Positions 1 to 64,000 of a stretch of 64,000 nt of DNA are shown one piece after another. The notes under the pieces are model-generated. The model saw only the letters and a list, made by a program, of their open reading frames with translations. It had not been told where the DNA came from and searched no databases. A program made the position numbers and the translations under genes. Source of the stretch: Streptomyces californicus (GTDB lineage Bacteria > Actinomycetota > Actinomycetes > Streptomycetales > Streptomycetaceae). The first letter of the stretch is position 1. Each line of letters starts with the position of its first letter. The stretch spans positions 1 through 64,000 of the forward strand of contig NZ_JNZZ01000014.1 in NCBI RefSeq assembly GCF_000717645.1. Direction: 5' to 3'.

Positions 1-132
1 CCCCCCCCCCCCCCCCAGCCCCCCCCCCGCCACTCCACCCCTCACCCTCCTCACTCACCCCCTCCTCTCCTCCACCCGCCCCGGTCGATGGCGGCCCAGC
101 CCCCGCTCGGCCCCGTCCGCTAGGGTCCGCGG
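1..132. other. Pyrimidine-rich intergenic sequence
   Basis: The window opens with a run of 16 C, then an AG and another C-run, followed by a C/T-rich stretch to about position 78. I see no gene or clear promoter here. It is the upstream region of tadA, with the likely start only after position 120. Confidence 0.5.
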
Positions 133-717
133 GTGACCGCACGACCGCCGACCCCTTCACCCGACCCCGCCCGGGAGCCCGTACGCGTACCGGATTCCGA
201 TCCCGTACGCGCACAGGAGCCCGGTTCCGCACGGGAACCGGCTCGCGTACCTGAGCCCGATCCCGTACGCGACCCCTGGCGGTCCCCGATGCGCCGCGCC
301 CTGGCCGAGGCGGCGCGGGCGGCGTCGGCCGGCGATGTGCCGGTCGGCGCCGTCGTGTTCGGCCCCGACGGCGCCGAACTGGCCACCGCCCACAACGAGC
401 GCGAGGCCACCGGCGACCCCACGGCCCACGCCGAGATCCTGGCCCTGCGCCGGGCGGCCGAGGCCCACGGCGAGTGGCGCCTGACCGACTGCACCCTGGT
501 GGTCACCCTGGAGCCCTGCACGATGTGCGCGGGCGCCCTGGTCCAGTCCCGGGTGGCCCGGGTCGTCTACGGCGCCCGCGACGAGAAGGCCGGCGCTGCG
601 GGCTCCCTCTGGGACGTGGTCCGCGACCGCCGCCTGAACCACCGCCCGGAGGTCATCGCCGGCGTCCTGGAGCCGGAGTGCGCCGCCCAGCTGACGTCCT
701 TCTTCCGCGCCCTATGA
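133..717 (+). CDS. tadA: tRNA-adenosine(34) deaminase TadA
   Basis: Zinc-dependent deaminase that converts A34 to inosine in tRNA-Arg(ACG); this window also holds such a tRNA. The CDA fold is clear: the HAE motif with catalytic Glu is at about residues 99-101 and the PCxxC zinc ligands at about 128-132. From the GTG at 133 the protein is 194 residues. An in-frame ATG at 289 would give 142 residues, close to what I recall for Streptomyces TadA. The extra 52 residues are a two-copy imperfect repeat of about 20 residues built on REPxRVPxxDPVR, so they may be either untranslated DNA or a recently duplicated extension. The function call is safe; the start is not. Confidence 0.93.
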   Translation: MTARPPTPSPDPAREPVRVPDSDPVRAQEPGSAREPARVPEPDPVRDPWRSPMRRALAEAARAASAGDVPVGAVVFGPDGAELATAHNEREATGDPTAHAEILALRRAAEAHGEWRLTDCTLVVTLEPCTMCAGALVQSRVARVVYGARDEKAGAAGSLWDVVRDRRLNHRPEVIAGVLEPECAAQLTSFFRAL

Positions 718-783
718 CCCCGCCCGACCCGGCCACCGGGAACCGATTTCTGTCACGCCCCGAGATGGTCTAAGCTCTCTCTC

Positions 784-871
784 GGTAGCGTGTCCGAGCG
801 GCCGAAGGAGCTCGCCTCGAAAGCGAGTGTGGCGTAACCCGTCACCGTGGGTTCAAATCCCACCGCTACCG
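784..871 (+). tRNA. tRNA-Ser(CGA)
   Basis: An 88-nt class II tRNA with a long variable arm. The acceptor stem GGTAGCG (784-790) pairs with CGCTACC (864-870), and the discriminator is G871. The anticodon arm is 811-827 with CGA at 818-820, reading UCG. The T-arm motif GGTTCAAATCC is present. CCA is not encoded. Confidence 0.97.
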
Positions 872-876
872 CTTTC

Positions 877-918
877 AACACCCCCTTGATCCGTGGAAAC
901 GCGGGCCGAGGGGGTGTT
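877..918 (+). terminator. Hairpin terminator after tRNA-Ser(CGA)
   Basis: The arms AACACCCCCT (877-886) and AGGGGGTGTT (909-918) pair perfectly over 10 bp, starting six bases after the tRNA. TTG follows. It is positioned to end the tRNA transcript. Confidence 0.75.
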
Positions 919-993
919 TGCGTGCAGCCCGAAGCCTCCCCGGGACGAGCCCGCGCGGCGACCCCGAAGCTCGGGTCACGAACTCCGAGCCTC

Positions 994-1014
994 GGGCTTC
1001 GGGCTTCGGGCTTC
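994..1014. repeat. Tandem heptamer (GGGCTTC)x3
   Basis: Three perfect copies of GGGCTTC lie at 994-1000, 1001-1007 and 1008-1014. They sit in a 240-bp non-coding stretch full of related GAAGCTCGGGT and CCCGAGAC motifs that can fold back on each other. No gene is supported between the tRNA terminator and 1159. Confidence 0.8.
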
Positions 1015-1158
1015 GAGTTCCGGGGTGGGCCGGGTCACTCGTGGGGAGTACGGAACGGAGGCGCGGGCCCGAAGCTCGGGTCCCGGGTCCCAGATGCCGG
1101 GATACGAGCCCCGAGACCCGAGCGCCTTCACAAGATCTCCACCTAGAAAGCCGATCTC

Positions 1159-2397
1159 ATGGCTACTCAGCACCTTAGTCCTGTCCCGCCCGCTCCCGTG
1201 ATCTCCCACGCCTACCCGATGGCGAAGCCGGGCTATGGCAAGCGCAATGCTCCCGACCAACGTCCGCCCGCACGCGATGACTTCGCCCTGCTCCCGGCCC
1301 GCGAGCGCTACGTGGCGGGTTTCATCGACCGCCTGCCCCAGGGCGCGGCGATGAGCGTGAAGCAACTGGCCAAGCACCTGCCCCTGTACGGCCAGCAGGC
1401 CATCGGCACCTCGCTGAACAGCCTCTCCGTAGCGGGCCACCTCCGCCGAGTCCGCTCCAGACTCACCACGGGAACAGGTAGGGGCAAGGGAGGCGAGGTC
1501 CGCTGGATCTCCCGCACGTTCTGGTCCCGCACGGCACGCGACAACGAGTGGTGGAACGCCTACCTGGCCACGGAACACTGCATCCAGACCGTCACCCCCG
1601 CAGACGTGGCCGCACCCCCACCACCGCGGACCACACCCCCAGCATCCCCCACACTGTGGGACACAGCCGAGGAACCCCAGCAGCCGCCCGCACCACGGCA
1701 AGCCCCACCCCTTGAGGCCGTCGCACCCCACCAACGCCCACCGCTCCCGGCCGCCGCCACCGGCACGCCCGGCCCCCACCACACCGAACAACAGCCGCAC
1801 GCAGGAGACATGGCCCATGTGCGGCCCGCCCCGAGCGCAGACCGTCCAGAAGCCGACCAGACCGTCCCACGCCCCACACCGCCCGCCCCCGGCGAGGTAC
1901 CGGCGACCCTCCGCGCTACCGCCGAACCCGGCCCCTCCGACGCCTACTTGGCGCTGGCGCGTCTGGGCCGCGACGACCACCGCCTCGCACTCTCCGCAGC
2001 GGACTGCGCGACCCTGGAACCGCTCGCGTCCGCGTGGCTGGCGCGCGGCGTGAGCGTGGACTACCTGACCACCGCCCTCACCGCAGGACTCCCCGCCCGG
2101 ATCGACTCCCCCGCCGGCCTCCTCCACCGCCGCCTCACCGACAAAATCCCACCCCACATCCCCAGGACAGCAGAGTCCCGATCGCCGGACGCCACGGAAC
2201 CCACCCACGAAGCGCTACTGGTCGAATGCACCAACTGCCGCCGCCCAGGACCACCCGGGGCCCTCCCCGACGGCCTCTGCCGCACCTGCCACCACGCACA
2301 CACTCACGGCGGCGAGCCCACCACCCCCACCCCGGACGAGATCGCCGCCGTCAAAGCCCACATCGCCAACCTCCGCAACCTCCTCAAGCCCGCCTAA
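1159..2397 (+). CDS. HTH / zinc-ribbon protein of unknown role
   Basis: A 412-residue protein. Residues about 45-130 look like a winged-helix DNA-binding domain (KQLAKHLPLYGQQAIGTSLNSL, then a basic wing). A Pro/Ala/His-rich linker of roughly 120 residues follows, then a helical segment around 255-335. The end carries a zinc-ribbon-like pair of Cys motifs, CTNC and CRTC, at about 356-383. Similar proteins are often labelled MarR-like in Streptomyces, but the C-terminal architecture does not fit an ordinary MarR. It is monocistronic, with the tRNA-Ser on one side and the CRISPR remnant on the other, which suggests an accessory region. The ATG at 1159 begins soon after a weak AGAAAG. I do not know its function. 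Confidence 0.75.
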   Translation: MATQHLSPVPPAPVISHAYPMAKPGYGKRNAPDQRPPARDDFALLPARERYVAGFIDRLPQGAAMSVKQLAKHLPLYGQQAIGTSLNSLSVAGHLRRVRSRLTTGTGRGKGGEVRWISRTFWSRTARDNEWWNAYLATEHCIQTVTPADVAAPPPPRTTPPASPTLWDTAEEPQQPPAPRQAPPLEAVAPHQRPPLPAAATGTPGPHHTEQQPHAGDMAHVRPAPSADRPEADQTVPRPTPPAPGEVPATLRATAEPGPSDAYLALARLGRDDHRLALSAADCATLEPLASAWLARGVSVDYLTTALTAGLPARIDSPAGLLHRRLTDKIPPHIPRTAESRSPDATEPTHEALLVECTNCRRPGPPGALPDGLCRTCHHAHTHGGEPTTPTPDEIAAVKAHIANLRNLLKPA

Positions 2398-2638
2398 CCC
2401 CTGCCCCACGGCTCCCGGTTGGGCAGGACGGGCACACCGCATCCCCAGGACCAGCCCCACAGAGAGCAGAACCGCAGCCCACCCGCCGAAGCCAGGCCCA
2501 GACAGGACCGGCGGCGGGCAGAATGGGCAACAGCCGAACCACACGTGACCACTTTGCGACGGAAGGCGAGATATGCCGGTTCCTCAAGAAGTAAGCAAAA
2601 ACCGCATTCCCGCCACCTAAACCCCCAGGTCACGAAGG

Positions 2639-2789
2639 GTGGTCCCCGCGCACGCGGGGGTGGCCCCCTTCCCGGGCGTGAGCGCTGGACCCGGCAGGCG
2701 TGGTCCCCGCGTACGCGGGGGTGGTCCCCAGAGCGTGAACACGGACGCATAGCCCGTCGCGTGGTCCCCGTGCGTGCGGGGGGGGGGGC
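2639..2789 (+). CRISPR. Three-repeat type I-E-like CRISPR remnant
   Basis: 29-bp repeats start at 2639, 2700 and 2761, exactly 61 bp apart, leaving two 32-bp spacers (2668-2699 and 2729-2760). The repeat opens GTGGTCCCCGCG and has the palindromic core CCCCGCG(T/C)ACGCGGGG, typical of actinobacterial type I-E arrays. The third repeat is degenerate: GTGC in the loop and a G-run replacing TGGTCCC. That marks it as the trailer end, so the leader would be to the left, where a relatively A-rich stretch (about 2565-2638) lies. No cas genes are present in the window. Confidence 0.88.
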
Positions 2790-2892
2790 GACCCCGAGCG
2801 GCCCGGAGTCCGCTCGGCCCTGATGCTGCGCGCCTGCTGTTCGCGCGACCCTCGCCCCCGGCCCGCAGGCATCTGCCGCCCGTCGTACAGCA

Positions 2893-2935
2893 GAGCGCCC
2901 GGTCGCCGTACGAGGGGTACGGCGGCCGGGCGCTC
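2893..2935. terminator. Long 19-bp hairpin
   Basis: Arms 2893-2911 and 2917-2935 pair over 19 bp with one G-U mismatch and a five-base loop. The stem is very GC-rich and has no U-tract. It may be a terminator for the CRISPR transcript or a structured RNA element. Confidence 0.6.
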
Positions 2936-2953
2936 CGGTTCCACGGGTCAGGT

Positions 2954-2992
2954 CGGGGGAAGCGGCATCGGGGGGACAAGCCGCTTCCCCCG
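2954..2992. terminator. Second hairpin, 13-bp perfect stem
   Basis: Arms CGGGGGAAGCGGC (2954-2966) and GCCGCTTCCCCCG (2980-2992) pair perfectly around a 13-base loop. It follows the hairpin at 2893-2935 by 18 bases. From here to 3276 I see no gene, only a possible -10 TAGAAT at 3233-3238 serving the next gene. Confidence 0.55.
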
Positions 2993-3276
2993 GTGGGAAC
3001 AGCGCCTGCGGTCGGTCGTCGCGGTCAGGGGGAATCGCGCGGCGGGCCGACCCCACAGAGAGGCCCTGTTCCGGCCTTCCGGGTCCTGCCAGGTCCCGTC
3101 GGGCTCGGTATCCATGCTGCCGGGCGGGACGGCTCGGCGGGGCGGGCGAAAGGCCCCGATGGCCGGGTCGTAGGTCCTTAAAAGGTGCATCAGTGATCGA
3201 AAACAGCCATCAAATGCGGTCATGCGTACGGATAGAATCGCCCGACCGCACATGGGGCCGACGGGGAGGCAGGATT

Positions 3277-3441
3277 GTGGCCAAGGCAAAGACGATCATC
3301 ATCTATCTCGTGGTGATCTTCGTGCTGTACACGATCATCACCTCTCCCAAGCGGTCCGCCGAGCTGGTGGGGGTAGGGTTCGAAGGCGTTTCCAGCGCCG
3401 CGCAGAGCGTCGGTGACTTCATGTCAGAACTGGTGAAGTAG
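3277..3441 (+). CDS. Small single-pass membrane protein (54 aa)
   Basis: I chose the GTG at 3277 because GGGGAGGC lies about nine bases upstream; reading back to 3193 would add 28 residues of non-protein-like sequence. The product has a short basic N-terminus (MAKAK), one hydrophobic helix (about residues 6-22) and an amphipathic tail ending FMSELVK. Nothing in it suggests a catalytic role. It lies 11 bases before the Dabb gene and is probably cotranscribed with it. Function unknown. Confidence 0.72.
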   Translation: MAKAKTIIIYLVVIFVLYTIITSPKRSAELVGVGFEGVSSAAQSVGDFMSELVK

Positions 3442-3451
3442 GAGCCCCACG

Positions 3452-3745
3452 ATGATCCGCCACCTGGTCCTCTTCAAGCTGAACGAAGGCGTCGAGCGGG
3501 ACGACCCGCGGGTCGTCGCCGGGGACCGGGCCTTCCGGGAGCTGGAGGGGCGGATCCCGGAGCTGGAGTTCTGGGAGTGCGCCTGGAACATCACCGACCG
3601 GCCGATCGCGTACGACTACGCCATCAACTCCGCCGTCGCCGACGAGGAAGCGCTCAAGCGGTACATCGAGCATCCGGCCCACCAGGCCGCGGCCGGACAG
3701 TGGCGGGAATTCGCCACTTGGGTGATCGCCGACTACCCCTTCTGA
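3452..3745 (+). CDS. Dabb (stress-responsive A/B barrel) domain protein
   Basis: A 97-residue protein that consists entirely of a Dabb dimeric alpha/beta-barrel: the MIRHLVLFKL start, the DYAINSAVADEEALKRYIEHP segment and the HPAHQ...FATWVIADY ending are characteristic. Members form homodimers; some are enzymes, but most bacterial ones have no assigned reaction. AGGAG precedes the ATG at a normal distance. It is in an apparent two-gene unit with the preceding small membrane protein and is closed by the hairpin at 3805-3831. Confidence 0.88.
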   Translation: MIRHLVLFKLNEGVERDDPRVVAGDRAFRELEGRIPELEFWECAWNITDRPIAYDYAINSAVADEEALKRYIEHPAHQAAAGQWREFATWVIADYPF

Positions 3746-3804
3746 CCACTCTCGCCGCCACGGTCGGCGCCTTCCTCCGGGCCGGTCCCCGGACTGGTTC
3801 CATC

Positions 3805-3831
3805 AACCCCTCACCTTCCGGGCGAGGGGTT
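3805..3831 (+). terminator. Rho-independent-like terminator after Dabb gene
   Basis: AACCCCTC (3805-3812) pairs with GAGGGGTT (3824-3831) around an 11-base loop, followed by CTTTC. It separates the Dabb unit from the sigF promoter region. Confidence 0.75.
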
Positions 3832-3967
3832 CTTTCATAGTTCTAAACCCATATGCCCACAACACGGCACTATACGGTGCTTGCACATAGTGCTCATGTC
3901 TTGTGATGCTATGACCGCTTTTGACGGATGAGTTGACCGTAGTTGACCGCAAAGGGGTGGCGACACC

Positions 3968-4864
3968 GTGCCGGCCAGTACAGCGCCTCAAGTGCCTCCC
4001 CAGGCCGTCCAAGCCGACCCGGCGATCCTGTCCGAGGACGTCCGGGACGCCCGGGACCCCCGAGCCGAGACCTCGGACCGCCCCGCACGGCCCGCCAAGT
4101 CCCGGGGCGCCGACACCCGGGCGCTCACCCAGGTCCTCTTCGGCCAGCTCAAGGACCTGGAGCCGGGCACCCCGGAGCACCGCCGGGTCCGGGCCGCCCT
4201 CATCGAGGCGAACATCCCCCTCGTCCGGTACGCCGCCGCCCGCTTCCGCAGCCGCAACGAGCCGATGGAGGACGTCGTCCAGGTCGGCACGATCGGCCTG
4301 ATCAACGCCATCGACCGGTTCGATCCGGAGCGCGGGGTCCAGTTCCCGACGTTCGCGATGCCCACCGTCGTCGGCGAGATCAAGCGCTACTTCCGCGACA
4401 ACGTCCGCACGGTCCACGTACCCCGCCGCCTCCATGAACTCTGGGTCCAGGTCACCGGCGCCACCGAGGATCTGACGACCGCTCACGGCCGCTCCCCCAC
4501 CACCGCCGAGATCGCCGAGCGGCTGAAGATCGCCGAGGACGAGGTACTGGCCTGCATCGAGGCCGGACGCTCGTACCACGCGACCTCCCTGGAGGCCGCC
4601 CAGGAGGGCGACGGGCTGCCGGGGCTGCTCGACCGGCTCGGCTACGAGGACCCCGCGCTCGCCGGCGTCGAGCACCGCGACCTCGTACGCCACCTCCTCG
4701 TCCAGCTCCCCGAGCGGGAGCAGCGCATCCTTCTCTTGCGCTACTACAGCAACTTGACTCAGTCTCAGATCAGCGCGGAGCTAGGCGTCTCGCAGATGCA
4801 TGTGTCAAGGCTTCTCGCCAGAAGTTTCGCCCGACTGAGATCCGCAAACAGGATCGAGGCGTAA
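3968..4864 (+). CDS. sigF: RNA polymerase sigma factor, SigF type
   Basis: Group 3 sigma-70 factor of the SigB/SigF/SigG family, 298 residues. Region 2 is seen at about 85-150 ([20 protein letters not shown] and the [17 protein letters not shown] core). Region 3 is around 165-215, and the region 4 helix-turn-helix [19 protein letters not shown] is near 268-285. The basic and Pro/Ala-rich N-terminal 50 residues are typical of Streptomyces SigF, needed for late spore maturation in S. coelicolor. GTG at 3968 has AAAGGGGTGG upstream. The promoter region is comparatively AT-rich and holds a direct repeat AGTTGACCG(T/C) at 3931-3950. The symbol rests on sequence and the adjacent sigN-like gene. Anti-sigma factors are not in the window. 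Confidence 0.87.
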
Positions 4865-4953
4865 CCGGAACGGGTAGACCGTCCAGAGAGCGGTTCTGAC
4901 GGCATATAAGGGCCACACCCCCTGTTTCCAGGGCGGATTCGGCGCTGACTTGT

Positions 4954-4988
4954 CGACATGTCACTACAGCGTGTTGCCGACATGTGAC
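4954..4988. promoter_or_regulatory. Direct repeat CGACATGT(C/G)AC upstream of sigN
   Basis: Two 11-bp near-identical copies at 4954-4964 and 4978-4988, 24 bp apart and each containing the palindrome ACATGT. They lie 110-145 bp before the sigN start, where an activator or repressor might bind. Confidence 0.4.
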
Positions 4989-5098
4989 ATTCTGCTCGAA
5001 GCGCGTTTGCCGCAGCCCCGCCTCCGGTATTCAGGTGGAGGCTGCGTTCCTCCGATGGTCGCGGCCGCCGCGACCGTCCGCGACCTCAAGGGGGTGGC

Positions 5099-5965
5099 AT
5101 GTCCGAAGAACAGGGCAGCTCGAAGGTGCTCACGCTCACCAAGAGCGTGCCGGCACCCGCCGTGCTCACCAGCTCGCCGGAGGCCATCGACACCCGCACG
5201 CTGTCCCGCTCCCTGTTCCTGCGGCTCGCCGCGCTCGGCCCCGCCTCGGGCCCCGAGGGAACGGACAGTCCGGAGCGGACCTATGTGCGGGACACTCTGA
5301 TCGAGCTGAACCTCCCGCTGGTGCGGTACGCCGCCGCGCGGTTCCGCAGCCGCAACGAGCCGATGGAGGACATCGTCCAGGTCGGCACGATCGGCCTGAT
5401 CAAGGCGATCGACCGGTTCGACTGCGAACGGGGCGTCGAGTTCCCGACGTTCGCGATGCCCACCGTCGTCGGCGAGATCAAACGCTTCTTCCGCGACACC
5501 TCCTGGTCCGTGCGGGTCCCCCGCCGCCTCCAGGAGCTGCGGCTCGCCCTGACCAAGACCAGTGACGAGCTCGCGCAGAAGCTGGACCGCTCGCCGACCG
5601 TGCCGGAGCTGGCCCGCGCGCTCGGGGTCTCCGAGGAGGACGTGGTCGACGGGCTCGCCGTCGGCAACGCCTACACCGCCTCCTCGCTCGACTCCCCCTC
5701 CCCCGAGGACGACGGCGGCGAGGGCTCGCTCGCGGACCGCCTCGGGTACGAGGACTCCGCGCTGGAGGGCGTCGAGTACCGGGAGTCGCTCAAGCCGCTG
5801 CTGGCCAAGCTCGCCCCGCGCGAGCGCCAGATCATCATGCTGCGGTTCTTCGCGAACATGACGCAGTCGCAGATCGGCGAGGAGGTCGGCATCTCCCAGA
5901 TGCACGTCTCCCGGCTCCTGACCCGCACGCTCGCCCAGCTCAGGGAAGGGCTCATCGCGGACTGA
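5099..5965 (+). CDS. sigN: RNA polymerase sigma factor, SigN type
   Basis: A second SigB/SigF-family sigma factor, 288 residues, clearly paralogous to the preceding gene. Region 2 repeats the same core ([16 protein letters not shown], then [20 protein letters not shown]), and region 4 has [19 protein letters not shown] near the C-terminus. The ATG has AAGGGGG about four bases upstream. The 230-bp gap after sigF holds its own putative control region, including an imperfect hairpin at about 5010-5044, so it is probably transcribed independently. I recall sigN next to sigF in S. coelicolor, with a role in development, so the symbol is by position plus family. Confidence 0.86.
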   Translation: MSEEQGSSKVLTLTKSVPAPAVLTSSPEAIDTRTLSRSLFLRLAALGPASGPEGTDSPERTYVRDTLIELNLPLVRYAAARFRSRNEPMEDIVQVGTIGLIKAIDRFDCERGVEFPTFAMPTVVGEIKRFFRDTSWSVRVPRRLQELRLALTKTSDELAQKLDRSPTVPELARALGVSEEDVVDGLAVGNAYTASSLDSPSPEDDGGEGSLADRLGYEDSALEGVEYRESLKPLLAKLAPRERQIIMLRFFANMTQSQIGEEVGISQMHVSRLLTRTLAQLREGLIAD

Positions 5966-5988
5966 TCCGGCCCGTCGGGGTGCCCGGA

Positions 5989-6008
5989 GCGGGGCTGATC
6001 CGCCCCGC
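5989..6008 (+). terminator. Short hairpin after sigN
   Basis: GCGGGGC (5989-5995) and GCCCCGC (6002-6008) form a 7-bp stem with a six-base loop, 24 bases after the sigN stop. There is no T-tract. Confidence 0.4.
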
Positions 6009-6018
6009 CCCAGGCACC

Positions 6019-6290
6019 CGCCCCGGACACCGGTCACCGCCCGCCCCGGACGCCGGCCGCCGCCCCGCCCCGAGTCCTCGTCGTCGCCCCGGACGCCGGT
6101 CGCCGCCCCGCCCCGCGTACTCATCGTCGCCCCGCCCCGGTATCCGTCGCCGTTCCGGCTTCGCGCGCCGGACAGGGGCGGCTTCGCGCGCGGGCGCGGG
6201 CCCCCTCCGACGCCCGTCGCCGCCCCGCCCCGCGTACTCATCGCCGCCCCGGACGCCGGTCGCCGTCCCGCCCCGCGTATTCGTCACCGT
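6019..6290. repeat. Degenerate ~42-bp GC-rich tandem repeats
   Basis: A unit beginning GCCCCGGACGCCGGTCGCCG and ending in GCGTACTCATCG recurs at about 6043, 6086, 6204 (partial) and 6246, with a truncated copy at about 6019. The 410-bp space between sigN and the lipoprotein gene is essentially built of this repeat. Open frames across it encode only low-complexity Arg/Gly/Pro runs, so I do not call a gene. Confidence 0.7.
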
Positions 6291-6376
6291 CTCGCCCCGG
6301 GCGCGCGCCGGGCCGTCCTCCACCGGATCGGTGCACCGGGGTTCATATCTGACGGCCCGTCATCCACACTGGCGCG

Positions 6377-7288
6377 ATGCGACGTCAGACGACCGGCCCG
6401 AGCGGCCGGATCCACGGCTCCACCGGCCGCCGGGGCACCGTCATCGTGGCCTCGGCGGCCGCGCTGTGTCTGGGCGGCGGCCTGCTGACCGGCTGCGGGA
6501 GCGGGCCCGGAAAGGGGTACGCCGCCGTGGGCGCGGCGGCCGAGGGGGGCCCGGAGCAGTCCTCGCCCGGAGGCGGGAAGCCCTCGGGCGGCGTGACGTT
6601 CGCCCCCCTCGACCGGCCCGGCGGCGGCACGGGAGGCGGCGGAGGCGATCGGAGCGGTACGGGGCCCTCCGCTTCTTCGTCCCCCGGTACGAGCGGCCCC
6701 AGCGGCCTCCTGAACGGTCCTGGCGGGGTGCGTACGGGCACGGCGGGCGGCGAAGGAGGGTCACCCGGGGCTCAGGAGTCCGGAGCGAGCGACGGAACGC
6801 GTACGCGGCCGGGGAGTGAAGCCTCGCGGCCGGGCGGTGGATCGGAGGGCCGTCCAGACGACCATCAAGCGCCCGGCGGCTCCCCGGACGGCCCCGGCAG
6901 TCCGAAGCCGCCCGCGCCCGCGAAGCCGAAGCCGAACCCGAAGCCGCCGGACCCGAAACCGGACCCGGAACCGCCCGCCACCCCCGCCGCACTGACCCTG
7001 AGCGCGCCGCAGCGCGCGGCGGCGGACAAGCGGTGGTGCGAGAAGGTGACCGTGGAGTTCCGCAACACCGGCGGCTCCCCGGCGCGCTCGGGGACCGTCA
7101 CCTTCGCCACGCACATCATCGGCGCGCTCGGCGTCGACTGGGCGACGATCACCTCGTCCCAGCCGCTGCCCGCCCCGATCCGCGCGGGTGCGACGCGCTC
7201 CGAGACGTACACCATCTGCGTGGCGTCCTGGCGGGTCCCGCTGGGGATGCACGTCGAGACGCGGAACGTCACCGCCGTATGGGAGTGA
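6377..7288 (+). CDS. Putative lipoprotein with C-terminal beta domain
   Basis: A 303-residue exported protein. The N-terminus has basic residues, a hydrophobic segment (VIVASAAALCLGGG) and a lipobox LLTGC at about 36-40, so it is probably lipid-anchored. A 150-residue Gly/Ser/Pro-rich linker follows, with a KPKPNPKPPDPKPDPEPP hinge, then a compact domain of about 90 residues (from ALTLSAPQ). The domain contains two Cys (WCEKV and YTICV), which could form a disulfide, and beta-strand patterns resembling a CBM2-like or immunoglobulin-like fold. No enzyme motif is seen. Monocistronic. Function unknown. Confidence 0.78.
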   Translation: MRRQTTGPSGRIHGSTGRRGTVIVASAAALCLGGGLLTGCGSGPGKGYAAVGAAAEGGPEQSSPGGGKPSGGVTFAPLDRPGGGTGGGGGDRSGTGPSASSSPGTSGPSGLLNGPGGVRTGTAGGEGGSPGAQESGASDGTRTRPGSEASRPGGGSEGRPDDHQAPGGSPDGPGSPKPPAPAKPKPNPKPPDPKPDPEPPATPAALTLSAPQRAAADKRWCEKVTVEFRNTGGSPARSGTVTFATHIIGALGVDWATITSSQPLPAPIRAGATRSETYTICVASWRVPLGMHVETRNVTAVWE

Positions 7289-7519
7289 CCTTGGGCCGGA
7301 GAGCGCGGACTCGTTGACCAGGAGGCCCCGGACTCCGGCTGAGCGGAGAGCTCGGACGCGTTGATCCGGAGGTCCCGGGCGCGTCGAGGCGGCCGGGCGG
7401 CCTCCGGGGCCGGGTCATCGACCGGGCAGCCCCGGGCTCGGGGCGCCGACCGTTCGGCCCGGCCGACCGCCCACCGGAGCGATCGCACCGCGACACGACC
7501 ACGGCACGTCCGCGCCGCG

Positions 7520-7632
7520 ACCGCGGGGTGACTGCACCGCGGGGTGACCGCACCGCGGGGTGACTGCACCGCGGGGTGACTGCACCGCGGGGTGACCGCA
7601 CCGCGGGGTGACCGCACCGCGGGGGTGACTGC
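7520..7632. repeat. Seven tandem copies of a 16-bp repeat
   Basis: The unit ACCGCGGGGTGA(C)(T/C)GC is repeated head to tail from 7520 to 7632 with only a T/C change at position 14 and one extra G in the last copy. It contains CCGCGG and lies in a 425-bp intergenic region with no supported gene. There are no unique spacers, so it is not CRISPR. Confidence 0.9.
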
Positions 7633-7713
7633 GACGTGGCGTCGGGCCGTGCCGCGCCGGCGGCCCGACGCCGCCTCACCGCCCCGTCGTGGTCAGCGGC
7701 CGTCAGTCAGTGA

Positions 7714-7929
7714 TCAGCCCAGCGCGAGCCAGGCCACCGCGCCGAGGACGACGACGACCGCGATCACCGCCGCGATCACCCCGACCTTCGGCCCGGACGA
7801 GGTCGCCGCGGGCTGCTGCCGGCGCTGCGGCTCGCCCTCGTCGACGAAGGCGCGGAACATCTGCGTGCTGCCCGCCGGGTCGTGGTTGCCCTCGGGGCCC
7901 GGCTGAGGGGCGTGGGGGTTGTGTGCCAT
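7714..7929 (-). CDS. Small C-tail-anchored membrane protein (71 aa)
   Basis: Begins at the ATG at 7929 (MAHNPHAPQPGPEGNHD). The N-terminal half is hydrophilic, with MFRAFVDEGEPQRRQQP; the last 24 residues (GVIAAVIAVVVVLGAVAWLALG) form a single C-terminal transmembrane helix. This layout is common for small Streptomyces membrane proteins of unknown role. It is divergent from the MarR gene, and the two presumptive MarR operators lie in the shared upstream region, so it may be co-regulated. Confidence 0.65.
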   Translation of the reverse strand: MAHNPHAPQPGPEGNHDPAGSTQMFRAFVDEGEPQRRQQPAATSSGPKVGVIAAVIAVVVVLGAVAWLALG

Positions 7930-8079
7930 GGGGCAGGACCCTAGCGAACTCGGGGCTGCCGCCCAACCCCCGGGGCCGTCCGGTACCCCGTGCGACCTGC
8001 GGTGGTGCGAGCCGGGCCGGGGCTTGACCGGGACCCGGCGGAGGCTTTGGTGTTCCTTTACTTCTGCAAGGCCGTTTTC

Positions 8080-8124
8080 GTTTGCCTGTAGCAACCATCG
8101 GCTTCTATCGTTGCCCTAAGCAAC
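8080..8124. promoter_or_regulatory. Paired TTGC-N5-GCAA operators, probable MarR sites
   Basis: Two inverted repeats, TTGCCTGTAGCAA (8082-8094) and TTGCCCTAAGCAA (8111-8123), are centred 29 bp apart, close to three helical turns. They lie just upstream of the marR start, in the region shared with the divergent small membrane gene. The position and symmetry suit autoregulation by the MarR protein, with the efflux pump downstream as co-target. Confidence 0.7.
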
Positions 8125-8154
8125 AACATAGACGTGAGTGTGCTGGGGGTTCCC

Positions 8155-8667
8155 GTGGCGGCAAGGAGTAGTTACGAGGAACTGGCCCGGCAGCTCAGCG
8201 CCGTCGGGGCCGTCAAGAGGGGGCTGGCCCGCGCACTGCCCGCCGAATGCCCGGCGGGGTCCGCCGCCGTGCTGACCCTCCTGGACCGGCACGGTGAGAT
8301 GCGCATCAGCCGGCTCGCCGAGCTGCTCTCCGTGGACATGTCGGTGACCAGTCGCCACGTGGCCCATGTGGCCGACCGTGGCTGGATCGAACGGTCCCCG
8401 GACCCGGCGGACAAGCGCTCGCGCATCCTCCGGCTGACTCCCGGCGGCCACGCCCAGCTCGACGAGCTGACCCGGCGGACCACCGAGATGTTCGCCCACA
8501 ACCTTCAGGACTGGTCCGACGAGGACGTCGGCCGGCTCAACGCGCTGCTGTCCCGACTCCGCGACAGCTTCGCCTGTCGTGGAGCGGGCGGCTGCGCCCC
8601 CGGAAGCCATACCGGGGAGTGCAGGAACCGCCTCGGCAACGGGGCTCACACCCGTACACCTGTGTAA
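8155..8667 (+). CDS. MarR-family transcriptional regulator
   Basis: About 170 residues. The winged HTH is visible from LTLLDRHGEMRISRLAELL through VTSRHVAHVADRGWIERSPDPADKRSRILRLT, including the DxRS wing signature. The C-terminal extension holds two Cys (CRGAGGCAPG), which might be redox or metal sensitive. I prefer GTG at 8155 because GGGGG lies five bases upstream; a GTG at 8134 would add seven residues without a ribosome site. It is 30 bases ahead of the efflux gene and likely cotranscribed with it, acting as its repressor through the TTGC-N5-GCAA sites. Confidence 0.88.
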   Translation: MAARSSYEELARQLSAVGAVKRGLARALPAECPAGSAAVLTLLDRHGEMRISRLAELLSVDMSVTSRHVAHVADRGWIERSPDPADKRSRILRLTPGGHAQLDELTRRTTEMFAHNLQDWSDEDVGRLNALLSRLRDSFACRGAGGCAPGSHTGECRNRLGNGAHTRTPV

Positions 8668-8697
8668 CAGAAGCAAATACGCACGGATAGGAACTCA

Positions 8698-11247
8698 ATG
8701 GCTACGACCACACCCACCGGTGTGCGGGGCGGCCACGCCAAGCACGGAGGGCACGCGGGCCACACCGGCCCCGGCGCCTCCGACGGCACGCCGATGACAC
8801 ACCGGCAGATCATGGAGGCGCTGACCGGGCTGCTGCTCGGCATGTTCGTCGCGATCCTGTCGTCGACGGTCGTCTCCAACGCGCTGCCCGAGATCATCTC
8901 CGACCTCGGCGGCGGCCAGAGCGCCTACACCTGGGTCGTGACGGCATCGCTGCTGGCCATGACCGCCACCACCCCGCTCTGGGGCAAGCTCGCCGACCTC
9001 TTCAGCAAGAAGCTGCTCGTCCAGATAGCCCTGGTCATCTACGTCCTGGGCTCGGTCGTCGCCGGTCTGTCGACCAGCAGCGGCATGCTCATCGCCTGCC
9101 GGGTCGTCCAGGGCATCGGCGTCGGCGGCCTCTCCGCCCTCGCGCAGATCGTCATGGCCGCGATGATCGCCCCGCGCGAGCGCGGCCGCTACAGCGGCTA
9201 CCTCGGCGCGGTCTTCGCCGTCGCGACCGTCGGCGGCCCGCTGCTCGGCGGCGTCATCACCGACACCAGCTGGATGGGCTGGCGCTGGTGCTTCTACGTG
9301 GGCGTGCCGTTCGCGGTCATCGCCCTGATCGTGCTCCAGAAGACCCTGAAGCTCCCCGTCGTCAAGCGCGAGGGCGTCAAGGTCGACTGGGCGGGCGCGT
9401 TCTTCATCAGCGCCGCCGTCTCGCTGCTGCTGGTCTGGGTGACCTTCGCGGGCGACAAGTACGACTGGCTGTCGTGGCAGACGTACGTGATGGTCGCGGG
9501 CTCGGTCCTGCTCGGCCTGATCTTCGTGTTCATCGAGTCGCGGGCCAAGGAACCGATCATCCCGCTGCGACTCTTCCGCAACCGCACCATCACGCTGGCC
9601 TCGATCGCCTCGCTGTTCGTCGGCATCGCGATGTTCGCGGGCACCGTCTTCTTCAGCCAGTACTTCCAGCTCGCGCGCGGCAAGTCGCCGACGATGTCCG
9701 GCGTCATGACGATCCCGATGATCGCGGGGCTCTTCCTCTCCTCGACGATCTCCGGCCAGGTCATCACCAAGACCGGGCGCTGGAAGGCGTGGCTGGTCAC
9801 CGGCGGCTTCCTGGTCACGGCCGGGCTCGGGCTGCTGGGCACGATCCGGTACGACACCGAGTACTGGCACGTCGCGGTCTACATGTTCGTCATGGGCCTC
9901 GGCATCGGCATGATGATGCAGAACCTGGTCCTCGCCACGCAGAACCAGGTCGCGCCCGAGGACCTCGGCTCCGCGAGCTCCGTCGTCACCTTCTTCCGTT
10001 CCCTCGGTGGCGCCATCGGCGTCTCGGCGCTGGGCGCGGTCCTCGGCAACCGGGTCACCCAGTACGTCAAGGACGGCCTCGCCGCACTCGGCCCCGAGGG
10101 CGCCAAGCTCGGCCACGGCGGCACCGGCGGCGGGGGCATCCCCGACCTGGACAAGCTGCCCGAGCCGTTCCGCGTGGTCATGGAGGCCGCGTACGGGCAC
10201 GGCGTCGGCGACGTCTTCCTGTACGCCGCCCCGTGCGCGCTCGTCGCGTTCATCGTGACGATCTTCATCAAGGAGGTCGCCCTGAGGACCAGCGCGGCGG
10301 GCGACGCCCCCGCCGACTCCTCGGCCCAGCAGGACGCCCCGGCCGTCGCCGAGACGGCCGAGACCCCGGTACCCGCCGCCGTCGGCGCGACCGGCCTGGT
10401 CTCCGAGGGCGCGGCCGGGGTCACCACGGTCGACACGTACGCGGACGAGGCCCCGGCCTCCACCACGTACGACAACGTCCAGGGCATTCCGGTGCACGGT
10501 GTGGTGCGCGGCGCGGAGGGCGTTCCGGTCCCCCGCGCGGCCGTCACCCTGATCTCGCTGGGCGGGCGGCAGCTCGGCCGCTCGGTGGCCCGGCCCGACG
10601 GGACGTACGTCCTGGACGCCCCCGGCGCCGGCAGCTACGTGCTGATCGCCTCCGCCGACGGCTTCCAGCCGCAGGCGTCCACCGTGGTGGTCGGCGAGGA
10701 GCCGCTGGCCTTCGACATCCTGCTCTCCGGTACGAGCGGGCTGGCCGGTGCGGTCAGGGCCGAGGCGACCGGGGAACCGGTCGAGGGCGCGATGGTCGTC
10801 GTCACCGACGTCCGGGGCGACGTCCTGGCCACCGGCGCCTCCGGGGCGTCCGGTGAGTTCGCCTTCGGCGAGCTGATCCCGGGCTCCGTGACCGTCGCGG
10901 TCACCGCGGCCGGCTTCCGCCCGCTGGCGCTGCCGGTGGAGATCGGCGGCCAGGGCGTCACCCGCGTCGAGGCCGCGCTGCGGTCCGGTGCGCTGGTCCG
11001 GGGCGTCGTGCGGGCCGGGTCCGCCCGGAACCCGCTGACCGACGCCCGGGTCACGCTGATCGACGCGGCCGGCAACGTGGTCGCCACCGCGACGACCGGC
11101 GAGGACGGGGCGTACGCCTTCACCGACCTGGACGCGGGCGAGTACGCGGTCATCGCGACCGGCTACCCGCCGGTGGCCGGATCGCTGACCGTCAGCGGCC
11201 CCGGGGTCGACGGGCACGACATCGAGCTCGCCCACCCCGGCGAGTGA
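8698..11247 (+). CDS. DHA2-type MFS exporter fused to carboxypeptidase-regulatory domains
   Basis: An 849-residue protein. Residues about 1-32 are a His/Gly-rich leader (GGHAKHGGHAGH). Residues 35-530 are a 14-helix drug:proton antiporter of the DHA2/EmrB class, with motif A GKLADLFSKK at about 96-105. After a linker come three beta-sandwich carboxypeptidase-regulatory-like domains at about 597-675, 676-755 and 756-845, each with the GVVRG...G.PVxxAxVTL...G.Y pattern. Ordinary DHA2 pumps stop near residue 520, so the 250-residue tail is unusual. By topology it should lie on the cytoplasmic side if there are 14 helices. Probably expels a small toxic compound sensed by the preceding MarR. ATG with AGGA upstream. 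Confidence 0.88.
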   Translation: MATTTPTGVRGGHAKHGGHAGHTGPGASDGTPMTHRQIMEALTGLLLGMFVAILSSTVVSNALPEIISDLGGGQSAYTWVVTASLLAMTATTPLWGKLADLFSKKLLVQIALVIYVLGSVVAGLSTSSGMLIACRVVQGIGVGGLSALAQIVMAAMIAPRERGRYSGYLGAVFAVATVGGPLLGGVITDTSWMGWRWCFYVGVPFAVIALIVLQKTLKLPVVKREGVKVDWAGAFFISAAVSLLLVWVTFAGDKYDWLSWQTYVMVAGSVLLGLIFVFIESRAKEPIIPLRLFRNRTITLASIASLFVGIAMFAGTVFFSQYFQLARGKSPTMSGVMTIPMIAGLFLSSTISGQVITKTGRWKAWLVTGGFLVTAGLGLLGTIRYDTEYWHVAVYMFVMGLGIGMMMQNLVLATQNQVAPEDLGSASSVVTFFRSLGGAIGVSALGAVLGNRVTQYVKDGLAALGPEGAKLGHGGTGGGGIPDLDKLPEPFRVVMEAAYGHGVGDVFLYAAPCALVAFIVTIFIKEVALRTSAAGDAPADSSAQQDAPAVAETAETPVPAAVGATGLVSEGAAGVTTVDTYADEAPASTTYDNVQGIPVHGVVRGAEGVPVPRAAVTLISLGGRQLGRSVARPDGTYVLDAPGAGSYVLIASADGFQPQASTVVVGEEPLAFDILLSGTSGLAGAVRAEATGEPVEGAMVVVTDVRGDVLATGASGASGEFAFGELIPGSVTVAVTAAGFRPLALPVEIGGQGVTRVEAALRSGALVRGVVRAGSARNPLTDARVTLIDAAGNVVATATTGEDGAYAFTDLDAGEYAVIATGYPPVAGSLTVSGPGVDGHDIELAHPGE

Positions 11248-11324
11248 CCCCCCGGCCGCCGGTCCGGCCCGCGTGGGCGGGAACGGTCCGGCGGCCGGGC
11301 CAGGAACTGATCCTTCCGGTGCGT

Positions 11325-11386
11325 GAGCATGTGCTCCTGCGGGCAACGGCAAGCAGGCGCACGTGATCTTCACGTGAGCACGTGAA
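11325..11386. promoter_or_regulatory. Palindromes TTCACGTGAGCACGTGAA and GAGCATGTGCTC
   Basis: The 18-bp element at 11369-11386 has 8-bp perfect arms; a 12-bp palindrome lies at 11325-11336. CACGTGA appears a third time just before the larger site. They sit 190-250 bp upstream of the YceI gene in a 328-bp gap, suggesting a regulator-binding region. Confidence 0.5.
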
Positions 11387-11575
11387 GGGATCGCGAAGAC
11401 CCCTGGTCGGACGGCGCTTCCAGCGGAGAGGCTGTCGCGACCGGGTGGAAACGGGCCCCGGTGGCGGCCACGGCGAGCAGGGGACGGCCTGCCGTGACCG
11501 CCCCGGGGCCCGACTGATGTGCCTTACGGGCCCGACCGGGCGACGGGGGTCGTCGAGCTAGGAGAGAGATACGGG

Positions 11576-12394
11576 ATGGGACTTCGCGCACAGGTACGGA
11601 CGCGGGACGGCTGGGCGGTCCAGCACGCCGTCGTCACCGTCACCGACATGACGGGCGCCCAGGTGCTGCGCGCCACGGCCGACGAGGACGGGGCCGTCCG
11701 CACGGACGGTTCCCTGCAGGCCGGCGCGTACACGGTGATCGTCACGGCGGTCGGATACGCGCCCGCCGCCTCCACCGCCCTCGTCACCGCGAGCGGGCGG
11801 ATCGAGGGCGGCCAGATCGTGCTGGCCCGCCAGGGCGGGGTGCAGCTTCCGCCGCCGGGCGCCTGGTCGCTGGACCCGGCGCACTCCTCGGTCGGCGCGG
11901 TCGCCCAGCACCTGGGGATCTCCAGCGTGCACGGCCGGTTCACCGACTTCGGCGGCCGGATCGAGATCGCCCCGGAGGTCGGGCGCTCCCGCGTCGACGC
12001 GGTGATCAGGGCGGCCAGCATCGACACCGGGAACGGCATGCGGGACAAGCACCTGCGCTCGCCGGACTTCCTGGACGTGGAGCGGTACCCGGAGATCTCC
12101 TACCGCTCCACCGGCCTGACCCCGGCCGGGCCGGACCGCTGGACCGTGCACGGCGAGCTGACCATGCACGGCGTCTCCCGCCCGGTCGACCTGGACCTCA
12201 CCTACCTCGGCACCGGGCCCGACCCGTGGGGCGGCACCCGCGCGGCCTTCAACGCCGCCGCCGAACTGCGCCGCGACGACTTCGCGATGAACTACAACCA
12301 GGTCGTCCAGGCGGGCATCTCCGCGATCGGCACGACCCTGCGCGTGGAGCTGGACATCCAGGCGGTCCAGGGCGAGGCGCTGCCGATGCCGTGA
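11576..12394 (+). CDS. YceI-family protein with N-terminal carboxypeptidase-regulatory domain
   Basis: 272 residues from the ATG at 11576, which has GGAGAGAG upstream. Residues 1-80 form a carboxypeptidase-regulatory-like domain (VQHAVVTVTDMTGAQVLRAT...GAYTVIVTAVGY), of the same type as in the preceding MFS fusion. Residues about 95-270 are YceI, a lipocalin-like barrel that binds isoprenoid or other lipophilic ligands (WSLDPAHSSVGAVAQHL, the KHLRSPDFLDVERYPEISY core and the LTMHGVSRPVDLDL strand). No signal peptide is visible, so it is likely cytoplasmic. Sharing the rare accessory domain with its neighbour suggests the two work on the same compound class. Confidence 0.85.
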   Translation: MGLRAQVRTRDGWAVQHAVVTVTDMTGAQVLRATADEDGAVRTDGSLQAGAYTVIVTAVGYAPAASTALVTASGRIEGGQIVLARQGGVQLPPPGAWSLDPAHSSVGAVAQHLGISSVHGRFTDFGGRIEIAPEVGRSRVDAVIRAASIDTGNGMRDKHLRSPDFLDVERYPEISYRSTGLTPAGPDRWTVHGELTMHGVSRPVDLDLTYLGTGPDPWGGTRAAFNAAAELRRDDFAMNYNQVVQAGISAIGTTLRVELDIQAVQGEALPMP

Positions 12395-12422
12395 CCGGTA
12401 CCGGGGGTGGGGCGGGTACGGG

Positions 12423-12560
12423 CGGGGGCCGGCTCGCACGCGGGCGGGCGCTCGCGCGGGGCCGGTGCGCGCGGGGGCGAGTGTGCGCGCCGGTGTGCGC
12501 GGGGCCGGGTGTGTGTGCCGGTGTGCGCGGGCGTGTGCGGCGGTACAGGTACGCGCGGCG
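12423..12560. other. Alternating GC/GT-rich intergenic tract
   Basis: A stretch of (G/C)(C/T)-alternating sequence with repeated GTGTGCGCG and CGCGCGG motifs, the kind that can adopt left-handed or slipped structures. No coding sequence is supported between the YceI stop and 12623. Confidence 0.4.
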
Positions 12561-12622
12561 GGGGCGGACGGTGCGCTGCGGTGCCCCGGCGAGGGCCGGG
12601 GGGCGGTCGTAGGGTGGTGGGC

Positions 12623-13093
12623 ATGGCACCGAACATCGCGACCAACACCGCCGTGGAACTCGACGAGTTGCTGGCGTTCGTCCGCCCCCGGCACCGGGCG
12701 CTCCTGCTCACCACCCGGTCCGACGGCCGCCCCCAGGGGTCCCCGCTGACCTGCGGCGTGGACGACGCGGGGCGGCTCGTCATGTCGACGTACCCCGAGC
12801 GCGCGAAGACCCGCAACGCCCGGCGCGACGAGCGGGTCAGCGTGATCGTCCTGTCCGACGAGTGGGACGGCCCGTGGGTGCAGATCGACGGGTCGGCGGA
12901 GGTCCTCGACGTCCCGGACTCGGTCGAGCCGCTGGTGGAGTACTTCCGGAACATCTCGGGCGAGCACCCGGACTGGGACGAGTACCGGGCGGCCATGGTC
13001 AAGCAGGGCAAGTCGATCATCCGGGTCACCCCGGAGCGCTGGGGCCCGGTCGCCACCGGCGGCTTCCCCGCCCACCTGGCGCCGGGGAGCTGA
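12623..13093 (+). CDS. PPOX-class F420-dependent oxidoreductase
   Basis: 156 residues from the ATG at 12623. A single split-barrel flavin/F420-binding domain: the LAFVRPRHRALLLTTRSDGRPQGSP strands near the N-terminus, MSTYPERAKTRNARRDERVSV around 52-73 and the WVQIDGSAEVLD strand. Such enzymes in Streptomyces use reduced F420 on small substrates that cannot be predicted from sequence. The next gene starts seven bases after its stop, so they form an operon. Confidence 0.85.
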   Translation: MAPNIATNTAVELDELLAFVRPRHRALLLTTRSDGRPQGSPLTCGVDDAGRLVMSTYPERAKTRNARRDERVSVIVLSDEWDGPWVQIDGSAEVLDVPDSVEPLVEYFRNISGEHPDWDEYRAAMVKQGKSIIRVTPERWGPVATGGFPAHLAPGS

Positions 13094-13100
13094 CCGCGCG

Positions 13101-14144
13101 ATGACCGGGAACACCGCCGCCGGCCAGTCGCCGCCCTTCTCCCCCCTCGCCTGCGGACTGCCCGTGCCGCCGGCCCCGCTGCCCGGGCCCGACGCCCTCG
13201 CGCGGGCCCTGCTGCTGGTCTCGCCCTCCCTGGAGGCCGGTCTCGTACGGGAGGTGGAGCGGATCGCCGGGCGCCCCGCGCGGACCCTGCCGGAGGGGCC
13301 GCCGCCGTCCGGTGAGCCCTACCTGTGCGTGGGCGGTTCACTGCCCGGAGCGCTGCGGACGGACCGGCTGCTCTGGTTCCACAGCGTCACCGCGGGGACG
13401 GACCGGCTGCTCGGCGCGGGCCCCTGGCCCGCCTCGGCGCTGCTGACGCGGACCGTGGGGCGGATGGGCGAGCGGATGGCCCAGTACGTGCTGGGGTGGG
13501 TGCTCGCCGAGTGCCAGGCCGTGCCCGAGTTCACCTCCCAGCACGCCCGCGCGCACTGGGAGCAGCTCCCCACGGAGCTGATCGCCGGGCAGACCGCCGT
13601 GATCTACGGGACCGGCCGCATCGGCGCGGCGGTCGGGCGGCTGCTGGGGGCCTGCGGGATACGGACCGTGGGCGTCGCCCGCACCGCGCGGAGCGGACCG
13701 GCGCCGGGTTCCGCCCGGACCGTGCCCGGCTTCGACCGGGTGATCGGGGCCGCCGAGGACGCCGAGGTTCTGGGCGGGGCCCGCTGGGTCGTCTCCACGC
13801 TGCCGCTGACCGACGCCACCGCGGGCTTCTTCGGGCCCGCCCGGTTCGCGGCGGTGCGCGGGGCGACGTTCGTCAACGTGGGGCGCGGCGCGACCGTCGA
13901 CCTGGCCGCCCTGGAGAGCGCCCTGGCGGACGGCCGGGTGCGGCGGGCGGTGCTGGACGTCCTGGCGAAGGAGCCGGCCGCGCCGGAGGACCCCGTGTGG
14001 CGGCTGCCCCGTACGGTCGTCACCTCGCACTCCTCGGGGATCACCGCGGAGGAGGACGTCGTCGGGGACTTCACCGCCGCCTGGGAGGCCGTGACGGCGG
14101 GCCGGCGACCGGAACTGACGGTGGACGTGGGGCGGGGGTACTGA
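13101..14144 (+). CDS. D-isomer-specific 2-hydroxyacid dehydrogenase family protein
   Basis: 347 residues. The Rossmann NAD(P)-binding motif GTGRIGAAVG is at about 170-179. The catalytic-domain signature VNVGRGATVD and a conserved His in VVTSHSSGIT near the end match the R-E-H arrangement of the family. The N-terminal 60 residues are Pro-rich and divergent. It most likely reduces or oxidises a 2-keto/2-hydroxy acid; the substrate is unknown. Likely cotranscribed with the PPOX gene and converging on the TetR gene. Confidence 0.82.
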   Translation: MTGNTAAGQSPPFSPLACGLPVPPAPLPGPDALARALLLVSPSLEAGLVREVERIAGRPARTLPEGPPPSGEPYLCVGGSLPGALRTDRLLWFHSVTAGTDRLLGAGPWPASALLTRTVGRMGERMAQYVLGWVLAECQAVPEFTSQHARAHWEQLPTELIAGQTAVIYGTGRIGAAVGRLLGACGIRTVGVARTARSGPAPGSARTVPGFDRVIGAAEDAEVLGGARWVVSTLPLTDATAGFFGPARFAAVRGATFVNVGRGATVDLAALESALADGRVRRAVLDVLAKEPAAPEDPVWRLPRTVVTSHSSGITAEEDVVGDFTAAWEAVTAGRRPELTVDVGRGY

Positions 14145-14187
14145 CGTGGGGCGGGGGCACTGAGGAGCGGTACGCGAGCGGTCCGGC

Positions 14188-15048
14188 TCAGCCCGCCGGG
14201 GCGCCGGACCGGTCGCGTACCGCTTCGATGCCCGCGACCACGATGTCCAGCGCGTAACCGAAGTCCCGCTCGCGCATCTCCTCGACCGTCTCCCCGCCCC
14301 GGGCCGCCATCAGGTCGTCGGAGGACTCGACGATCTTCCGCAGGTGCGGCTGGGCCCGGATCGTGCCCATCGCCTGCCGGTGGTACTCGTCCTGGGTCAG
14401 CCCGGTCGCGTCGCACCGCGCCTTGAAGTGGCCCTCGACGGTGCCGAATCCGTACACGAACTGGAAGACCGCCGAGAGCGCGCCCGTCTGCCGTTCCAGG
14501 GGCAGGCCGGTGGCGCGGACGATGTCCTGGACGGCGTACGAGAACAGCATGGAGTTGGGGCCGATGTTGAGGAAGGTCCCGGCCAGCGGGGAGATCCAGA
14601 TGTGGCGGACGAGGAGTTCGCGGTAGCTGCGGGCCAGTTCGCGCAGCCGGTCCTGCCAGGGGGCGCCCTCGCGCGGCGGGGTGATCTCGGCGTAGACCGC
14701 GTCGAGGGCCAGTTCCAGCAGGTCGTCCTTGGTGTCGACGTACCAGTAGAGGGACATCGCGGTGACGTCCAGCTCGGCGGCGAGCCGGCGCATGGAGAAC
14801 TTGGCGAGCCCGTCGGCGTCCAGCAGCCGCACCGACGCCTCGGTGATCCGGTCGCGGTCGAGCCCGGCCGGGGACTCCGTACGGCGGGAACGGGACGGCG
14901 TCCGCCGGTCCAGCCACACGCTGGTCCGGGGGGCGCTGCTCGCGGCGTCGGCCCCGGATTCGGGGGCGGGTTCGCCCTGCTCTCCGGGCGTGCCGCTCTC
15001 TCCCGGGGCGTTCGCGCGGTCGGACCCGGTCCCGGGCTCGGACTCCAT
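14188..15048 (-). CDS. TetR-family transcriptional repressor
   Basis: 286 residues from the ATG at 15048 (AGGAGAG upstream). A 55-residue acidic/Ser-rich N-terminal extension precedes the HTH at about 73-115 (ITEASVRLLDADGLAKFSMRRLAAELDVTAMSLYWYVDTK). The C-terminal ligand domain resembles the TetR class that controls tetracycline-type efflux. It is downstream of, and on the same strand as, a DHA2 efflux gene. The paired TGTAC-N3-GTACA palindromes in front of that pump are the natural operator candidates. Between the two genes lies a 240-bp gap with short CCGGAGGGC repeats. Confidence 0.86.
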   Translation of the reverse strand: MESEPGTGSDRANAPGESGTPGEQGEPAPESGADAASSAPRTSVWLDRRTPSRSRRTESPAGLDRDRITEASVRLLDADGLAKFSMRRLAAELDVTAMSLYWYVDTKDDLLELALDAVYAEITPPREGAPWQDRLRELARSYRELLVRHIWISPLAGTFLNIGPNSMLFSYAVQDIVRATGLPLERQTGALSAVFQFVYGFGTVEGHFKARCDATGLTQDEYHRQAMGTIRAQPHLRKIVESSDDLMAARGGETVEEMRERDFGYALDIVVAGIEAVRDRSGAPAG

Positions 15049-15158
15049 GGCGCACTCTCCTCGTCTCGCTCGGACCGCATCGCCGAGCCGTCCGTCCTTG
15101 CCGACCGGGGCCGCGTCCCGGAGGACGGCGTACCGGATGGACCGCGCACCGGGGGCTA

Positions 15159-15240
15159 CCGGAGCGCCGTCCACCGGAGGGCCGTCCACCGGAGGACTTT
15201 CTTCCGGAGGGCCGGCTTCCGGAGGGCTGGCTTCCGGCAG
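15159..15240. repeat. Short CCGGAGG(G/A) direct repeats
   Basis: The octamer-centred motif (C/T)CCGGAGGGCCG recurs at about 15-bp intervals between 15159 and 15240, with spacers CCGTCCA or GGCTT. Upstream of tetR; possibly expanded by slippage. Confidence 0.6.
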
Positions 15241-15288
15241 GACCCCGTACCGGACGCCGTCGATCCGGTACGCACGTCCGCTTCGATG

Positions 15289-16863
15289 CTATGCCTGCGG
15301 TCCCGTGGAGTCTGCCCGGTCCCCGGCCTTCTCCACCTGCGATGTCGCGGTGGTCGCGGCCCCGGACGCCGACGCCTCCGACCGCTCCGCCCGGCGCAGC
15401 AGGAGCGCGGCGACCAGACCGCCCGCCAGCACCGCGACCGCGCCCGCCAGTTGGCTGACCTCCAGGCCGGAGGCGAAGGCGTCCTTGATCTGCTCGCGGG
15501 CCTCCGGCGAACCGGCTGCGGCGAGCGCGGCCGGCAGCGAGGAGGCGCCCACGGCGGCCGGCACGAGCGCGGCGAACCGGGCGTTCATGACCGCGCCGAG
15601 CACCGCGACCCCCAGGCCGTTGCCGAACTCCGCGAGCGTGCCGTTCACCCCCGCGCCGACCCCGGCCTTCTCCGGCGGGATGGCGCTCATGATGGCGTTG
15701 GCCATCGCGGGCATCGCGAGCGCGATCCCCGCGCCCATCACGACCAGGCCGAACAGCATGCCCCCGTACCCGTGCCGGCCCAGCACCGCGATGGCGGCGA
15801 GACCGGCCGCCAGACCGCTCATCCCGGCCGCGATGACGACCGGCGTCCCCCACGCCCGTACGAGGCGGGCGCCCAGGCCCGTCAGGTTGAGGGCGACCAC
15901 GGTGAGCGCCATCGGCGCCGTCCGCAGCCCCGCCTCCAGCGGTCCGTACCCGAGCACGAACTGCAGGTGCTGGGTGAGCAGGAACAGCGAACCGCCCATG
16001 CCGAACGCGACGAGGATCGCGCCCGCCACCGCGCCGACGAACTTCTGGTTCCGGAAGAAGTGCATGTCGAGCATCGGGTTCGGGATGTGCAGCTCCCACA
16101 GCACGAACCCGGCCATCACCGCGGCCCCGACGAACGCGGTCAGCAGCACCCGCCCGGAGGTCCAGCCGTGCTCGGGCCCGGAGATGATCGCGAAGACGAC
16201 GGCGGTCATGCCGATCGTGGAGAGCAGCGCGCCCAGCAGGTCGGGCCGCTCCCCCTGGCCGGACTTCGACTCCGGTACGAGCCGGACGACGGCGGCCAGC
16301 GCGATCAGGGCGACCGGGATGTTGATGAGGAAGATCGCGCCCCACCAGAAGTGGTCGAGGACGAACCCGCCGAACAGCGGGCCCGCCGCGAAGCCGAGGG
16401 ACGAGACGGTCGACCAGATGCCGATCGCCTTGACGCGCTCGGTGTCGTCGAAGATCTGGACGACGACGGCGAGCGTGGTGGTGAGCAGCAGCGCGCCGCC
16501 CACGCCCATCCCGGCGCGGGCCGCGATGAGCTGGCCCGACGACTGGGCGAGCCCGGCCACGAGCGAGCCGACGCCGAACAGGGCGAGGCCCACGACCAGC
16601 ATCTTCTTGCGCCCGTAGCGGTCGGCGGAGCTGCCCGCGGTGAGCAGCAGACCCGCCTGGACGAGCGAGTAGGCGTTGATCATCCACTGCACGTCGGCGG
16701 TGGAGGCGTCCAGCTCCGTGGTGAGGGAGGGGATGGCGACGTTGAGGACGGTGTTGTCGAGCAGCACCGTGAGCTGGGCCAGGCAGATGACGCCGAGGAT
16801 CAGCCAGCGCTGCGGGTGCCCGTGAGGGGCGAGGTCGGATCGCGGTGCGGCGGGCGCCGTCAT
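15289..16863 (-). CDS. DHA2-family multidrug MFS transporter
   Basis: 524 residues with 14 predicted helices. The LLDNTVLNVAIP motif in helix 1 (residues 34-45) and the RYGRKK motif A loop (82-87) are hallmarks of EmrB/QacA-type drug:proton antiporters. It belongs with the downstream TetR repressor. Its 5' region holds two identical-format palindromes, CTGTACGGCGTACAG and CTGTACAGCGTACAA. The exported drug is not predictable. It lacks the C-terminal extension of the other DHA2 pump in this window. Confidence 0.9.
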   Translation of the reverse strand: MTAPAAPRSDLAPHGHPQRWLILGVICLAQLTVLLDNTVLNVAIPSLTTELDASTADVQWMINAYSLVQAGLLLTAGSSADRYGRKKMLVVGLALFGVGSLVAGLAQSSGQLIAARAGMGVGGALLLTTTLAVVVQIFDDTERVKAIGIWSTVSSLGFAAGPLFGGFVLDHFWWGAIFLINIPVALIALAAVVRLVPESKSGQGERPDLLGALLSTIGMTAVVFAIISGPEHGWTSGRVLLTAFVGAAVMAGFVLWELHIPNPMLDMHFFRNQKFVGAVAGAILVAFGMGGSLFLLTQHLQFVLGYGPLEAGLRTAPMALTVVALNLTGLGARLVRAWGTPVVIAAGMSGLAAGLAAIAVLGRHGYGGMLFGLVVMGAGIALAMPAMANAIMSAIPPEKAGVGAGVNGTLAEFGNGLGVAVLGAVMNARFAALVPAAVGASSLPAALAAAGSPEAREQIKDAFASGLEVSQLAGAVAVLAGGLVAALLLRRAERSEASASGAATTATSQVEKAGDRADSTGPQA

Positions 16864-17110
16864 ACGGGCTCCTTGGGATCCATGGGTCGGTGGTGGTCGG
16901 TGGGTGGGGGGTGCCTGCGGGTGGTGCGGGGTGGTGCGGCGGGCCTGAGGGCTCGGGGCCTGCCCGGGGTGGGGGCTGGGGGCAGGTGGCTACCGTCGGC
17001 GGTCTGCGATCCGGGTGCCGCGGCCCTGCCCCGGCCTGCGCTGACCGGCCCTGACCAGCGCTGACCGGCCCTGGTCTGCGCTGCTCCGGTCTGTCCTGTC
17101 GCATCCCGCC

Positions 17111-17167
17111 CTGTACGGCGTACAGGAGCCATGACATACACCGTAGAACACCGCTGTACAGCGTACA
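17111..17167. promoter_or_regulatory. Two TGTAC-N3-GTACA operators
   Basis: TGTACGGCGTACA at 17112-17124 and TGTACAGCGTACA at 17155-17167 are centred 43 bp apart, about four helical turns. They lie in the 419-bp divergent region between the MFS gene (start 16863) and the secreted phosphodiesterase (start 17283). The format fits a dimeric TetR repressor bound to two sites; both divergent genes could be controlled. Confidence 0.72.
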
Positions 17168-17282
17168 AGTCGATTTCCGCCACGTCGGAGCCGTCGCACA
17201 TGAGGACCACGACGCGGGGCGGGCGGTACGGTTCTCGACGCCGACCTGACAAAGTGCGCGATCTTCGGCCGTTGGGAGAGCC

Positions 17283-18203
17283 ATGTCGCTGCGTCGCCGT
17301 ACCGCCCGGACCCCGCAACTCCTGCTCGCCGCCGCCCTCTCGGGGGTGCTGCTCGCGCCGCCCGCCGCCGCCCTCACGACGCACCGCCCCTCCCCCGGCG
17401 GAGGTGTGCCGCTGCGCGTCGCCACGTACAACATCCACGCCGGGGCCGGCCCGGACGGCGTGTTCGACCTGGACCGGCAGGTGGCCGAACTGCGGTCACT
17501 CGACGCTGATGTGATCGGCCTTCAGGAGGTGGACCGGCACTGGGGTGCCCGGAGCGCATGGCGGGATCTCGCGGGCGAGCTGGCGCGGCGGCTGCGGATG
17601 CACGTCTCCTTCGCGCCGATCTACAGCCTGGACCCGGCCGAACCGGGCGGCCCACGCGCCGAGTTCGGGGTGGCCGTGCTGTCGCGACATCGGATCGTGA
17701 AAGCCGAGAACCACGAGATCACCCGCCTCTCGACCCAGGATCCGAACCCGGTACCCGCCCCCGCACCGGGGTTCGGGGAAGTCGTCGTCCGCGTACGGGG
17801 GCTGCCCGTCCACGTCTACGTGACCCACCTCGACTACCGGCCGGACCCGGCCGTCCGCGTCTCCCAGGTCGCCGACACCCGGCGGATCATGGCCGAGGAC
17901 CGGGGCCCGAAGATCCTGCTCGGCGACTTCAACGCGGAGCCGGCCGCCGCCGAGTTGGCCCCGCTGTGGAAGGAGTTGACCGACGCCGACCCGGGCGCGC
18001 CCACGTTCCCCGCGCAGGCCCCGGTCAAGCGGATCGACTTCGTCGCCGTGTCGAAGGGCGGGCCCGGAAACGGCGGGCCCCACGGCGGAGGCGGTGGTCC
18101 GCGGGGCGCGGTCACCGTGCGGAGGGCATGGGTGCCGGAGAGCACCGCGTCCGACCACCGGCCGGTGGTGGCGGACCTGCTGGTGCGCACGCGGGGGCGG
18201 TGA
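17283..18203 (+). CDS. Secreted endonuclease/exonuclease/phosphatase-family protein
   Basis: 306 residues. A Tat- or Sec-type signal (MSLRRRTARTPQLLLAAALSGVLLAPPAAA) precedes a complete EEP fold. Metal and catalytic motifs are in order: TYNIHAG, LQEVDRH (Glu), THLDY (His), GDFNAEP (Asp/Asn) and the C-terminal SDHRPV (Asp-His). Family members cleave phosphodiesters in nucleic acids, sphingomyelin or inositol phosphates; the substrate here is open. ATG at 17283 with GGGAGAG upstream. Divergent from the MFS gene and convergent with the GT39 gene. Confidence 0.86.
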   Translation: MSLRRRTARTPQLLLAAALSGVLLAPPAAALTTHRPSPGGGVPLRVATYNIHAGAGPDGVFDLDRQVAELRSLDADVIGLQEVDRHWGARSAWRDLAGELARRLRMHVSFAPIYSLDPAEPGGPRAEFGVAVLSRHRIVKAENHEITRLSTQDPNPVPAPAPGFGEVVVRVRGLPVHVYVTHLDYRPDPAVRVSQVADTRRIMAEDRGPKILLGDFNAEPAAAELAPLWKELTDADPGAPTFPAQAPVKRIDFVAVSKGGPGNGGPHGGGGGPRGAVTVRRAWVPESTASDHRPVVADLLVRTRGR

Positions 18204-18290
18204 GCCCGGCCACGGGGCCGGTCGCCGGGCTGCTCGCCCGGACGGCGATGCCCGGGCCCACCGTGCCCGAGGTGATGCGGGACTGCTGGA

Positions 18291-18325
18291 CGTACGCGGC
18301 CGGGTTCTGAGCCCGGCCGCGTACG
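18291..18325. terminator. Bidirectional terminator, 14-bp perfect stem
   Basis: CGTACGCGGCCGGG (18291-18304) pairs with CCCGGCCGCGTACG (18312-18325) around a seven-base loop. It lies between the convergent phosphodiesterase and glycosyltransferase genes. Confidence 0.85.
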
Positions 18326-18349
18326 CCCCGTTCCGCTGCGGCCCTGCCG

Positions 18350-20581
18350 TCAGCCGGTGGGCCGCGTCAGGTCGTAGAACGTGGCGCTGCCGACGGTGAC
18401 CTCGGTGAAGTTCTCCGTCACCCAGGCGGAGATCCGGGAGGCGGTGCCGGAGCCGCCCATGCCCCCTCCGCCGCCCATTCCGCCGCCCGCGACGAAGTAG
18501 TGGATCTTCCCCGCCGCCACGTACTTCTTGAACTGCGCGAGGGTGGGCGACGGGTCGCTGCCGTTGAAGCCGCCGATCGCCATCACGGGGTCACCCGTGG
18601 CGAGTTGGTAGCTGGCGGCGTTCTGCGCGCCGATCGCGGCGGCGGCCCAGGTGTAGTCGTCGGCGTCCTCGGTCAGGAGGGCCTTCGCCTCGGTGTCGAC
18701 GGACGCGCCGTTGAGCAGCCCGCCCATGCCGCCACCGCCCCTCATGCCCTCGCCGAATCCGGGGAAGCCACCGGGGGCCGCGCCCTGACCCGTACCGGTG
18801 CCGGTTCCCGTACTCGTACCAGGGCCGGTGCCGGTACCCGGGCCGGTGCCGGTACCCGTGCCGCCGGGCGGCGTGGGCATGCCTGCGGCCCCGCCTCCCT
18901 GCCGTCCCTGTCCCTGGCCCTGTCCCGGCCCTTGTCCTTGGGCCTGGCCCTGCCCCGGGGCCTGCCCCTGTCCGGGCGGCTGCTGCGTACCGCCGCCGCC
19001 CCGCTGTCCACCTCCGTCACCGCCACCGGGTCCGCCGGGCCCGCCGGGACCGCCCCGGCCGCCACCCCCGGGACCGCCCATGCCGAACCCGGCCGACGGG
19101 CCGGCGGTCACGATCGAGCCCTGGTGGCCGCTGTTCAGGGTGGTCGCGGTGTACGCCGCCGGCCCCGCCAGCGCCGCCGCCCAGCTCAGCCCCACCGCCG
19201 CGAGGACGAGGCCCCGCCCGCCGAACCGGCCCGCGGCCAGCAGCCCGAGCGCCCCGGCGATCCCGGCCGCCAGGACCGCCCACCGCAGCCACGGCAGGTA
19301 GTCCGGGGTGCGGCCCAGCAGGACGTACGCCCACCCGGCCGTCACCAGGACCACGGCCGCGAGCACCGCACGCGGCCACCACGTGCCCCGCTCCTCCCAC
19401 AGCACCGTGACGCCCATGGCGACCAGCGCCGCGACGTACGGGGCGAGGGCCACCGTGTAGTACTGGTGGAAGATCCCGGCCATGAAGCTGAACACCGCCG
19501 CCGTCATGACCAGCGCACCGCCCCAGGCGATGAACGCCGCCCGCGCGGAGTCCGTCCGCGCCGCCTTCCGGGTCAGCCAGAGACCGGCCGCCAGCAGGAT
19601 CAGTGCGGCGGGCAGCAGCCAGGCGATCTGGCCGCCCACCTCGGAGTTGAACATCCGCCCGATGCCGGTCTCGCCCCAGCCACCGCCCCCACGGCCGCCA
19701 CCGCCCCCGCCGACGCTCCCGGTCTCCTCGCCGTTGATGCGGCCGAGCCCGTTGTAGCCGAAGGTCAGCTCCAGGAAGGAGTTGTTCTGCGAGCCGCCGA
19801 CGTACGGGCGCGAGGAGGCCGGCAGCAGCTCCACGACCGCCACCCACCAGCCGCCGGTGACGACCATCGCCAGTGCGGACAGCGCGAGTTGGCCGAGCCG
19901 ACGCCGTACGGGAACGGGGGCGCACACCGCGTACAACACGGCCAGCGGCGGCAGGATCAGGAACGCCTGGAGGGTCTTCGTCAGGAACGCCAGCCCGACC
20001 GCCGCCCCCGCCCACAGCAGCCACGCCGTCCGGCCCCGCTCCAGCGCCCGCAGCACGCACCACACGGTGACGGTCATCAGCAACGCCAGCAGCGCGTCGG
20101 GGTTGTTGAAGCGGAACATCAGCGCGGCGACCGGCGTCAGGGCGAAGACCGCGACCGCGATCAGCCCGGCGACCGGCCCGAAGCGACGGCGTACGGCGGA
20201 GTTGAGCACGGCCGCCGTGGCGAGGGCCATCAGCACCTGAGGGGCCAGGATCGCCCAGGAGTTGAGCCCGAACAGCCGTACCGACAGGGCCATCGGCCAG
20301 AGCGCGGCGGGCGGCTTGTCGACGGTGATGGCGTTGGCGGAGTCCAGCGAGCCGAAGAAGAGGGCCTTCCAGCTCTGGCTGCCCGCCTGGACGGCTGCGG
20401 AGTAGAACGAGTTGGCGTAACCGGAGGCGCTGAGGTTGGAGAAGTACGCGAGACCGACGGCGAGGAGCAGCCCGTACAGCGCGGGCTTCGCCCAGCGGGG
20501 CCCGGACGCGGAAGGCGCGGGCTGCGCGGAAGGCTCGGTCGGCGTGGGGGCCGGGGGTACGGATTCGGCGGTCGTGGTCAT
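18350..20581 (-). CDS. GT39-like (PMT/ArnT) membrane glycosyltransferase
   Basis: 743 residues from ATG at 20581. The N-terminal half is an ArnT/PMT-type fold with about 10-12 membrane helices. The early luminal Asp region ANSFYSAAVQ...DSANAITVDKPP is the usual place of the catalytic Asp, and RFNNPDALLALLM is typical of the bacterial clade. Then comes a roughly 130-residue Gly/Gln/Pro low-complexity segment (DNA 18780-19080) and a C-terminal alpha/beta domain ending FYDLTRPTG. Members move a sugar from polyprenyl-phosphate to a protein or cell-wall acceptor. The neighbouring GT2 could supply the polyprenyl-linked sugar. Translation starts inside an ATGA overlap with a 16-codon ORF. Confidence 0.88.
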   Translation of the reverse strand: MTTTAESVPPAPTPTEPSAQPAPSASGPRWAKPALYGLLLAVGLAYFSNLSASGYANSFYSAAVQAGSQSWKALFFGSLDSANAITVDKPPAALWPMALSVRLFGLNSWAILAPQVLMALATAAVLNSAVRRRFGPVAGLIAVAVFALTPVAALMFRFNNPDALLALLMTVTVWCVLRALERGRTAWLLWAGAAVGLAFLTKTLQAFLILPPLAVLYAVCAPVPVRRRLGQLALSALAMVVTGGWWVAVVELLPASSRPYVGGSQNNSFLELTFGYNGLGRINGEETGSVGGGGGGRGGGGWGETGIGRMFNSEVGGQIAWLLPAALILLAAGLWLTRKAARTDSARAAFIAWGGALVMTAAVFSFMAGIFHQYYTVALAPYVAALVAMGVTVLWEERGTWWPRAVLAAVVLVTAGWAYVLLGRTPDYLPWLRWAVLAAGIAGALGLLAAGRFGGRGLVLAAVGLSWAAALAGPAAYTATTLNSGHQGSIVTAGPSAGFGMGGPGGGGRGGPGGPGGPGGGDGGGQRGGGGTQQPPGQGQAPGQGQAQGQGPGQGQGQGRQGGGAAGMPTPPGGTGTGTGPGTGTGPGTSTGTGTGTGQGAAPGGFPGFGEGMRGGGGMGGLLNGASVDTEAKALLTEDADDYTWAAAAIGAQNAASYQLATGDPVMAIGGFNGSDPSPTLAQFKKYVAAGKIHYFVAGGGMGGGGGMGGSGTASRISAWVTENFTEVTVGSATFYDLTRPTG

Positions 20582-20641
20582 CGGAGGTCCTCGGGAGCAG
20601 AGGTGGCGGGGAGGGCGGTCGTGGTCATCGGAGGTCCTCGG
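20568..20641. repeat. 47-bp-spaced duplication of a gene junction
   Basis: The 27-bp sequence beginning GCGGTCGTGGTCATCGGAGG occurs at 20568-20594 and 20615-20641. Each copy contains a stop/start ATGA junction on the minus strand. Tandem duplication of the GT2/GT39 junction appears to have created the small ORF at 20578-20628. Confidence 0.85.
20578..20628 (-). CDS. 16-residue ORF linking two glycosyltransferase genes
   Basis: Reads MTTTALPATSAPEDLR. Its ATG overlaps the GT2 stop as ATGA, and its own TGA overlaps the GT39 ATG in the same way. The start (MTTT) copies that of GT39 and the end (EDLR) copies that of GT2, so it arose by duplication of the junction. It may only preserve translational coupling. 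Whether the peptide is stable is unknown. Confidence 0.45.
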   Translation of the reverse strand: MTTTALPATSAPEDLR

Positions 20642-21974
20642 ACGCGGGGGCGCGGCGGGCACCGGTGGGGAAGACCCAGGCGCGCAGGAGCAGGAAGCGC
20701 AGCACGGTGGCCGCGAGGTTGGCGGTGATCAGGACGGCCAGCTCGGTGGAGTGCGAGGGCGAGCCGGTCGCCGCCCCGAGCGCCGCCAGCGATCCGCTGG
20801 TCAGGGCGAGGCCGACGGCGAAGACCACGAGCCCCTGCGCCTGATGGCGGACGGCCCCGCCGCGCCCGCGTACGCCGAACGTGAGCCGGCGGTTGGCGGC
20901 GGTGTTGGCGACGGCCGAGACGAGCAGCGCGCCGCCGTTGGCGAGCTGCGGGCCGACGCCGAGCCGGAAGAGGGAGTAGAGGGCGAGGTAGAAGAGGGTG
21001 GACAGCGCGCCCACCACGCAGAAGCCGATGAGCTGGCGGGCCAGTCCGCGTTCCACCCCGGTCAGCGCCCGGTCGCGCGGATCGTCCCCGAAGGGCCGGG
21101 CCAGCCGGTCCAGCGGCAGCGCCCCGACGGCCAGCGCCCGCCCCACCCGCCACACGCCTTTCAGGTCCTCGGTGGCCGTCCGCACGATGTGGACGGTCGA
21201 ATCGGGGTCGTCGATCCAGTCGACGGGCACCTCGTGGATGCGCAGCCCGGCCCGTTCGGCGAGGACCAGCAGCTCGGTGTCGAAGAACCAGCCGCTGTCC
21301 TCCACCATCGGCAGCAGCCGCTCGGCCACCTCGCGCCGGATCGCCTTGAACCCGCACTGCGCGTCGCTGAACCCGGCGGCCAGCGAGGAACGCAGGATCA
21401 GGTTGTAGGCGCGCGAGACGAACTCCCGCTTCGGGCCGCGCACCACCCGCGAACTCCGGGTCAGCCGGGTGCCGATGGCCAGGTCGGAGTGGCCGGAGAT
21501 CAGCGGTGCGACGAGCGGGAGGAGGGCGTTGAGGTCGGTGGAGAGGTCGACGTCCATGTAGGCGAGGACCGGTGCGTCGGAAGCCGCCCAGACCGTACGC
21601 AGGGCCCGCCCGCGCCCCTTCTCCTCCAGGCGTACCGAGCGCACCCCGGGCAGTTCGGCGGCGAGCGCGGCGGCCACGGCGGGGGTGGTGTCCGTGCTGG
21701 CGTTGTCGGCGACGGTGATGCGGAAGGGGTACGGGAAGGTGCGGGCGAGGTGGCCGTGGAGGCGGACGACGCAGGGGCGGAGGTCCTTCTCCTCGTTGTG
21801 GACGGGGACGACGACGTCGAGCACGGGGGCGCCGGGCCCGGCGGCCGGGTCGAGGGCGAGCGCGGGCAGGTGCTCCCGGCCCGGCAGCCGGCCGTGGGCC
21901 GTCCCGTCGTCACCGTCCCTGCTGCTGCGGCCGGTCGTTCCGGGGCCGCTCCGGAGGCTGCTGTCGGTGGTCAT
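20625..21974 (-). CDS. GT2 polyprenyl-phosphate glycosyltransferase with GtrA domain
   Basis: 449 residues from ATG at 21974. Residues about 50-290 are a GT2 domain: VVVPVHNEEKDL, the ADNASTD nucleotide-binding loop and AYMDVDLSTDLNAL as the DxD region, followed by QCGFKAIRRE. This matches DolP-mannose/polyprenyl-phosphate sugar synthases. Residues about 320-445 are a four-helix GtrA domain (LIGFCVVGALSTLFYLALY...). The fusion suggests making and flipping or holding a lipid-linked sugar, which the adjacent GT39 could use. Fourth gene of the operon RR-HK-GT2-GT39 counted with its regulators; 25 bases after the kinase. Confidence 0.9.
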   Translation of the reverse strand: MTTDSSLRSGPGTTGRSSRDGDDGTAHGRLPGREHLPALALDPAAGPGAPVLDVVVPVHNEEKDLRPCVVRLHGHLARTFPYPFRITVADNASTDTTPAVAAALAAELPGVRSVRLEEKGRGRALRTVWAASDAPVLAYMDVDLSTDLNALLPLVAPLISGHSDLAIGTRLTRSSRVVRGPKREFVSRAYNLILRSSLAAGFSDAQCGFKAIRREVAERLLPMVEDSGWFFDTELLVLAERAGLRIHEVPVDWIDDPDSTVHIVRTATEDLKGVWRVGRALAVGALPLDRLARPFGDDPRDRALTGVERGLARQLIGFCVVGALSTLFYLALYSLFRLGVGPQLANGGALLVSAVANTAANRRLTFGVRGRGGAVRHQAQGLVVFAVGLALTSGSLAALGAATGSPSHSTELAVLITANLAATVLRFLLLRAWVFPTGARRAPASEDLR

Positions 21975-21999
21975 GCTCCGACATTCGCCAACCGCCCTG

Positions 22000-23808
22000 T
22001 CACACCCGTGTGGTGAGCCTGTCCCCGGCCTGTGAGTCCGCGTCGGGCTCGGTGCCCGGGTCGGCATCCGGCTCGGTGCCGGGCTCGGTGCCGGGTCCCG
22101 CGTCCGGCTCGGTGCCGGGTCCCGAGTCCGGCCCCGCGTCCGGCTCGGCGTCCGCCGGAAGCTCGACCGCGAAGACCGTGCGGCGCGGCGCGGACTCCAC
22201 CCGTACCCGCCCGCCGTGCGCGGTGACGACGGCCTGCACGATGGCGAGGCCGAGCCCGGTGGACCCGGTCGCTCCGCCGCCGTCGGAGCCGCGCGTACGG
22301 GAGGCGTCGCCCCGGGCGAACCGCTCGAAGACGTGCGGCAGCAGCGCCGCCGGGATGCCGGGCCCGTCGTCCCGCACCTCCAGCGCGACCGGCCCCCCGG
22401 CGCGGGCGGGCGGCCGTACGGAGACGGTGACGGTGGTGCCCGGCGGGGTGTGCGTCCGGGCGTTGGCCAGCAGGTTGACCAGCACCTGCTGGAGCCGTGC
22501 AGGATCGGCGCGTACGGTCACGGGCTCGGCGGGCAGCTCCAGCCGCCACCGGTGCCGGGCCACGCCGGAGCCGGTCGCGGGTCCGGTGCCGGAGCCGGTC
22601 GCGGGCCGGTCCGCCGCCGCCTTCGGTCCGTCGTACGGCTGAGACCCCGGCCCGGTTCCGGTGCGGTCCGCCGCCGGTCCGTCGTGCGGCCGAGGCCCCG
22701 GCCGGTCCGCCGCGCGGGCGTCGCTGACCGCGTCCACGACCAGGGGCAGCAGGTCCGTGCTTCCGTACGAGAGCGGGCGCCCCGCGTCCAGCCGGGCCAG
22801 CAGCAGTAGATCCTCCACCAGGCCGGTCATCCGGTCCGCCTCCGACTCGATCCGCCCCAGCGCGTGCCGGGTGACCGGATCGGGTCCGGGCGCCGCCCCG
22901 CCCCCGCCCGCGCGGCGGGTCAGCTCGGCGTACCCCCGGATCGAGGCCAGCGGGGTCCGCAGCTCGTGGCTGGCGTCGGCGACGAACTGCCGCACCCGCG
23001 TCTCGCTCTCCTGGCGTGCGGCGAGGGCCGCGCCGACGTGGCCCAGCATCCGGTTGAGCGCCGCGCCGACCTGTCCGACCTCGGTACGCGGGTCGGCCTC
23101 GGCGTCCGGAACCCGTTCCACGAGCGCCACCTCGCCGCTGTGCAGCGGGAGTTCGGAGACGCGCGTGGCCGTCGCGGCGACCCGGCGCAGCGGTCGCAGG
23201 GCGACGCCGACGAGGGCGGTCCCCGCGATCGAGGCGGCGAGCAGCCCTGCGGCGGTGACGCAGACCTCGACGACGATCAGGGTGGTCAGCGCCCGGCTCA
23301 CCTCGGCGCTCGGGATGCCGACGAGGACGGTAGCGCCCTCAGCGGTGGTCGCGGCCTCCACGCGGTACCCGCCGAGGCCCGGCAGATCGACGCTCCGGGT
23401 CCCCTCGCCGCTCCCCGGGGCCGCCGGTTCCAGGGCCTGCGCCTGATCGTCCGTCAGCGGCTTCGCGCTCTCCTGGGCGCGCAGTCCGCTGTCCGCGACG
23501 ACCTTCGACGCGGTGACCTCCCCGTCCTCTCCGACGAGCGCCCCGAACGTGCCGAGCGGCTGGCCGCCCCCGCCGACGAAGCCGAGCGGTCCGGCCTCGC
23601 GCAGCGACTCGGGCAACGGAACCGGCCCCGGCGGCCGTTGGGCGCGCTCGACCACGGAGTGCAGCTGGTCGTCGAGCTTGCCGTACAGGTAGCTGTGGAA
23701 GGCGATCGCGGTGACGGACCCGATGACGGCCGCGACGACGGCGATCAGGGAGACGGCGGACACGACGAGCCGGGTCCGCAGCGTCCAGGGCCGGCGCACC
23801 ACCTTCAT
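22000..23808 (-). CDS. Two-component sensor histidine kinase
   Basis: 602 residues. TM1 is at about 14-40 and TM2 at about 178-203, enclosing a 140-residue extracellular sensor. HAMP follows, then HisKA with the phosphorylated His in FVADASHELRTPLASI at residue 281. HATPase has NLLANARTHTPPG, RDDGPGIP and GSTGLGLAIV. Odd points are Pro/Gly-rich insertions between HisKA and HATPase (about 375-420) and a C-terminal tail of 50 residues made of repeated EPDAGPGTEP-like units. It pairs with the response regulator nine bases upstream. The signal is unknown; cotranscription with glycosyltransferases hints at envelope stress or remodelling. Confidence 0.92.
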   Translation of the reverse strand: MKVVRRPWTLRTRLVVSAVSLIAVVAAVIGSVTAIAFHSYLYGKLDDQLHSVVERAQRPPGPVPLPESLREAGPLGFVGGGGQPLGTFGALVGEDGEVTASKVVADSGLRAQESAKPLTDDQAQALEPAAPGSGEGTRSVDLPGLGGYRVEAATTAEGATVLVGIPSAEVSRALTTLIVVEVCVTAAGLLAASIAGTALVGVALRPLRRVAATATRVSELPLHSGEVALVERVPDAEADPRTEVGQVGAALNRMLGHVGAALAARQESETRVRQFVADASHELRTPLASIRGYAELTRRAGGGGAAPGPDPVTRHALGRIESEADRMTGLVEDLLLLARLDAGRPLSYGSTDLLPLVVDAVSDARAADRPGPRPHDGPAADRTGTGPGSQPYDGPKAAADRPATGSGTGPATGSGVARHRWRLELPAEPVTVRADPARLQQVLVNLLANARTHTPPGTTVTVSVRPPARAGGPVALEVRDDGPGIPAALLPHVFERFARGDASRTRGSDGGGATGSTGLGLAIVQAVVTAHGGRVRVESAPRRTVFAVELPADAEPDAGPDSGPGTEPDAGPGTEPGTEPDADPGTEPDADSQAGDRLTTRV

Positions 23809-23817
23809 GACGGACCC

Positions 23818-24564
23818 CTACTCACCGGGCTTGATCAGGTACCCCGCGCCGCGCCGGGTGTGGATCATCGGCGTGCGCCCGGCGTCGATCTTCTTGCGGA
23901 GGTAGGAGATGTAGAGCTCGACCACGTTGGCCTGGCCGCCGAAGTCGTAGTTCCAGACCCGGTCGAGGATCTGCGCCTTGCTGAGCACCCGGCGCGGGTT
24001 GCGCATGAGGAAGCGCAGCAGCTCGAACTCGGTGGCCGTGACGTGGATCGACTGCCCGCCCCGGCTCACCTCGTGGCTGTCCTCGTCCAGGACCAGGTCC
24101 CCGACGACGAGCGTGGACTCGGAGCGCCCGGCGGCGACGGCCGAGCCCGAGCGGCGGATGAGCCCGCGCAGCCGGGCGACGACCTCCTCCAGGCTGAACG
24201 GCTTGGTCACGTAGTCGTCGCCGCCCGCCGTGAGCCCGGCGATCCGGTCCTCCACGGCGTCCCGGGCGGTCAGGAAGAGGACCGGGACATCGGCGTACTC
24301 CCGGCGCAGCCGGCCCAGCACGGACAGCCCGTCCATGTCCGGCAGCATCACGTCGAGCACCACGGCGTCCGGACGGAAGTCGCGCGCGGCCCGCACCGCT
24401 CCGGCCCCGTCCCCGGCGCTCCGCACCTCCCACCCCTCGTAGCGCAGGGCCATCGAGAGCAGCTCGGCGAGCGGAGCCTCGTCGTCCACGACCAGGACGC
24501 GCACAGGGGTACGGTCCGGCCTGCGCAGTTCGGTACGCCCCTGGGGCGCGATCGTCGTCGTCAT
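23818..24564 (-). CDS. OmpR-family response regulator
   Basis: 248 residues from ATG at 24564. The receiver domain has the acidic pair D27/D28, phosphoacceptor D71 (VVLDVMLPDMDG) and K121 (TKPFS). The C-terminal winged-helix is typical of OmpR/PhoB (VTATEFELLRFLMRNPRRVLSKAQILDRVW...ELYISYLRKKID). It is first in a run of same-strand genes: histidine kinase, GT2-GtrA and GT39, with gaps of 9-25 bases and overlaps. This makes it likely that the system regulates its own glycosyltransferases. Confidence 0.93.
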   Translation of the reverse strand: MTTTIAPQGRTELRRPDRTPVRVLVVDDEAPLAELLSMALRYEGWEVRSAGDGAGAVRAARDFRPDAVVLDVMLPDMDGLSVLGRLRREYADVPVLFLTARDAVEDRIAGLTAGGDDYVTKPFSLEEVVARLRGLIRRSGSAVAAGRSESTLVVGDLVLDEDSHEVSRGGQSIHVTATEFELLRFLMRNPRRVLSKAQILDRVWNYDFGGQANVVELYISYLRKKIDAGRTPMIHTRRGAGYLIKPGE

Positions 24565-24679
24565 GGGCCCCACTCTGTGAGCCACCCGTGAGAGAACCCT
24601 GACCCGTGTCTGTGAATTGCCTGAGAAAGCTGCGCGAGGTCCTGAGGGCCCTGAGCACGGGGGCCCTGAGGCGCGGGAG

Positions 24680-25567
24680 CTAAGGCGTGTCCGGCAGCTC
24701 GAACAACGCGGCGGCGTTCCCGTGGCAGACCGCGCGCAGCCACGCGTCCCCCAGCCCGAGCCGCTCCAGCGCGTCGAGCTGATGGACGTACGGGTACGGG
24801 ATGTTCGGGAAGTCCGTCCCCAGCAGGATCCGGTCGCCCAGATCGGCCAGCCGCCCCCGCTCGGCCGCCGGGAACGGGCTGAACCCCTCGCTGAAATCGG
24901 TGAACGCCATCGTCGTGTCCAGCCGGACCTCCGGGTACGCCTGCGCCAGCGCCAGGAACTCCGCGTACTCCGGCATCCCCATGTGCGCGACGACCAGCCG
25001 CAGCCGGGGGTGGCGCGCCAGCAGCCGCCCGACCGGCCCGGGCCCGGTGAACCGCCCCGGCGCGGGACCCGAACCGCAGTGCGTCACCACCGGCACACCG
25101 GCCTCCGCGAGCAGTCCCCACGCCGGGTCGAGCAGCGGGTCGTTGGGGTCGTACGCACCCACCTGGAGGTGCGACTTGAAGACCCGCGCCCCGTTCTCGA
25201 CGGCCTCCTTCACGTACGTCTCCACGCCCTCCTCCGGGAAGAGGGTCGCGGTGTGCAGGCAGTCGGGCGTCCGGGCGGCGAAGTCGGCGGCCCAGCCGTT
25301 CAGCCAGCGGGCCATGCCGGGCTTGTGCGGGTAGATCATCGACGTGAAGCGCAGCACCCCGAAGGCGCGCAGCACCTCCAGCCGCCGCTCCTCCTCGTAC
25401 CGGTAGCTGATCGGCCACTCCAGGCCGGTGAGCGGCCCGACGGCGTCGAAGTAGGCCCACACCTTGCGCAGGACCTGCTCCGGCATGAAGTGGGTGTGGA
25501 CGTCGATGATCCCGGGGAGCCCGATCCGCTCGCGGAACCGCGCGACGTCATCGCTTTCCGTGTCCAT
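24680..25567 (-). CDS. Amidohydrolase 2-family metalloenzyme
   Basis: 295 residues from ATG at 25567 (AAAGGG upstream). A TIM-barrel hydrolase with metal ligands in the expected order: HTH in DVHTHFMP near residue 22, His in VVTHCGSGP, His in VAHMGMPEY and Asp in LLGTDFPNIPYPY. The family includes decarboxylases (ACMSD-like) and lactonases; no specific substrate is evident. It stands 115 bases upstream of the response regulator on the same strand. Confidence 0.87.
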   Translation of the reverse strand: MDTESDDVARFRERIGLPGIIDVHTHFMPEQVLRKVWAYFDAVGPLTGLEWPISYRYEEERRLEVLRAFGVLRFTSMIYPHKPGMARWLNGWAADFAARTPDCLHTATLFPEEGVETYVKEAVENGARVFKSHLQVGAYDPNDPLLDPAWGLLAEAGVPVVTHCGSGPAPGRFTGPGPVGRLLARHPRLRLVVAHMGMPEYAEFLALAQAYPEVRLDTTMAFTDFSEGFSPFPAAERGRLADLGDRILLGTDFPNIPYPYVHQLDALERLGLGDAWLRAVCHGNAAALFELPDTP

Positions 25568-25742
25568 GCACAGCCCTTTCACCGTTCCCCGCTCGCGGAC
25601 CGCGGTGCGCGGGCCACTGGCTGCGGGCCGCATGCCGCGGACCACAGTTCGTGGACCACAGAAGGCAGTTCACGATCCGTGGGCCACAAGTGGCGAACCA
25701 GGAACCGCCGCCCGCGGTTGACCGTCCGCAGCCCGCAGGTTG

Positions 25743-26657
25743 TCAGAACAACCCACCCTGCACACCGCCGCCGCCGATGTCGATGAGGGGGACGCCGACA
25801 CCGACGCCGTTCCCGGTCTCCGCCGTCAGATCCCACCCGGTGATCAGCCGCGTGTCCAGCACGACCACGCCACCGCCACCTCCCCCACCACCGCCTGTCA
25901 CCGCGAGGTGCAGATCCGGCCCGGCCGCCGCGACGAGCCGGCCCGCGACGACACCCCCGTCCACCAGCTCCCGCACCGACCGGATGGGCGCGGGCGTCCC
26001 GCTCAGTCCGAACACCTCGACCTGGTCCACGACTTCGAGGGGGAGTCGCTCCAACGAGTCGGGCCAGCCGCGCCCTTCGAGCGCGGCGGCCCGACCGTAC
26101 AGCTCCGCGACCGCCTCCGCGCGCTCCCCGGCCCCGGGCAACCGCCCGCGCACGGCCCGCTTTCCGGCGTACGGGATGCGGTCGGGAACGCCGAGCGCCG
26201 CCCGCAGCACCTCCTCGGTCCGCCGGGCCGCCATGAGGGGACCGCGCCCCAGCCAGGTGAAGGCGACGGCCCCCTGCTCCCGCAGCCGGGCGGCCCCGCG
26301 CTCCTCCCCGGTGATCCCGACCTTGACGAGTCCGGGCCCGAACCAGGCGAGGTACACGCGGTACGTCCGGGGGTCGTCCGCCAGCGTGTCGGCGGCCACG
26401 GAGTGCGCCCGGTCCAGCCGCGCACACTCGGCGCACCGCCCGCCGGTCGAGCGCCCGGGCACCACCGCGGCGAGCGGGCAGACGTTCCCCCGGGCCCCCA
26501 CGCAGTGCCGCTCGCCGAGGGCGCGGAACCCGAGGCCGGTCCCGTACGCGAGGACGCTCACCCGCCGGTCGCCGCCCCTGCGCCATCCCAGCTCGGGCGC
26601 CTCCCCGGGCCAGCGCACGCCGGTGCACCACCACCCGCCGGACCACCCGTCACCCAT
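25743..26657 (-). CDS. DUF2797 domain protein
   Basis: 304 residues. The N-terminal third has a Cys cluster (HCVGARGNVCPLA...GRCAECARLD) that could bind zinc. The core YRVYLAWFGPGLVKVGITGEERGAARLREQGA, followed by the RTEEVLRAALG segment, is the DUF2797 signature; it resembles a GIY-YIG-like nuclease start, although no function is established. A Gly9 run near residue 270 is encoded by a CCACC repeat. It is not obviously in an operon; RBS GAGGAG. Confidence 0.8.
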   Translation of the reverse strand: MGDGWSGGWWCTGVRWPGEAPELGWRRGGDRRVSVLAYGTGLGFRALGERHCVGARGNVCPLAAVVPGRSTGGRCAECARLDRAHSVAADTLADDPRTYRVYLAWFGPGLVKVGITGEERGAARLREQGAVAFTWLGRGPLMAARRTEEVLRAALGVPDRIPYAGKRAVRGRLPGAGERAEAVAELYGRAAALEGRGWPDSLERLPLEVVDQVEVFGLSGTPAPIRSVRELVDGGVVAGRLVAAAGPDLHLAVTGGGGGGGGGVVVLDTRLITGWDLTAETGNGVGVGVPLIDIGGGGVQGGLF

Positions 26658-26723
26658 CCGGCACTCCTCGTCGCAGCCGCTCCAGCGCGCGGGGCGAGCC
26701 TGTTCCGCCCCGGCGCGGCGATG

Positions 26724-27266
26724 CTACGCGTAGCCTCCGACACCCTCGATCCGCTGCCGCATCGCGGCCATGCGCCGGACGAAGCGGCGGTTGAACCAGA
26801 TCATCCAGCCCATGAACACCACACCGAATCCGAGCATCCACAGTCCCGCCGGCACGTTCCCGGAGGCGAACCAGAGGAACGGCGTCCCGATGAAGATCAG
26901 GCCGAGCAGGGGGAAGGCCCACCGCCGGCTGCGCCGCAGCTTCTCCTCCCGCCGCCGGATCAGCCGGACCATGGCCTCCTGCTCGGCCGGGTCGTCGGGC
27001 GCTTCGCCGTTCCTGGCGATGCGCCGCTCCATCTCCGGCACCCGGTCGGGTTCGGTGCCCACGGCGCGGGCGTCCTTGCGCCGCCGCCGCATGAGGAACC
27101 ACGTCATGAACGCGGCGTAGAAGATCCCGCCGATCAGGATTCCCGGCCACGAGGACCAGCCGTTCAGGGCCAGCCGGATGCCCACCCAGACGACGAGCAG
27201 CATCAGCCCGAGCACCCACCAGCGGTCCTGCCAACGCCCGTACGATCTCTGCCCCTTCGCCCCCAT
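26724..27266 (-). CDS. Four-helix membrane protein
   Basis: 180 residues from ATG at 27266 (GGAGGTGG upstream). Two N-terminal helices (WWVLGLMLLVVWVGIRLAL and PGILIGGIFYAAFMTWFLM), a basic cytoplasmic loop of about 60 residues (RRRRKDARAVG...RREEKLRRSRR), then two more helices. This 2+2 layout with a charged central loop gives no catalytic clue. Function unknown. Divergent from the ECF41 sigma gene. Confidence 0.72.
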   Translation of the reverse strand: MGAKGQRSYGRWQDRWWVLGLMLLVVWVGIRLALNGWSSWPGILIGGIFYAAFMTWFLMRRRRKDARAVGTEPDRVPEMERRIARNGEAPDDPAEQEAMVRLIRRREEKLRRSRRWAFPLLGLIFIGTPFLWFASGNVPAGLWMLGFGVVFMGWMIWFNRRFVRRMAAMRQRIEGVGGYA

Positions 27267-27373
27267 GACCACCTCCGCGACGCGGGGCGTGCCCCTCACT
27301 CCCCGTACCTCGTCGGCTACCCCGCCCCCGCCCGTCCGAACGGCCGCCGGACGTTCCCGTTAGGATCCGGGCC

Positions 27374-28327
27374 ATGGCGCTGACCGGGAACCAGGTGGAC
27401 CTGTTCGAGGCTTCCATGCCCCGGCTGAAGGCCATCGCGTACCGCCTCCTCGGCTCGGCGAGCGACGCGGAGGACGCCGTGCAGGACACGTTCCTGCGGT
27501 GGCAGGCCGCCGACGTCGAGCGCATCGAGGTGCCCGAGGCGTGGCTGACGAAGGTGCTCACCAACCTCTGCCTCAACGAACTCACCTCGGCGCGCGCCCG
27601 GCGGGAGACGTACGTCGGCCAGTGGCTGCCCGAACCGCTGCTCGCGGGCGACCCGATGCTCGGCCCCGCCGACACCGCCGAGCAGCGCGAGTCCGTCTCG
27701 TTCGCGGTCCTCACCCTGATGGAGCGGCTGACCCCCAACGAGCGGGTGGTCTACGTGCTGCGGGAGGCGTTCGGCTACCCGCACCGCCGGATCGCGGAGA
27801 TCCTGGACATCACGGAGGCGTCCGCCCAGCAGATCTTCCACCGCGCGAAGCGGCACATCGCGGCGGGCCGGACCCGTACGGAGATCGACGGGGCGGCCGC
27901 CCGGCGGATCGTCGAGGAGTTCCTGACGGCCGCCACCAGCGGCCGGACCGAACCGCTCGTCCGGTTGCTCACCTCGGACAGCATCGCGGTCGGCGACGGC
28001 GGCGGGAAGGTGCCGGCCCGCAGGAGGCCGTTCGAGGGCGCGAAGGCCGTCGCGACGTTCATGCGGAGCCTGTTCACCCCCAACCAGGCGGCCCGCAGGC
28101 TCATCGGCGGCACCGCGGAGATCCACCTCTCCTCCGCCAACGGGCAGCCCTCGCTGGTGATCGTGGTCGCCGGCCGCGTCATCAGCGTGATGTGCCTGGA
28201 GATCACCGAGGACGGCATCGCCGCGTTCCGCAACCAGGCCAACCCCGACAAGCTGGAGCGGGCGACGCGGCAGTGGGCGGCGACGGACCGCGGAGAACCG
28301 CTGATCAGCATCCACGACGACGAGTGA
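27374..28327 (+). CDS. ECF41-type (SigJ-like) sigma factor
   Basis: 317 residues. Sigma region 2 is at about 10-75, followed by the family linker YVGQWLPEPL (80-89) and region 4 (EAFGYPHRRIAEILDITEASAQQIFHRAKRH). A C-terminal SnoaL-like domain of about 130 residues carries the conserved NPDKL motif (QANPDKLERAT), which in ECF41 proteins modulates activity in place of an anti-sigma factor. ECF41 genes normally sit beside a single target gene, often an oxidoreductase; here the FAD protein starts 85 bases downstream. Confidence 0.93.
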   Translation: MALTGNQVDLFEASMPRLKAIAYRLLGSASDAEDAVQDTFLRWQAADVERIEVPEAWLTKVLTNLCLNELTSARARRETYVGQWLPEPLLAGDPMLGPADTAEQRESVSFAVLTLMERLTPNERVVYVLREAFGYPHRRIAEILDITEASAQQIFHRAKRHIAAGRTRTEIDGAAARRIVEEFLTAATSGRTEPLVRLLTSDSIAVGDGGGKVPARRRPFEGAKAVATFMRSLFTPNQAARRLIGGTAEIHLSSANGQPSLVIVVAGRVISVMCLEITEDGIAAFRNQANPDKLERATRQWAATDRGEPLISIHDDE

Positions 28328-28412
28328 CGCAGGCCACATCACCCATCTGTCAGTAAACGCGGGGCTGCCCGGTTCAAGGGGCGAAACCACGCGAGACAGG
28401 GAGTGGCAGGAC

Positions 28413-29645
28413 ATGCAGCAGAACACGCGGCACACCGCCCACCAGCACCGCATCGTCGTCGTCGGAGCCGGCTACACCGGAGCGAGCGCCGCCGGGCGCC
28501 TCGCGGCACGGCTGCACCGCGAGGACGTCTCCATCACGCTCGTGAACGCCGAACCGGACTTCGTCGAACGCGTCCGCCTGCACCAGCTCGCGGTGGGCCA
28601 GAACCTGCTCCCCCGCCCGCTCGACGCGATGTTCGCGGGCACCGGGGTGCGGCTGAGGATCGCCAGGGTCACCGGCATCGACGTGGACGCCCTCACGGTG
28701 ACGGTGACCCCGCCCGAGGCCCCGGCGGGGTCCGGCGCGGAGGACATCCCGTACGACACCCTCGTCTACGCCCTCGGCAGCGCCTGGAACACCCACGGCG
28801 TCCCCGGCGTGGAGAAGCACGCCCACGACATCGCCGGCCGCGCCGGGGCCCTGCGCCTGCGGGACCGCCTGGCGGACCTCGCCCCCGGCAGCCCGGTCGC
28901 GGTCGTCGGCGGCGGACTCACCGGGGTGGAGGCGGCGACGGAGCTGGCGGAGACCCGCCCGGACCTCGCCGTGTCGCTGATCTCCCGGGGCCCGCTGGGC
29001 GACTGGCTCTCCCCGAAGGGCACCCGCCACCTGCGGAAGGTGTTCGCCGGTCTGCGGATCACCGTCCACGAGAACACGGACGTCACCGCCGTGCACGCGG
29101 ACCGGGCCACCACCACCGGCGGCGACGTCCCGGCCGAGGCCACCCTCTGGACGACGGGGTTCGCGGTCCACCCGATCGCGCGGGCCACGACGCTGGAGAC
29201 GGCCGAGGACGGCCAGATCACGGTCGACGCCACGATGCGCTCGACCTCCCACCCGGACGTGTACGCCATCGGCGACGCGGCCCGGGCGGCCGGCCCCGGC
29301 GGCAAACCGCTTCGCATGTCCTGCGCCTCGGGCGTCCCCTCCGCCTGGCAGGCCGCCGACGCCATCGCCGCCCGCCTGACCGGCACCAAGCTCCCGACGA
29401 TCTCGGCCCGCTACGTCAACCAGTGCGTCTCGCTGGGCCGCAAGGAGGGCCTGATCCAGTACGTCACCGCCGACGACCGCGCCGTCAGCGCGGCCCTGAC
29501 CGGCCGCCCGGCCGCGCTCTACAAGGAACTGGTCTGCAAGGCCGCGGCCTGGGGCGTCGCCCACCCGACCCTGTCCCTACCGACCCGCCGCCGCAGGCTG
29601 ACGACCGAACGGGCACGAGCAGGCGCGGGCGCGCCGACAGCCTGA
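28413..29645 (+). CDS. FAD-dependent NDH-2-like oxidoreductase
   Basis: 410 residues. Two dinucleotide folds: the FAD motif VVVGAGYTGASAAGRLA near the N-terminus and the NAD(P)H motif VAVVGGGLTGVEAATELAE near residue 165. The C-terminal FAD-pyrophosphate motif VYAIGDAAR is also present. It resembles type II NADH dehydrogenases and ferredoxin reductase-like proteins. Its placement directly after an ECF41 sigma factor follows the usual genetic pairing, so it is probably the main regulon member. Confidence 0.9.
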   Translation: MQQNTRHTAHQHRIVVVGAGYTGASAAGRLAARLHREDVSITLVNAEPDFVERVRLHQLAVGQNLLPRPLDAMFAGTGVRLRIARVTGIDVDALTVTVTPPEAPAGSGAEDIPYDTLVYALGSAWNTHGVPGVEKHAHDIAGRAGALRLRDRLADLAPGSPVAVVGGGLTGVEAATELAETRPDLAVSLISRGPLGDWLSPKGTRHLRKVFAGLRITVHENTDVTAVHADRATTTGGDVPAEATLWTTGFAVHPIARATTLETAEDGQITVDATMRSTSHPDVYAIGDAARAAGPGGKPLRMSCASGVPSAWQAADAIAARLTGTKLPTISARYVNQCVSLGRKEGLIQYVTADDRAVSAALTGRPAALYKELVCKAAAWGVAHPTLSLPTRRRRLTTERARAGAGAPTA

Positions 29646-29924
29646 CCTCCATCACGGAACCCCACCCGCCCCGGACCACCCGATGCTCACCCTCGGCCGG
29701 GCACCCGGCCTCCCGTACTCCAGGACCCGGGGCAGCACCGCCTCTGCCGCAGGGCGCCTGAGGCCCAGTCGCCGACAGCGCTCGTATTCGTACTGCCCAT
29801 TCGAAACCTTCGGAATCTCCCGACAGCCTGTGCGATGATCGCCATGCGATCGGGGGGCCGTCAATTCTGCATGAAACGGTCGCTTCGGGCCGCACATCGC
29901 CGCCAATTTCACGAAAGGCCATCC

Positions 29925-30527
29925 GTGCGCAGGCTCGTCTACTACATAGCCACCACGCTCGACGGTTTCATCGCCGGGCCGGACGGCGCCGATCCCACCG
30001 GCCCGAACGGCTTCTGGCCCATTCCTGACGATTACCTTCAGCACATCGTGACCGAATACCCGGAGACGCTGCCCGCTCCAGCTCGAGCGGCACTGTCCGT
30101 CACGGCAGAGGGGACCCGCTTTGACACCGTCCTCGAAGGACGACGCAGCTACGAGATCGGCCTTGCGGCCGGGATCACCGATGCCTATCCCCACCTGCGT
30201 CATCTCGTCTTCTCACGAACCCTGTCCGAGAGCCCGGACCCTGCGGTCGAGCTGGTAGCCGATGATCCAGTGGCGAAGGTGCGAGAGCTGAAGCAAGAGG
30301 ACGGCAAGGACATCTGGTTGATCGGTGGCGCGGAGCTGGCCAATGCTCTGTACGCCGAGATCGATCAGCTGGTCCTCAAGGTGGGATCGCTGACTATCGG
30401 TGCCGGGATACCGCTCTTTTCTCATAAGTCCACCTTCGAACCGCGCCGATGGGAACTCACCGACCATGTATCCCTGAAGAGCGGAGCGCTGTTCCTCACC
30501 TATACGCGCGTCACCGACCAGGCCTGA
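29925..30527 (+). CDS. RibD C-terminal / dihydrofolate-reductase-like protein
   Basis: 200 residues from GTG at 29925 (GAAAGG upstream). A DHFR-like fold: RRLVYYIATTLDGFIAG at the start, GRRSYEIGLAAG in the middle, and the NADPH-binding IWLIGGAELANALYAEIDQLVL. Such proteins are common in Streptomyces and resemble the reductase domain of RibD; the substrate is unassigned. Base composition is lower in GC than the neighbours (for example GATTACCTTCAGCACATC), suggesting more recent acquisition. The 280 bases upstream hold no other gene. Confidence 0.85.
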   Translation: MRRLVYYIATTLDGFIAGPDGADPTGPNGFWPIPDDYLQHIVTEYPETLPAPARAALSVTAEGTRFDTVLEGRRSYEIGLAAGITDAYPHLRHLVFSRTLSESPDPAVELVADDPVAKVRELKQEDGKDIWLIGGAELANALYAEIDQLVLKVGSLTIGAGIPLFSHKSTFEPRRWELTDHVSLKSGALFLTYTRVTDQA

Positions 30528-30651
30528 CCCTGCCCACGAGCTCGGCGAAGCCTCAATGACCGAGTCAAGGCGCCGGGCGATACGGAGGGCGGCGCCCGTA
30601 CGAGGCCGAGGCTTTGAGGTCTGTGCTCATCCTTATCAGGTCGATCTCAAA

Positions 30652-30692
30652 GGCGTCTTGGCCACGGTCAGGTGGACCATGACCAAGACGCC
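30652..30692. terminator. Inverted repeat, 10-bp perfect arms
   Basis: GGCGTCTTGG (30652-30661) and CCAAGACGCC (30683-30692), with a partial inner GTCA/TGAC pairing. It lies 125 bases after the RibD-like gene and may end its transcript. Confidence 0.5.
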
Positions 30693-31285
30693 CATGCGCT
30701 GAAGTTCAGCACCGACCGGTTGCGTTCACCCCTGTTGGTGTCAGTCGAAGGTGGTCGGGAGGGGAGTCCCCGCGACGCTCGCCCTGCTCCGGCCGGCGCT
30801 CGCGAACGGCGCCCCTCCCATCCCGGAGTCTGAGCGCCCTCGCCGGAGGCATCGTCGTGAAGTCGCGAGCCTGGTTCTCGCCTCATGCCCCTCGGGCCTG
30901 CACAGCGGGCGCGCGTCGGCGGCGGCAGTGCCGAGCGGGGCCGAAGGCAGGAGCGCGGGCGCAGCCAGAGCCGGGAGCGGAAAAGCCGTTCCCGGGAGTG
31001 GACCCGGACGACGCACCCCGCGCCGAGCAGAGGCGAGCCGTCGCGAGTGGCAAGCGTCGGCCTGTGCGAGCACCGGGCAAGCTGATCGACGCCATGCTCC
31101 GTCCGGTTCCCGGTTCCCGGTTCCCGGCGCCCGGCGCCCGGCGCCCGGCCCACGATCCGGGAGGTCCGTGAGGCACTCCGCTGAGCCTCTCCCGGCTTCC
31201 GCCGTCGCCCCGAAGCGTCTCCATCAAGGCGGGAACGGCTGATGCGGTTGCTGTGTGTCGATGGTGCCCGATCCTGAAACGCCGA
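30693..31285. other. Non-coding flank of the genomic island
   Basis: About 600 bp without a credible gene: the open frames have no domain signature and poor codon-position bias. It contains the heptamer array at 31105-31146. It probably represents decayed sequence just outside the left island boundary. Confidence 0.5.
31105..31146. repeat. Tandem heptamers (GGTTCCC)x3 (GGCGCCC)x3
   Basis: Six consecutive 7-bp units: three GGTTCCC (31105-31125) and three GGCGCCC (31126-31146). Another partial GGCC follows. Same unit length as the arrays at 994 and 60302. Confidence 0.85.
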
Positions 31286-31366
31286 AGGCCCCCGGGATTT
31301 CTCCTGGGGGCCTTCGGCCTGCTGTGCACTCGGCAGGATTCGAACCTGCAACCTTCTGATCCGTAG
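31286..31366. repeat. Left direct repeat (attL) of the tRNA-Arg island
   Basis: 81 bp matching 44428-44508 with one mismatch (T31305 versus C44447). It comprises the tRNA terminator hairpin and the 3' half of tRNA-Arg, ending inside the anticodon loop at CCGTAG. Beyond that the two copies diverge abruptly (GATCGG against TCAGAT). Confidence 0.95.
31325..31366 (-). pseudogene. 3' half of tRNA-Arg(ACG) left by integration
   Basis: 42 nt identical to the 3' part of the complete tRNA-Arg at 44467-44539, from the anticodon loop to the discriminator. It lacks the 5' half and cannot fold as a tRNA. Confidence 0.92.
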
Positions 31367-31525
31367 GATCGGGCAGGTCGTTGGGCCGGGACACCCTTTT
31401 CCTCCCGGCTGATCGTTGATCATCGTGATCAACGGCCTCTGCGTGCCGTCGTTGCCGTCAAGGTTGCCGTCAGCTCGGGCCAGCGGCACCGGCTCGTAGC
31501 GTAGGCGATCGCCGCAACGCCGAAC

Positions 31526-34500
31526 CTAGGCCGCCAAGGTCGTGGGCTTGGCTGTCTGCTCCAGCTCCTTGAAGATGACGTTGAGGACTTCGAGTTCCTC
31601 ACCGGTGAACAGGTCATTGGGGCCGCCCGGGGCAAGATCGGCAAACGAATCCTCGTAGAGGTCGCCCAAGCCCAGGATTCCACGCTTCGCCACTGTATCG
31701 ATGATCAACGTCAGGAAGTCGATCTGGCGGGAGCTAAGCTGCTTACCCGTGCAGAAGACCTCGAACGCCCTCTGTGCCGCCTGTCGATCCAGCCCGCACA
31801 GCCCGCGCACGAACAGCCCAAGGCCGCCGGAGGACCGCACCTCGTCGAGGTCCTCCGGGAAGGCGATGGCCTCTGCCAGGAAAATCTCCTCCAGGTGCGC
31901 GAGATCGAGTTCGGTGATCTGCTCATTGAGACGCAGTTTGCGCACCACCGGCTGGTCCTCATGACGCAGGAGGTAGGCCCGGGCCTTCTGCTTGAAACGC
32001 TGTTCGTCCGTGCCCTGGGGCATCCCCTGGATCTCGGCCTCGGTGATGTCACCGAGCTGGTCGACGAAGTCGGTATAGACGACGTTCCGCTTGACCTTGG
32101 GGTCGGTGAGCCGGGCGAGCCGGCGCATACGGCGGCGCATATCCTCCAGCATCGGGAGGGTCACATCGCTCCACCACTCCTCGCCTGCCACCGCTTCCAG
32201 CAGCACGGCCTGTTCGCCGACCGCCGGGATGTTCGTCTTGGTGAGCAGGTTGGACGCGATGTCCTGGATCTTCGCGCGCAGCTTGGCGAAGTCCTTGCCG
32301 CCTTCCAGCGCGGCTAGCTGGAGACCGTACGCCATCAGGTCGAACCGCTTGGCCTCCTCGCCCGTCTCTTCGTCGTCCGGGCGGTACTCGCTGGGCAGTC
32401 CGAGCAGATGGTCGCGGATCGCGGTGTCCGCGTCGTCGTCCACCCGGTGCCAGCTTCCGAAGTCGCTGAAGACCTCGACCTCGCGGCGGTGCGGGCGGAC
32501 CAGGAAGTTGTCCAGGTTCATGCCGGTGACAGTGTGATGCAGCCGGTGGGCTAGTGACCAGCGGATCTCCGCCTCTGTGCCGATCGCGTCGGGGCCGGCG
32601 TCCCGTGCCGGGTCAGGCTGCTGCCGCTTGTCCAGGACCCGTACCAGGTCGAGCTGACGCTGGAGGAGCTTTTCGGTGAGGGTAACGGCCCTGCGCCCCT
32701 CCGATCGGTCGAGCTGACTGTTGAAGAAGTCGATGTTGCCGCAGAAGTCGAAGACGTAGAAGTTCCGCTTGCCGTGGTCGGGGTTATCGGGGTCGGGGCC
32801 GTAGAGGGCGGGGCGCAGGCGGGTGCCGCGGCCGATCATCTGCCAGAACTTGGTCTTGGAGAAGACCGGCTTGGCGAAGACCAGGTTCACCACCTCGGGC
32901 ACGTCGATGCCGGTGTCAAGCATGTCGACGGAGATGGCGATGTCGGGGGCGTTCGGCGGGTTCTTCGGGTTGGAGAAGTCGTCAATGAGGGACTGGGCGT
33001 ACGTCTCCTTGTACGTGATCACGCGCGCGGCGTGGCCGGCACCCTGCGGGTAGTTCGCGTTGTATCGCTCCTCTATGTACCGGGCGTGGTCGTTGTTCTT
33101 AGCGAAGATGATTGTCTTGCCGAGCCGGTCGCCGCCCTCGACGCGGTGGCCGCGCGTCATCAGCGTCTCCAACATCGTGTCCACGGTGTTCTTATTGAAG
33201 AGGACCTCGTTCATCTCGTGCCGACTCACCGCGTCCGGGATGTCACCGTCCTCGGTCCACTCCTTAGCGTCCCACTCAGCCTTCTCCTCCTCTGAAAGAT
33301 CGGCGTAGCGGATGCCCTGCTCCATGAACTTCAGCGGCACCTTCACAGCCTTGGGCAGGACGAGGTAGCCCTCGGCGGCGGCTTCATGGAGGTCGTAGGA
33401 GTCGGTCGGGACCCCGTCCTCCATGGCGAAGAGCTTGTACGTGTTGTGGTCGATCTCGTCCTTGGGCGTGGCGGTCAGGCCGAGCAGGAGCGAGTCGAAG
33501 TAGCGGAACAGCTCGCCGTACTTCGCGTACACGGAGCGGTGCGCCTCGTCGATGACGATCAGGTCGAAGTGGCCGGGCCCGAAGCGGCGGCGACCCGCAC
33601 CGTCCATGACGTCGATCTGCTTCATCATCGTCTGGTACGTGGAGAGGTAGACGCGGGCCGCGGCGGCCTTGTCGTCGAGCAGGCTGGCCACGGGGGTGTT
33701 CGGCAGGTTCTCCTTGAACGCCTTCATCGCCTGGGTGACCAGCGCCTGCCGGTCGGCGAGGAACAGCACCCGCTGCGCCCAGCCCGCCTTCATCAGCTGG
33801 TCCACGAGGGCCACGGTGGTACGGGTCTTGCCGGTGCCGGTCGCCATGACGAGCAGCGCCTGACGGACGCGGTCCCGCTCAAAGGTCTCGCCCACTCGCT
33901 TGATCGCACGAAGCTGGTAAGGGCGGCCAGCGATCTTCTCGTTCACTGGCGTGGACGTGAGGGAAAGGCGTCCGGCGCGCTGACGGATGTGCCAGTGCAG
34001 CTCATCCTTGGTGAAGAAGCCCTGCACCTGGCGGGGCGGGTAGCCGAGGCCGTCGTCCCAGAGGTAGGTCCGGTACCCGTTGGTGTAGAAGATCACCGGG
34101 CGGCGGTTGAACTGGGCTTCGAGCGCGTCGGCGTACAGCTTCGCCTGCTGCTGCCCGTCGCGGGCGTCCCGCTGGGTCTTCTTGGCTTCGACGACGGCGA
34201 GGGGCTTGCCGTCATCGCCCCAGAGCACGTAGTCGACGTACCCCTTGCCCGTCTTGGTGGGCATCCCGGTCGCTATCGGGTACTCGGTGTCCTTGCCCGG
34301 GATGAGGAGGTCCCAGCCCGCTTCCTTGAGGAGCAGGTCGATGAAGGCGTCGCGGGTTGCCTTCTCGTCATAGTCGTGGGTGTCCTGTACCGCCTGATTG
34401 GCGGCCTTGGCGGCGGCGATCTGCTTCTTGAGCTCTTCGAGCTGTTGGGCGAGGTCCGCGTTCTGCGCGCGCTCGGCGGCCAGCTCTTCCGCCTGCTGCT

Positions 34501-35104
34501 TGAAGCGCGCCTCGTCCTCCGCCTCCTTGGCCTTGAGTTCAACCTGCTTTAGCGCGCGGGCCTGCGGGGAAAGCGGGCGCGGTACGGCGCTGGTGTCGAA
34601 CTCCAGCCCGGCGGGCGGCAGAGCCGAAGCCTGGCGGGTGTAGGTACGGGCGAACCAGTAGAGGGAGTGGAACAGCTCCTTGACGCTGGCCTCGGCGACG
34701 GTCTTCGGGACAGGGGCGGCCTTATGCACGGCGTTGTTGCCGTGCCGGCGGATGAGGTCCATCTTGGCGTTGACCGTCGGCCCGACGAGCTGCCGAAAGC
34801 TCGGCTCGTGGAGCATCGCCGCGAGGTCCTTCTTGTAGGGCTCGCTGAGGCTGCTGTCCGTGTCGTACATCCATCGCGCTGTGATCTCGATGGCGCGGCG
34901 AGCGTAGAAGCAGGCGGCACGGGGGTCGTGGTGGATCAGCCGCTCGGCGCGGGTCGCCTCATCGGAGAGGACTGGCCACTCGGCACGAAGGAAAGTGAAG
35001 TTACCGCTTGCGGTGCGGCCAATATTGTCGGCGGTGGCGCGGTCGCGGGCCTGCTCATCCTGTTGGGCGTGCGACTGGTCGTCGCTGTTTCGCTCGTTCC
35101 CCAT
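31526..35104 (-). CDS. hsdR: Type I restriction enzyme R subunit
   Basis: 1192 residues, translocase/nuclease subunit. An N-terminal DUF4145-like helical domain (about 35-160) and coiled coil (180-245) precede the PD-(D/E)xK nuclease: D291 in DYVLWG, then E306 and K308 in VVEAKK. Helicase motor: motif I ATGTGKT (421-427), DEAH (519-522), LGLTATP around 542, and motif VI QMIGRGTRLRP. The C-terminal third is the EcoEI-type R_C region that docks on HsdM. All motifs are intact. GGGAGGG precedes the ATG. It is the last gene of hsdM-hsdS-hsdR, 190 bases after hsdS. Activity depends on hsdM, which is frameshifted here. Confidence 0.95.
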   Translation of the reverse strand: MGNERNSDDQSHAQQDEQARDRATADNIGRTASGNFTFLRAEWPVLSDEATRAERLIHHDPRAACFYARRAIEITARWMYDTDSSLSEPYKKDLAAMLHEPSFRQLVGPTVNAKMDLIRRHGNNAVHKAAPVPKTVAEASVKELFHSLYWFARTYTRQASALPPAGLEFDTSAVPRPLSPQARALKQVELKAKEAEDEARFKQQAEELAAERAQNADLAQQLEELKKQIAAAKAANQAVQDTHDYDEKATRDAFIDLLLKEAGWDLLIPGKDTEYPIATGMPTKTGKGYVDYVLWGDDGKPLAVVEAKKTQRDARDGQQQAKLYADALEAQFNRRPVIFYTNGYRTYLWDDGLGYPPRQVQGFFTKDELHWHIRQRAGRLSLTSTPVNEKIAGRPYQLRAIKRVGETFERDRVRQALLVMATGTGKTRTTVALVDQLMKAGWAQRVLFLADRQALVTQAMKAFKENLPNTPVASLLDDKAAAARVYLSTYQTMMKQIDVMDGAGRRRFGPGHFDLIVIDEAHRSVYAKYGELFRYFDSLLLGLTATPKDEIDHNTYKLFAMEDGVPTDSYDLHEAAAEGYLVLPKAVKVPLKFMEQGIRYADLSEEEKAEWDAKEWTEDGDIPDAVSRHEMNEVLFNKNTVDTMLETLMTRGHRVEGGDRLGKTIIFAKNNDHARYIEERYNANYPQGAGHAARVITYKETYAQSLIDDFSNPKNPPNAPDIAISVDMLDTGIDVPEVVNLVFAKPVFSKTKFWQMIGRGTRLRPALYGPDPDNPDHGKRNFYVFDFCGNIDFFNSQLDRSEGRRAVTLTEKLLQRQLDLVRVLDKRQQPDPARDAGPDAIGTEAEIRWSLAHRLHHTVTGMNLDNFLVRPHRREVEVFSDFGSWHRVDDDADTAIRDHLLGLPSEYRPDDEETGEEAKRFDLMAYGLQLAALEGGKDFAKLRAKIQDIASNLLTKTNIPAVGEQAVLLEAVAGEEWWSDVTLPMLEDMRRRMRRLARLTDPKVKRNVVYTDFVDQLGDITEAEIQGMPQGTDEQRFKQKARAYLLRHEDQPVVRKLRLNEQITELDLAHLEEIFLAEAIAFPEDLDEVRSSGGLGLFVRGLCGLDRQAAQRAFEVFCTGKQLSSRQIDFLTLIIDTVAKRGILGLGDLYEDSFADLAPGGPNDLFTGEELEVLNVIFKELEQTAKPTTLAA

Positions 35105-35294
35105 GCCGGTGTCCCTCCCCTGTTACATGGCCTCTTTCGTACGGATCCGGGACGCCCCGAACCTGCACGAGGCCGACTTTTCTTGTCTATCTCCTACAGC
35201 AAAACCACCACCCTTGGGCCGGACTCCCCTGCCCGGCCGCATGGGCGGCATGTGACAGCGGCCGGCGCCGGCCACCGTGCGCGACGAGAGCGAC

Positions 35295-36509
35295 TTACGC
35301 TGCTTCGCCGGTCGCTTCATAATTCCAGAGGGCGCCGGAGAAAGCACGGTACTGGAGAGAGGTAAAGAGTTCATCCAGGGTGGCGAGGTTTCTCGCATGA
35401 GATTCCTGTAGTTGCCTAACCCGCGAAACCCTGTCAAGAAACTGACGCTGTAGAGAAACTTCCGGTAGCGGAATCAAGAATTCCGCGATCTGCCGAAAAT
35501 TCAAGCCCGGCTTCGTCTGCCCGTATTGCATATCTGAAATCTGCCTCTGCCCACCGAACGGGATACTCAGAAAGAAGGAGAGGAAGTCCGGAACAATCTT
35601 CTCCTGCACAGGGCGAAGAATAGCAACGTGCTGGCTCACATACGCTCCAGAAAGATTTTCCGGAACCGCTGAAACCCTCCCGATGCGTGAGCCAGTGATC
35701 GTGAGCAGCACGTCTCCAACCTCAACCCGAGTACGGCGTGCCTCAGCATTGTCAGGAGCTTGGACGTAAGCGACTTCGTCAATCTCGATAGAATTCATTT
35801 GGACATCAAGCGACCGAATGAAGATGCTACCGGAATCCGAGTAATACTTCGCCCATCCACGGCCACCACTCGTAATGAATGAAAGTTGCTCCCCGAGCGG
35901 CACTACCGGATGACCTTCTCCCGTGCCGAACATTTCGAAAAAGATGGACTGGGCAAGGTCGTCGAGGAGAGTGATGGCCTCCCGACGCTTGGTGCGAAGA
36001 ATGTCCACCTCGTCGAGGACGGCGGCGATACGCTTCTGATACGCAAGGGGAGGGAGTGGGATTTTAAGAGACAGCAGGCTGTCTTTGCTCACCGTGGCTT
36101 GATTTACCCATTGCTTACATAGGCCACGGAAGACTCCCGACTCGAACTGAGAAGTCAGCCAACGACTGAGGTATTTAGGGTCGAGTTCCTCGTCATCGGT
36201 ACGAATTCTCTGGAAGTGATTACTGTAGACCACTTCCTCATCGATGCCGGACCAGAATAGCGTCTTCCCCACCAAGTCGGGACTGTTAGTAGCATTGAAT
36301 AGCACGTCGCCAGGGCGTAGCTTACTTTTCTCAATACCCGGATGATTCCGAGGCACTCGTCGTTGTTTGCTCAGATCAATGCCACCCGACTTGGTGACAT
36401 TGTTCATCCGGATTTGAAAGACCCCATTTGCGTCAACCTCTCCGCACGCAAATCCCGGCTTGACCTCGTTAACAAGATCCTTGAGCGATCGCCTTCTCAG
36501 CTCGCTCAT
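35295..36509 (-). CDS. hsdS: Type I restriction-modification specificity subunit
   Basis: 404 residues with the usual duplicated layout: target-recognition domain 1 (about 1-150), conserved helical spacer (PLAYQKRIAAVLDEVDILRTKRREAI), domain 2 (200-355) and a second helix (SLQRQFLDRVSRVRQLQESH). It determines the bipartite DNA target for both methylation and cleavage. Its start overlaps the hsdM stop as ATGA. GC content is visibly lower than elsewhere in the window (AATTC, AAAATT, GAAAG runs), as is common for exchanged hsdS alleles. Confidence 0.93.
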   Translation of the reverse strand: MSELRRRSLKDLVNEVKPGFACGEVDANGVFQIRMNNVTKSGGIDLSKQRRVPRNHPGIEKSKLRPGDVLFNATNSPDLVGKTLFWSGIDEEVVYSNHFQRIRTDDEELDPKYLSRWLTSQFESGVFRGLCKQWVNQATVSKDSLLSLKIPLPPLAYQKRIAAVLDEVDILRTKRREAITLLDDLAQSIFFEMFGTGEGHPVVPLGEQLSFITSGGRGWAKYYSDSGSIFIRSLDVQMNSIEIDEVAYVQAPDNAEARRTRVEVGDVLLTITGSRIGRVSAVPENLSGAYVSQHVAILRPVQEKIVPDFLSFFLSIPFGGQRQISDMQYGQTKPGLNFRQIAEFLIPLPEVSLQRQFLDRVSRVRQLQESHARNLATLDELFTSLQYRAFSGALWNYEATGEAA

Positions 36510-38024
36510 ACCAGCATTCCCTTCAGCTCCTCCGTGCCCTTGGCGATTTCCTCGTTTAGAAGCTCAAGGTCCGCCAAGATCTCCGTGGGCGTCCGCGTCA
36601 CGATTTCCTCGTGGACCGTCTCCTTGTAGCGGTTGAGGGAGAGGTCGTAACCCTGGGCCGCGATGTCTGCCTTTGGTACGCAGAAGCTCTGCTCGGTTCT
36701 CGCCCGGTCCCTCTCCGTGCCGTCTCGCTCCTGCCAGCGAGCCAGAACGTCCGGAAGATTGTTCTTCACGAGTTCGTCCGGCGTCAGTGGGTCACCCTGC
36801 GGGCGTACGCCCAGGCGATCCTCCGGCAGCAGCGCGTTGCGCTTGTCGTCCAGGCTCAAACCGTCCGCCCGCACGTCATAGAACCAGACGTGGTCCGTAC
36901 CGCCCGAGTCCGTCCTCGTGAAGAACAGAATCGCCGTCGATACACCGGCGTATGGCTTGAAGACCCCGCTTGGGAGCTTGACCACCGCCTGGAGCTGCTG
37001 TTCCTCCACCAGAATTCGGCGCAGCTCCTTGTGCGCCTTGCTCGAACCGAAGCACCCCATCGGGGACGATGACGGCCGCCCGGCCGCCGGGCTTCAGGAG
37101 CCGCAAGAACAGAGCCAGGAACAGCAGTTCCGTCTTCTTCGTCTTGACGATGCGCTGGAGGTCCACCGCCGTGGACTCGTAGTCCAAGCTCCCCGCGAAA
37201 GGCGGGTTCGCAAGGATCAGGGAGTAGCGCTCCGCCTCGTCGGCCGCGCTCTCCGCAAGCGAGTCACGGTGCCGAATGTCCGGGTTCTCCACGCCATGGA
37301 GCAACATGTTCATGGAGCCGATGCGAAGCATCGTATTGTCGAAGTCGAAGCCGTGGAATGTCTCCTCGTTGAAGCGCTTGCGCTGCTCGACACCTAGCAG
37401 CGCCTCGCGGTGCACCCGCTGCATGTACGACGCCGCCTGCACCAGGAAGCCGGCCGTGCCGCACGCCGGGTCACAGATTTCGTCGCGCGGCCCCGGCTGG
37501 GTCATCTCGACCATCAGGTCGATGATGTGGCGTGGCGTGCGGAACTGGCCGTTCTGGCCAGCCGTGGCGATCTTCGCGAGCATGTACTCGTAGATGTCGC
37601 CCTTGGTGTCGCTGCTGTCCATGGAGATGTCGTCGAGCAGGTCGACGACCTTCGCCAAAAGGTTGGGCCCTGGGATCGTGAACCGGGCGTCCTTCATGTG
37701 GTGGGAGTACGTCGATGCGTCCCCGCCCATGCGACGCAGGTACGGAAAGACGCCATCAGCGACGAACCCGTACATGATCTCGGGGTCCTTGACCTTGAAG
37801 TTCTGCCAGCGCAGCTCCTGCTGGTCGTCCGAGAAGAAGGGGGCCAGGTCGGCCTTGCCCGTTGCGGTCGCCTTGCGGTCCTTGCGGGTCTGGATCTCGT
37901 CCAGCCGCTTGATGAAGAGCAGGTATGTGATCTGCTCCATCACCTCCAGCGGGTTGGCGATGCCACCGGACCAGAACGCGTCCCAGACGCGTCCCACCTT
38001 GCTCTTCAGTTCGCCCGTAATCAC
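36506..38024 (-). pseudogene. hsdM: Type I methyltransferase subunit HsdM, frameshifted
   Basis: N6-adenine methyltransferase. The first frame (start GTG 38024, reading MITGELKSKVGRVWDAFWSGG) runs through the SAM motif DPACGTAGF (185-193) and catalytic NPPF (273-276) to IVPDGVL near residue 325. At about 37048-37052 the reading frame breaks. The remainder, FGSSKAHKELRRILVEEQQL to the stop at 36506, continues in another frame. The local sequence GTGCTTCGGTTCG would read through as GTG CTC TTC GGT TCG if two bases (CT) were restored, so a 2-bp deletion in a CT repeat is the simplest explanation. Both catalytic motifs lie before the break; the lost part is the C-terminal region. A sequencing error is possible. 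Confidence 0.85.
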
Positions 38025-38310
38025 ACGGAGGATCCTACGGCCCCCGAGTCCCACACCATCCAGACTTGACAAGCCCGAGACTCCACCATCTTGCGTCTCA
38101 GGCATCGGCCTCCGCGCACACCGTCTTGCCGGGCCCCATCCCGCAGCTTCGCTGTCACGCCGGCTACCTGGGCGGCGTTCCTCTACTCCGCCCGTCAAGG
38201 TTGGCCGAAACCCGTACCACCTAACCGTGCTCTCGGCTTGACCGAACGTAGTCGGTCTCGGCAGGATCGGCCTTAGCAAGCAAAATATCGCGCATATGGC
38301 TGCGCAGACC
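38025..38310. other. Intergenic region between hsdM and DUF3800 gene
   Basis: A 286-bp stretch shared by the divergent hsd operon and the DUF3800 gene. I see no gene and no convincing palindrome before the hairpin at 38311. Confidence 0.45.
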
Positions 38311-38340
38311 CTGTGGCCGTCCCTTCTGGGGCGGCCACAG
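38311..38340. terminator. Hairpin CTGTGGCCG / CGGCCACAG
   Basis: 9-bp perfect stem (38311-38319 with 38332-38340) and a 12-base loop, directly before the DUF3800 start at 38360. Its place between a promoter region and a start could mean attenuation rather than simple termination. Confidence 0.6.
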
Positions 38341-38359
38341 ATGCGTTTTGGGAGATTCG

Positions 38360-39298
38360 GTGCATCTGTGCTACATCGACGAGGCGGGCAACGGGCAGAC
38401 ACTCGACCCCATGAGGCCTGACGCCCCTCCAGTCCTCGTCGTCGGTGGCTTCACCGTGCCCCGGGCCCAGATCAAGTCCCTCACCTGGGCCTTCCTCGAC
38501 ACCAAGAAGCACTACCGGCCGCAGTTGCGGAACGCGGAGCAGCTCTCCGAGGTAATCCAGCACGAGATCAAGGGTTCGGATGTCCGCAAGAATCTCCGTG
38601 CCGGCAACCACAGCTGGCAACGTGCTGCCATGGAGCTAGTGGCTTCGCTGCTCGACATGCTGGAATCCCACGAAGCCCGCATCCTCGCCCGCGTGTGGAT
38701 CAAACAGGAAGGGCTGGCGTTCGACGAGTCCGGGGTGTACCCGGCCTCCGTCGCCGCGCTGAACGAGACCTTCCAGGCTCAACTCGCCCATGAGCACTCG
38801 CGCGGCATGATGGTCCTCGACAGCCGCACGAAGGTGAAGAACGCTCCCAATGTGCACTGCGTCACCACCCGTAAGTACCGCACGGGCGGTGACAGCCTCC
38901 GCGGGGTAATCGAGTCGCCGGTCTTCGGCCACAGCGACACCCACACACTTCTCCAGCTCGCCGATCTCGTGGTGTCCTCCGTGCTGTTCCCCATCGCGTG
39001 CCACGCCTACCTGAGCGACGTGACGTGGAACGTGCACTGCGACGACGCTTACCAGCCATTGCGGGAGCAGTTCGGGCAGCGATTGAAGAAGCTGCAGTTC
39101 CGGTACCAGGACCCCATGGGGAAGTGGCGCGGCGGGATCGTCGTATCCGACCGGCGGACCCAGCAGACGTCCAGCCTGATGTTCGGACCTAAGGAGACGG
39201 TCACCGTGCCGACTACTGCGATCCCGGGACAGCCAGGGACTCTGACCCCCGAGCGACGCGAGGCCGAGCTGGACGGCGGTTTGTCGCCTCTCCTGTAA
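38360..39298 (+). CDS. DUF3800 domain protein
   Basis: 312 residues from GTG at 38360, where GGGAG sits at a good distance; a TTG at 38348 is less likely. The N-terminal HLCYIDEAGN and the internal SPVFGHSDTHTLLQLADLVV are the DUF3800 signatures, a presumed RNase-H-like fold with conserved acidic residues (D in YIDEAGN, D in QLADLV). DUF3800 proteins are frequent in defence islands and mobile elements, often next to restriction systems as here, but their role is not established. Single gene, divergent from hsdM. Confidence 0.85.
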   Translation: MHLCYIDEAGNGQTLDPMRPDAPPVLVVGGFTVPRAQIKSLTWAFLDTKKHYRPQLRNAEQLSEVIQHEIKGSDVRKNLRAGNHSWQRAAMELVASLLDMLESHEARILARVWIKQEGLAFDESGVYPASVAALNETFQAQLAHEHSRGMMVLDSRTKVKNAPNVHCVTTRKYRTGGDSLRGVIESPVFGHSDTHTLLQLADLVVSSVLFPIACHAYLSDVTWNVHCDDAYQPLREQFGQRLKKLQFRYQDPMGKWRGGIVVSDRRTQQTSSLMFGPKETVTVPTTAIPGQPGTLTPERREAELDGGLSPLL

Positions 39299-39404
39299 TG
39301 GGATGACCTCCCCCTATTGGTCAGATCGACACTAAGTCGCTGAACTCTGCTGTCTCCGAGGTTCGCTCTGCGATGCTGGAGGTCGATCGAGAGGGGCCGC
39401 AGCG

Positions 39405-39938
39405 ATGCAGTGGAAGATCCACGGGGAACGTCCGATCTACGAGAACAGCTGGGTGAACCTGTGGCTCACCGACGTCGAGACGCCGGACGGGAACCGCTGG
39501 GAGCACCACGTCGTCAAGCTCCGGCACCTGGCCGTAGCCGCCGTCGTCAACGAGCGACGCGAGGTGCTGATGATGTGGCGGCACCGCTTCATCACGGACG
39601 CCTGGGCGTGGGAGCTGCCTATGGGGCTGGTGGAGGAGGGCGAGACGCCGGCCGATGCGGCGGCCCGTGAGGTGCTGGAGGAGACCGGCTGGCGGCCCGG
39701 CCCGATCACACCCCTCATCTACGCCGAGCCTGCCAACGGCATCACCGACTCCCAGCACCACGTCTTCCGGGCCGACGGAGCGACGTACGAGGGCCCGCCG
39801 ACCGAGAAGAACGAATCGGACCGGATCGAGTGGATCCCGCTGGCCGACGTGCGGGGCATGATCGACCGGCGCGAGATCGTCAGCAGTGGCTCCCTCGTCG
39901 GGCTGCTCTACGTCCTCATGGACGAGGCGATCCGCTGA
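39405..39938 (+). CDS. NUDIX hydrolase
   Basis: 177 residues. The Nudix box is complete: G at the start of GLVEEGETPADAAA, then REVLEETGW, matching GX5EX7REUXEEXGU. Preceding strands (HLAVAAVVNERREVLMMWRHRF) and the trailing IEWIPLADVRGMI resemble ADP-ribose pyrophosphatase-type members. It hydrolyses a nucleoside-diphosphate-linked compound; which one cannot be told. Its last 23 bases overlap the end of the convergent XRE-regulator gene. Confidence 0.9.
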   Translation: MQWKIHGERPIYENSWVNLWLTDVETPDGNRWEHHVVKLRHLAVAAVVNERREVLMMWRHRFITDAWAWELPMGLVEEGETPADAAAREVLEETGWRPGPITPLIYAEPANGITDSQHHVFRADGATYEGPPTEKNESDRIEWIPLADVRGMIDRREIVSSGSLVGLLYVLMDEAIR

Positions 39939-41262
39939 TCTGGCGGGGCAGCGCTTCCCGGAGCCGGGACTCGAACGCCACCGCGGCCGGTTCACGGCGG
40001 AAGGGCTCCAGCTGTTCGTGGAACTCCCGGAGGTGGCCGGCGACTCGTTGCGAGCTGACGGCCGCCGCCGGGGCCAGGGCGTCCATGGCCGTGTGGCACG
40101 CCTCGTCGATTTTGCCGCGTTGGAGCTGGGTGCGGGCGAGCCAGAAAGCGTGGAAGGCGCGGCCTCGGTGATTCGTCTGGTGTTCTCGGCGCAGAGCGTC
40201 CGCAATCAGGGGTTCGGCGAAGGCGGCTTCGCCCAGGCGGCCGTGCGCGATACCGGTGTCCACGATCAGCTTCGGCTCGTCGAAGTAGGCGACCCAGGCC
40301 GGATCCGGATCACCGGTGCTGATCCGTCCGAAGTGGGTATGCGCTTCCGAGATCGCGGTGTGGGTCGCGCCGTGATTGCCGAGGGTGGCGTGGGCGAAGG
40401 CTTCGCGCATCGCGAGCATGGCCAGCACGCGCGGTGTCGTCCCCGCGGCCGTTCGGGCTTGGTCCTGGGCGGCCGTGACGAGTGCGAGGGCGTCGCCGGG
40501 CTTGTCCTGGTAAGTGGCCTGGAGGCTCATGCAGGCGAGGACGTTGGCCATGAACTGGCGGTCATCGATGGCCTTGGCCAGGCCGAGGGATTCGGTGAAG
40601 TAGGCACATGCCTGGTGGTACTGGCGGGCGTCGAAGTAGGTCCATCCGGTGAGTCGGGCAAGTTCGGCCGCGATGCTGTACAGGCCGTCCCGCAGAGGAG
40701 CCGGCCGCTGCTCCTTGAGGAGATCGACGACGTAGCGGAGCTGGCCGACGACCGCCGGTCGTAAGGTCTCGCCACCGTGCTCGTCGTCCCGGCGCCAGTA
40801 GTCCGCGATCGACGAGTGCAGCGCTTCCAGCGTCGACGGGCTGAGGTCCCGATCGGCCGCCAGGGCGAGAATGCTGTCGACGTCCGCCCCCGGCAGTCCG
40901 GCGACAAGCGGCTCGACGGCTGAAGCCGGTACCTCGGCCGGTTCGCGGGGCGTGACCGTCAGGCTGGGTGGCGTCTCCCAAGAGCGTCGGGCGAGGCCGA
41001 GCATGTGTCCGGGGATGCGCAATCCGTCCGAGATCCGTTCGATCACATCCATGTGCAGCAGCTGTCGCCGTCCGGCGATCACCTCGCCCACGCGGCTCGG
41101 GGTCAGGTCGCAGCGTCGCGCGATCATCGATGGATAGATGCCTGCTCGTGCCTTGACCAGCTGAAAGATGCGGCCGAAGTCTCTGGCCTGGCATGCCTCG
41201 ATCATCATTGGGTCCGTGAGCAGGCTGACCGGGAGTTCCTTCGAGCGAGATGGCTCGGGCAT
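39916..41262 (-). CDS. XRE-family regulator with TPR-like domain
   Basis: 448 residues. The N-terminal HTH at about 28-80 (FQLVKARAGIYPSMIARRCDLTPSRVGEVIAGRRQLLHMDVIERISDGL) is followed by a long helical-repeat region (160-440) resembling tetratricopeptide repeats, as in peptide- or partner-sensing regulators. Such proteins in Streptomyces are commonly encoded beside the small-protein or peptide genes they control. It is divergent from the radical-SAM operon, and the palindrome TTACCCAAGTTGGGTAA lies between them, so I infer it controls that operon and itself. Confidence 0.88.
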   Translation of the reverse strand: MPEPSRSKELPVSLLTDPMMIEACQARDFGRIFQLVKARAGIYPSMIARRCDLTPSRVGEVIAGRRQLLHMDVIERISDGLRIPGHMLGLARRSWETPPSLTVTPREPAEVPASAVEPLVAGLPGADVDSILALAADRDLSPSTLEALHSSIADYWRRDDEHGGETLRPAVVGQLRYVVDLLKEQRPAPLRDGLYSIAAELARLTGWTYFDARQYHQACAYFTESLGLAKAIDDRQFMANVLACMSLQATYQDKPGDALALVTAAQDQARTAAGTTPRVLAMLAMREAFAHATLGNHGATHTAISEAHTHFGRISTGDPDPAWVAYFDEPKLIVDTGIAHGRLGEAAFAEPLIADALRREHQTNHRGRAFHAFWLARTQLQRGKIDEACHTAMDALAPAAAVSSQRVAGHLREFHEQLEPFRREPAAVAFESRLREALPRQISGSPRP

Positions 41263-41320
41263 CGGGCACGCTCCGGCATGAGGACTACGGATCGCTGCAC
41301 TTGGTCAACCGAGGGTGATG

Positions 41321-41337
41321 TTACCCAAGTTGGGTAA
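41321..41337. promoter_or_regulatory. 17-bp palindrome between XRE gene and radical-SAM operon
   Basis: TTACCCAAGTTGGGTAA: 8-bp perfect arms around a single central base. It lies 59 bases upstream of the XRE start and 49 before the first operon gene. It is the only strong palindrome in the 123-bp divergent region, hence the likely XRE operator. Confidence 0.78.
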
Positions 41338-41385
41338 TCCGCTTGGCCTTTCTGGCCGGGTCCGTGGATCGCGATGCTCCTGGCC

Positions 41386-41586
41386 ATGGCGAACAGACAG
41401 GACGACGTACGGATGACGTTGCGGGTCTCCCACGACTCCGGCCAGACGTGGGGGCCTCTCACGGAGGTACGCGTGGGCGAGGACCCGGTGGTCCCGGAGA
41501 ATCCGGGTCGCTACCCGCCCTGCGTCTGCCCCCGCTGCTCGCAGCAGGCCCGAAATGCCGTCGGGTCCTTCCGGATGGTGTCGTGA
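41386..41586 (+). CDS. Small CxCPxC protein (66 aa), first gene of radical-SAM operon
   Basis: Reads MANRQDDVRMTLRVSHDSGQ onward and ends with PPCVCPRCSQQARNAVGSFRMVS. The CVCPRC cluster may bind a metal. An ATG at 41374 would add four residues. Neither start has a strong ribosome site. The stop overlaps the next ATG (TGATG). Not a family I recognise; its conserved role is suggested only by the tight operon. Confidence 0.6.
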   Translation: MANRQDDVRMTLRVSHDSGQTWGPLTEVRVGEDPVVPENPGRYPPCVCPRCSQQARNAVGSFRMVS

Positions 41587-41915
41587 TGCGTTGCGTGCAC
41601 TGGCGCCGAGTGCCCCTCAACCTGGCACGGGAAGCGCGGGAGCAGTCGGCCGCCCCGTACGTCGACAAAGCGGTGCAGTGCCAGCTGTCCGCGCACGACG
41701 AGGGTGAGCACTTCGGTCTCCTCACCGACGCCGGGACGTACGGGACCGCGCTGTGGCTCCGCTGGCACGGGACGGACGAAGCGGAACTTGTCGTGCTGCC
41801 GGACTGCCCGGTGGTCGCCCCGGGTCCTGACGGTGAGGGCTGCTGTCTGTTCGCCGACCACGCCATGCAGCACACCTGGGAAGACGACCTGGAGGAGGTC
41901 TCGTGCACCAGCTGA
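41586..41915 (+). CDS. Conserved-looking 109-aa protein, second gene of operon
   Basis: Starts MRCVHWRRVPLNLAREAREQ. Later it has QCQLSAHDEGEHFGLLTDAG and a C-terminal CCLFADHAMQHTWEDD. The paired Cys/His residues (C, H, E-H, CC, H, H) look like metal ligands or a structural zinc site. No catalytic domain recognised. Overlaps both neighbours (1 and 13 bases). Confidence 0.6.
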   Translation: MRCVHWRRVPLNLAREAREQSAAPYVDKAVQCQLSAHDEGEHFGLLTDAGTYGTALWLRWHGTDEAELVVLPDCPVVAPGPDGEGCCLFADHAMQHTWEDDLEEVSCTS

Positions 41916-42124
41916 TCGCGAGCCCGCGCAAGACCCGGCGCCCTCGCTCGCCTCGCAACGAACAGTGCGGGGACTGCGGTGGCAGCGGCGCCAACTCGTC
42001 CGGCAAGACCTGCGGCACCTGTAACGGGCTGGGCGAGATCCACTGCCGCGCCGGCCGCCAGACGTCCCGTGTGCTGTCCCGCTCCGTGATCCGGAAGGAG
42101 GGCCACCGATGGCCCACGCTCTGA
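41903..42124 (+). CDS. 73-aa DnaJ-type zinc-finger protein
   Basis: GTG start with GGAGGAGG upstream. The centre, CGDCGGSGANSSGKTCGTCN followed by GLGEIHC, contains two CxxCxGxG-like motifs as in the DnaJ zinc domain, with basic flanks. Possibly a peptide-binding or carrier protein for the adjacent modification enzyme. Its 3' end overlaps the radical-SAM start by 16 bases. Confidence 0.65.
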   Translation: MHQLIASPRKTRRPRSPRNEQCGDCGGSGANSSGKTCGTCNGLGEIHCRAGRQTSRVLSRSVIRKEGHRWPTL

Positions 42125-43233
42125 TCGCCTCCCCGTTCCTCGACGGACACCTTCTCCTCAAGCCGGGAGCAAGGGCCGGCGCCCGAATCTCGGCCGACCA
42201 CTTTGAGGGCCTGTGCCAGGCCGCTGCCGACGGTGAGTCGCTTCCCGCCTGGGCGGTGCAGGCCGCCGCCGACGTGTGGGGCCTGGACCTGGGCGGCCGA
42301 CCCGTGCAGGGCACGGTGCTGGTGCGTGAGCCGTCCGCGTACGGCTACTGCCGGGCCTCCTGGGAGATCAACCTCGGCTGCAACTTCGGCTGCAAGCACT
42401 GCTACCTCGGCGAGCGACCCTTCTCCGGCCTCGGCTGCGAGGACAAGGTGCGGCTGCTGGACATCATGCGCGAGGCCGGTGTCCTCTGGCTCCAGATCAC
42501 CGGCGGCGAGCCCACCATGGATCCCCACTTTCAAGGTGCCTACCGGTACGCCTGGCAGGCCGGGATGATGCTCACCATCTCCACCAACGGCTCGCTGCTC
42601 TGGCGACCTGAGCTCCTCAAGCTCTTCCGGGACTGCCCGCCGTACCGACTGGTGGTCAGCATGTACGGGGCGAGCGAGGAGTCCTTCGACACGCTCACCC
42701 AGCGCCGCGGGGCGTGGAAGGCGTTCCGGCGCGGCATGGACGCCGCCCGTGAGGCGGGGCTTCCGCTGCGTATCAACGTCGTGGTGACCGAGGACAACGC
42801 CTCCGAGGCCGACGAGATGGCCGCCATCGCCGACGAGTGGAACGTCGAGAACCACGCGTACACGAACATGACGCCCACGATCTACGGCGGCGGAGAGCCG
42901 CTACTTGCCCAGTCCGCCGCCCACCTGCGGCAGCGCAAGCCGTTCGCCGGCTGCAACGCGGGACACACCTTCTTCCACGCCGACCCGCACGCCAAGGTCT
43001 CGATCTGCAAGGTCGGCCGCGACGACCAGATCGACCTCATGGCCGAAGGCATCGACGGCCTCACCCGGCTCGGCGCCATCGCCGACCGCCTCATGCTTCG
43101 CACCGGAGGGTGCGAGGGCTGCGCCCTGTCCGGCACCTGCCGGGTCTGCCGCCCCCTGGCCAAGCACTACCAGGAGGCGAAGGCGCCGCTGCACAGCTAC
43201 TGCCAGCACGGAGACAAGGAGAACGCCTCATGA
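42109..43233 (+). CDS. Radical SAM / SPASM-type peptide-modifying enzyme
   Basis: 374 residues. The iron-sulfur motif CNFGCKHC has its three cysteines at 91, 95 and 98; GGEP is at 132-135. The C-terminal 90 residues contain at least eight Cys (CNAGH, ICKVG, GGCEGCALSGTCRVCRPL, YCQHG), a SPASM-like domain that holds auxiliary clusters. About 85 residues precede the radical-SAM core and could form a precursor-binding domain. The family makes C-S, C-C or other crosslinks in ribosomal peptides. RBS AAGGAGGG. The stop overlaps the start of the 54-residue peptide gene as ATGA, so the peptide is the natural substrate. Confidence 0.9.
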   Translation: MAHALIASPFLDGHLLLKPGARAGARISADHFEGLCQAAADGESLPAWAVQAAADVWGLDLGGRPVQGTVLVREPSAYGYCRASWEINLGCNFGCKHCYLGERPFSGLGCEDKVRLLDIMREAGVLWLQITGGEPTMDPHFQGAYRYAWQAGMMLTISTNGSLLWRPELLKLFRDCPPYRLVVSMYGASEESFDTLTQRRGAWKAFRRGMDAAREAGLPLRINVVVTEDNASEADEMAAIADEWNVENHAYTNMTPTIYGGGEPLLAQSAAHLRQRKPFAGCNAGHTFFHADPHAKVSICKVGRDDQIDLMAEGIDGLTRLGAIADRLMLRTGGCEGCALSGTCRVCRPLAKHYQEAKAPLHSYCQHGDKENAS

Positions 43234-43394
43234 CCCCGCCCGTACCGGTGACCATCCTCCCCGGCCCGCCGGCCTCGGCCCGCCGCGCGGCCCCGCCCGT
43301 CGCGACCGCGTCGATCACCGCCGTCCAGGACCTCGACGTGATCGTAGAGAGCGCGGAGTGCTCCTGCGACGCCGGTGACGACAACCCCCACTGA
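43230..43394 (+). CDS. Candidate RiPP precursor peptide (54 aa)
   Basis: Begins MTPPVPVTILPGPP and ends with the core-like ESAECSCDAGDDNPH. The middle segment ITAVQDLDVIVES resembles, in my memory, the leader of FxLD-type peptides. The only Cys residues are C44 and C46; C46 with D50 forms a Cx3D pattern like that of ranthipeptides, in which a radical-SAM enzyme links Cys to Asp. Translationally coupled to the radical-SAM gene. No homologue could be searched, so its precursor role is inferred from size, position and residues. Confidence 0.7.
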   Translation: MTPPVPVTILPGPPASARRAAPPVATASITAVQDLDVIVESAECSCDAGDDNPH

Positions 43395-43482
43395 CCGACA
43401 CGATCCGGTCAACTCCGTTCAGGCCCCGGCGTGCTCGCGTCGGGGCCTGAGCCCTGGCCGGCTCACCGTTAGGGTGCCGCTC

Positions 43483-44349
43483 ATGTTCTTCCGCTGGGAC
43501 TGGCTCCGGCCCCAACTGACCGTGCCGATCGTGCCGACCCTCGGTCCCGTCCACCCCGACGCCCTGACCGTCAGCGTGTTCGAGGACATCCTGCGAGCGG
43601 CCGACACGGGTGACTTCCTGCCCTACGACAAGGACCGGCGCTGGGGCGGCGAGAAGGACGAGAAAGTCCTCCGCGAGGACGTGGTTCACCAGCCCGAGCA
43701 CACTCTCATCCCCACCCTGAGTCGGCGTGGACGCGGCACTGTGAAGGTCTTCGCCTACGGGCTTCGCGACACCGTCGTGGATGAGGCCGCCGAGCTGGCC
43801 GCGAAGCTCGCCTCCACGCGCGACGTGGCGGGCGCCCGGATCGTACGCCCTCTCGGTCCCGAGACCGCACACCCGCGTGGCACCCGCATCCAGCTGAAGG
43901 ACTTCACCGTCCGCCCTTGCCCCGCCCCGGACGGCTCCGTCCGCCCCATCACCGCCTGGCCGACCACCGTGCAGACGACGTTCGCCCCGTTCGCCGAGAC
44001 GATGGCCGCCCACGGCCTGGCCTTCCTCCACACTCAGATGCTGGCCGGCACATGCGGCCCGGTCCTCACCGCAGCCGTCGAGCGCCGCATCGTGGGCGCG
44101 ATCGGCCCCATGGAGGTGCTCCCCGATGCCCTTGGACGCCACCAGCTCATGCCCCAATACTTCGCCGTCCTCCCCGAGGTCCGGGGCCGGGGCCTGGGGC
44201 GCGTCCTGTGGCGGGCCGCCATGTGCTGGGGGCAATTTCACGGCGCCGACTACCAACTCCTCCAAACAGAGGTCGAAGGCCCCTCAGACCGGCTGTGCCG
44301 AGCCGAAGGGCTGACATCCCTCGGCTTCAGTCACACCACTCAGGCGTGA
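43483..44349 (+). CDS. GNAT-family acetyltransferase
   Basis: 288 residues from ATG at 43483 (AGGGTG upstream); an upstream GTG at 43375 lies inside the peptide gene and is unlikely. The C-terminal half is a GNAT domain with acetyl-CoA motif LPEVRGRGLGRVLWRAA and the downstream YQLLQTEVEGPSDRL. The N-terminal 150 residues are of unknown fold, with VKVFAYGLRDTVVDEAAELAAKLA. It is 88 bases after the peptide gene; it could acetylate the product for maturation or self-protection. Last gene of the island before attR. Confidence 0.85.
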   Translation: MFFRWDWLRPQLTVPIVPTLGPVHPDALTVSVFEDILRAADTGDFLPYDKDRRWGGEKDEKVLREDVVHQPEHTLIPTLSRRGRGTVKVFAYGLRDTVVDEAAELAAKLASTRDVAGARIVRPLGPETAHPRGTRIQLKDFTVRPCPAPDGSVRPITAWPTTVQTTFAPFAETMAAHGLAFLHTQMLAGTCGPVLTAAVERRIVGAIGPMEVLPDALGRHQLMPQYFAVLPEVRGRGLGRVLWRAAMCWGQFHGADYQLLQTEVEGPSDRLCRAEGLTSLGFSHTTQA

Positions 44350-44427
44350 CTGTGGAGGGAAGACGACTGGACGACTACCTCGGGCCGACAAGGTTGCTGT
44401 ACTTCACTGCTGTACGGGCAACACGAG

Positions 44428-44455
44428 AGGCCCCCGGGATTTCTCCCGGGGGCCT
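44428..44455 (-). terminator. Terminator of tRNA-Arg(ACG)
   Basis: AGGCCCCCGGG (44428-44438) and CCCGGGGGCCT (44445-44455) pair perfectly over 11 bp around a six-base loop, just past the tRNA 3' end. The left island copy carries one base change that weakens this stem. Confidence 0.85.
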
Positions 44456-44508
44456 TCGGCCTGCTGTGCACTCGGCAGGATTCGAACCTGCAACCTTCTG
44501 ATCCGTAG
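44428..44508. repeat. Right direct repeat (attR) of the tRNA-Arg island
   Basis: 81-bp copy of 31286-31366, here continuous with the full tRNA-Arg gene. Confidence 0.95.
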
Positions 44509-44539
44509 TCAGATGCTCTATCCGTTAAGCTACGAGTGC
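44467..44539 (-). tRNA. tRNA-Arg(ACG)
   Basis: 73 nt. The acceptor GCACTCG pairs with CGAGTGC, and the discriminator is A. The anticodon loop CTACGGA gives ACG, whose A34 is the substrate for TadA at the start of the window. T-arm GGTTCGAATCC. It is the integration site of the island; the integrated element restores the 3' half. CCA not encoded. Confidence 0.97.
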
Positions 44540-44737
44540 TTGGCGTTCCGGGCTTTTTTCTTCCCGGTCGGCGTTGCGAGAACAACATTACATGACCTGC
44601 GCCGTGACGCGAAATCCATTAGTCCTACCGGCCCTGACCTGCGGAAACAGCTCCTCAGGGTGCTTCTCGGCCATGCTCGCCGCCTTCGCCCCGGCCCTCC
44701 GTCCGTCTGGCCGACGATCATCTCCGGGCCGGAACGG

Positions 44738-44770
44738 CCGAAGCCCCGTGCCAGGGGCACGGGGCTTCGG
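44738..44770 (-). terminator. Terminator of tRNA-Ser(GCT)
   Basis: 15-bp perfect stem, 44738-44752 with 44756-44770, and a three-base loop, seven bases past the tRNA 3' end. Confidence 0.85.
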
Positions 44771-44777
44771 GGTGGAG

Positions 44778-44868
44778 CGGAGGCGGAGGGATTTGAACCC
44801 TCGATGGGCTTTAAGACCCAAACCGCATTAGCAGTGCGGCGCCATAGACCGGACTAGGCGACGCCTCC
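44778..44868 (-). tRNA. tRNA-Ser(GCT)
   Basis: 91-nt class II tRNA. The acceptor GGAGGCG pairs with CGCCTCC; the discriminator is G. The anticodon is complement of 44830-44832 (GCT), reading AGC/AGU, with a long variable arm. T-arm GGTTCAAATCC. Confidence 0.97.
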
Positions 44869-45215
44869 TCCGCACGCCTCGCGCGGACGCGAGTGGTGCG
44901 TGCAGATGATGACACAGTCGAACGCCGTGCCACCAATCGCGGCCCACGTTACTAGTCCTCAGGGGGCTGGGGCAAAGCAGTTCGGCGTGGTGGCGCAACG
45001 TCCCGGCGTGGCGCGCGTTAGAGAGGGGTGGGGGCCCCGGGTCTCCGTCCGCCGTCGCCTCCGTGAGTCGTCGCCGTCTCCGCGAGTCGCGGCGTCCGTC
45101 CGTCATCAGCCGTCGTCCGTCAGCCGCGTACGGGGTGGGTCCGCGATCGTCCATGACCGCCGCCCGTGATCGCCGCCCGCGGCCGGCCTCGCCGCAGAGA
45201 TCCTGGAGCTTTTGC

Positions 45216-45791
45216 ATGTTGCGCCGTCTCGCCCTCACCGCCGTCGTCCCGCTCGCCGCGCTCGCCACCGCCGTACCGGCGACCAGCGCCACCGCTTCCG
45301 GCCCCGAGTCCTTCGTGCCGGCGCCCTCCGCCGTGCCGACCTCCGGACCGTTCGCCGCCGCCCGGCCCGCCCTGGGGCCGCTGCCCATGCCGCTCCCGCT
45401 GCCCGGCTTCCTGGACGGCGGGGCGGGGACCGCGCCCGGCGAGGTGGACGAGGCCCGGACCCGGCTCACCGTGAGCGTCGAGAACACCGGCGTGCCCGGG
45501 GCCGACGGAACGTTCGAGCTGGAGTGCGGGCCCACCGGGGGTTCCCACCCCGAGGGGCAGGCCGCCTGCGACCGGCTGGCGGAGGCCGGGGCCACCCGGT
45601 CCGGGCGGCAGGAACTGTTCCGCGAGACCCCCGAGGGCACGATGTGCACGATGATCCACGGCGGCGACGCCTTCGCGCGCATCGTGGGCACCTGGGAGGG
45701 CCGGCGCGTGGACACCACCGCGACCCGTCGCGACGGCTGCGAGATCGCCCGGTGGAACGGCCTCGTCCCCGTGCTCCCGGACGTTCGCTAG
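45216..45791 (+). CDS. Subtilisin inhibitor (SSI) family secreted protein
   Basis: 191 residues from ATG at 45216 (GGAG upstream). Signal peptide MLRRLALTAVVPLAALATAVPATSATA, then a Pro/Ala-rich spacer and the SSI domain (about 85-190). The first Cys pair lies in ELECGPTGGSHPEGQAACDRL; the second comprises MCTMIHGGDA, the reactive loop, and DGCEIARWNGL. By alignment with the classical CPMVY loop, P1 is Met and P1' Ile, suited to subtilisin or similar proteases. It differs after P1' (IHGGDA), so specificity may have shifted. The 75-residue linker ahead of the domain is longer than in standard SSI. Confidence 0.86.
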   Translation: MLRRLALTAVVPLAALATAVPATSATASGPESFVPAPSAVPTSGPFAAARPALGPLPMPLPLPGFLDGGAGTAPGEVDEARTRLTVSVENTGVPGADGTFELECGPTGGSHPEGQAACDRLAEAGATRSGRQELFRETPEGTMCTMIHGGDAFARIVGTWEGRRVDTTATRRDGCEIARWNGLVPVLPDVR

Positions 45792-46333
45792 CCGCGCGGG
45801 ACGGCGGGCCCGGGGGGCCGGTAGGCCCGTCAACCGGTGGCCCCTTCGCCCGGCGCCTCCGCCCGCCGGTGAGCCCGTCAGCCGGTGGACGTCGGATCGG
45901 GGCGGCCGTCGCGTACGGACGCCTACCGAGTACGGGCTGCTGCCGAGACCGGTCGCCCACCGGGGTCGGCCGGGCGCGCACCGGACCCGGTGTTCGTGCC
46001 CCTCGTACCGATCCGGCGTTCGGGGCTCGTGTTCGGATCCCGTGTGAAGACGCGCGCCCCCGGAGCAACCCGGGGCGCTCCGGAAACTCCCCGCACGCCC
46101 CCTCACACCAAGGGTCGCGACTCGCGTCCGCGCACGTCACCAGGTGCGCGGACGCTCACGTCGGAGAGCCTCGGTCCGCACGGCGCGCACAGAACCTTGG
46201 TGAGAGCTCCCCCTCATCCGCCGCCCCCGGGTGCTCCCCTGGCCTTAGACTCCTGCAGTGACAGTCTGCGGCCCGAGGGGCAAGATGGGGCCCGCTGTCG
46301 GCAAGGTGCGGTAATCAGGGAGGAAGCGTCGTC
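45792..46333. other. 540-bp GC-rich intergenic region
   Basis: No gene supported. A motif of the form CCGGT(A/G)(G)(G/A)CCCGTCA(A/G)CCGGTGG occurs twice (about 45820 and 45868). The remainder is the upstream region of the PAS-protein gene, with a likely ribosome site GGGAGG at about 46317. Confidence 0.5.
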
Positions 46334-49300
46334 GTGAGCAGCAGGCCGTCCCGAGGCACTGCTCGCCTCGCAGCCATACTCGATGCCCTCCCCGACGGGC
46401 TGCTGCTCGTCAACTGCAACGGCACCGTCGTCAACGCCAACGCCATCGCCCTCGAAATGTTCGAGACCCCGGGCGCCGCGCTCGTCGGTCGCGGGCTGCT
46501 CGATCTGCTGCCGGAGTTCGACTCCCGGCTGATCCCGGGCTCGATGCGCCGCCCCGAGACCACGGACGAGCACGGCAGGACCAAGCCGGCGCGGATGACC
46601 GCGCGGCGTACGGACCGCCACGAGTACCCGGTCGAGGTCACCAGCGCGAGCCTCGACAGCGGCCAGGCCGCGTACAACGACATCCACTCCAGCTACACCG
46701 GCGACGAGCTCCTCATGATCGTCGTACGGGACCTCTCCGGCACCGTGGACACCGAGGCGGAGCTGGCCCGTTCGCAACGGCAGACCGAGATGATCCTGCG
46801 GGCCGCTTCCGAGGGCGTCGTCGGCACGGACACCGACGGGCGCGTCGTCCTCGTCAACCCCGCCGCCGCGCAGATCCTCGGCTTCCGGGCCAGCGATCTC
46901 GGCGGACAGGAGCTGCACCCGCTGATCCTGCACTCGCGGGCGGAGGGCGAACCGTTCCCTTACGAGGAGTCCCCGCTCGCCGACACCCTCAAGTCGGGGC
47001 GCAAGCACCGGGTGCGCGGGCAGGTGCTGTGGTCCAAGAGCGGCGCACGGGTCCCGGTGGACCTGACGACCGCGCCGGTACGGGACGGGGACCAACTCGT
47101 CGGAGCGGTGATGACGTTCACCGACCGGCGTCCGTACGAGGAGTTGTCGGCACAGCACAGGAGCGTCGTCGCCGAGTTGACCGCGAGCCACGACGCCGAG
47201 GTCACCGCGCTCAAGGAGGCGCACACCGCCGAGCTGGAGGCGCTGAAGGAGGCGCACACCGCCGAGCTCGCCGACCGGAGTGAACGGTACGCCGCGGAGA
47301 TCGAGGGCCAGGCCGAGCTGCTGGCGTCCCTGGGTGCCCAGCACGCCCAGCTCACGGCCGTCCTCGGGCGTTCGCTGCGCGGGCCGCTGGAGGAGCTGCG
47401 CGGCGAGCTGTCCGCGCTCGCCTCCGACCCGGCCGGTCAGCTGTGGCCCGAGGCCAACCAGATCCTGCACCACCTCGCCGCCGGGTACGCCCGGATGACC
47501 ACGCTCGTCGACAACGTCCTGGGCTTCCAGCGCCTGGACGCGGGCGTGGAGGGGCTGCACAAGGCCCCCGCCCTGGTCGAGGGGATCGTGAAGGGCGGCA
47601 TCGACGGCGCGGTCGAGCTGATCGGTCCGGGACGCGCCCAGTTCGCCGTGCACGCCCCGCCGATCGAGGCCGAGGTCGACGCGCGTCAGCTGGCCACCGC
47701 CATCGCCCACCTCGTCGCGGACGTCTGCGGCGTCGACGCCACGGGCAAGGCGCGGGCCGTCCCCGGGGGCGGATACGTCGACACCACCGTCGTCGTGGCC
47801 GCCGCCCAGCGCGGGGACGCCGTACGCATCGAGGTGCGCGGGCCCTACGCGGGTGGCGACCCGGTGCACGAGCCGCTCGTGCGCGGCATCGTCCGGGCGC
47901 ACGGCGGGGTGCTCCAGACCCACGAGATGCCGGGGATGAGCGGCAGCGCGTACGTCCTCGACGTGCCCATCGGCGCGGCGTCCGGCACGATCGCGCCCCC
48001 GGTGGCGGACGGGGCGGGCCCGGCTCCCGAGCCCGCCGCCGCTCCGGCCGCCTCCTCGCCGTCCGAGGGCGTCGGCGCTCCCGGCGTCACCAGCGGCGGC
48101 CGCCGCCGGGCACGGCGGTCCTCCACCGACGCGTTCCTGGACGGCCCCGACGGTACGGCGGAGAGCATCGGCGACGACGCGACCGGCGCCGTGCCCGCCT
48201 CCCCCGACGACCGTCCGGACGCCGAGCCGACCGGACGGCGGCGGGCCCGCCGAGGGCCGGCCGCCTCCGAGGGGCAGGCCCCCGAACTGATCCCGGCCCA
48301 GCAGGGCGAGGGCTCAGGGCGTCGGCGCGGCCGTCCCAGTCCGGCCGAGGCGGCTCCCGCCCCCGGCACGGCCGCGGAAGGGCCCGCGGCCGCCGCGCCG
48401 GAGCAGCGGGAAGCTCAGCCGCGTCGGAGCGCGCTGGCCCTGGCCCCCGCTCCGTCCGCGTCCTCCGGTCCGTCCGCGCACCCCGGCTCCGCCGGGTCGT
48501 CCGCCTCCGCCGAACCCTCCTCGCCCGCCGGGCCGTCCGGGGGTGCTGCCGTCACCGGCACCGAGAACGCCCGGAGCACCGGCCGCCCGGAGCTCGGCCC
48601 GCCCGTTCCGCCCCAGGGGGCCCCGGCCGGTCCCCAGCAGGCCGTGCCGTCCCAGGGAGTCCCGACCGGCCCTCAGCAGCCCGTGCCGCCCCGGGGAGTC
48701 ACCGCCGGCCCCCAGCAACCCGTTCCCCCGCAGGGGCTCCCGGTGGCCCCGGTCGACCCGCAGCAGCCCGTGCCGCCCACCGGGCGCCGGGCGCGTCGGG
48801 AGGGCGAGAACCTGGCCCTCCCCGCCCTCGCGTCCGGCAGCGGCGACGCCCCCGAGGACCGGCCGGGTCAGGAACCGTCCGCGCCCGGCCCTCAGCAGCC
48901 CGGGGGCAGGCGGGCCCGGCGCGCCCTGGCCGCCGCCCAGGAGCGCGCGGCCGCCGACGCCGGTCCGCGGACCGCCTTCGCCCTGCCGCCGGCCGACGCC
49001 GACCGCTCCCCGGGCGCGCCCGACGCCCCGGCGGGCCCCGACCACGGGACGAGCGCGCACCACGCGCGCACCGCACCGGAGGCCGGCTACACCCCGCCCC
49101 AGGCACACCCCATCGCCCCGCCGAACCTCGCCCCGCAGCCGAACGGCGCCCCGGCCCAGGGCACTCCCGCCCACGGGACCGCCCGCCACGGCGCGCCCGC
49201 CGCGCCTCACACCGTCGGCACACCGCCGCAGCCCGGGACGCCGGCCCCCGCCGCCGGGACGCCCGGCACCGGCGAACCGGCGACCCCGGGCGCGGCTCCG

Positions 49301-50869
49301 GACCACGCCGCGTGGGGCGACGACGCCGAGGGCGCCCGTACCGGCGCCGAGCACAGCCCCCGTACCGGCGTCGGCCCGACCGCGCACGCCACCGGGACCA
49401 CGTCCGTCGCCGAACCGGCGGGGCACCCGGCCGACGGTGACGCAGGCGCCCCGGGCGCGCGGCGGCAGCCGCTGCCGGCCGAGGAGCGGATGCCGGAGGG
49501 CGTGCACCCCGACTCGACGCAGGGGCGGGCGTTCAGCGTGCGGACGCTCGGCCAGGGCGTGCCGTTCGCCCAGCATCTCGCACACCAGCAGAACCAGCCG
49601 TACCAGGGCGTCGGCGGGGCCGGCCGACGACGCAAGCTCGCCGCTCCGCCGGAGGACGACCGCGCCCCGGCCCGGCCCGGCGGCGGCCAGCAGGCACCGG
49701 ACCTCCGGCCCGGCACCGGCCGACCGGCCCCGAACCAGGGGGCCGGCGCTCAGCAGCCTGGCGCTCAGCAGCCCGGCGCGCGGCAGGAACAGCCGGGCGG
49801 CGCCACCGCGCCCGCCTCCCCGCGCGGCACCGGGCAGAACCCGGACCAGCCCGGTCAGGACAAGGCGCAGGGCCCGTTCCCCGCGCAGGAGCCGACCGCC
49901 CCGGCTCGCTCGGGCCAGAGTCAGGGCCAGCCCGGTCAGCCCGGCCAGCCCGGTCAGAACGCCGCCACCGGCACCAGCACGGCCTACGGCGAGGGGCAGC
50001 TCATCGCGGCACCCGTCGCGGAGGGGCGCGCGTACGCGATAGGGGCGCCCGACGAGGGGGCCGAGGGGCCGGAGCCGCTGGACGGCCCCGGTGGCGCGGT
50101 CGAGGTCGCCAACCGGCCGCACCCGCAGCCGATGGACGACGAGCTGCCGCCCGAGCCGCTGGACAACCCGCGCCGGCTGCTGGTCTGGCCCGCCCCCGAC
50201 GTACCGACGCAGCAGGCCCTCAGCGACCGCGGCTACCGTCCGGTGATCGTGAACTCCCGCGAGGAGGTCGACGCCCAGATCGCCGCGTTCCCCGCCGCGC
50301 TCTTCGTCGACCCGCTGACCGGGCCCATCACCCGTACCGCGTTGCAGTCGCTGCGCCAGGCGGCGGTGGCGGCCGAGGTTCCGGTGCTGGTCACCGCCGG
50401 TCTGGGGCAGGCGACCCGGGAAGCGGCGTACGGGGCCGACCCGGCCGTCCTCCTCAAGGCGCTGGCCCCGCGCGACAGCGAACAGCACCCTCCGCGCGTC
50501 CTCCTGATCGAGGAGCACGAGGAGATCGCGGCAGCCCTGACGCAGACGCTGGAGCGGCGCGGGATGCAGGTGGCGCGCGCGGCGGCGGACAGCGAGGCCG
50601 TCGAGCTGGCGGGCCGGATGCGGCCGAACCTCGTGGTGATTGACCTGATGCAGGTACGTCGTCGGCGCGCCGGGATCATCGACTGGCTGCGGGCCAACGG
50701 GCAGTTGAACCGCACCCCGCTGGTCGTCTACACCTCGGCCGGGATGGACCCGGCGGAGCTGCCGCGACTCGAATCGGGGGAGACCGTCCTCTTCCTCGCC
50801 GAGCGGTCCACCAGCGACGAGGTCCAGTCGCGGATCGTCGATCTGCTCGCGAAGATCGGCACCAACTGA
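46334..50869 (+). CDS. Giant PAS-sensor / receiver protein (1511 aa)
   Basis: GTG start with GGGAGGAAG upstream. Order: PAS at about 10-120, second PAS at 150-260, coiled coil at 270-330 with a twice-repeated LKEAHTAELE, then a histidine-kinase-like region (335-555). In that region I see RSLRGPLEELRGEL where a phospho-His would be expected and a weak ATPase core without clear N, G1 and G2 boxes, so it may be a pseudokinase. About 700 disordered residues, rich in Pro/Ala/Gly/Gln, follow. The C-terminus has two receiver-like domains, at about 1275-1380 and 1385-1511; the second keeps D in VVIDLMQVRR near 1437. Probably a cytoplasmic signalling scaffold; not in an operon. Confidence 0.82.
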   Translation: MSSRPSRGTARLAAILDALPDGLLLVNCNGTVVNANAIALEMFETPGAALVGRGLLDLLPEFDSRLIPGSMRRPETTDEHGRTKPARMTARRTDRHEYPVEVTSASLDSGQAAYNDIHSSYTGDELLMIVVRDLSGTVDTEAELARSQRQTEMILRAASEGVVGTDTDGRVVLVNPAAAQILGFRASDLGGQELHPLILHSRAEGEPFPYEESPLADTLKSGRKHRVRGQVLWSKSGARVPVDLTTAPVRDGDQLVGAVMTFTDRRPYEELSAQHRSVVAELTASHDAEVTALKEAHTAELEALKEAHTAELADRSERYAAEIEGQAELLASLGAQHAQLTAVLGRSLRGPLEELRGELSALASDPAGQLWPEANQILHHLAAGYARMTTLVDNVLGFQRLDAGVEGLHKAPALVEGIVKGGIDGAVELIGPGRAQFAVHAPPIEAEVDARQLATAIAHLVADVCGVDATGKARAVPGGGYVDTTVVVAAAQRGDAVRIEVRGPYAGGDPVHEPLVRGIVRAHGGVLQTHEMPGMSGSAYVLDVPIGAASGTIAPPVADGAGPAPEPAAAPAASSPSEGVGAPGVTSGGRRRARRSSTDAFLDGPDGTAESIGDDATGAVPASPDDRPDAEPTGRRRARRGPAASEGQAPELIPAQQGEGSGRRRGRPSPAEAAPAPGTAAEGPAAAAPEQREAQPRRSALALAPAPSASSGPSAHPGSAGSSASAEPSSPAGPSGGAAVTGTENARSTGRPELGPPVPPQGAPAGPQQAVPSQGVPTGPQQPVPPRGVTAGPQQPVPPQGLPVAPVDPQQPVPPTGRRARREGENLALPALASGSGDAPEDRPGQEPSAPGPQQPGGRRARRALAAAQERAAADAGPRTAFALPPADADRSPGAPDAPAGPDHGTSAHHARTAPEAGYTPPQAHPIAPPNLAPQPNGAPAQGTPAHGTARHGAPAAPHTVGTPPQPGTPAPAAGTPGTGEPATPGAAPDHAAWGDDAEGARTGAEHSPRTGVGPTAHATGTTSVAEPAGHPADGDAGAPGARRQPLPAEERMPEGVHPDSTQGRAFSVRTLGQGVPFAQHLAHQQNQPYQGVGGAGRRRKLAAPPEDDRAPARPGGGQQAPDLRPGTGRPAPNQGAGAQQPGAQQPGARQEQPGGATAPASPRGTGQNPDQPGQDKAQGPFPAQEPTAPARSGQSQGQPGQPGQPGQNAATGTSTAYGEGQLIAAPVAEGRAYAIGAPDEGAEGPEPLDGPGGAVEVANRPHPQPMDDELPPEPLDNPRRLLVWPAPDVPTQQALSDRGYRPVIVNSREEVDAQIAAFPAALFVDPLTGPITRTALQSLRQAAVAAEVPVLVTAGLGQATREAAYGADPAVLLKALAPRDSEQHPPRVLLIEEHEEIAAALTQTLERRGMQVARAAADSEAVELAGRMRPNLVVIDLMQVRRRRAGIIDWLRANGQLNRTPLVVYTSAGMDPAELPRLESGETVLFLAERSTSDEVQSRIVDLLAKIGTN

Positions 50870-50915
50870 CCTCGCGCGGAACGCTGCTGGCGCTACGGGA
50901 CGGGGCGGGGGCCGC

Positions 50916-52568
50916 TCAGAGCTGGGTGACGTCCAGCTCGCCCTCCGCGTACTGCCTGCGGATCACCTTCTTGTCGAACTTGCCGACGCTCGTCTTCGGC
51001 ACCGCCGGAATCACCGACCAGCGCTCCGGCAGCTGCCACTTGGCGATGCCCTGCTCCGCGAGGAACGCCTTGAGCGCCTCGTAGTCGACGTCGGCGGCGC
51101 CCTCCTTGAGGACGACGGTCGCCAGCGGCCGCTCGCCCCACTTCTCGTCCGGCACGGCGACGACGGCCGCCTCCGCGACCTCCGGGTGGGCCATCAGCGC
51201 GTTCTCCAGCTCGACGCTGGAGATCCACTCGCCACCCGATTTGATGACGTCCTTGGCCCGGTCGGTGAGGGTGAGGTAGCCGTCGGTGCTGATCACGCCG
51301 ACGTCGCCGGTCTTCAGCCAGCCGTCCTCGCTGAACTTGTCCTCGGGCCGCAGGTGCTCCCCGTCCGCCCCGCCGTAGTAGGCGGCGGCGATCCACGGGC
51401 CCCGGACCTCCAGCTCGCCGGCCGACGCGCCATCCCACGGCAGGTGCTCGCCTGCGGGGCCCACCAGCCGCGCCTCGACGCCGGCGGGGAAGCGGCCCTG
51501 GGTGACCCGGTAGGGCCACTGCTCCTCCTCGCCGAGACCGGCGGGCGGGTGGGCCATGGTGCCGAGCGGCGACGTCTCCGTCATGCCCCACGCGTGGCAG
51601 AGGCGGACGCCCAGCTTGTCGTACGCCTCCATCAGCGAGGGCGGACAGGCCGCGCCGCCGATGGTCACGTTGGCCATGGAGGTGAGGTCGCGCGGGTTGG
51701 CCGTGACCTCGGCGAGGAGGCCCTGCCAGATCGTGGGGACCGCCGCCGCGTGCGTGGGACGCTCGCGCTCGATCATGTCGGCGAGCGGGGCGGGCTGGAG
51801 GAAGCGGTCCGGCATGAGCATGTTGACGCCGCTCATGAACGTGGCGTGCGGAAGCCCCCACGCGTTCACATGAAACTGCGGGACCACGACCAGGGTCGTG
51901 TCCTTGTCGGTGAGCCCCATCGACTCGGTCATGTTGACCTGCATCGAGTGCAGGTAGATCGAGCGGTGCGAGTAGACGACGCCCTTGGGGTCGCCCGTGG
52001 TGCCGGAGGTGTAACACATGGCCGCCGCCTGGCGTTCGTCCAGCTCCGGCCAGTCGAACGTGGTGAGCCGCCCCGCGATCAGCTCCTCGTACTCGTGCAC
52101 GCGGGGGGTGACGCCGGCGAGGGCCGAACGGTCGCCGGGGCCGGAGACGACCACGTGCTCGATGCTCGGCAGGTGCGGCAGCAGCGGCACGAGAAGCGGA
52201 AGCAGCGAACCGTCCGCGATGACGACCTTGTCGTCCGCGTGGTTGACGATCCAGGCGAGCTGCTCGGCGGGCAGTCGGAGGTTGAGGGTGTGGAGAACGG
52301 CACCCATGGAGGGAATGGCGAGGTAGGCCTCGACGTGGACCGAGTTGTTCCACATGAGAGTGGCGATCCGCTGGTCGCCGTCGACGCCCAGCTCGTCGCG
52401 GAGGGCGTTGGCCAGCCGGGTGGCGCGCTCCCCGATCTCGGCGAAGGTGACACGGTGCGGCTCGGGTTCGCCGGTCCAGGTCGTGACCTGCGACTTCCCG
52501 TGGATCGTCATCCCGTGGTGCAGGATGCGGGTGACAGTCAGCGGTACGTCCTGCATGGTGCTCAGCAC
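50916..52568 (-). CDS. Fatty-acyl/aryl-CoA synthetase (AMP-forming)
   Basis: 550 residues from GTG at 52568 (GGGAGGA upstream); an ATG four codons later is possible. ANL superfamily motifs: P-loop [26 protein letters not shown], the [31 protein letters not shown] hinge and the C-terminal catalytic Lys in TSVGKFDKK. It activates a carboxylic acid as acyl-CoA; medium- to long-chain acids are the usual substrates of this clade. Upstream inverted repeats suggest control by a fatty-acid-responsive repressor. Confidence 0.92.
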
Positions 52569-52602
52569 GGGCGTCCTCCCGGGGGCGCTACGCGGCGGTA
52601 GG

Positions 52603-52638
52603 TGTGCGCTGATTCTGCGCACATACCACGCGGTATGT
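52603..52638. promoter_or_regulatory. Overlapping inverted repeats upstream of acyl-CoA synthetase
   Basis: ACATACCACGCGGTATGT (52621-52638, 7-bp perfect arms) overlaps TGTGCGC-N7-GCGCACA (52603-52623). They lie 35-70 bases before the start codon, where repressors bind. The first has the format of TetR-type fatty-acid regulator sites. Confidence 0.65.
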
Positions 52639-52838
52639 CACTACTCGCGGGAAAAAATTCCTGTCCGGGACCGTGTGACGCCTTCTGGGGCGGATCGCAG
52701 CAGCCGATGGGTCGGGGCCGATGAATCGGGGCCGGGGCAATCACAGCCGATGGGTCGGGGCTGACGGATCGGGGCCGGCGGACCGCGGTCGACGGATCAC
52801 CGTCAACGGGTCCGCCTCGGCGGCCCGCCGCACCGGTC

Positions 52839-53396
52839 TCAGCGCACCGGCGTCAGCTCCGGGTCCTCGCGGAGCTTGCCGAGGGCGCGGGAGACGGCGC
52901 TCTTGACCGTACCGATCGACACGCCCAGCACTTCCGCCGTCTGGGCCTCGCTCAGGTCCTCGTAGTAGCGCAGCACGACCATCGCGCGCTGGCGGTCCGG
53001 GAGCTTGAGCACCGCCCGCCACATCGCGTCGTGCAGCGCCTGCTGCTCGGCCGGGTCGGGTGCCGGGGCGGTCTCCCGCTCGGGCAGCTCCTCACAGGCG
53101 AACTCGTCGACCTTGCGCTTGCGCCACTGCGAGGTGCGGGTGTTCAGCAGCGCCCGCCGGACGTAGCCGTCCAGCGCCCGGTGGTCCTCGATCCGCTCCC
53201 ACGCCACGTACGTCTTGGCGAGCGCGGTCTGCAGCAGGTCTTCCGCGTCGCACGGGTTCGCGGTGAGCGAGCGCGCGGTACGGAGCAGGACCGGGCCCCG
53301 GGCCCGTACGTACGAGGTGAACGACGCGTACGGGGCGTGGGCGGCGGCGGTGGCAGAGGCTGCCCTGGAGGCGCCCGTGCAGACTGGCGTGGTCAT
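52839..53396 (-). CDS. SigE-family ECF sigma factor
   Basis: 185 residues. Region 2 ARGPVLLRTARSLTANPCDAEDLLQTALAKTYVAWERI and region 4 RYYEDLSEAQTAEVLGVSIGTVKSAVSRAL match the actinobacterial SigE subfamily (about 170 residues, no separate anti-sigma gene obvious). ATG at 53396; a GTG three codons earlier is possible. The 240 bp between it and the acyl-CoA synthetase contain repeated GCCGATGGGTCGGGGC (two copies). Its trigger is unknown. Confidence 0.9.
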   Translation of the reverse strand: MTTPVCTGASRAASATAAAHAPYASFTSYVRARGPVLLRTARSLTANPCDAEDLLQTALAKTYVAWERIEDHRALDGYVRRALLNTRTSQWRKRKVDEFACEELPERETAPAPDPAEQQALHDAMWRAVLKLPDRQRAMVVLRYYEDLSEAQTAEVLGVSIGTVKSAVSRALGKLREDPELTPVR

Positions 53397-53479
53397 GTAC
53401 TCCACGCTAGGAGCGGGGGCCGCCGAGGGGATCGCCCCCAGGTCCCGAAGCCCCGTCCGCCTCAGGTTGTAGGGGGCGG

Positions 53480-53700
53480 ACGCCCTCCACCTCCTCCAGG
53501 TGGACGAGGCCGCGCACCGCCGTCAGGGTCGGCCCCCGATACCGTCAGGGTCCGTCCCCGACCGCCAGGGTCCGAACGCCGTCGACCGCCGGGGTCAGAA
53601 CGCCGCCGGTCGCCGGGACCGCGCGCCGCCGACCAGCCCGAGACCACCGGAGGCCTGAACGCCGTCGATCGCCGGCGCCAGAACGCCGCCGGCCCGCCCG
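53480..53700. repeat. Degenerate ~20-bp repeats in intergenic region
   Basis: Related units, ACCGTCAGGGTCCGTCCCCG, ACCGCCAGGGTCCGAACGCC, ACCGCCGGGGTCAGAACGCC and ATCGCCGGCGCCAGAACGCC, recur between 53480 and 53700. No coding sequence is supported from 53406 to 53727. Confidence 0.55.
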
Positions 53701-53727
53701 TGTCCGCCGGGCCCGGACGCCGCGCGC

Positions 53728-54894
53728 TCAGCCGTCCGCGCCGAGCACCAGGCCCGACGTCGGGACGCCCGTACCCGCCGTGACCAGGGTTCTCGCCGCC
53801 CCCGCCACCTGGTTCACCGAGGTCCCCCGGATCTGCCGGACGGCCTCGGCGATGCCGTTCATCCCGTGGAGGTACGCCTCCCCCAACTGCCCCCCGTGCG
53901 TGTTCAGGGGCAGGGCGTCCGCCGCGACGAACGCCCCTCCCTCGCCGGGTCCGCAGAAGCCGAACTCCTCCAACTGCATCAGGACGAACGGCGTGAAGTG
54001 GTCGTACAGGATGCCCACGTCGATATCGGCCGGGGACAGCCCGGAGCTGCGCCAGAGCTGCCGGGCGACCACGGCGGTCTCCGGCAGGCCGGTGAGCCCG
54101 TCCCGGTAGTAGCTCGTCATCTGCTCCTGCGAGCGGCCCGCGCCCTGCGCCGCCGCGACGACGACGGCGGGCGGCCGGGGCAGGTCGCGGGCGCGCTCGA
54201 CGCTGGTGACGACGAGGGCCTGACCCCCGTCCGTCTCCTGGCAGCAGTCCAGCAGCCGCAGCGGGTCCACGATCCAGCGGGACGCGGCGTGGTCGGCGAG
54301 CGTGATCGGCTTGCCGTGGAAGTACGCCGCCGGGTTCCGAGCCGCGTGCCGCCGGTCGAGCACCGCCACGTGCCCGAAGACCTCGGGGCCGAGGCCGTAC
54401 GCGTGCAGGTAGCGCCGGGCCGCCATCGCCACCCAGGAGGCCGGGGTGAGCAGCCCGTACGGGAGGTTCCAGCCCAGCGCCGCGCCTTCGGCGGTGGGCT
54501 CGCGCCGCTGGACGCCGGAGCCGAAGCGGCGGCCGGAGCGTTCGTTGAAGGCCCGGTAGCAGACGACGACGTCCGCGATCCCGGTCGCCACCGCGAGGGC
54601 GGCCTGCTGCACGGTGGCGCAGGCCGCGCCGCCGCCGTAGTGGATACGGGAGAAGAACGACAGCTCGCCGATGCCGGCCGCCTGGGCGACGGTGATCTCG
54701 GGGCTGGTGTCCATGGTGAAGGTGACGAGTCCGTCCACGTCGGCGGGGGTGAGGCCCGCGTCGTCGAGGGCGGCGCGGACGGCCTCGACGGCGAGCTTCA
54801 GCTCGCTGCGGCCGGAGTCCTTGGAGAACTCCGTGGCCCCGATGCCGACGATCGCCGCTCTTCCGCCGAGCGAGTCGGCCCTGCGGACGCTCAT
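53728..54894 (-). CDS. Thiolase-fold lipid-transfer protein, Ltp2-like aldolase
   Basis: 388 residues. It has the thiolase superfamily fold (YGGGAACATVQQAALAVATGIADVVVCYRAFNERS) but the nucleophilic Cys region differs from true thiolases, as in Ltp2. Conserved YDHFTP (Y297) and GEAYLHGMN (Y341) fall where the two proposed catalytic tyrosines of Ltp2 lie. In mycobacteria, Ltp2 with the DUF35 domain of ChsH2 is a retro-aldolase releasing propanoyl-CoA from the steroid side chain. Last of five overlapping genes; ATG overlaps the preceding stop as ATGA. Confidence 0.88.
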   Translation of the reverse strand: MSVRRADSLGGRAAIVGIGATEFSKDSGRSELKLAVEAVRAALDDAGLTPADVDGLVTFTMDTSPEITVAQAAGIGELSFFSRIHYGGGAACATVQQAALAVATGIADVVVCYRAFNERSGRRFGSGVQRREPTAEGAALGWNLPYGLLTPASWVAMAARRYLHAYGLGPEVFGHVAVLDRRHAARNPAAYFHGKPITLADHAASRWIVDPLRLLDCCQETDGGQALVVTSVERARDLPRPPAVVVAAAQGAGRSQEQMTSYYRDGLTGLPETAVVARQLWRSSGLSPADIDVGILYDHFTPFVLMQLEEFGFCGPGEGGAFVAADALPLNTHGGQLGEAYLHGMNGIAEAVRQIRGTSVNQVAGAARTLVTAGTGVPTSGLVLGADG

Positions 54895-55382
54895 GCTCCG
54901 GTCCTTTTGGCGGATGGTTCCGGGAGCGTCACGGCGACCGTGCCGGTGACGTGGCGGCCGATGCCGTTGCCGCCGGTGACCTGGACGACCGCCTCGATCG
55001 CCTCGACCGCGTCGACCACCTCGTCCGATGACGTGTCGGCCGAGGACGCGCCGCCCGAGGACGCGTCGGCCGTCCGCAGCTCGGTGATGCGGCCGGTCAA
55101 CCGCAGCACGTCACCGGGGTAGTTGGGCGCGCCGAGCCGGATCGCGACCTTGCGGAGGACGGCGGTGGGGCCGAAGTGGTCGGTGATGTAGCGGCCGACG
55201 AGACCGTTGGTGGTGAGGATGTTCATGAAGATGTCGGGGGAGCCCTTCTCCCGGGCCGATGCGGCGTCGTGGTGGACGTCCTGGTAGTCGCGCGAGGCGA
55301 TGGCCCCGGCGACGATCAGGGTCCGGGTCACCGGGATCTCCAGGGGCGGCAGTTCGTCGCCCACGCGGTACGGGGGCGTCAC
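54891..55382 (-). CDS. MaoC-like hydratase, ChsH1-like
   Basis: 163 residues from GTG at 55382, overlapping the preceding stop. A hot-dog fold with hydratase motif SRDYQDVHHDAASAREKGSPD: D32 and H37 are five apart, as in the catalytic pair of R-specific hydratases and of ChsH1. A Ser/Asp/Gly-rich insert (ASSGGASSADTSSDE) precedes the last strands. It would hydrate the enoyl-CoA made by the dehydrogenases, together with the ChsH2-like partner. Confidence 0.86.
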   Translation of the reverse strand: MTPPYRVGDELPPLEIPVTRTLIVAGAIASRDYQDVHHDAASAREKGSPDIFMNILTTNGLVGRYITDHFGPTAVLRKVAIRLGAPNYPGDVLRLTGRITELRTADASSGGASSADTSSDEVVDAVEAIEAVVQVTGGNGIGRHVTGTVAVTLPEPSAKRTGA

Positions 55383-56422
55383 GACGTCTCCCCCGGTCGG
55401 CTGTCGGCCAGCAACCGTCCCAGTTCCTCCAGGACTTCGCCGCCGCAGCCGAGGTACGCGTCGAGTTGGCGGCCCCAGAGGAAGTGCCGGTGGACGGGAT
55501 GGTCGAGGTCGGCCCCGGTGCCGCCGTGCAGGTGCTGCCCCGCGTGGACGACCCGCTTGCCCGCCTCCGAGGCCCACCAGGCGGCGGTGAGCGCCTGTGC
55601 CTCGTACGCCCTCCGCTCGTCGTACCGCCAGGCCGCCTCGTACGCGGTGATCCGGATCGCCTCGGTGTCCATGTGGGCGTCGGCGGCGCGGAGCTGGACG
55701 CCCTGGTGGGTGGAGAGGGGCCGCCCGAACTGTTCGCGGGTGACGGTGTGGTGGACGGCCCGCGCGAGGGAGCCCGCGCACACCCCGGCCTGGAGTCCGG
55801 CGAAGGCGGTACGGGTGAGGGCGAGGACCGACGCGTACGTTTCCGGCCCGTTCCCCAGGCGCTCCCCGCGTACGCCATCGAGAACCAGCCGTCCCGCCGA
55901 CCAGGGCGCGGTCGTCTCCACCGGTTCGACGGTGACGCCCGGCGCGCCCGTGTCCACGAACCACAGGGCCCGTCCGGCGTCCGCCACCAGCACCAGGGTG
56001 GCGTCGCGCAGCCAGGGCACCCAGGGCACGGCCCCGTACAGCGCCCCGTCCGTCAGGTGTACGCCGCCCCGGTCCGGGAACGCGCCCGTCGCCACCGCCG
56101 TACCGTCGCGCAGCCCCGGCGACAGGCGCTCGCGCTGCTCGGCCGTACCGTGCGCGGCGACCGCGAGCAGCCCGTACGCGCAGGTCGCCGCGAACGGGAC
56201 CTGGGCGGTCGTCCGGCCCTGCTCCTCCAGGAGGAGGACGAGGCCGAGCAGTCCGACGTCCTCGACGGCGGCGGGCAGACCCGCCGCACACAGCTCCTTC
56301 CACAGTGCGGCGTCCGTCCCCGTCCCGGCGGCCGTCAACCGCTCGTGCGTGGACAGATCGCCGAAGATCCGCGCGGCCAGTCCCTGTGCGGCCGCCTGTT
56401 CCTCGCTCGGGGTGAAGTCCAT
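55379..56422 (-). CDS. Acyl-CoA dehydrogenase (ChsE1-like subunit)
   Basis: 347 residues from ATG at 56422, one base after the stop of the previous gene. Short and divergent for the family: MDFTPSEEQAAAQGLAARIFGD, then a degenerate FAD-contacting middle region, and a normal helical C-terminus (ALTRTAFAGLQAGVCAGSLARAVHHTVTREQFGRPLSTHQGVQ...). Such shortened partners combine with a full-length dehydrogenase into alpha2-beta2 enzymes acting on bulky side-chain CoA esters. The partner would be the gene at 57611-58816. Confidence 0.86.
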   Translation of the reverse strand: MDFTPSEEQAAAQGLAARIFGDLSTHERLTAAGTGTDAALWKELCAAGLPAAVEDVGLLGLVLLLEEQGRTTAQVPFAATCAYGLLAVAAHGTAEQRERLSPGLRDGTAVATGAFPDRGGVHLTDGALYGAVPWVPWLRDATLVLVADAGRALWFVDTGAPGVTVEPVETTAPWSAGRLVLDGVRGERLGNGPETYASVLALTRTAFAGLQAGVCAGSLARAVHHTVTREQFGRPLSTHQGVQLRAADAHMDTEAIRITAYEAAWRYDERRAYEAQALTAAWWASEAGKRVVHAGQHLHGGTGADLDHPVHRHFLWGRQLDAYLGCGGEVLEELGRLLADSRPGETS

Positions 56423-56423
56423 C

Positions 56424-57614
56424 TCAACCGCTTTCGCTCGCCCGGAAGACCGGCAGTTCGAGTTCGGGATCCGCCACGAGGAACTCCAGGTGCACGGGCA
56501 TGCCGACGCGGACCCGGTCGTACGGCACACCGATCACGTTGCTGACGATCCGGACGCCCTCGGCCAGCTCGACCAGCGCGACGGCGTACGGTCCGCCGTC
56601 GCCGTCCGGCGCGAAGGCGGGGAACGGCGGGTGGTGCATGACGACATGGCTGAAGACCGTGCCCTCGCCGCTCGCCTCCACGGTGTCCCACTCCGCGCCG
56701 CCGCAGGTGTTGCAGCCGGGCAGCCAGGGAAAGCGGAGGCTCGCGCAGTCGGTGCAGCGCTGGATGAGGAGCCGGTGTTCGGCGACCCCGGCCCAGAAGC
56801 CGGCGTTGTCGCGATTGACCACGGGCCGGGGGCGGGCGGGCGCTTTCCGCTCCGCGTCCTCATTCCGTCGCGCGGGGCGGTACTTGAGGATGCGGAAGCG
56901 GTGCGTCCCGGCGAGTTCGCCCTCGGCGTGCACGTCCGTGCGGGTGGTGACGAAGTACCCGGTGCCGAGAGCGGTCGTCTTGCGCGGGGAGACGGACTCG
57001 ATGACGGTGTCGAAGGTGATCCGGTCGCCGGGGCGCAGCGGCCGAAGGTACTCCTGCTCGCAGTCGGTCGCGACGACGGAGGTGCAGCCGGCGCCGTCGA
57101 GCAGCGCGAACATCTCGTCGTACGCGGCGGAGCGGCCGGTGCCGGCCGGGTGGCCGCTCAGCCCGCCCATCGTCCACGCCTGGAGCATGGTGGGCGGGGC
57201 GGTGGCGGCGGGCCCCCGGTAGGCGGGCGAGGTGTCGCCCATCGCCTCGCACCAGTGGCGGATCATCGGAAGGTTGACCGGGTCCCTGCCGCTGCCTCCG
57301 GTGGCGGCGGCGCGGCCTTCGTAGGCGCGGAGAAGGGCGTGCAGCCGGTCCGCTTCGGGGGCGGGCTCGGTGGGGGGTGCCGGGGCGGGCTCGGTAGGGG
57401 GCTCGGTGGCCGGCTCCCGAGCTGACTCGGTGGCGGCCTCCGGGGCCGGCGGCGCCGACCGGACCGGCTCCGGGGCGGGCGACGCCGGCCGGGCGGCCCC
57501 CGAGACCGATGGCGCCGGCCGGGCGGCCTCCGGGGCAGCAGGTGACAGCCGGTCCGGATCCGGACGGGACTCGGCACGCCGGGGCTCTCTCCGGGCCGGC
57601 TCCGGGGCGCTCAT
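56424..57614 (-). CDS. MaoC-DUF35 fusion protein, ChsH2-like
   Basis: 396 residues. About 90 N-terminal residues are Pro/Ala/Glu-rich and probably disordered. Residues 95-250 form a MaoC-type dehydratase domain (MIRHWCEAMGDTSPAYRG...YLRPLRPGDRITFDTVIES). Residues 265-390 are a DUF35 OB-fold with a zinc ribbon, CTDC and CNTC (12 residues apart), then ASGEGTVFSHVVMHHPP. The same two-domain composition is found in ChsH2, which binds ChsH1 for hydration and Ltp2 for retro-aldol cleavage. Start overlaps the previous stop (ATGA). Confidence 0.9.
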   Translation of the reverse strand: MSAPEPARREPRRAESRPDPDRLSPAAPEAARPAPSVSGAARPASPAPEPVRSAPPAPEAATESAREPATEPPTEPAPAPPTEPAPEADRLHALLRAYEGRAAATGGSGRDPVNLPMIRHWCEAMGDTSPAYRGPAATAPPTMLQAWTMGGLSGHPAGTGRSAAYDEMFALLDGAGCTSVVATDCEQEYLRPLRPGDRITFDTVIESVSPRKTTALGTGYFVTTRTDVHAEGELAGTHRFRILKYRPARRNEDAERKAPARPRPVVNRDNAGFWAGVAEHRLLIQRCTDCASLRFPWLPGCNTCGGAEWDTVEASGEGTVFSHVVMHHPPFPAFAPDGDGGPYAVALVELAEGVRIVSNVIGVPYDRVRVGMPVHLEFLVADPELELPVFRASESG

Positions 57615-58816
57615 CGCGTACCCCGGACCATGCCGAGCCGCGCGGTCGCGACGATCTCGCGCTGCACCTCGCTGACGCCGCCGCCGAAGGTGTTGATCTG
57701 CGCCGCGCGGTTCATCCGCTCCAACTCGCCACCGGTCCCGAAGCAGCCGGGCGACCCGCCCCGGAGCAGGGCCGCGTCCCCGACGGCCTCCTGGCACATC
57801 CGGTACACCTCGACCGCGCTCTCGGTGCTCGCGAACTTCACGCCGCTCGCCTCGCCGGGGGCCGGTGCGCCCGCACCGACCGCGCCGACCAGCCGCCAGT
57901 TCAGCAGGCGGGTCGCCGCGAGCCGGGCGTACGCCTCCGCGAGCCGGGCGCGTACCCACGGCTCGTCGATCCGGCGGCGTCCGGTGGCGGGATCGGGCGT
58001 ACGGGCGTGGGCGAGGGCCTCCTCGTAGAAGTCCTCGGCCTGCATGCCGATCGCGGCGAGGGCGACGCGTTCGTGGTTGAGCTGGCTGGTGATGAGCTTC
58101 CAGCCGCCGTTCTCCGCGCCCACGAGGTTCGCGGCCGGGACGCGTACGCCGTCGTAGTAGGTGGCGGCCGTGGTGATGCCGCCCACGGTCCGGATCGGCG
58201 TCCAGGAGAAGCCGGGGGCGTCCGTGGGCACCAGGATGATCGATATGCCGCGGTGCTTGGGGGCGTCGGCGTCCGTGCGGCAGGCGAGCCAGATCCAGTC
58301 GGCCTGCTGGGCGTTGCTGGTGAAGATCTTCTGGCCGTCGATGACCCAGTGGTCGCCGTCCCGTACGGCGCGGGTCCGCAGCGACGCCAGGTCCGTCCCG
58401 GCCTCGGGCTCGCTGTAGCCGATCGCGAAGACGAGGTCGCCGCTGAGGATGCGGGGCAGGAAGTACGTCTTCTGCTCCTCGGTCCCGTACGCCATCAGGG
58501 TCGGGCCGACCGTGTTCAGGGTGACCATGGAGACGGGGGCGCCCGCCCGGTACGCCTCGTCGAAGAAGACGAACTGCTCGTCTGGCCCGCGGCCTTGGCC
58601 GCCGTACTCCTGCGGCCACCCGAGCCCGAGCAGGCCGTCGCCGCCGATCCGGCGGAGGAGCCGTCGCTGATCGGCCGCCGGTCCCCGCGCGACCGCGCTC
58701 TTCCCGTCCTGGGGCCGGCCGTCACCTCCCCCCGACCCCTCGCTCATCAACGCACGGAAGTAGGAACGGAGTTCAGCCCTGAGCCGCTGCTGGCGTTCCG
58801 TCGGGGCGAGATGCAC
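57611..58816 (-). CDS. Acyl-CoA dehydrogenase (ChsE2-like subunit)
   Basis: 401 residues from GTG at 58816 (GGAGGC upstream). A full-length flavoprotein: the FAIGYSEPEAGTDLASLRTRA middle strands that contact FAD, GGITTAATYYDGVRVPAANLVGAENGGWK, and the C-terminal helices with FGTGGELERMNRAAQINTFGGGVSEVQREIVA. Members of this clade oxidise short side-chain CoA thioesters of sterol-like molecules. First gene of the five-gene operon, with a CTGAC-N5-GTCAG palindrome about 90 bases upstream. Confidence 0.9.
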   Translation of the reverse strand: MHLAPTERQQRLRAELRSYFRALMSEGSGGGDGRPQDGKSAVARGPAADQRRLLRRIGGDGLLGLGWPQEYGGQGRGPDEQFVFFDEAYRAGAPVSMVTLNTVGPTLMAYGTEEQKTYFLPRILSGDLVFAIGYSEPEAGTDLASLRTRAVRDGDHWVIDGQKIFTSNAQQADWIWLACRTDADAPKHRGISIILVPTDAPGFSWTPIRTVGGITTAATYYDGVRVPAANLVGAENGGWKLITSQLNHERVALAAIGMQAEDFYEEALAHARTPDPATGRRRIDEPWVRARLAEAYARLAATRLLNWRLVGAVGAGAPAPGEASGVKFASTESAVEVYRMCQEAVGDAALLRGGSPGCFGTGGELERMNRAAQINTFGGGVSEVQREIVATARLGMVRGTR

Positions 58817-58904
58817 GAAAGATGCCTCCAGAGCTGCGGACGGGACACGTCGGCGCGCTCCCCGCCGACGTCCCGGCGATCGACAGCCCCGCGCACGAAC
58901 GTTC

Positions 58905-58919
58905 CTGACTGTCCGTCAG
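58905..58919. promoter_or_regulatory. Palindrome CTGACTGTCCGTCAG upstream of igr-like operon
   Basis: 5-bp perfect arms around TGTCC, 89-103 bases before the first start codon. The motif resembles sites of TetR-type acyl-CoA-responsive repressors. No such regulator is adjacent, so control would be in trans. From 58920 to 59353 I see nothing else. Confidence 0.55.
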
Positions 58920-59353
58920 ATAGCGGCGACTGTCAAGGCGCCGACAGCCCACGCGAAAGCTCCGGAGAGCCGCCGCGCGGGCTGCCGTTCGACGGATCGG
59001 GACCCACCCCCCGGAAGGCCCGACACCGCCCCCGGGGAGACCGGCCGGACGAGGCGACTCACCGGCGGCGGCTCACCGGAGAACCTCGCGGACCAGAGTT
59101 GCCCAGGGCGCACCGGGCGAACTCCTCCCCCGCCCCCGGTTCCCCCTCACGTATGACGAAGGGCGGATAAACCTCCCGCGCCGCACAAAAGCCCAGCCCA
59201 GGGCCGAGCACACAGGAACCGTTGGCGCGCCGGGGAAGAAGCGTTCCAGCACCGCCCCACCCCGGACGTTTCCACGCCCCTTCCCCGCCGCCGCGCCTTC
59301 CGCACCACCCCACCCCTCTTCCCATCTTCGAACGCGTGTACGAAAATGGTTCC

Positions 59354-60256
59354 ATGGCCCCCACCGACCGGCAGACCCCCACCCTGGCCCTCGCCCACGC
59401 CCTCGCCGCCGCCGGGCGCGGCCTCCCCGTCTTCCCCCTGTCCGCCACCAAGCTCCCCGCCCTGCGCTCCCCGCACCGGGGCGAGCGGACCGCGACGCAC
59501 TGCCGGGGCGAGTGCGGGCTGCCGGGGCACGGGGTGCACGACGCCACCACGGACCCCGCGGCCGTACGGGCCCTCTTCGCCGCCGCGCCCCGGGCCTCCG
59601 GCTACGGCATCGCCTGCGGACGCGCCCCGCACCGCCTCATCGGCATCGACCTGGACGTCGACCCCGCGTACGGCAGCGACGCGGCCGGCTCGCTGCGGCA
59701 ACTGGCCCTCCAGCACCTGTTCACCATCCCGCCGACGGTCACCGTCCTCACCCCGAGCGGCGGCCGCCACCTCTGGCTGACCGGCCCCGCCGACGCCACG
59801 GTCCCCAACTCCGCGGGCCGTCTCGCCCCCGGCATCGACATCCGCGGCTACGGCGGCTACCTGGTCGGCCCCGGCTCGGTCACCGCCCACGGCCGCTACC
59901 GCCTGGCCCCCGGCACCGCCCACCTCGCCCCGGCACCCTGCCCCCGCGCCCTGCTCCGCCTCCTCACCCAGCCCCGCCGCCCGCCCACCGCCACCCGAAG
60001 CACGGGACCCGCCCCGGACCGCCGGGGCGAGGGCCTGATCCAGTTCGTGCTGGCCGCGCACGAGGGCCAGCGCAACACCCGCCTGTTCTGGGCGGCCTGC
60101 CGCGCCTACGAGCACGGCTTCGGCAACGCCCTGGCCGACGCCCTCACCGCCGCCGCCGTGCGCACCGGCCTCCCGGAACACGAGGCCCGCGCCACGATCG
60201 CCTCGGCGGCCCGCCTGACCACGGGCCGGAACGGCGAGACGAACGACGCGGCCTGA
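59354..60256 (+). CDS. Bifunctional primase-polymerase (Prim-Pol) domain protein
   Basis: 300 residues from ATG at 59354. An AEP-superfamily prim-pol domain: the N-terminal ALAAAGRGLPVFPLSATKLPAL, the catalytic-type GIDLDVD (DxD) around 98-104, TPSGGRHLW with the conserved His, and IDIRGYGGYLVGPGSV. The short C-terminal helical region (VLAAHEGQRNTRLFWAACRAYEHG) is typical of element-borne versions, but no helicase is attached. Prim-Pol genes in Streptomyces are often remnants of integrated plasmids. Isolated gene. Confidence 0.9.
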   Translation: MAPTDRQTPTLALAHALAAAGRGLPVFPLSATKLPALRSPHRGERTATHCRGECGLPGHGVHDATTDPAAVRALFAAAPRASGYGIACGRAPHRLIGIDLDVDPAYGSDAAGSLRQLALQHLFTIPPTVTVLTPSGGRHLWLTGPADATVPNSAGRLAPGIDIRGYGGYLVGPGSVTAHGRYRLAPGTAHLAPAPCPRALLRLLTQPRRPPTATRSTGPAPDRRGEGLIQFVLAAHEGQRNTRLFWAACRAYEHGFGNALADALTAAAVRTGLPEHEARATIASAARLTTGRNGETNDAA

Positions 60257-60270
60257 CAGCACACGAGCAC

Positions 60271-60291
60271 GGCGGGGCGGACGGCCCCGCC
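60271..60291 (+). terminator. Hairpin GGCGGGGC / GCCCCGCC
   Basis: 8-bp stem, 60271-60278 with 60284-60291, fifteen bases after the Prim-Pol stop. Confidence 0.55.
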
Positions 60292-60301
60292 CCGTGACCA
60301 C

Positions 60302-60343
60302 GGCACGCGGCACGCGGCACGCGGCACGCGGCACGCGGCACGC
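60302..60343. repeat. Tandem heptamer (GGCACGC)x6
   Basis: Six perfect copies from 60302 to 60343, followed by GGCAACA. Third heptamer array of the window. Confidence 0.9.
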
Positions 60344-60500
60344 GGCAACACGGGCGCACCCGGAAGCCGAACCGCACATTCGCCAAAGTCCTCTATCCCG
60401 CCCTACGGGGAACGGAAGCCCGACCCAACCACCGAAACGACCTGCGCGCCCCTCCCCGCGCATGCCACACTCCCGCTCATGACTCACCACCGAAAGGGCC

Positions 60501-60917
60501 GTGCCGCGTAGGCGCCCCTGCGCCCTCCGGGCCGACCTCAGGCGCTTCGCCGCGCCCCACCGCTACTCGACGATCGGCCGGCTCTCCGGCCCCGCCCAGG
60601 CCCAGATCATCCGCCTGGAACGAACCCGGCTCCGCCCCGGCGTCATCGAACAGGCCCTCGTGCGCTGGGCCTCCATCGCACGCGCCCCGAAGGACCGGCT
60701 CCCCTCGCCGTTCACCGACCGGTGCGGAGTCCCGGAATGCTGCCCCGAACCGGCGGAGGACCGGGACCTCCTGGAACTGGCGATCCACGCACTGCCCAGG
60801 AAGAGCGCACGCGAGCTCCGCGCCCTCGTACACCCGCTGGACCTGAGGATCCTCCAACGCCCCGACGCCATGCCGTTCGGCCCCGCCCCCCACCGCTGGT
60901 GGCACACGGCCTTCTGA
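60501..60917 (+). CDS. Hypothetical protein (138 aa)
   Basis: GTG at 60501 with AAAGGG upstream. Basic (MPRRRPCALRADLRRFAAPHRY), with helical segments and RCGVPECCPEP in the middle, whose Cys could bind metal. It has no domain I recognise. Base composition fits a real gene (high third-position GC). Probably a Streptomyces-specific protein. Confidence 0.6.
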   Translation: MPRRRPCALRADLRRFAAPHRYSTIGRLSGPAQAQIIRLERTRLRPGVIEQALVRWASIARAPKDRLPSPFTDRCGVPECCPEPAEDRDLLELAIHALPRKSARELRALVHPLDLRILQRPDAMPFGPAPHRWWHTAF

Positions 60918-60955
60918 CCACCGCCGACACGGCAGAGAGGGCATCCGATCAACGT

Positions 60956-61290
60956 TCACGCCGGTGTGACGGGCATGTCCGCTTCGATTCGCCAGGTCGG
61001 TGCGGATTCTCCCGTCAGCTCGCGGTTCATTCTGCTGGCCATGGCGCAGTGGATCATCGTCCGGGATCTCCGCGACAGGGCTGCGTAGTCCCGTGCCGGA
61101 CGGCGGTACCGCATCAGCCGGCCAAGGGCCCGCTCGAACACTCACCTCTCCGGAAGCGGCTCGAATCGCCTCGTCCGCGGTCGCTGCACGACTTCCACAT
61201 CGACGCCCGGTCGGACGCCATGGTTGGTGAAGGCAGCCTCGATCAGAGCCCAGCGGGCATCGGAGACATCACTGCGGTATGGGCGACGAA
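60956..61290 (-). pseudogene. IS5-type transposase remnant
   Basis: The right part (about 61142-61290) encodes RRPYRSDVSDARWALIEAAF, the N-terminus of IS5-family transposases. The left part (60956-61141) in another frame encodes the C-terminus: RALGRLMRYRRPARDYAALSRRSRTMIHCAMASRMNRELTGES. The central DDE catalytic core is missing, so it is an internally deleted fossil. No clean terminal inverted repeats were seen. Confidence 0.82.
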
Positions 61291-61358
61291 CGTTCACACC
61301 TCGTCCGACGACCGCCCACCCCGGCAGCCACGAAATCACCCCAAACCAACGACGTAGA

Positions 61359-61835
61359 TCAGACGCCCTCTTGCGCCCGGTTCTCGTCGAGCACCAACAT
61401 GACGTGCTCATTTCCGCCGTACCGGACTGTCCCGGTACGCCGGAAACCGTGCTTCTCCAGCAGTCGCACCGAGCCGGTGTTCCCGACGAAGGGATCGGCG
61501 TGCAGGGGACGGACCTTCTCTCGCTCCAGGAACAGCGCCAGTGCCCGCGTGCCGATTCCCCGGCCCCAGTACCGCCTGCCGAGCCAGTACCCGATGAAGC
61601 GCCGCCCCTCGTCCCACCACGCCACCGCGTTGCCCGCCAGTTCTCCATCGACGGTGATGGCCTGCACGAAGTTGGCGGGATCCCCGAGAACCTTCGTCGT
61701 CCAGTGGGTCATGAATGCCTCGCGCTCCCGAGGCACGAAATTCGACCGTTCCACGGCCTCAGGATCGTGCTCCTGCGCGAAGAACTCCTCCAGATCGACC
61801 GGTTCGACGTCTCTCAAACGCACGTGATCACTCAT
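61359..61835 (-). CDS. GNAT-family N-acetyltransferase
   Basis: 158 residues from ATG at 61835. A RimJ/RimL-type GNAT: MSDHVRLRDVEPVDLEEFFAQ at the start, the acetyl-CoA motif YWLGRRYWGRGIGTRALALFL and the NTGSVRLLEKHGFRRTGTVR ending. Substrates could be a ribosomal protein, amino acid or drug. Single gene. Confidence 0.9.
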   Translation of the reverse strand: MSDHVRLRDVEPVDLEEFFAQEHDPEAVERSNFVPREREAFMTHWTTKVLGDPANFVQAITVDGELAGNAVAWWDEGRRFIGYWLGRRYWGRGIGTRALALFLEREKVRPLHADPFVGNTGSVRLLEKHGFRRTGTVRYGGNEHVMLVLDENRAQEGV

Positions 61836-61979
61836 GCCGACGGAGTCTTCCACCAGCCACTGACACTGGCGGGGCTGATGGCCTCCGAGCTGCCGTGCGA
61901 GCAGCCGGGCCCAGCCGTGCCCGGCAGAACGGGGAGCGCCGGGGGACGACGGTCACCCGCGGACAGCGAGCAGCACGAC

Positions 61980-62009
61980 GGCCCCTGACCGATGACCTGG
62001 TCAGGGGCC
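61980..62009 (-). terminator. Terminator of tRNA-Ser(TGA)
   Basis: GGCCCCTGACC (61980-61990) and GGTCAGGGGCC (61999-62009) form an 11-bp perfect stem with an eight-base loop, ten bases past the tRNA 3' end. Confidence 0.85.
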
Positions 62010-62018
62010 GTTCATCTG

Positions 62019-62105
62019 CGGTGGGTGTGGGATTTGAACCCACGGTGACATCGCTGCCACGACGGTTTTCAAGACCGTTCCCTTAGGCCGCTCGGGCAAC
62101 CCACC
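62019..62105 (-). tRNA. tRNA-Ser(TGA)
   Basis: 87-nt class II tRNA. The acceptor GGTGGGT pairs with ACCCACC and the discriminator is G. The anticodon stem GGTCTTGAAAACC region gives TGA, reading UCA/UCG. T-arm GGTTCAAATCC. CCA not encoded. Confidence 0.97.
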
Positions 62106-62189
62106 CCGCGTCGGCGGGTCCGTCGCTGTGCAAGCCGATGGGCCGTCAGGCCCGTGAGGGCCGGTCGACGCGTGGGACAGCCTAGCCGG

Positions 62190-63992
62190 TCAGCTGTCGC
62201 CCTGACGCTGGCCCAGGGTGACTTCGGCCGTGGCCTCCTTGCCGTCGCGCTCGTACGTCAGGGTCACCTTCTCGCCCGGCTTGCGGGTCCAGATCTCGCC
62301 GATCAGGGTCGGGCCGCTGTCGATCACCGTGTCGTTGAACTTGGTGATCACGTCGCCTCCCTTGAGGCCCGCCTTGGCCGCCGGGCCGTTCGGGGTGACG
62401 GCCGGGGTGCCGCCCGTGCCCTCGGCGGAGATGGCCGCGCCGCCCGTCTTCTCCTCCATCGACACCGTCGCGCCGATCACCGGGTAGACCGGCTTGCCGG
62501 TCTTGATCAGCTGCTCCGCGACGTTCTTGGCCTGGTTGATCGGGATCGCGAAACCGAGGCCGATCGAGCCGGCCTGGGACTGGCCGAGGCCGCCGCCGGT
62601 CGACTGGATCGCGGAGTTGATGCCGATGACCGCGCCCGTCGCGTCCAACAGCGGGCCGCCGGAGTTGCCCGGGTTGATCGAGGCGTCGGTCTGCAGGGCG
62701 CTCATGTACGAGTTCTTGTTGCTCTGGCCGTCCCCGGACGCCACCGGGCGGTTCTTCGCGCTGATGATGCCCGTGGTGACCGTGTTGGAGAGGCCGAAGG
62801 GCGCGCCGATCGCGATCGTCGAGTCGCCGACCGCGACGCCCTCCGAGTTGCCCAGCGGAAGGGGCGTCAGGCCGGACGGCGGGTTCTTGAGCTTCAGGAC
62901 GGCCACGTCGTAGCCCTGGGCCCGGCCGACCACCTCGGCCGCGTACTTCTTGCCGTCGGAGAAGGTGGCGGAGAGTTCGCCGGACTCCGCCGCGGAGGCC
63001 ACCACGTGGTTGTTGGTGAGGATGTGGCCTTCCTTGTCGTACACGAAGCCGGTGCCCGTGCCGCCCTCGCCGTCGCCGCCCTGCGCGTCGATGGTGACCA
63101 CGCTGGGGAGCGCCTTCGCCGCGACTCCGGCCACCGTGCCCGCCGGACGCTTCAGATCCTTCGGGGTGTCCGACGCCGAGACCGTGGTCGAGCTGCCGGA
63201 GGAGCCGCCGTTGCGGTCGGCCGCCCAGAAGCCGAGGGCTCCGCCGATGCCGCCCGCGACGAGCGCCGCCACGGCGACGGCCGCCACCAGACCGCCCGCG
63301 CGGCTCTTGCCCGCCTTGCGCTCCGGGGAGTCGGGGCCGGTCGGGACCGGAGCGCCCCAGACCGGACCGTGGCCGCCGCCGTTGCCGATACCGCCGGCCG
63401 GGTGCCCCGCGTTGTGCCCCGCGTTCCCGCCGGCGTACGACGGCACGGCGGGCGGCGGCGGAGGCCAGGAGGCGGCGCCCGCGGGGAGGTCGGGCGCCGC
63501 TCCGTACGGGGAGCCGTGGGGCGGCTGCTGCGGCTGGGCCGGGTTCGGGTGGGCGTACGCGGGCGGGCCGGTCGGCGCGCCCTGCCCCGGGCCGCCCGGG
63601 TGCGTCGGCGATCCCTGGTACGTCGGCGCGCCCTGGTGCGTGGGGTCGTGGCGCGGTGCTTCGGCGTACGCCGGAGCGGCCGGCGCCGGGGTTCCCGCGC
63701 CGGGGGCGGGCGGGGCGGTGTCGGGCGCGTCGCCGTCGTGCACGGGGAGGCGCGCGGTGTCGTGCGCCCCTTCGTGCGACGACGCGGGCGGTTCGGGAGC
63801 CGCGTCCCGGACGGGGTCGGCCGGGGGCGGGGGCGGCGCGACGCCCTCGGCCGCCTGTCCGGAGGAGTCGGCCGCCGGCCCGGACGAGTCGGTCCGCGCG
63901 GGAGCGTCGGCCGGCACGGGAGGTGCGGACGGCGGAACGGACGGCACGTTCGGCGCCGCGTTGCCCTCGTTGCCCTCGTTCTCGGTGCTCAC
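62190..63992 (-). CDS. HtrA/DegP-like membrane-anchored serine protease
   Basis: 600 residues from GTG at 63992. About 220 cytoplasmic residues are Pro/Ala/Gly-rich. One transmembrane helix follows (GGLVAAVAVAALVAGGIGGALGFWAA, about 231-256). The trypsin-like domain has the triad His in TNNHVVAS, Asp in YDVAVLKL and Ser in NPGNSGGPLL. A single C-terminal PDZ domain (about 500-590: AAKAGLKGGDVITKFNDTVI) completes it. These proteases degrade misfolded exported proteins and respond to envelope stress. Its promoter lies beyond the window; only eight bases precede the start. Confidence 0.93.
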   Translation of the reverse strand: MSTENEGNEGNAAPNVPSVPPSAPPVPADAPARTDSSGPAADSSGQAAEGVAPPPPPADPVRDAAPEPPASSHEGAHDTARLPVHDGDAPDTAPPAPGAGTPAPAAPAYAEAPRHDPTHQGAPTYQGSPTHPGGPGQGAPTGPPAYAHPNPAQPQQPPHGSPYGAAPDLPAGAASWPPPPPAVPSYAGGNAGHNAGHPAGGIGNGGGHGPVWGAPVPTGPDSPERKAGKSRAGGLVAAVAVAALVAGGIGGALGFWAADRNGGSSGSSTTVSASDTPKDLKRPAGTVAGVAAKALPSVVTIDAQGGDGEGGTGTGFVYDKEGHILTNNHVVASAAESGELSATFSDGKKYAAEVVGRAQGYDVAVLKLKNPPSGLTPLPLGNSEGVAVGDSTIAIGAPFGLSNTVTTGIISAKNRPVASGDGQSNKNSYMSALQTDASINPGNSGGPLLDATGAVIGINSAIQSTGGGLGQSQAGSIGLGFAIPINQAKNVAEQLIKTGKPVYPVIGATVSMEEKTGGAAISAEGTGGTPAVTPNGPAAKAGLKGGDVITKFNDTVIDSGPTLIGEIWTRKPGEKVTLTYERDGKEATAEVTLGQRQGDS

Positions 63993-64000
63993 AGCTCTCT

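Follow-up and report, generated by a model that had tools for sequence, protein, structure and literature searches.

A candidate radical SAM peptide family with interchangeable cap enzymes on a tRNA-integrated island of Streptomyces californicus

Described systems and the Streptomyces californicus locus

The mycofactocin and PQQ maturases MftC and PqqE are radical SAM/SPASM enzymes acting on a conserved precursor, as is proposed here. They differ from the present system in that the enzyme described below scores far under the cut-offs of their families, the core is another one, and a GNAT or a kinase stands beside the enzyme. SuiB (streptide) and SkfB (sporulation killing factor) are 13-17% identical to the enzyme and carry out other core chemistry. 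FxLD-family lanthipeptides share a DLD leader segment with the peptide, and UniRef labels a 93%-identical homologue (P0192) 'FxLD family lantipeptide'. In contrast to these lanthipeptides, no lanthipeptide synthetase was found among the subset of neighbour proteins scanned.

Ranthipeptides (PapB/PapA, freyrasin) likewise combine a radical SAM maturase with a Cys-x3-Asp/Glu substrate, and the excerpted source describes PapB as joining Cys to the beta carbon of Asp or the gamma carbon of Glu, with 0 to 6 spacing residues tolerated (PMC9413430). There the substrate carries six motifs, whereas here one lies in a near-frozen C-terminal core, the partner is a GNAT or a kinase, the hosts are actinobacterial, and the bond is only predicted. 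A phosphotransferase of the APH kind also occurs in the pathways of class V lanthipeptides and kintamdin (PMC7794033, PMC10373908). In the excerpt of the kintamdin source this enzyme works with a lyase and phosphorylates a Ser so that it can be eliminated (PMC10373908), whereas the kinase here tracks Tyr. GNATs take part in RiPP pathways in the case of goadsporin (GodH) and of the Pseudomonas pfl system (PflB), and GodH is described in the excerpts as acetylating the N-terminus once the leader is removed (PMC10373908, PMC12636437); unlike these, the GNAT here adjoins a radical SAM maturase. Titles and abstract openings among the literature matches listed gave no description of the gene set, which the decRiPPter candidates (PMC7794033) could include unnamed. 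A text search of papers for the core motif gave matches that were unrelated by title.

The window analysed was a stretch of 64,000 nucleotides from one S. californicus contig. A first-pass annotation had reported six co-oriented genes with specified overlaps and a divergent XRE/TPR regulator, and all of this was confirmed from the sequence and its open reading frames. The regulator sits just beyond the span annotated there (41263-44349). The features were as follows.

31306-31366: left copy of the 61-bp direct repeat bounding the island, identical to 44448-44508
39405-39938, plus strand: NUDIX hydrolase adjoining the regulator, not core (PF00293, 78.7 bits; 36/173 loci)
39916-41262, minus strand: divergent NsdA-family XRE/TPR regulator (NCBIfam NF053720)
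41321-41337: 17-bp palindrome TTACCCAAGTTGGGTAA, probable operator, between regulator and operon
41386-41586, plus strand: accessory 66-aa ORF with CxCxxC (23/173 loci; no Pfam or NCBIfam family above cut-off)
41586-41915, plus strand: accessory 109-aa ORF without known domain, TGATG overlap (27/173 loci)
41903-42124, plus strand: accessory 73-aa ORF whose CxxC motifs resemble the zinc region of DnaJ, GTG start, 13-base overlap (34/173 loci)
42109-43233, plus strand: radical SAM maturase carrying CxxxCxxC and seven SPASM-type Cys, with a possible RRE as N-terminal domain, 16-base overlap
43230-43394, plus strand: 54-aa putative precursor peptide, ATGA overlap
43359-43391, plus strand: conserved core CSCDAGDDNPH of the peptide
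43483-44349, plus strand: GNAT-fold acetyltransferase (PF00583), partner enzyme of non-Tyr cores, starting 88 bases 3' of the peptide
44448-44508: right copy of the 61-bp repeat; it shares bases with the 3' end of tRNA-Arg(acg) at 44466-44539 (minus strand)

The best explanation, to which we give a probability of roughly 0.7, is an unnamed radical SAM RiPP family with interchangeable cap enzymes, located here on a genomic island that integrated at a tRNA. The precursor would be the 54-aa peptide. Its leader would be bound by the N-terminal domain of the enzyme, which would link core Cys to the acidic side chain four residues on, giving CxxxD thioethers, each at the cost of 2 Da. The crosslinked product would then be capped by a partner enzyme. 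Where the core has Tyr, its hydroxyl would receive a phosphate from an APH-like kinase; with the His core of the window, the GNAT would acylate a different nucleophile, possibly the N-terminal amine freed by leader removal. The core would be released by an unlinked host protease, the cap would serve as final tailoring or self-protection, and the NsdA-type regulator would control the gene set at a private 17-bp operator.

The loci counted were 44 from one homologue search, 58 of the 79 places of a search of 392 Streptomyces genomes, most of the whole-length places that two further searches added (one or two of them broken), and 15 from a later search, whose other three were already included. 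The window and fragmentary places were left out of the counts, and the loci overlap because some genomes are from the same strains.

The radical SAM enzyme, its accessory genes and the island

The motif CNFGCKHC was confirmed at residues 91-98 of the window enzyme, which scored above the cut-off of PF04055. C91, C95 and C98 of the CxxxCxxC were kept in 95/95 aligned sequences, and C282, C300, C335, C338, C344, C347 and C365 in 94 or 95 of the 95. We take these seven C-terminal Cys to be the SPASM motif; the Pfam SPASM model gave no match in the window enzyme. The last Cys pair is Cx2C in place of the Cx3C of the motif. In agreement with the earlier likening of the enzyme to RiPP maturases, its structure model aligned best with SkfB and SuiB, with BlsE and MoaA near-tied over the radical SAM core. 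The SkfB and SuiB alignments begin at enzyme residue 3-4 and so reach the N-terminal domain, in which strands and helices were predicted at residues 5-57 by general structure prediction. The domain may be an RRE. The closest solved relative by sequence was the nucleoside enzyme BlsE, followed by SkfB.

Membership in a known NCBIfam maturase family was rejected, as judged from the best matches of each enzyme. The best NCBIfam match was the mycofactocin maturase TIGR03962 with 78.5 bits against a cut-off of 265, and the StsB-type sactipeptide maturase NF045574 reached 59.2 bits against 625. The best 25 matches per enzyme (of 49, 49 and 52) were all partial and below the cut-offs of the known families.

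The three small upstream proteins had been proposed as metal-binding partners within a six-gene unit. They occurred jointly in only 19 of 173 loci, and in all of these the enzymes are 92-97% identical. A general role as binding partners is therefore not supported, and the six-gene unit was ruled out because the small ORFs are local. CxxC-type motifs were seen by eye in the 66-aa and 73-aa ORFs and not in the 109-aa ORF, which had no Pfam or NCBIfam match; metal binding, judged from sequence, is thus plausible at most for the 66-aa and 73-aa proteins. The 73-aa ORF gave a weak partial DnaJ match in NCBIfam (E 7.8e-5), far below the cut-off.

The regulator matched the NsdA family NF053720 with 340 bits against a cut-off of 75. 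A tblastn match to it at E ≤1e-3 lay within 6 kb upstream in 61/173 loci, and at E ≤1e-5 a match was found in 36/100 loci. The palindrome is a single copy in the 7.78-Mb genome. Upstream of the enzyme it was present in full in 12/173 loci, and a further 3 loci had its inner part there. A sigma-70 promoter scan returned nothing.

The cassette lies within a 13.1-kb island at tRNA-Arg, bounded by the 61-bp repeats and carrying a type I restriction system. In four other loci (L005, L037, L040 and L084) a tRNA 3' end recurs on the other side of the cassette. Such repeats and the restriction system would also fit a toxin-antitoxin-like or phage-defence cargo, in which the modified peptide acts in the cell and the GNAT or kinase neutralises it; both GNAT and APH are folds typical of inactivating enzymes. 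PADLOC, however, found no model for the GNAT, the regulator or the DUF3800 protein, and its viperin models matched the enzyme only partially, as explained by the general radical SAM fold. We consider a defence role quite unlikely.

The peptide and its conserved core

Of 173 homologous loci, 166 have a peptide after the radical SAM gene. In most of the seven loci without a readable peptide (L019, L038, L042, L044, L045, L229 and L235) the enzyme is broken, truncated or unusually long. With a single detector, a peptide with such a tail was found after the radical SAM gene of 95 of the first 100 loci, but after only 3 of 383 other genes of these loci that served as controls, so that the pairing exceeds chance; for the last 15 loci the detector was looser than for the earlier and control counts. 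In the reverse test with 199 genomes, 41 of the 42 peptide places at E ≤1e-6 adjoined an enzyme place. Sixteen near relatives with shorter loci were kept outside the counts. Fifteen of these had the peptide, all with a non-Tyr core and a GNAT and without a kinase, and the other (L059, cut enzyme) had none.

As first described, the window peptide is coupled to the enzyme by the ATGA overlap and has two Cys, both inside its short acidic C-terminus ...AECSCDAGDDNPH. This C-terminus proved to be the conserved part: pN/pS was 0.01 in the core (last 12 codons, 27 sequences) versus 0.45 in the leader. Neither of the outcomes that the first-pass annotation had named against its proposal, most homologous enzymes lacking the peptide or a peptide frame without conservation at the protein level, was found. 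Judged by these comparisons, the peptide is real and under purifying selection. The five peptides tested against NCBIfam gave 0 families at E ≤1, in line with the first-pass annotation, which did not recognise the set as a named class, and this result gives no support for FxLD lanthipeptide membership.

The two-Cys cores read CxCx3[D/E]xxP in 106/106 loci, which includes the Cx3[D/E] of the ranthipeptides; in the one-Cys cores the spacing is Cx2D, read as Cx2DNP in 45/45 loci. Only the exact spacing is informative in these counts, since the detector itself demands Cys and D/E/N two or three places before Pro.

A frozen core is unusual among RiPP antibiotics and counts against the preferred reading. 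Near-invariance across genera would also be expected if the core gave rise to one small conserved intracellular molecule of a cofactor or signal type, like PQQ or mycofactocin, finished by the GNAT or kinase. The mycofactocin maturase as best NCBIfam match, although far below its cut-off, points the same way. So does the observation that, in rough gene calls with part of the families scanned, no recurring exporter or protease was noticed, which also counts against the preferred reading. Against such a molecule, occurrence is patchy (71/392 sampled Streptomyces genomes and 17/394 in the class sample, with cassettes also in two other families of the class) and some copies lie between tRNA-derived repeats. 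We regard a cofactor-type product as unlikely.

Partner enzymes and the Tyr rule

The GNAT, first seen as the tailoring or protecting member of the set, remains a regular partner, but it is one of two alternatives. An APH-like kinase was present in more loci (99/166), four of which also had a GNAT; a fixed role for the GNAT was rejected, since the kinase can stand in its place or next to it. The window GNAT matched PF00583 with 21.0 bits against a cut-off of 20.7, and its model (pLDDT 94.7) gave whole-length matches to two-domain and tandem GNATs. The acetyl-CoA motif, which we took as RxxGxG/A, was present in 62/63 GNATs, the remaining one being too short for scoring. Among 90 kinase frames, loose patterns of HxDx4N and DW, the catalytic motifs of APH kinases, were found in 85 and 90, respectively. 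All three motifs, including the Lys motif, were present in loose form in 79/90 and in strict form in 55/90. Five frames have Glu in place of the catalytic Asp (HxE). Several frames look broken. With PF01636, one of the two kinases tested reached 21.8 bits against a cut-off of 23.2, and the other gave no APH match.

The residue after the Pro is Tyr in loci with an APH-like kinase and His, Asn or Phe in loci without one, in 165 of 166 loci; in the window it is His, the last residue, and the gene partner is the GNAT. The rule was derived from the first 95 readable loci and then held in 56/56 and 14/15 of the later loci, which served as the test. Tyr predicted the kinase in 151/151 loci, while other peptide features did so in at most 116/151. 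On a tree of 160 distinct enzyme sequences (that of L251 was too short), Tyr changes 5 times, the kinase 5 times and both jointly 6 times, corresponding to about five switches. The clearest cases are L238 and L118. L238, where Phe goes with a GNAT alone, is the sister (support 1.0) of four loci that combine Tyr with both enzymes; L118, a Phe locus lacking the kinase, stands beside L091 and L101, which have Tyr and the kinase.

A constant C-terminus would also be expected of a docking tail, if the peptide were a small partner protein docking on enzymes while the GNAT or kinase acted elsewhere. The fixed Cys-to-acid spacing and the single side chain that predicts which transferase is present are, however, as for a chemical target, and docking is very unlikely. 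The sequence comparisons show a near-frozen core, a looser leader, an enzyme with the SAM-cluster Cys and seven SPASM-type Cys, a nearly constant enzyme-peptide pairing and a partner tied to one core residue.

For the RiPP family with cap enzymes, a more specific form is offered tentatively, as possible rather than probable. It would be a mobile class in which an APH-fold kinase phosphorylates one Tyr of the radical-SAM-crosslinked core, and lineages without the Tyr have also lost the kinase, in most cases with a GNAT taking over as cap. Capping would protect the producer or switch the product on, and the product may act inside cells. Should the kinase prove to modify a RiPP Tyr, it would add a kind of modification; a title-level literature search did not find a Tyr kinase of a RiPP core. 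With two core genes and one cap gene the family would be tractable, and it makes the falsifiable prediction that a single side chain decides which transferase is needed. A protective cap would also provide a resistance marker for locating a bioactive product.

The sole exception to the Tyr rule is L237, which has Tyr and no APH-like kinase within 6 kb. At this locus a remote APH-like frame was seen by eye on the opposite strand, at +1223 to +2150.

Occurrence of the family and its precursor peptide

The cassette belongs to a real, widespread but patchily distributed radical-SAM RiPP-type family, which for the peptides tested has no name in NCBIfam 20.0. Homologous enzymes were gathered as 44 loci from one genome set and from further, partly overlapping genome samples. 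They were found in 71 of 392 Streptomyces genomes sampled, 64 of 297 genomes sampled from the family and 17 of 394 genomes of the class sample, as well as in 16 of 200 and 6 of 35 genomes of two other families of the class (f17 and f18).

The first-pass annotation had taken the 54-residue peptide (43230..43394, +) as the substrate of the radical SAM protein (42109..43233, +). The peptide gene indeed accompanies the enzyme, with a short peptide directly behind it in 166 of the 173 loci examined. The usual junction was a 4-base overlap (76 of 95), an offset that was favoured where several starts were possible. Among the first 100 loci the peptide detector was positive behind 95 of 100 enzymes, compared with 3 of 383 other genes of the same loci. 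A reverse search of 199 genomes gave 42 peptide places with E values up to 1e-6, and comparison of the two lists placed 41 of them next to an enzyme. The remaining place, in genome G101 (G101:C2:76626-76709, L252), holds a peptide remnant followed by a kinase-like frame (judged by eye), and a radical SAM gene was not found there. The pairing of precursor and maturase is well supported.

Among 27 close relatives pN/pS was 0.01 in the last 12 codons and 0.45 in the leader, and three other groups gave 0.186, 0.08 and 0.0 for the core and 0.78, 0.70 and 0.93 for the leader. As core values were far below leader values in all four groups, the C-terminus is the conserved part of the peptide.

Core pattern and downstream partner

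Core spacing was counted in the first 151 peptides relative to the Pro. All 106 two-Cys cores had their Cys residues nine and seven places before the Pro, with Asp or Glu three places before it. In all 45 one-Cys cores the Cys stood five places before the Pro, and an Asp-Asn pair directly preceded the Pro. Because the detector itself required Cys, Pro and a nearby D, E or N, the fixed spacing is the informative part of this pattern. A database profile search yielded 600 peptides; among the 120 listed, 107 followed the two-Cys and 13 the one-Cys pattern. PMC9413430 gives Cx3[D/E] as the motif of the PapB ranthipeptide, and by analogy a PapB-type bond may also form in these cores. The crosslink, caps and function of the family are likewise putative.

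The downstream partner was a GNAT at 65 loci (as in the window, 43483..44349, +), an APH-like kinase at 95, both at 4 and neither at 2. The kinase was present in 99 of 100 loci with Tyr directly after the Pro and absent from all 66 with His, Asn or Phe. This rule was derived from the first 95 readable loci and then held in 56 of 56 and 14 of 15 later loci; the exception, L237, has Tyr, but its sole APH-like frame is remote and lies on the other strand. No other peptide feature did better than 116 of 151 loci as a predictor of the kinase.

Mapped on a tree built from 160 enzymes, changes numbered five for Tyr, five for kinase presence and six for the two jointly. Shuffled labels required a mean of 49 changes; therefore the partner trait follows descent, and the effective sample is about five switches rather than 166 loci. 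Two switches were the clearest. L238 (Phe, GNAT alone) is sister to four loci that combine Tyr with both GNAT and kinase. In L118 (Phe, without kinase) the peptide is directly followed by the gene family found 3' of the kinase in L101 and L131. This co-evolution strongly suggests a link between kinase and Tyr, and most simply the kinase would act on the Tyr after the Pro. Against such action weigh the motif counts, with all motifs present in 79 (loose form) or 55 (strict form) of 90 kinases, and the replacement of HxD by HxE in five of the 90. This change of the catalytic Asp to Glu (HTE) lies in one group of kinases, those of L104, L124, L125, L126 and L129.

Operon, regulator and genomic island

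The window contains all six ORFs with the overlaps first annotated, and also the divergent regulator (39916..41262, -), which belongs to the NsdA family (340 bits, cut-off 75). A 17-bp palindrome is common to regulator and operon and has no other copy in the genome. The three small ORFs had been described as metal-binding proteins; Cys-pair motifs were seen by eye in two, but not in the 109-aa ORF (41586..41915, +), for which family searches gave no match. The co-occurrence of all six genes did not hold, the small ORFs being lineage-bound. In the first 100 loci an upstream HATPase-type ORF was present in 31, and two other XRE-type regulators were matched in 12 and 6. The 73-aa ORF starts HQLIASP (41903-41925) and the radical SAM protein HALIASP (42109-42135), a similarity that would fit a duplicated gene start. 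With rough gene calls and a subset of families scanned, neither an exporter nor a protease was noticed to recur at the loci.

Island features in the window and at locus L005
31306-44508: genomic island of 13.1 kb holding the cassette, integrated at tRNA-Arg(acg), with 61-bp direct repeats of the tRNA end
31526-38402: type I restriction-modification genes hsdR, hsdS and hsdM within the island; hsdM split into two overlapping frames
38348-39298: DUF3800 protein, within the island
45219-45791: subtilisin-inhibitor-like (SSI) protein, just beyond the island
L005, 8758-10318: integrase-like frame (by eye) between cassette and tRNA-Arg; 44-bp repeats flank the cassette

A tRNA lay within the fetched stretch at 30 of 173 loci. 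In L005, L037, L040 and L084 the tRNA 3' end was repeated beyond the cassette with no further tRNA gene; the repeat copy in L007 and L019 was a tRNA gene itself.
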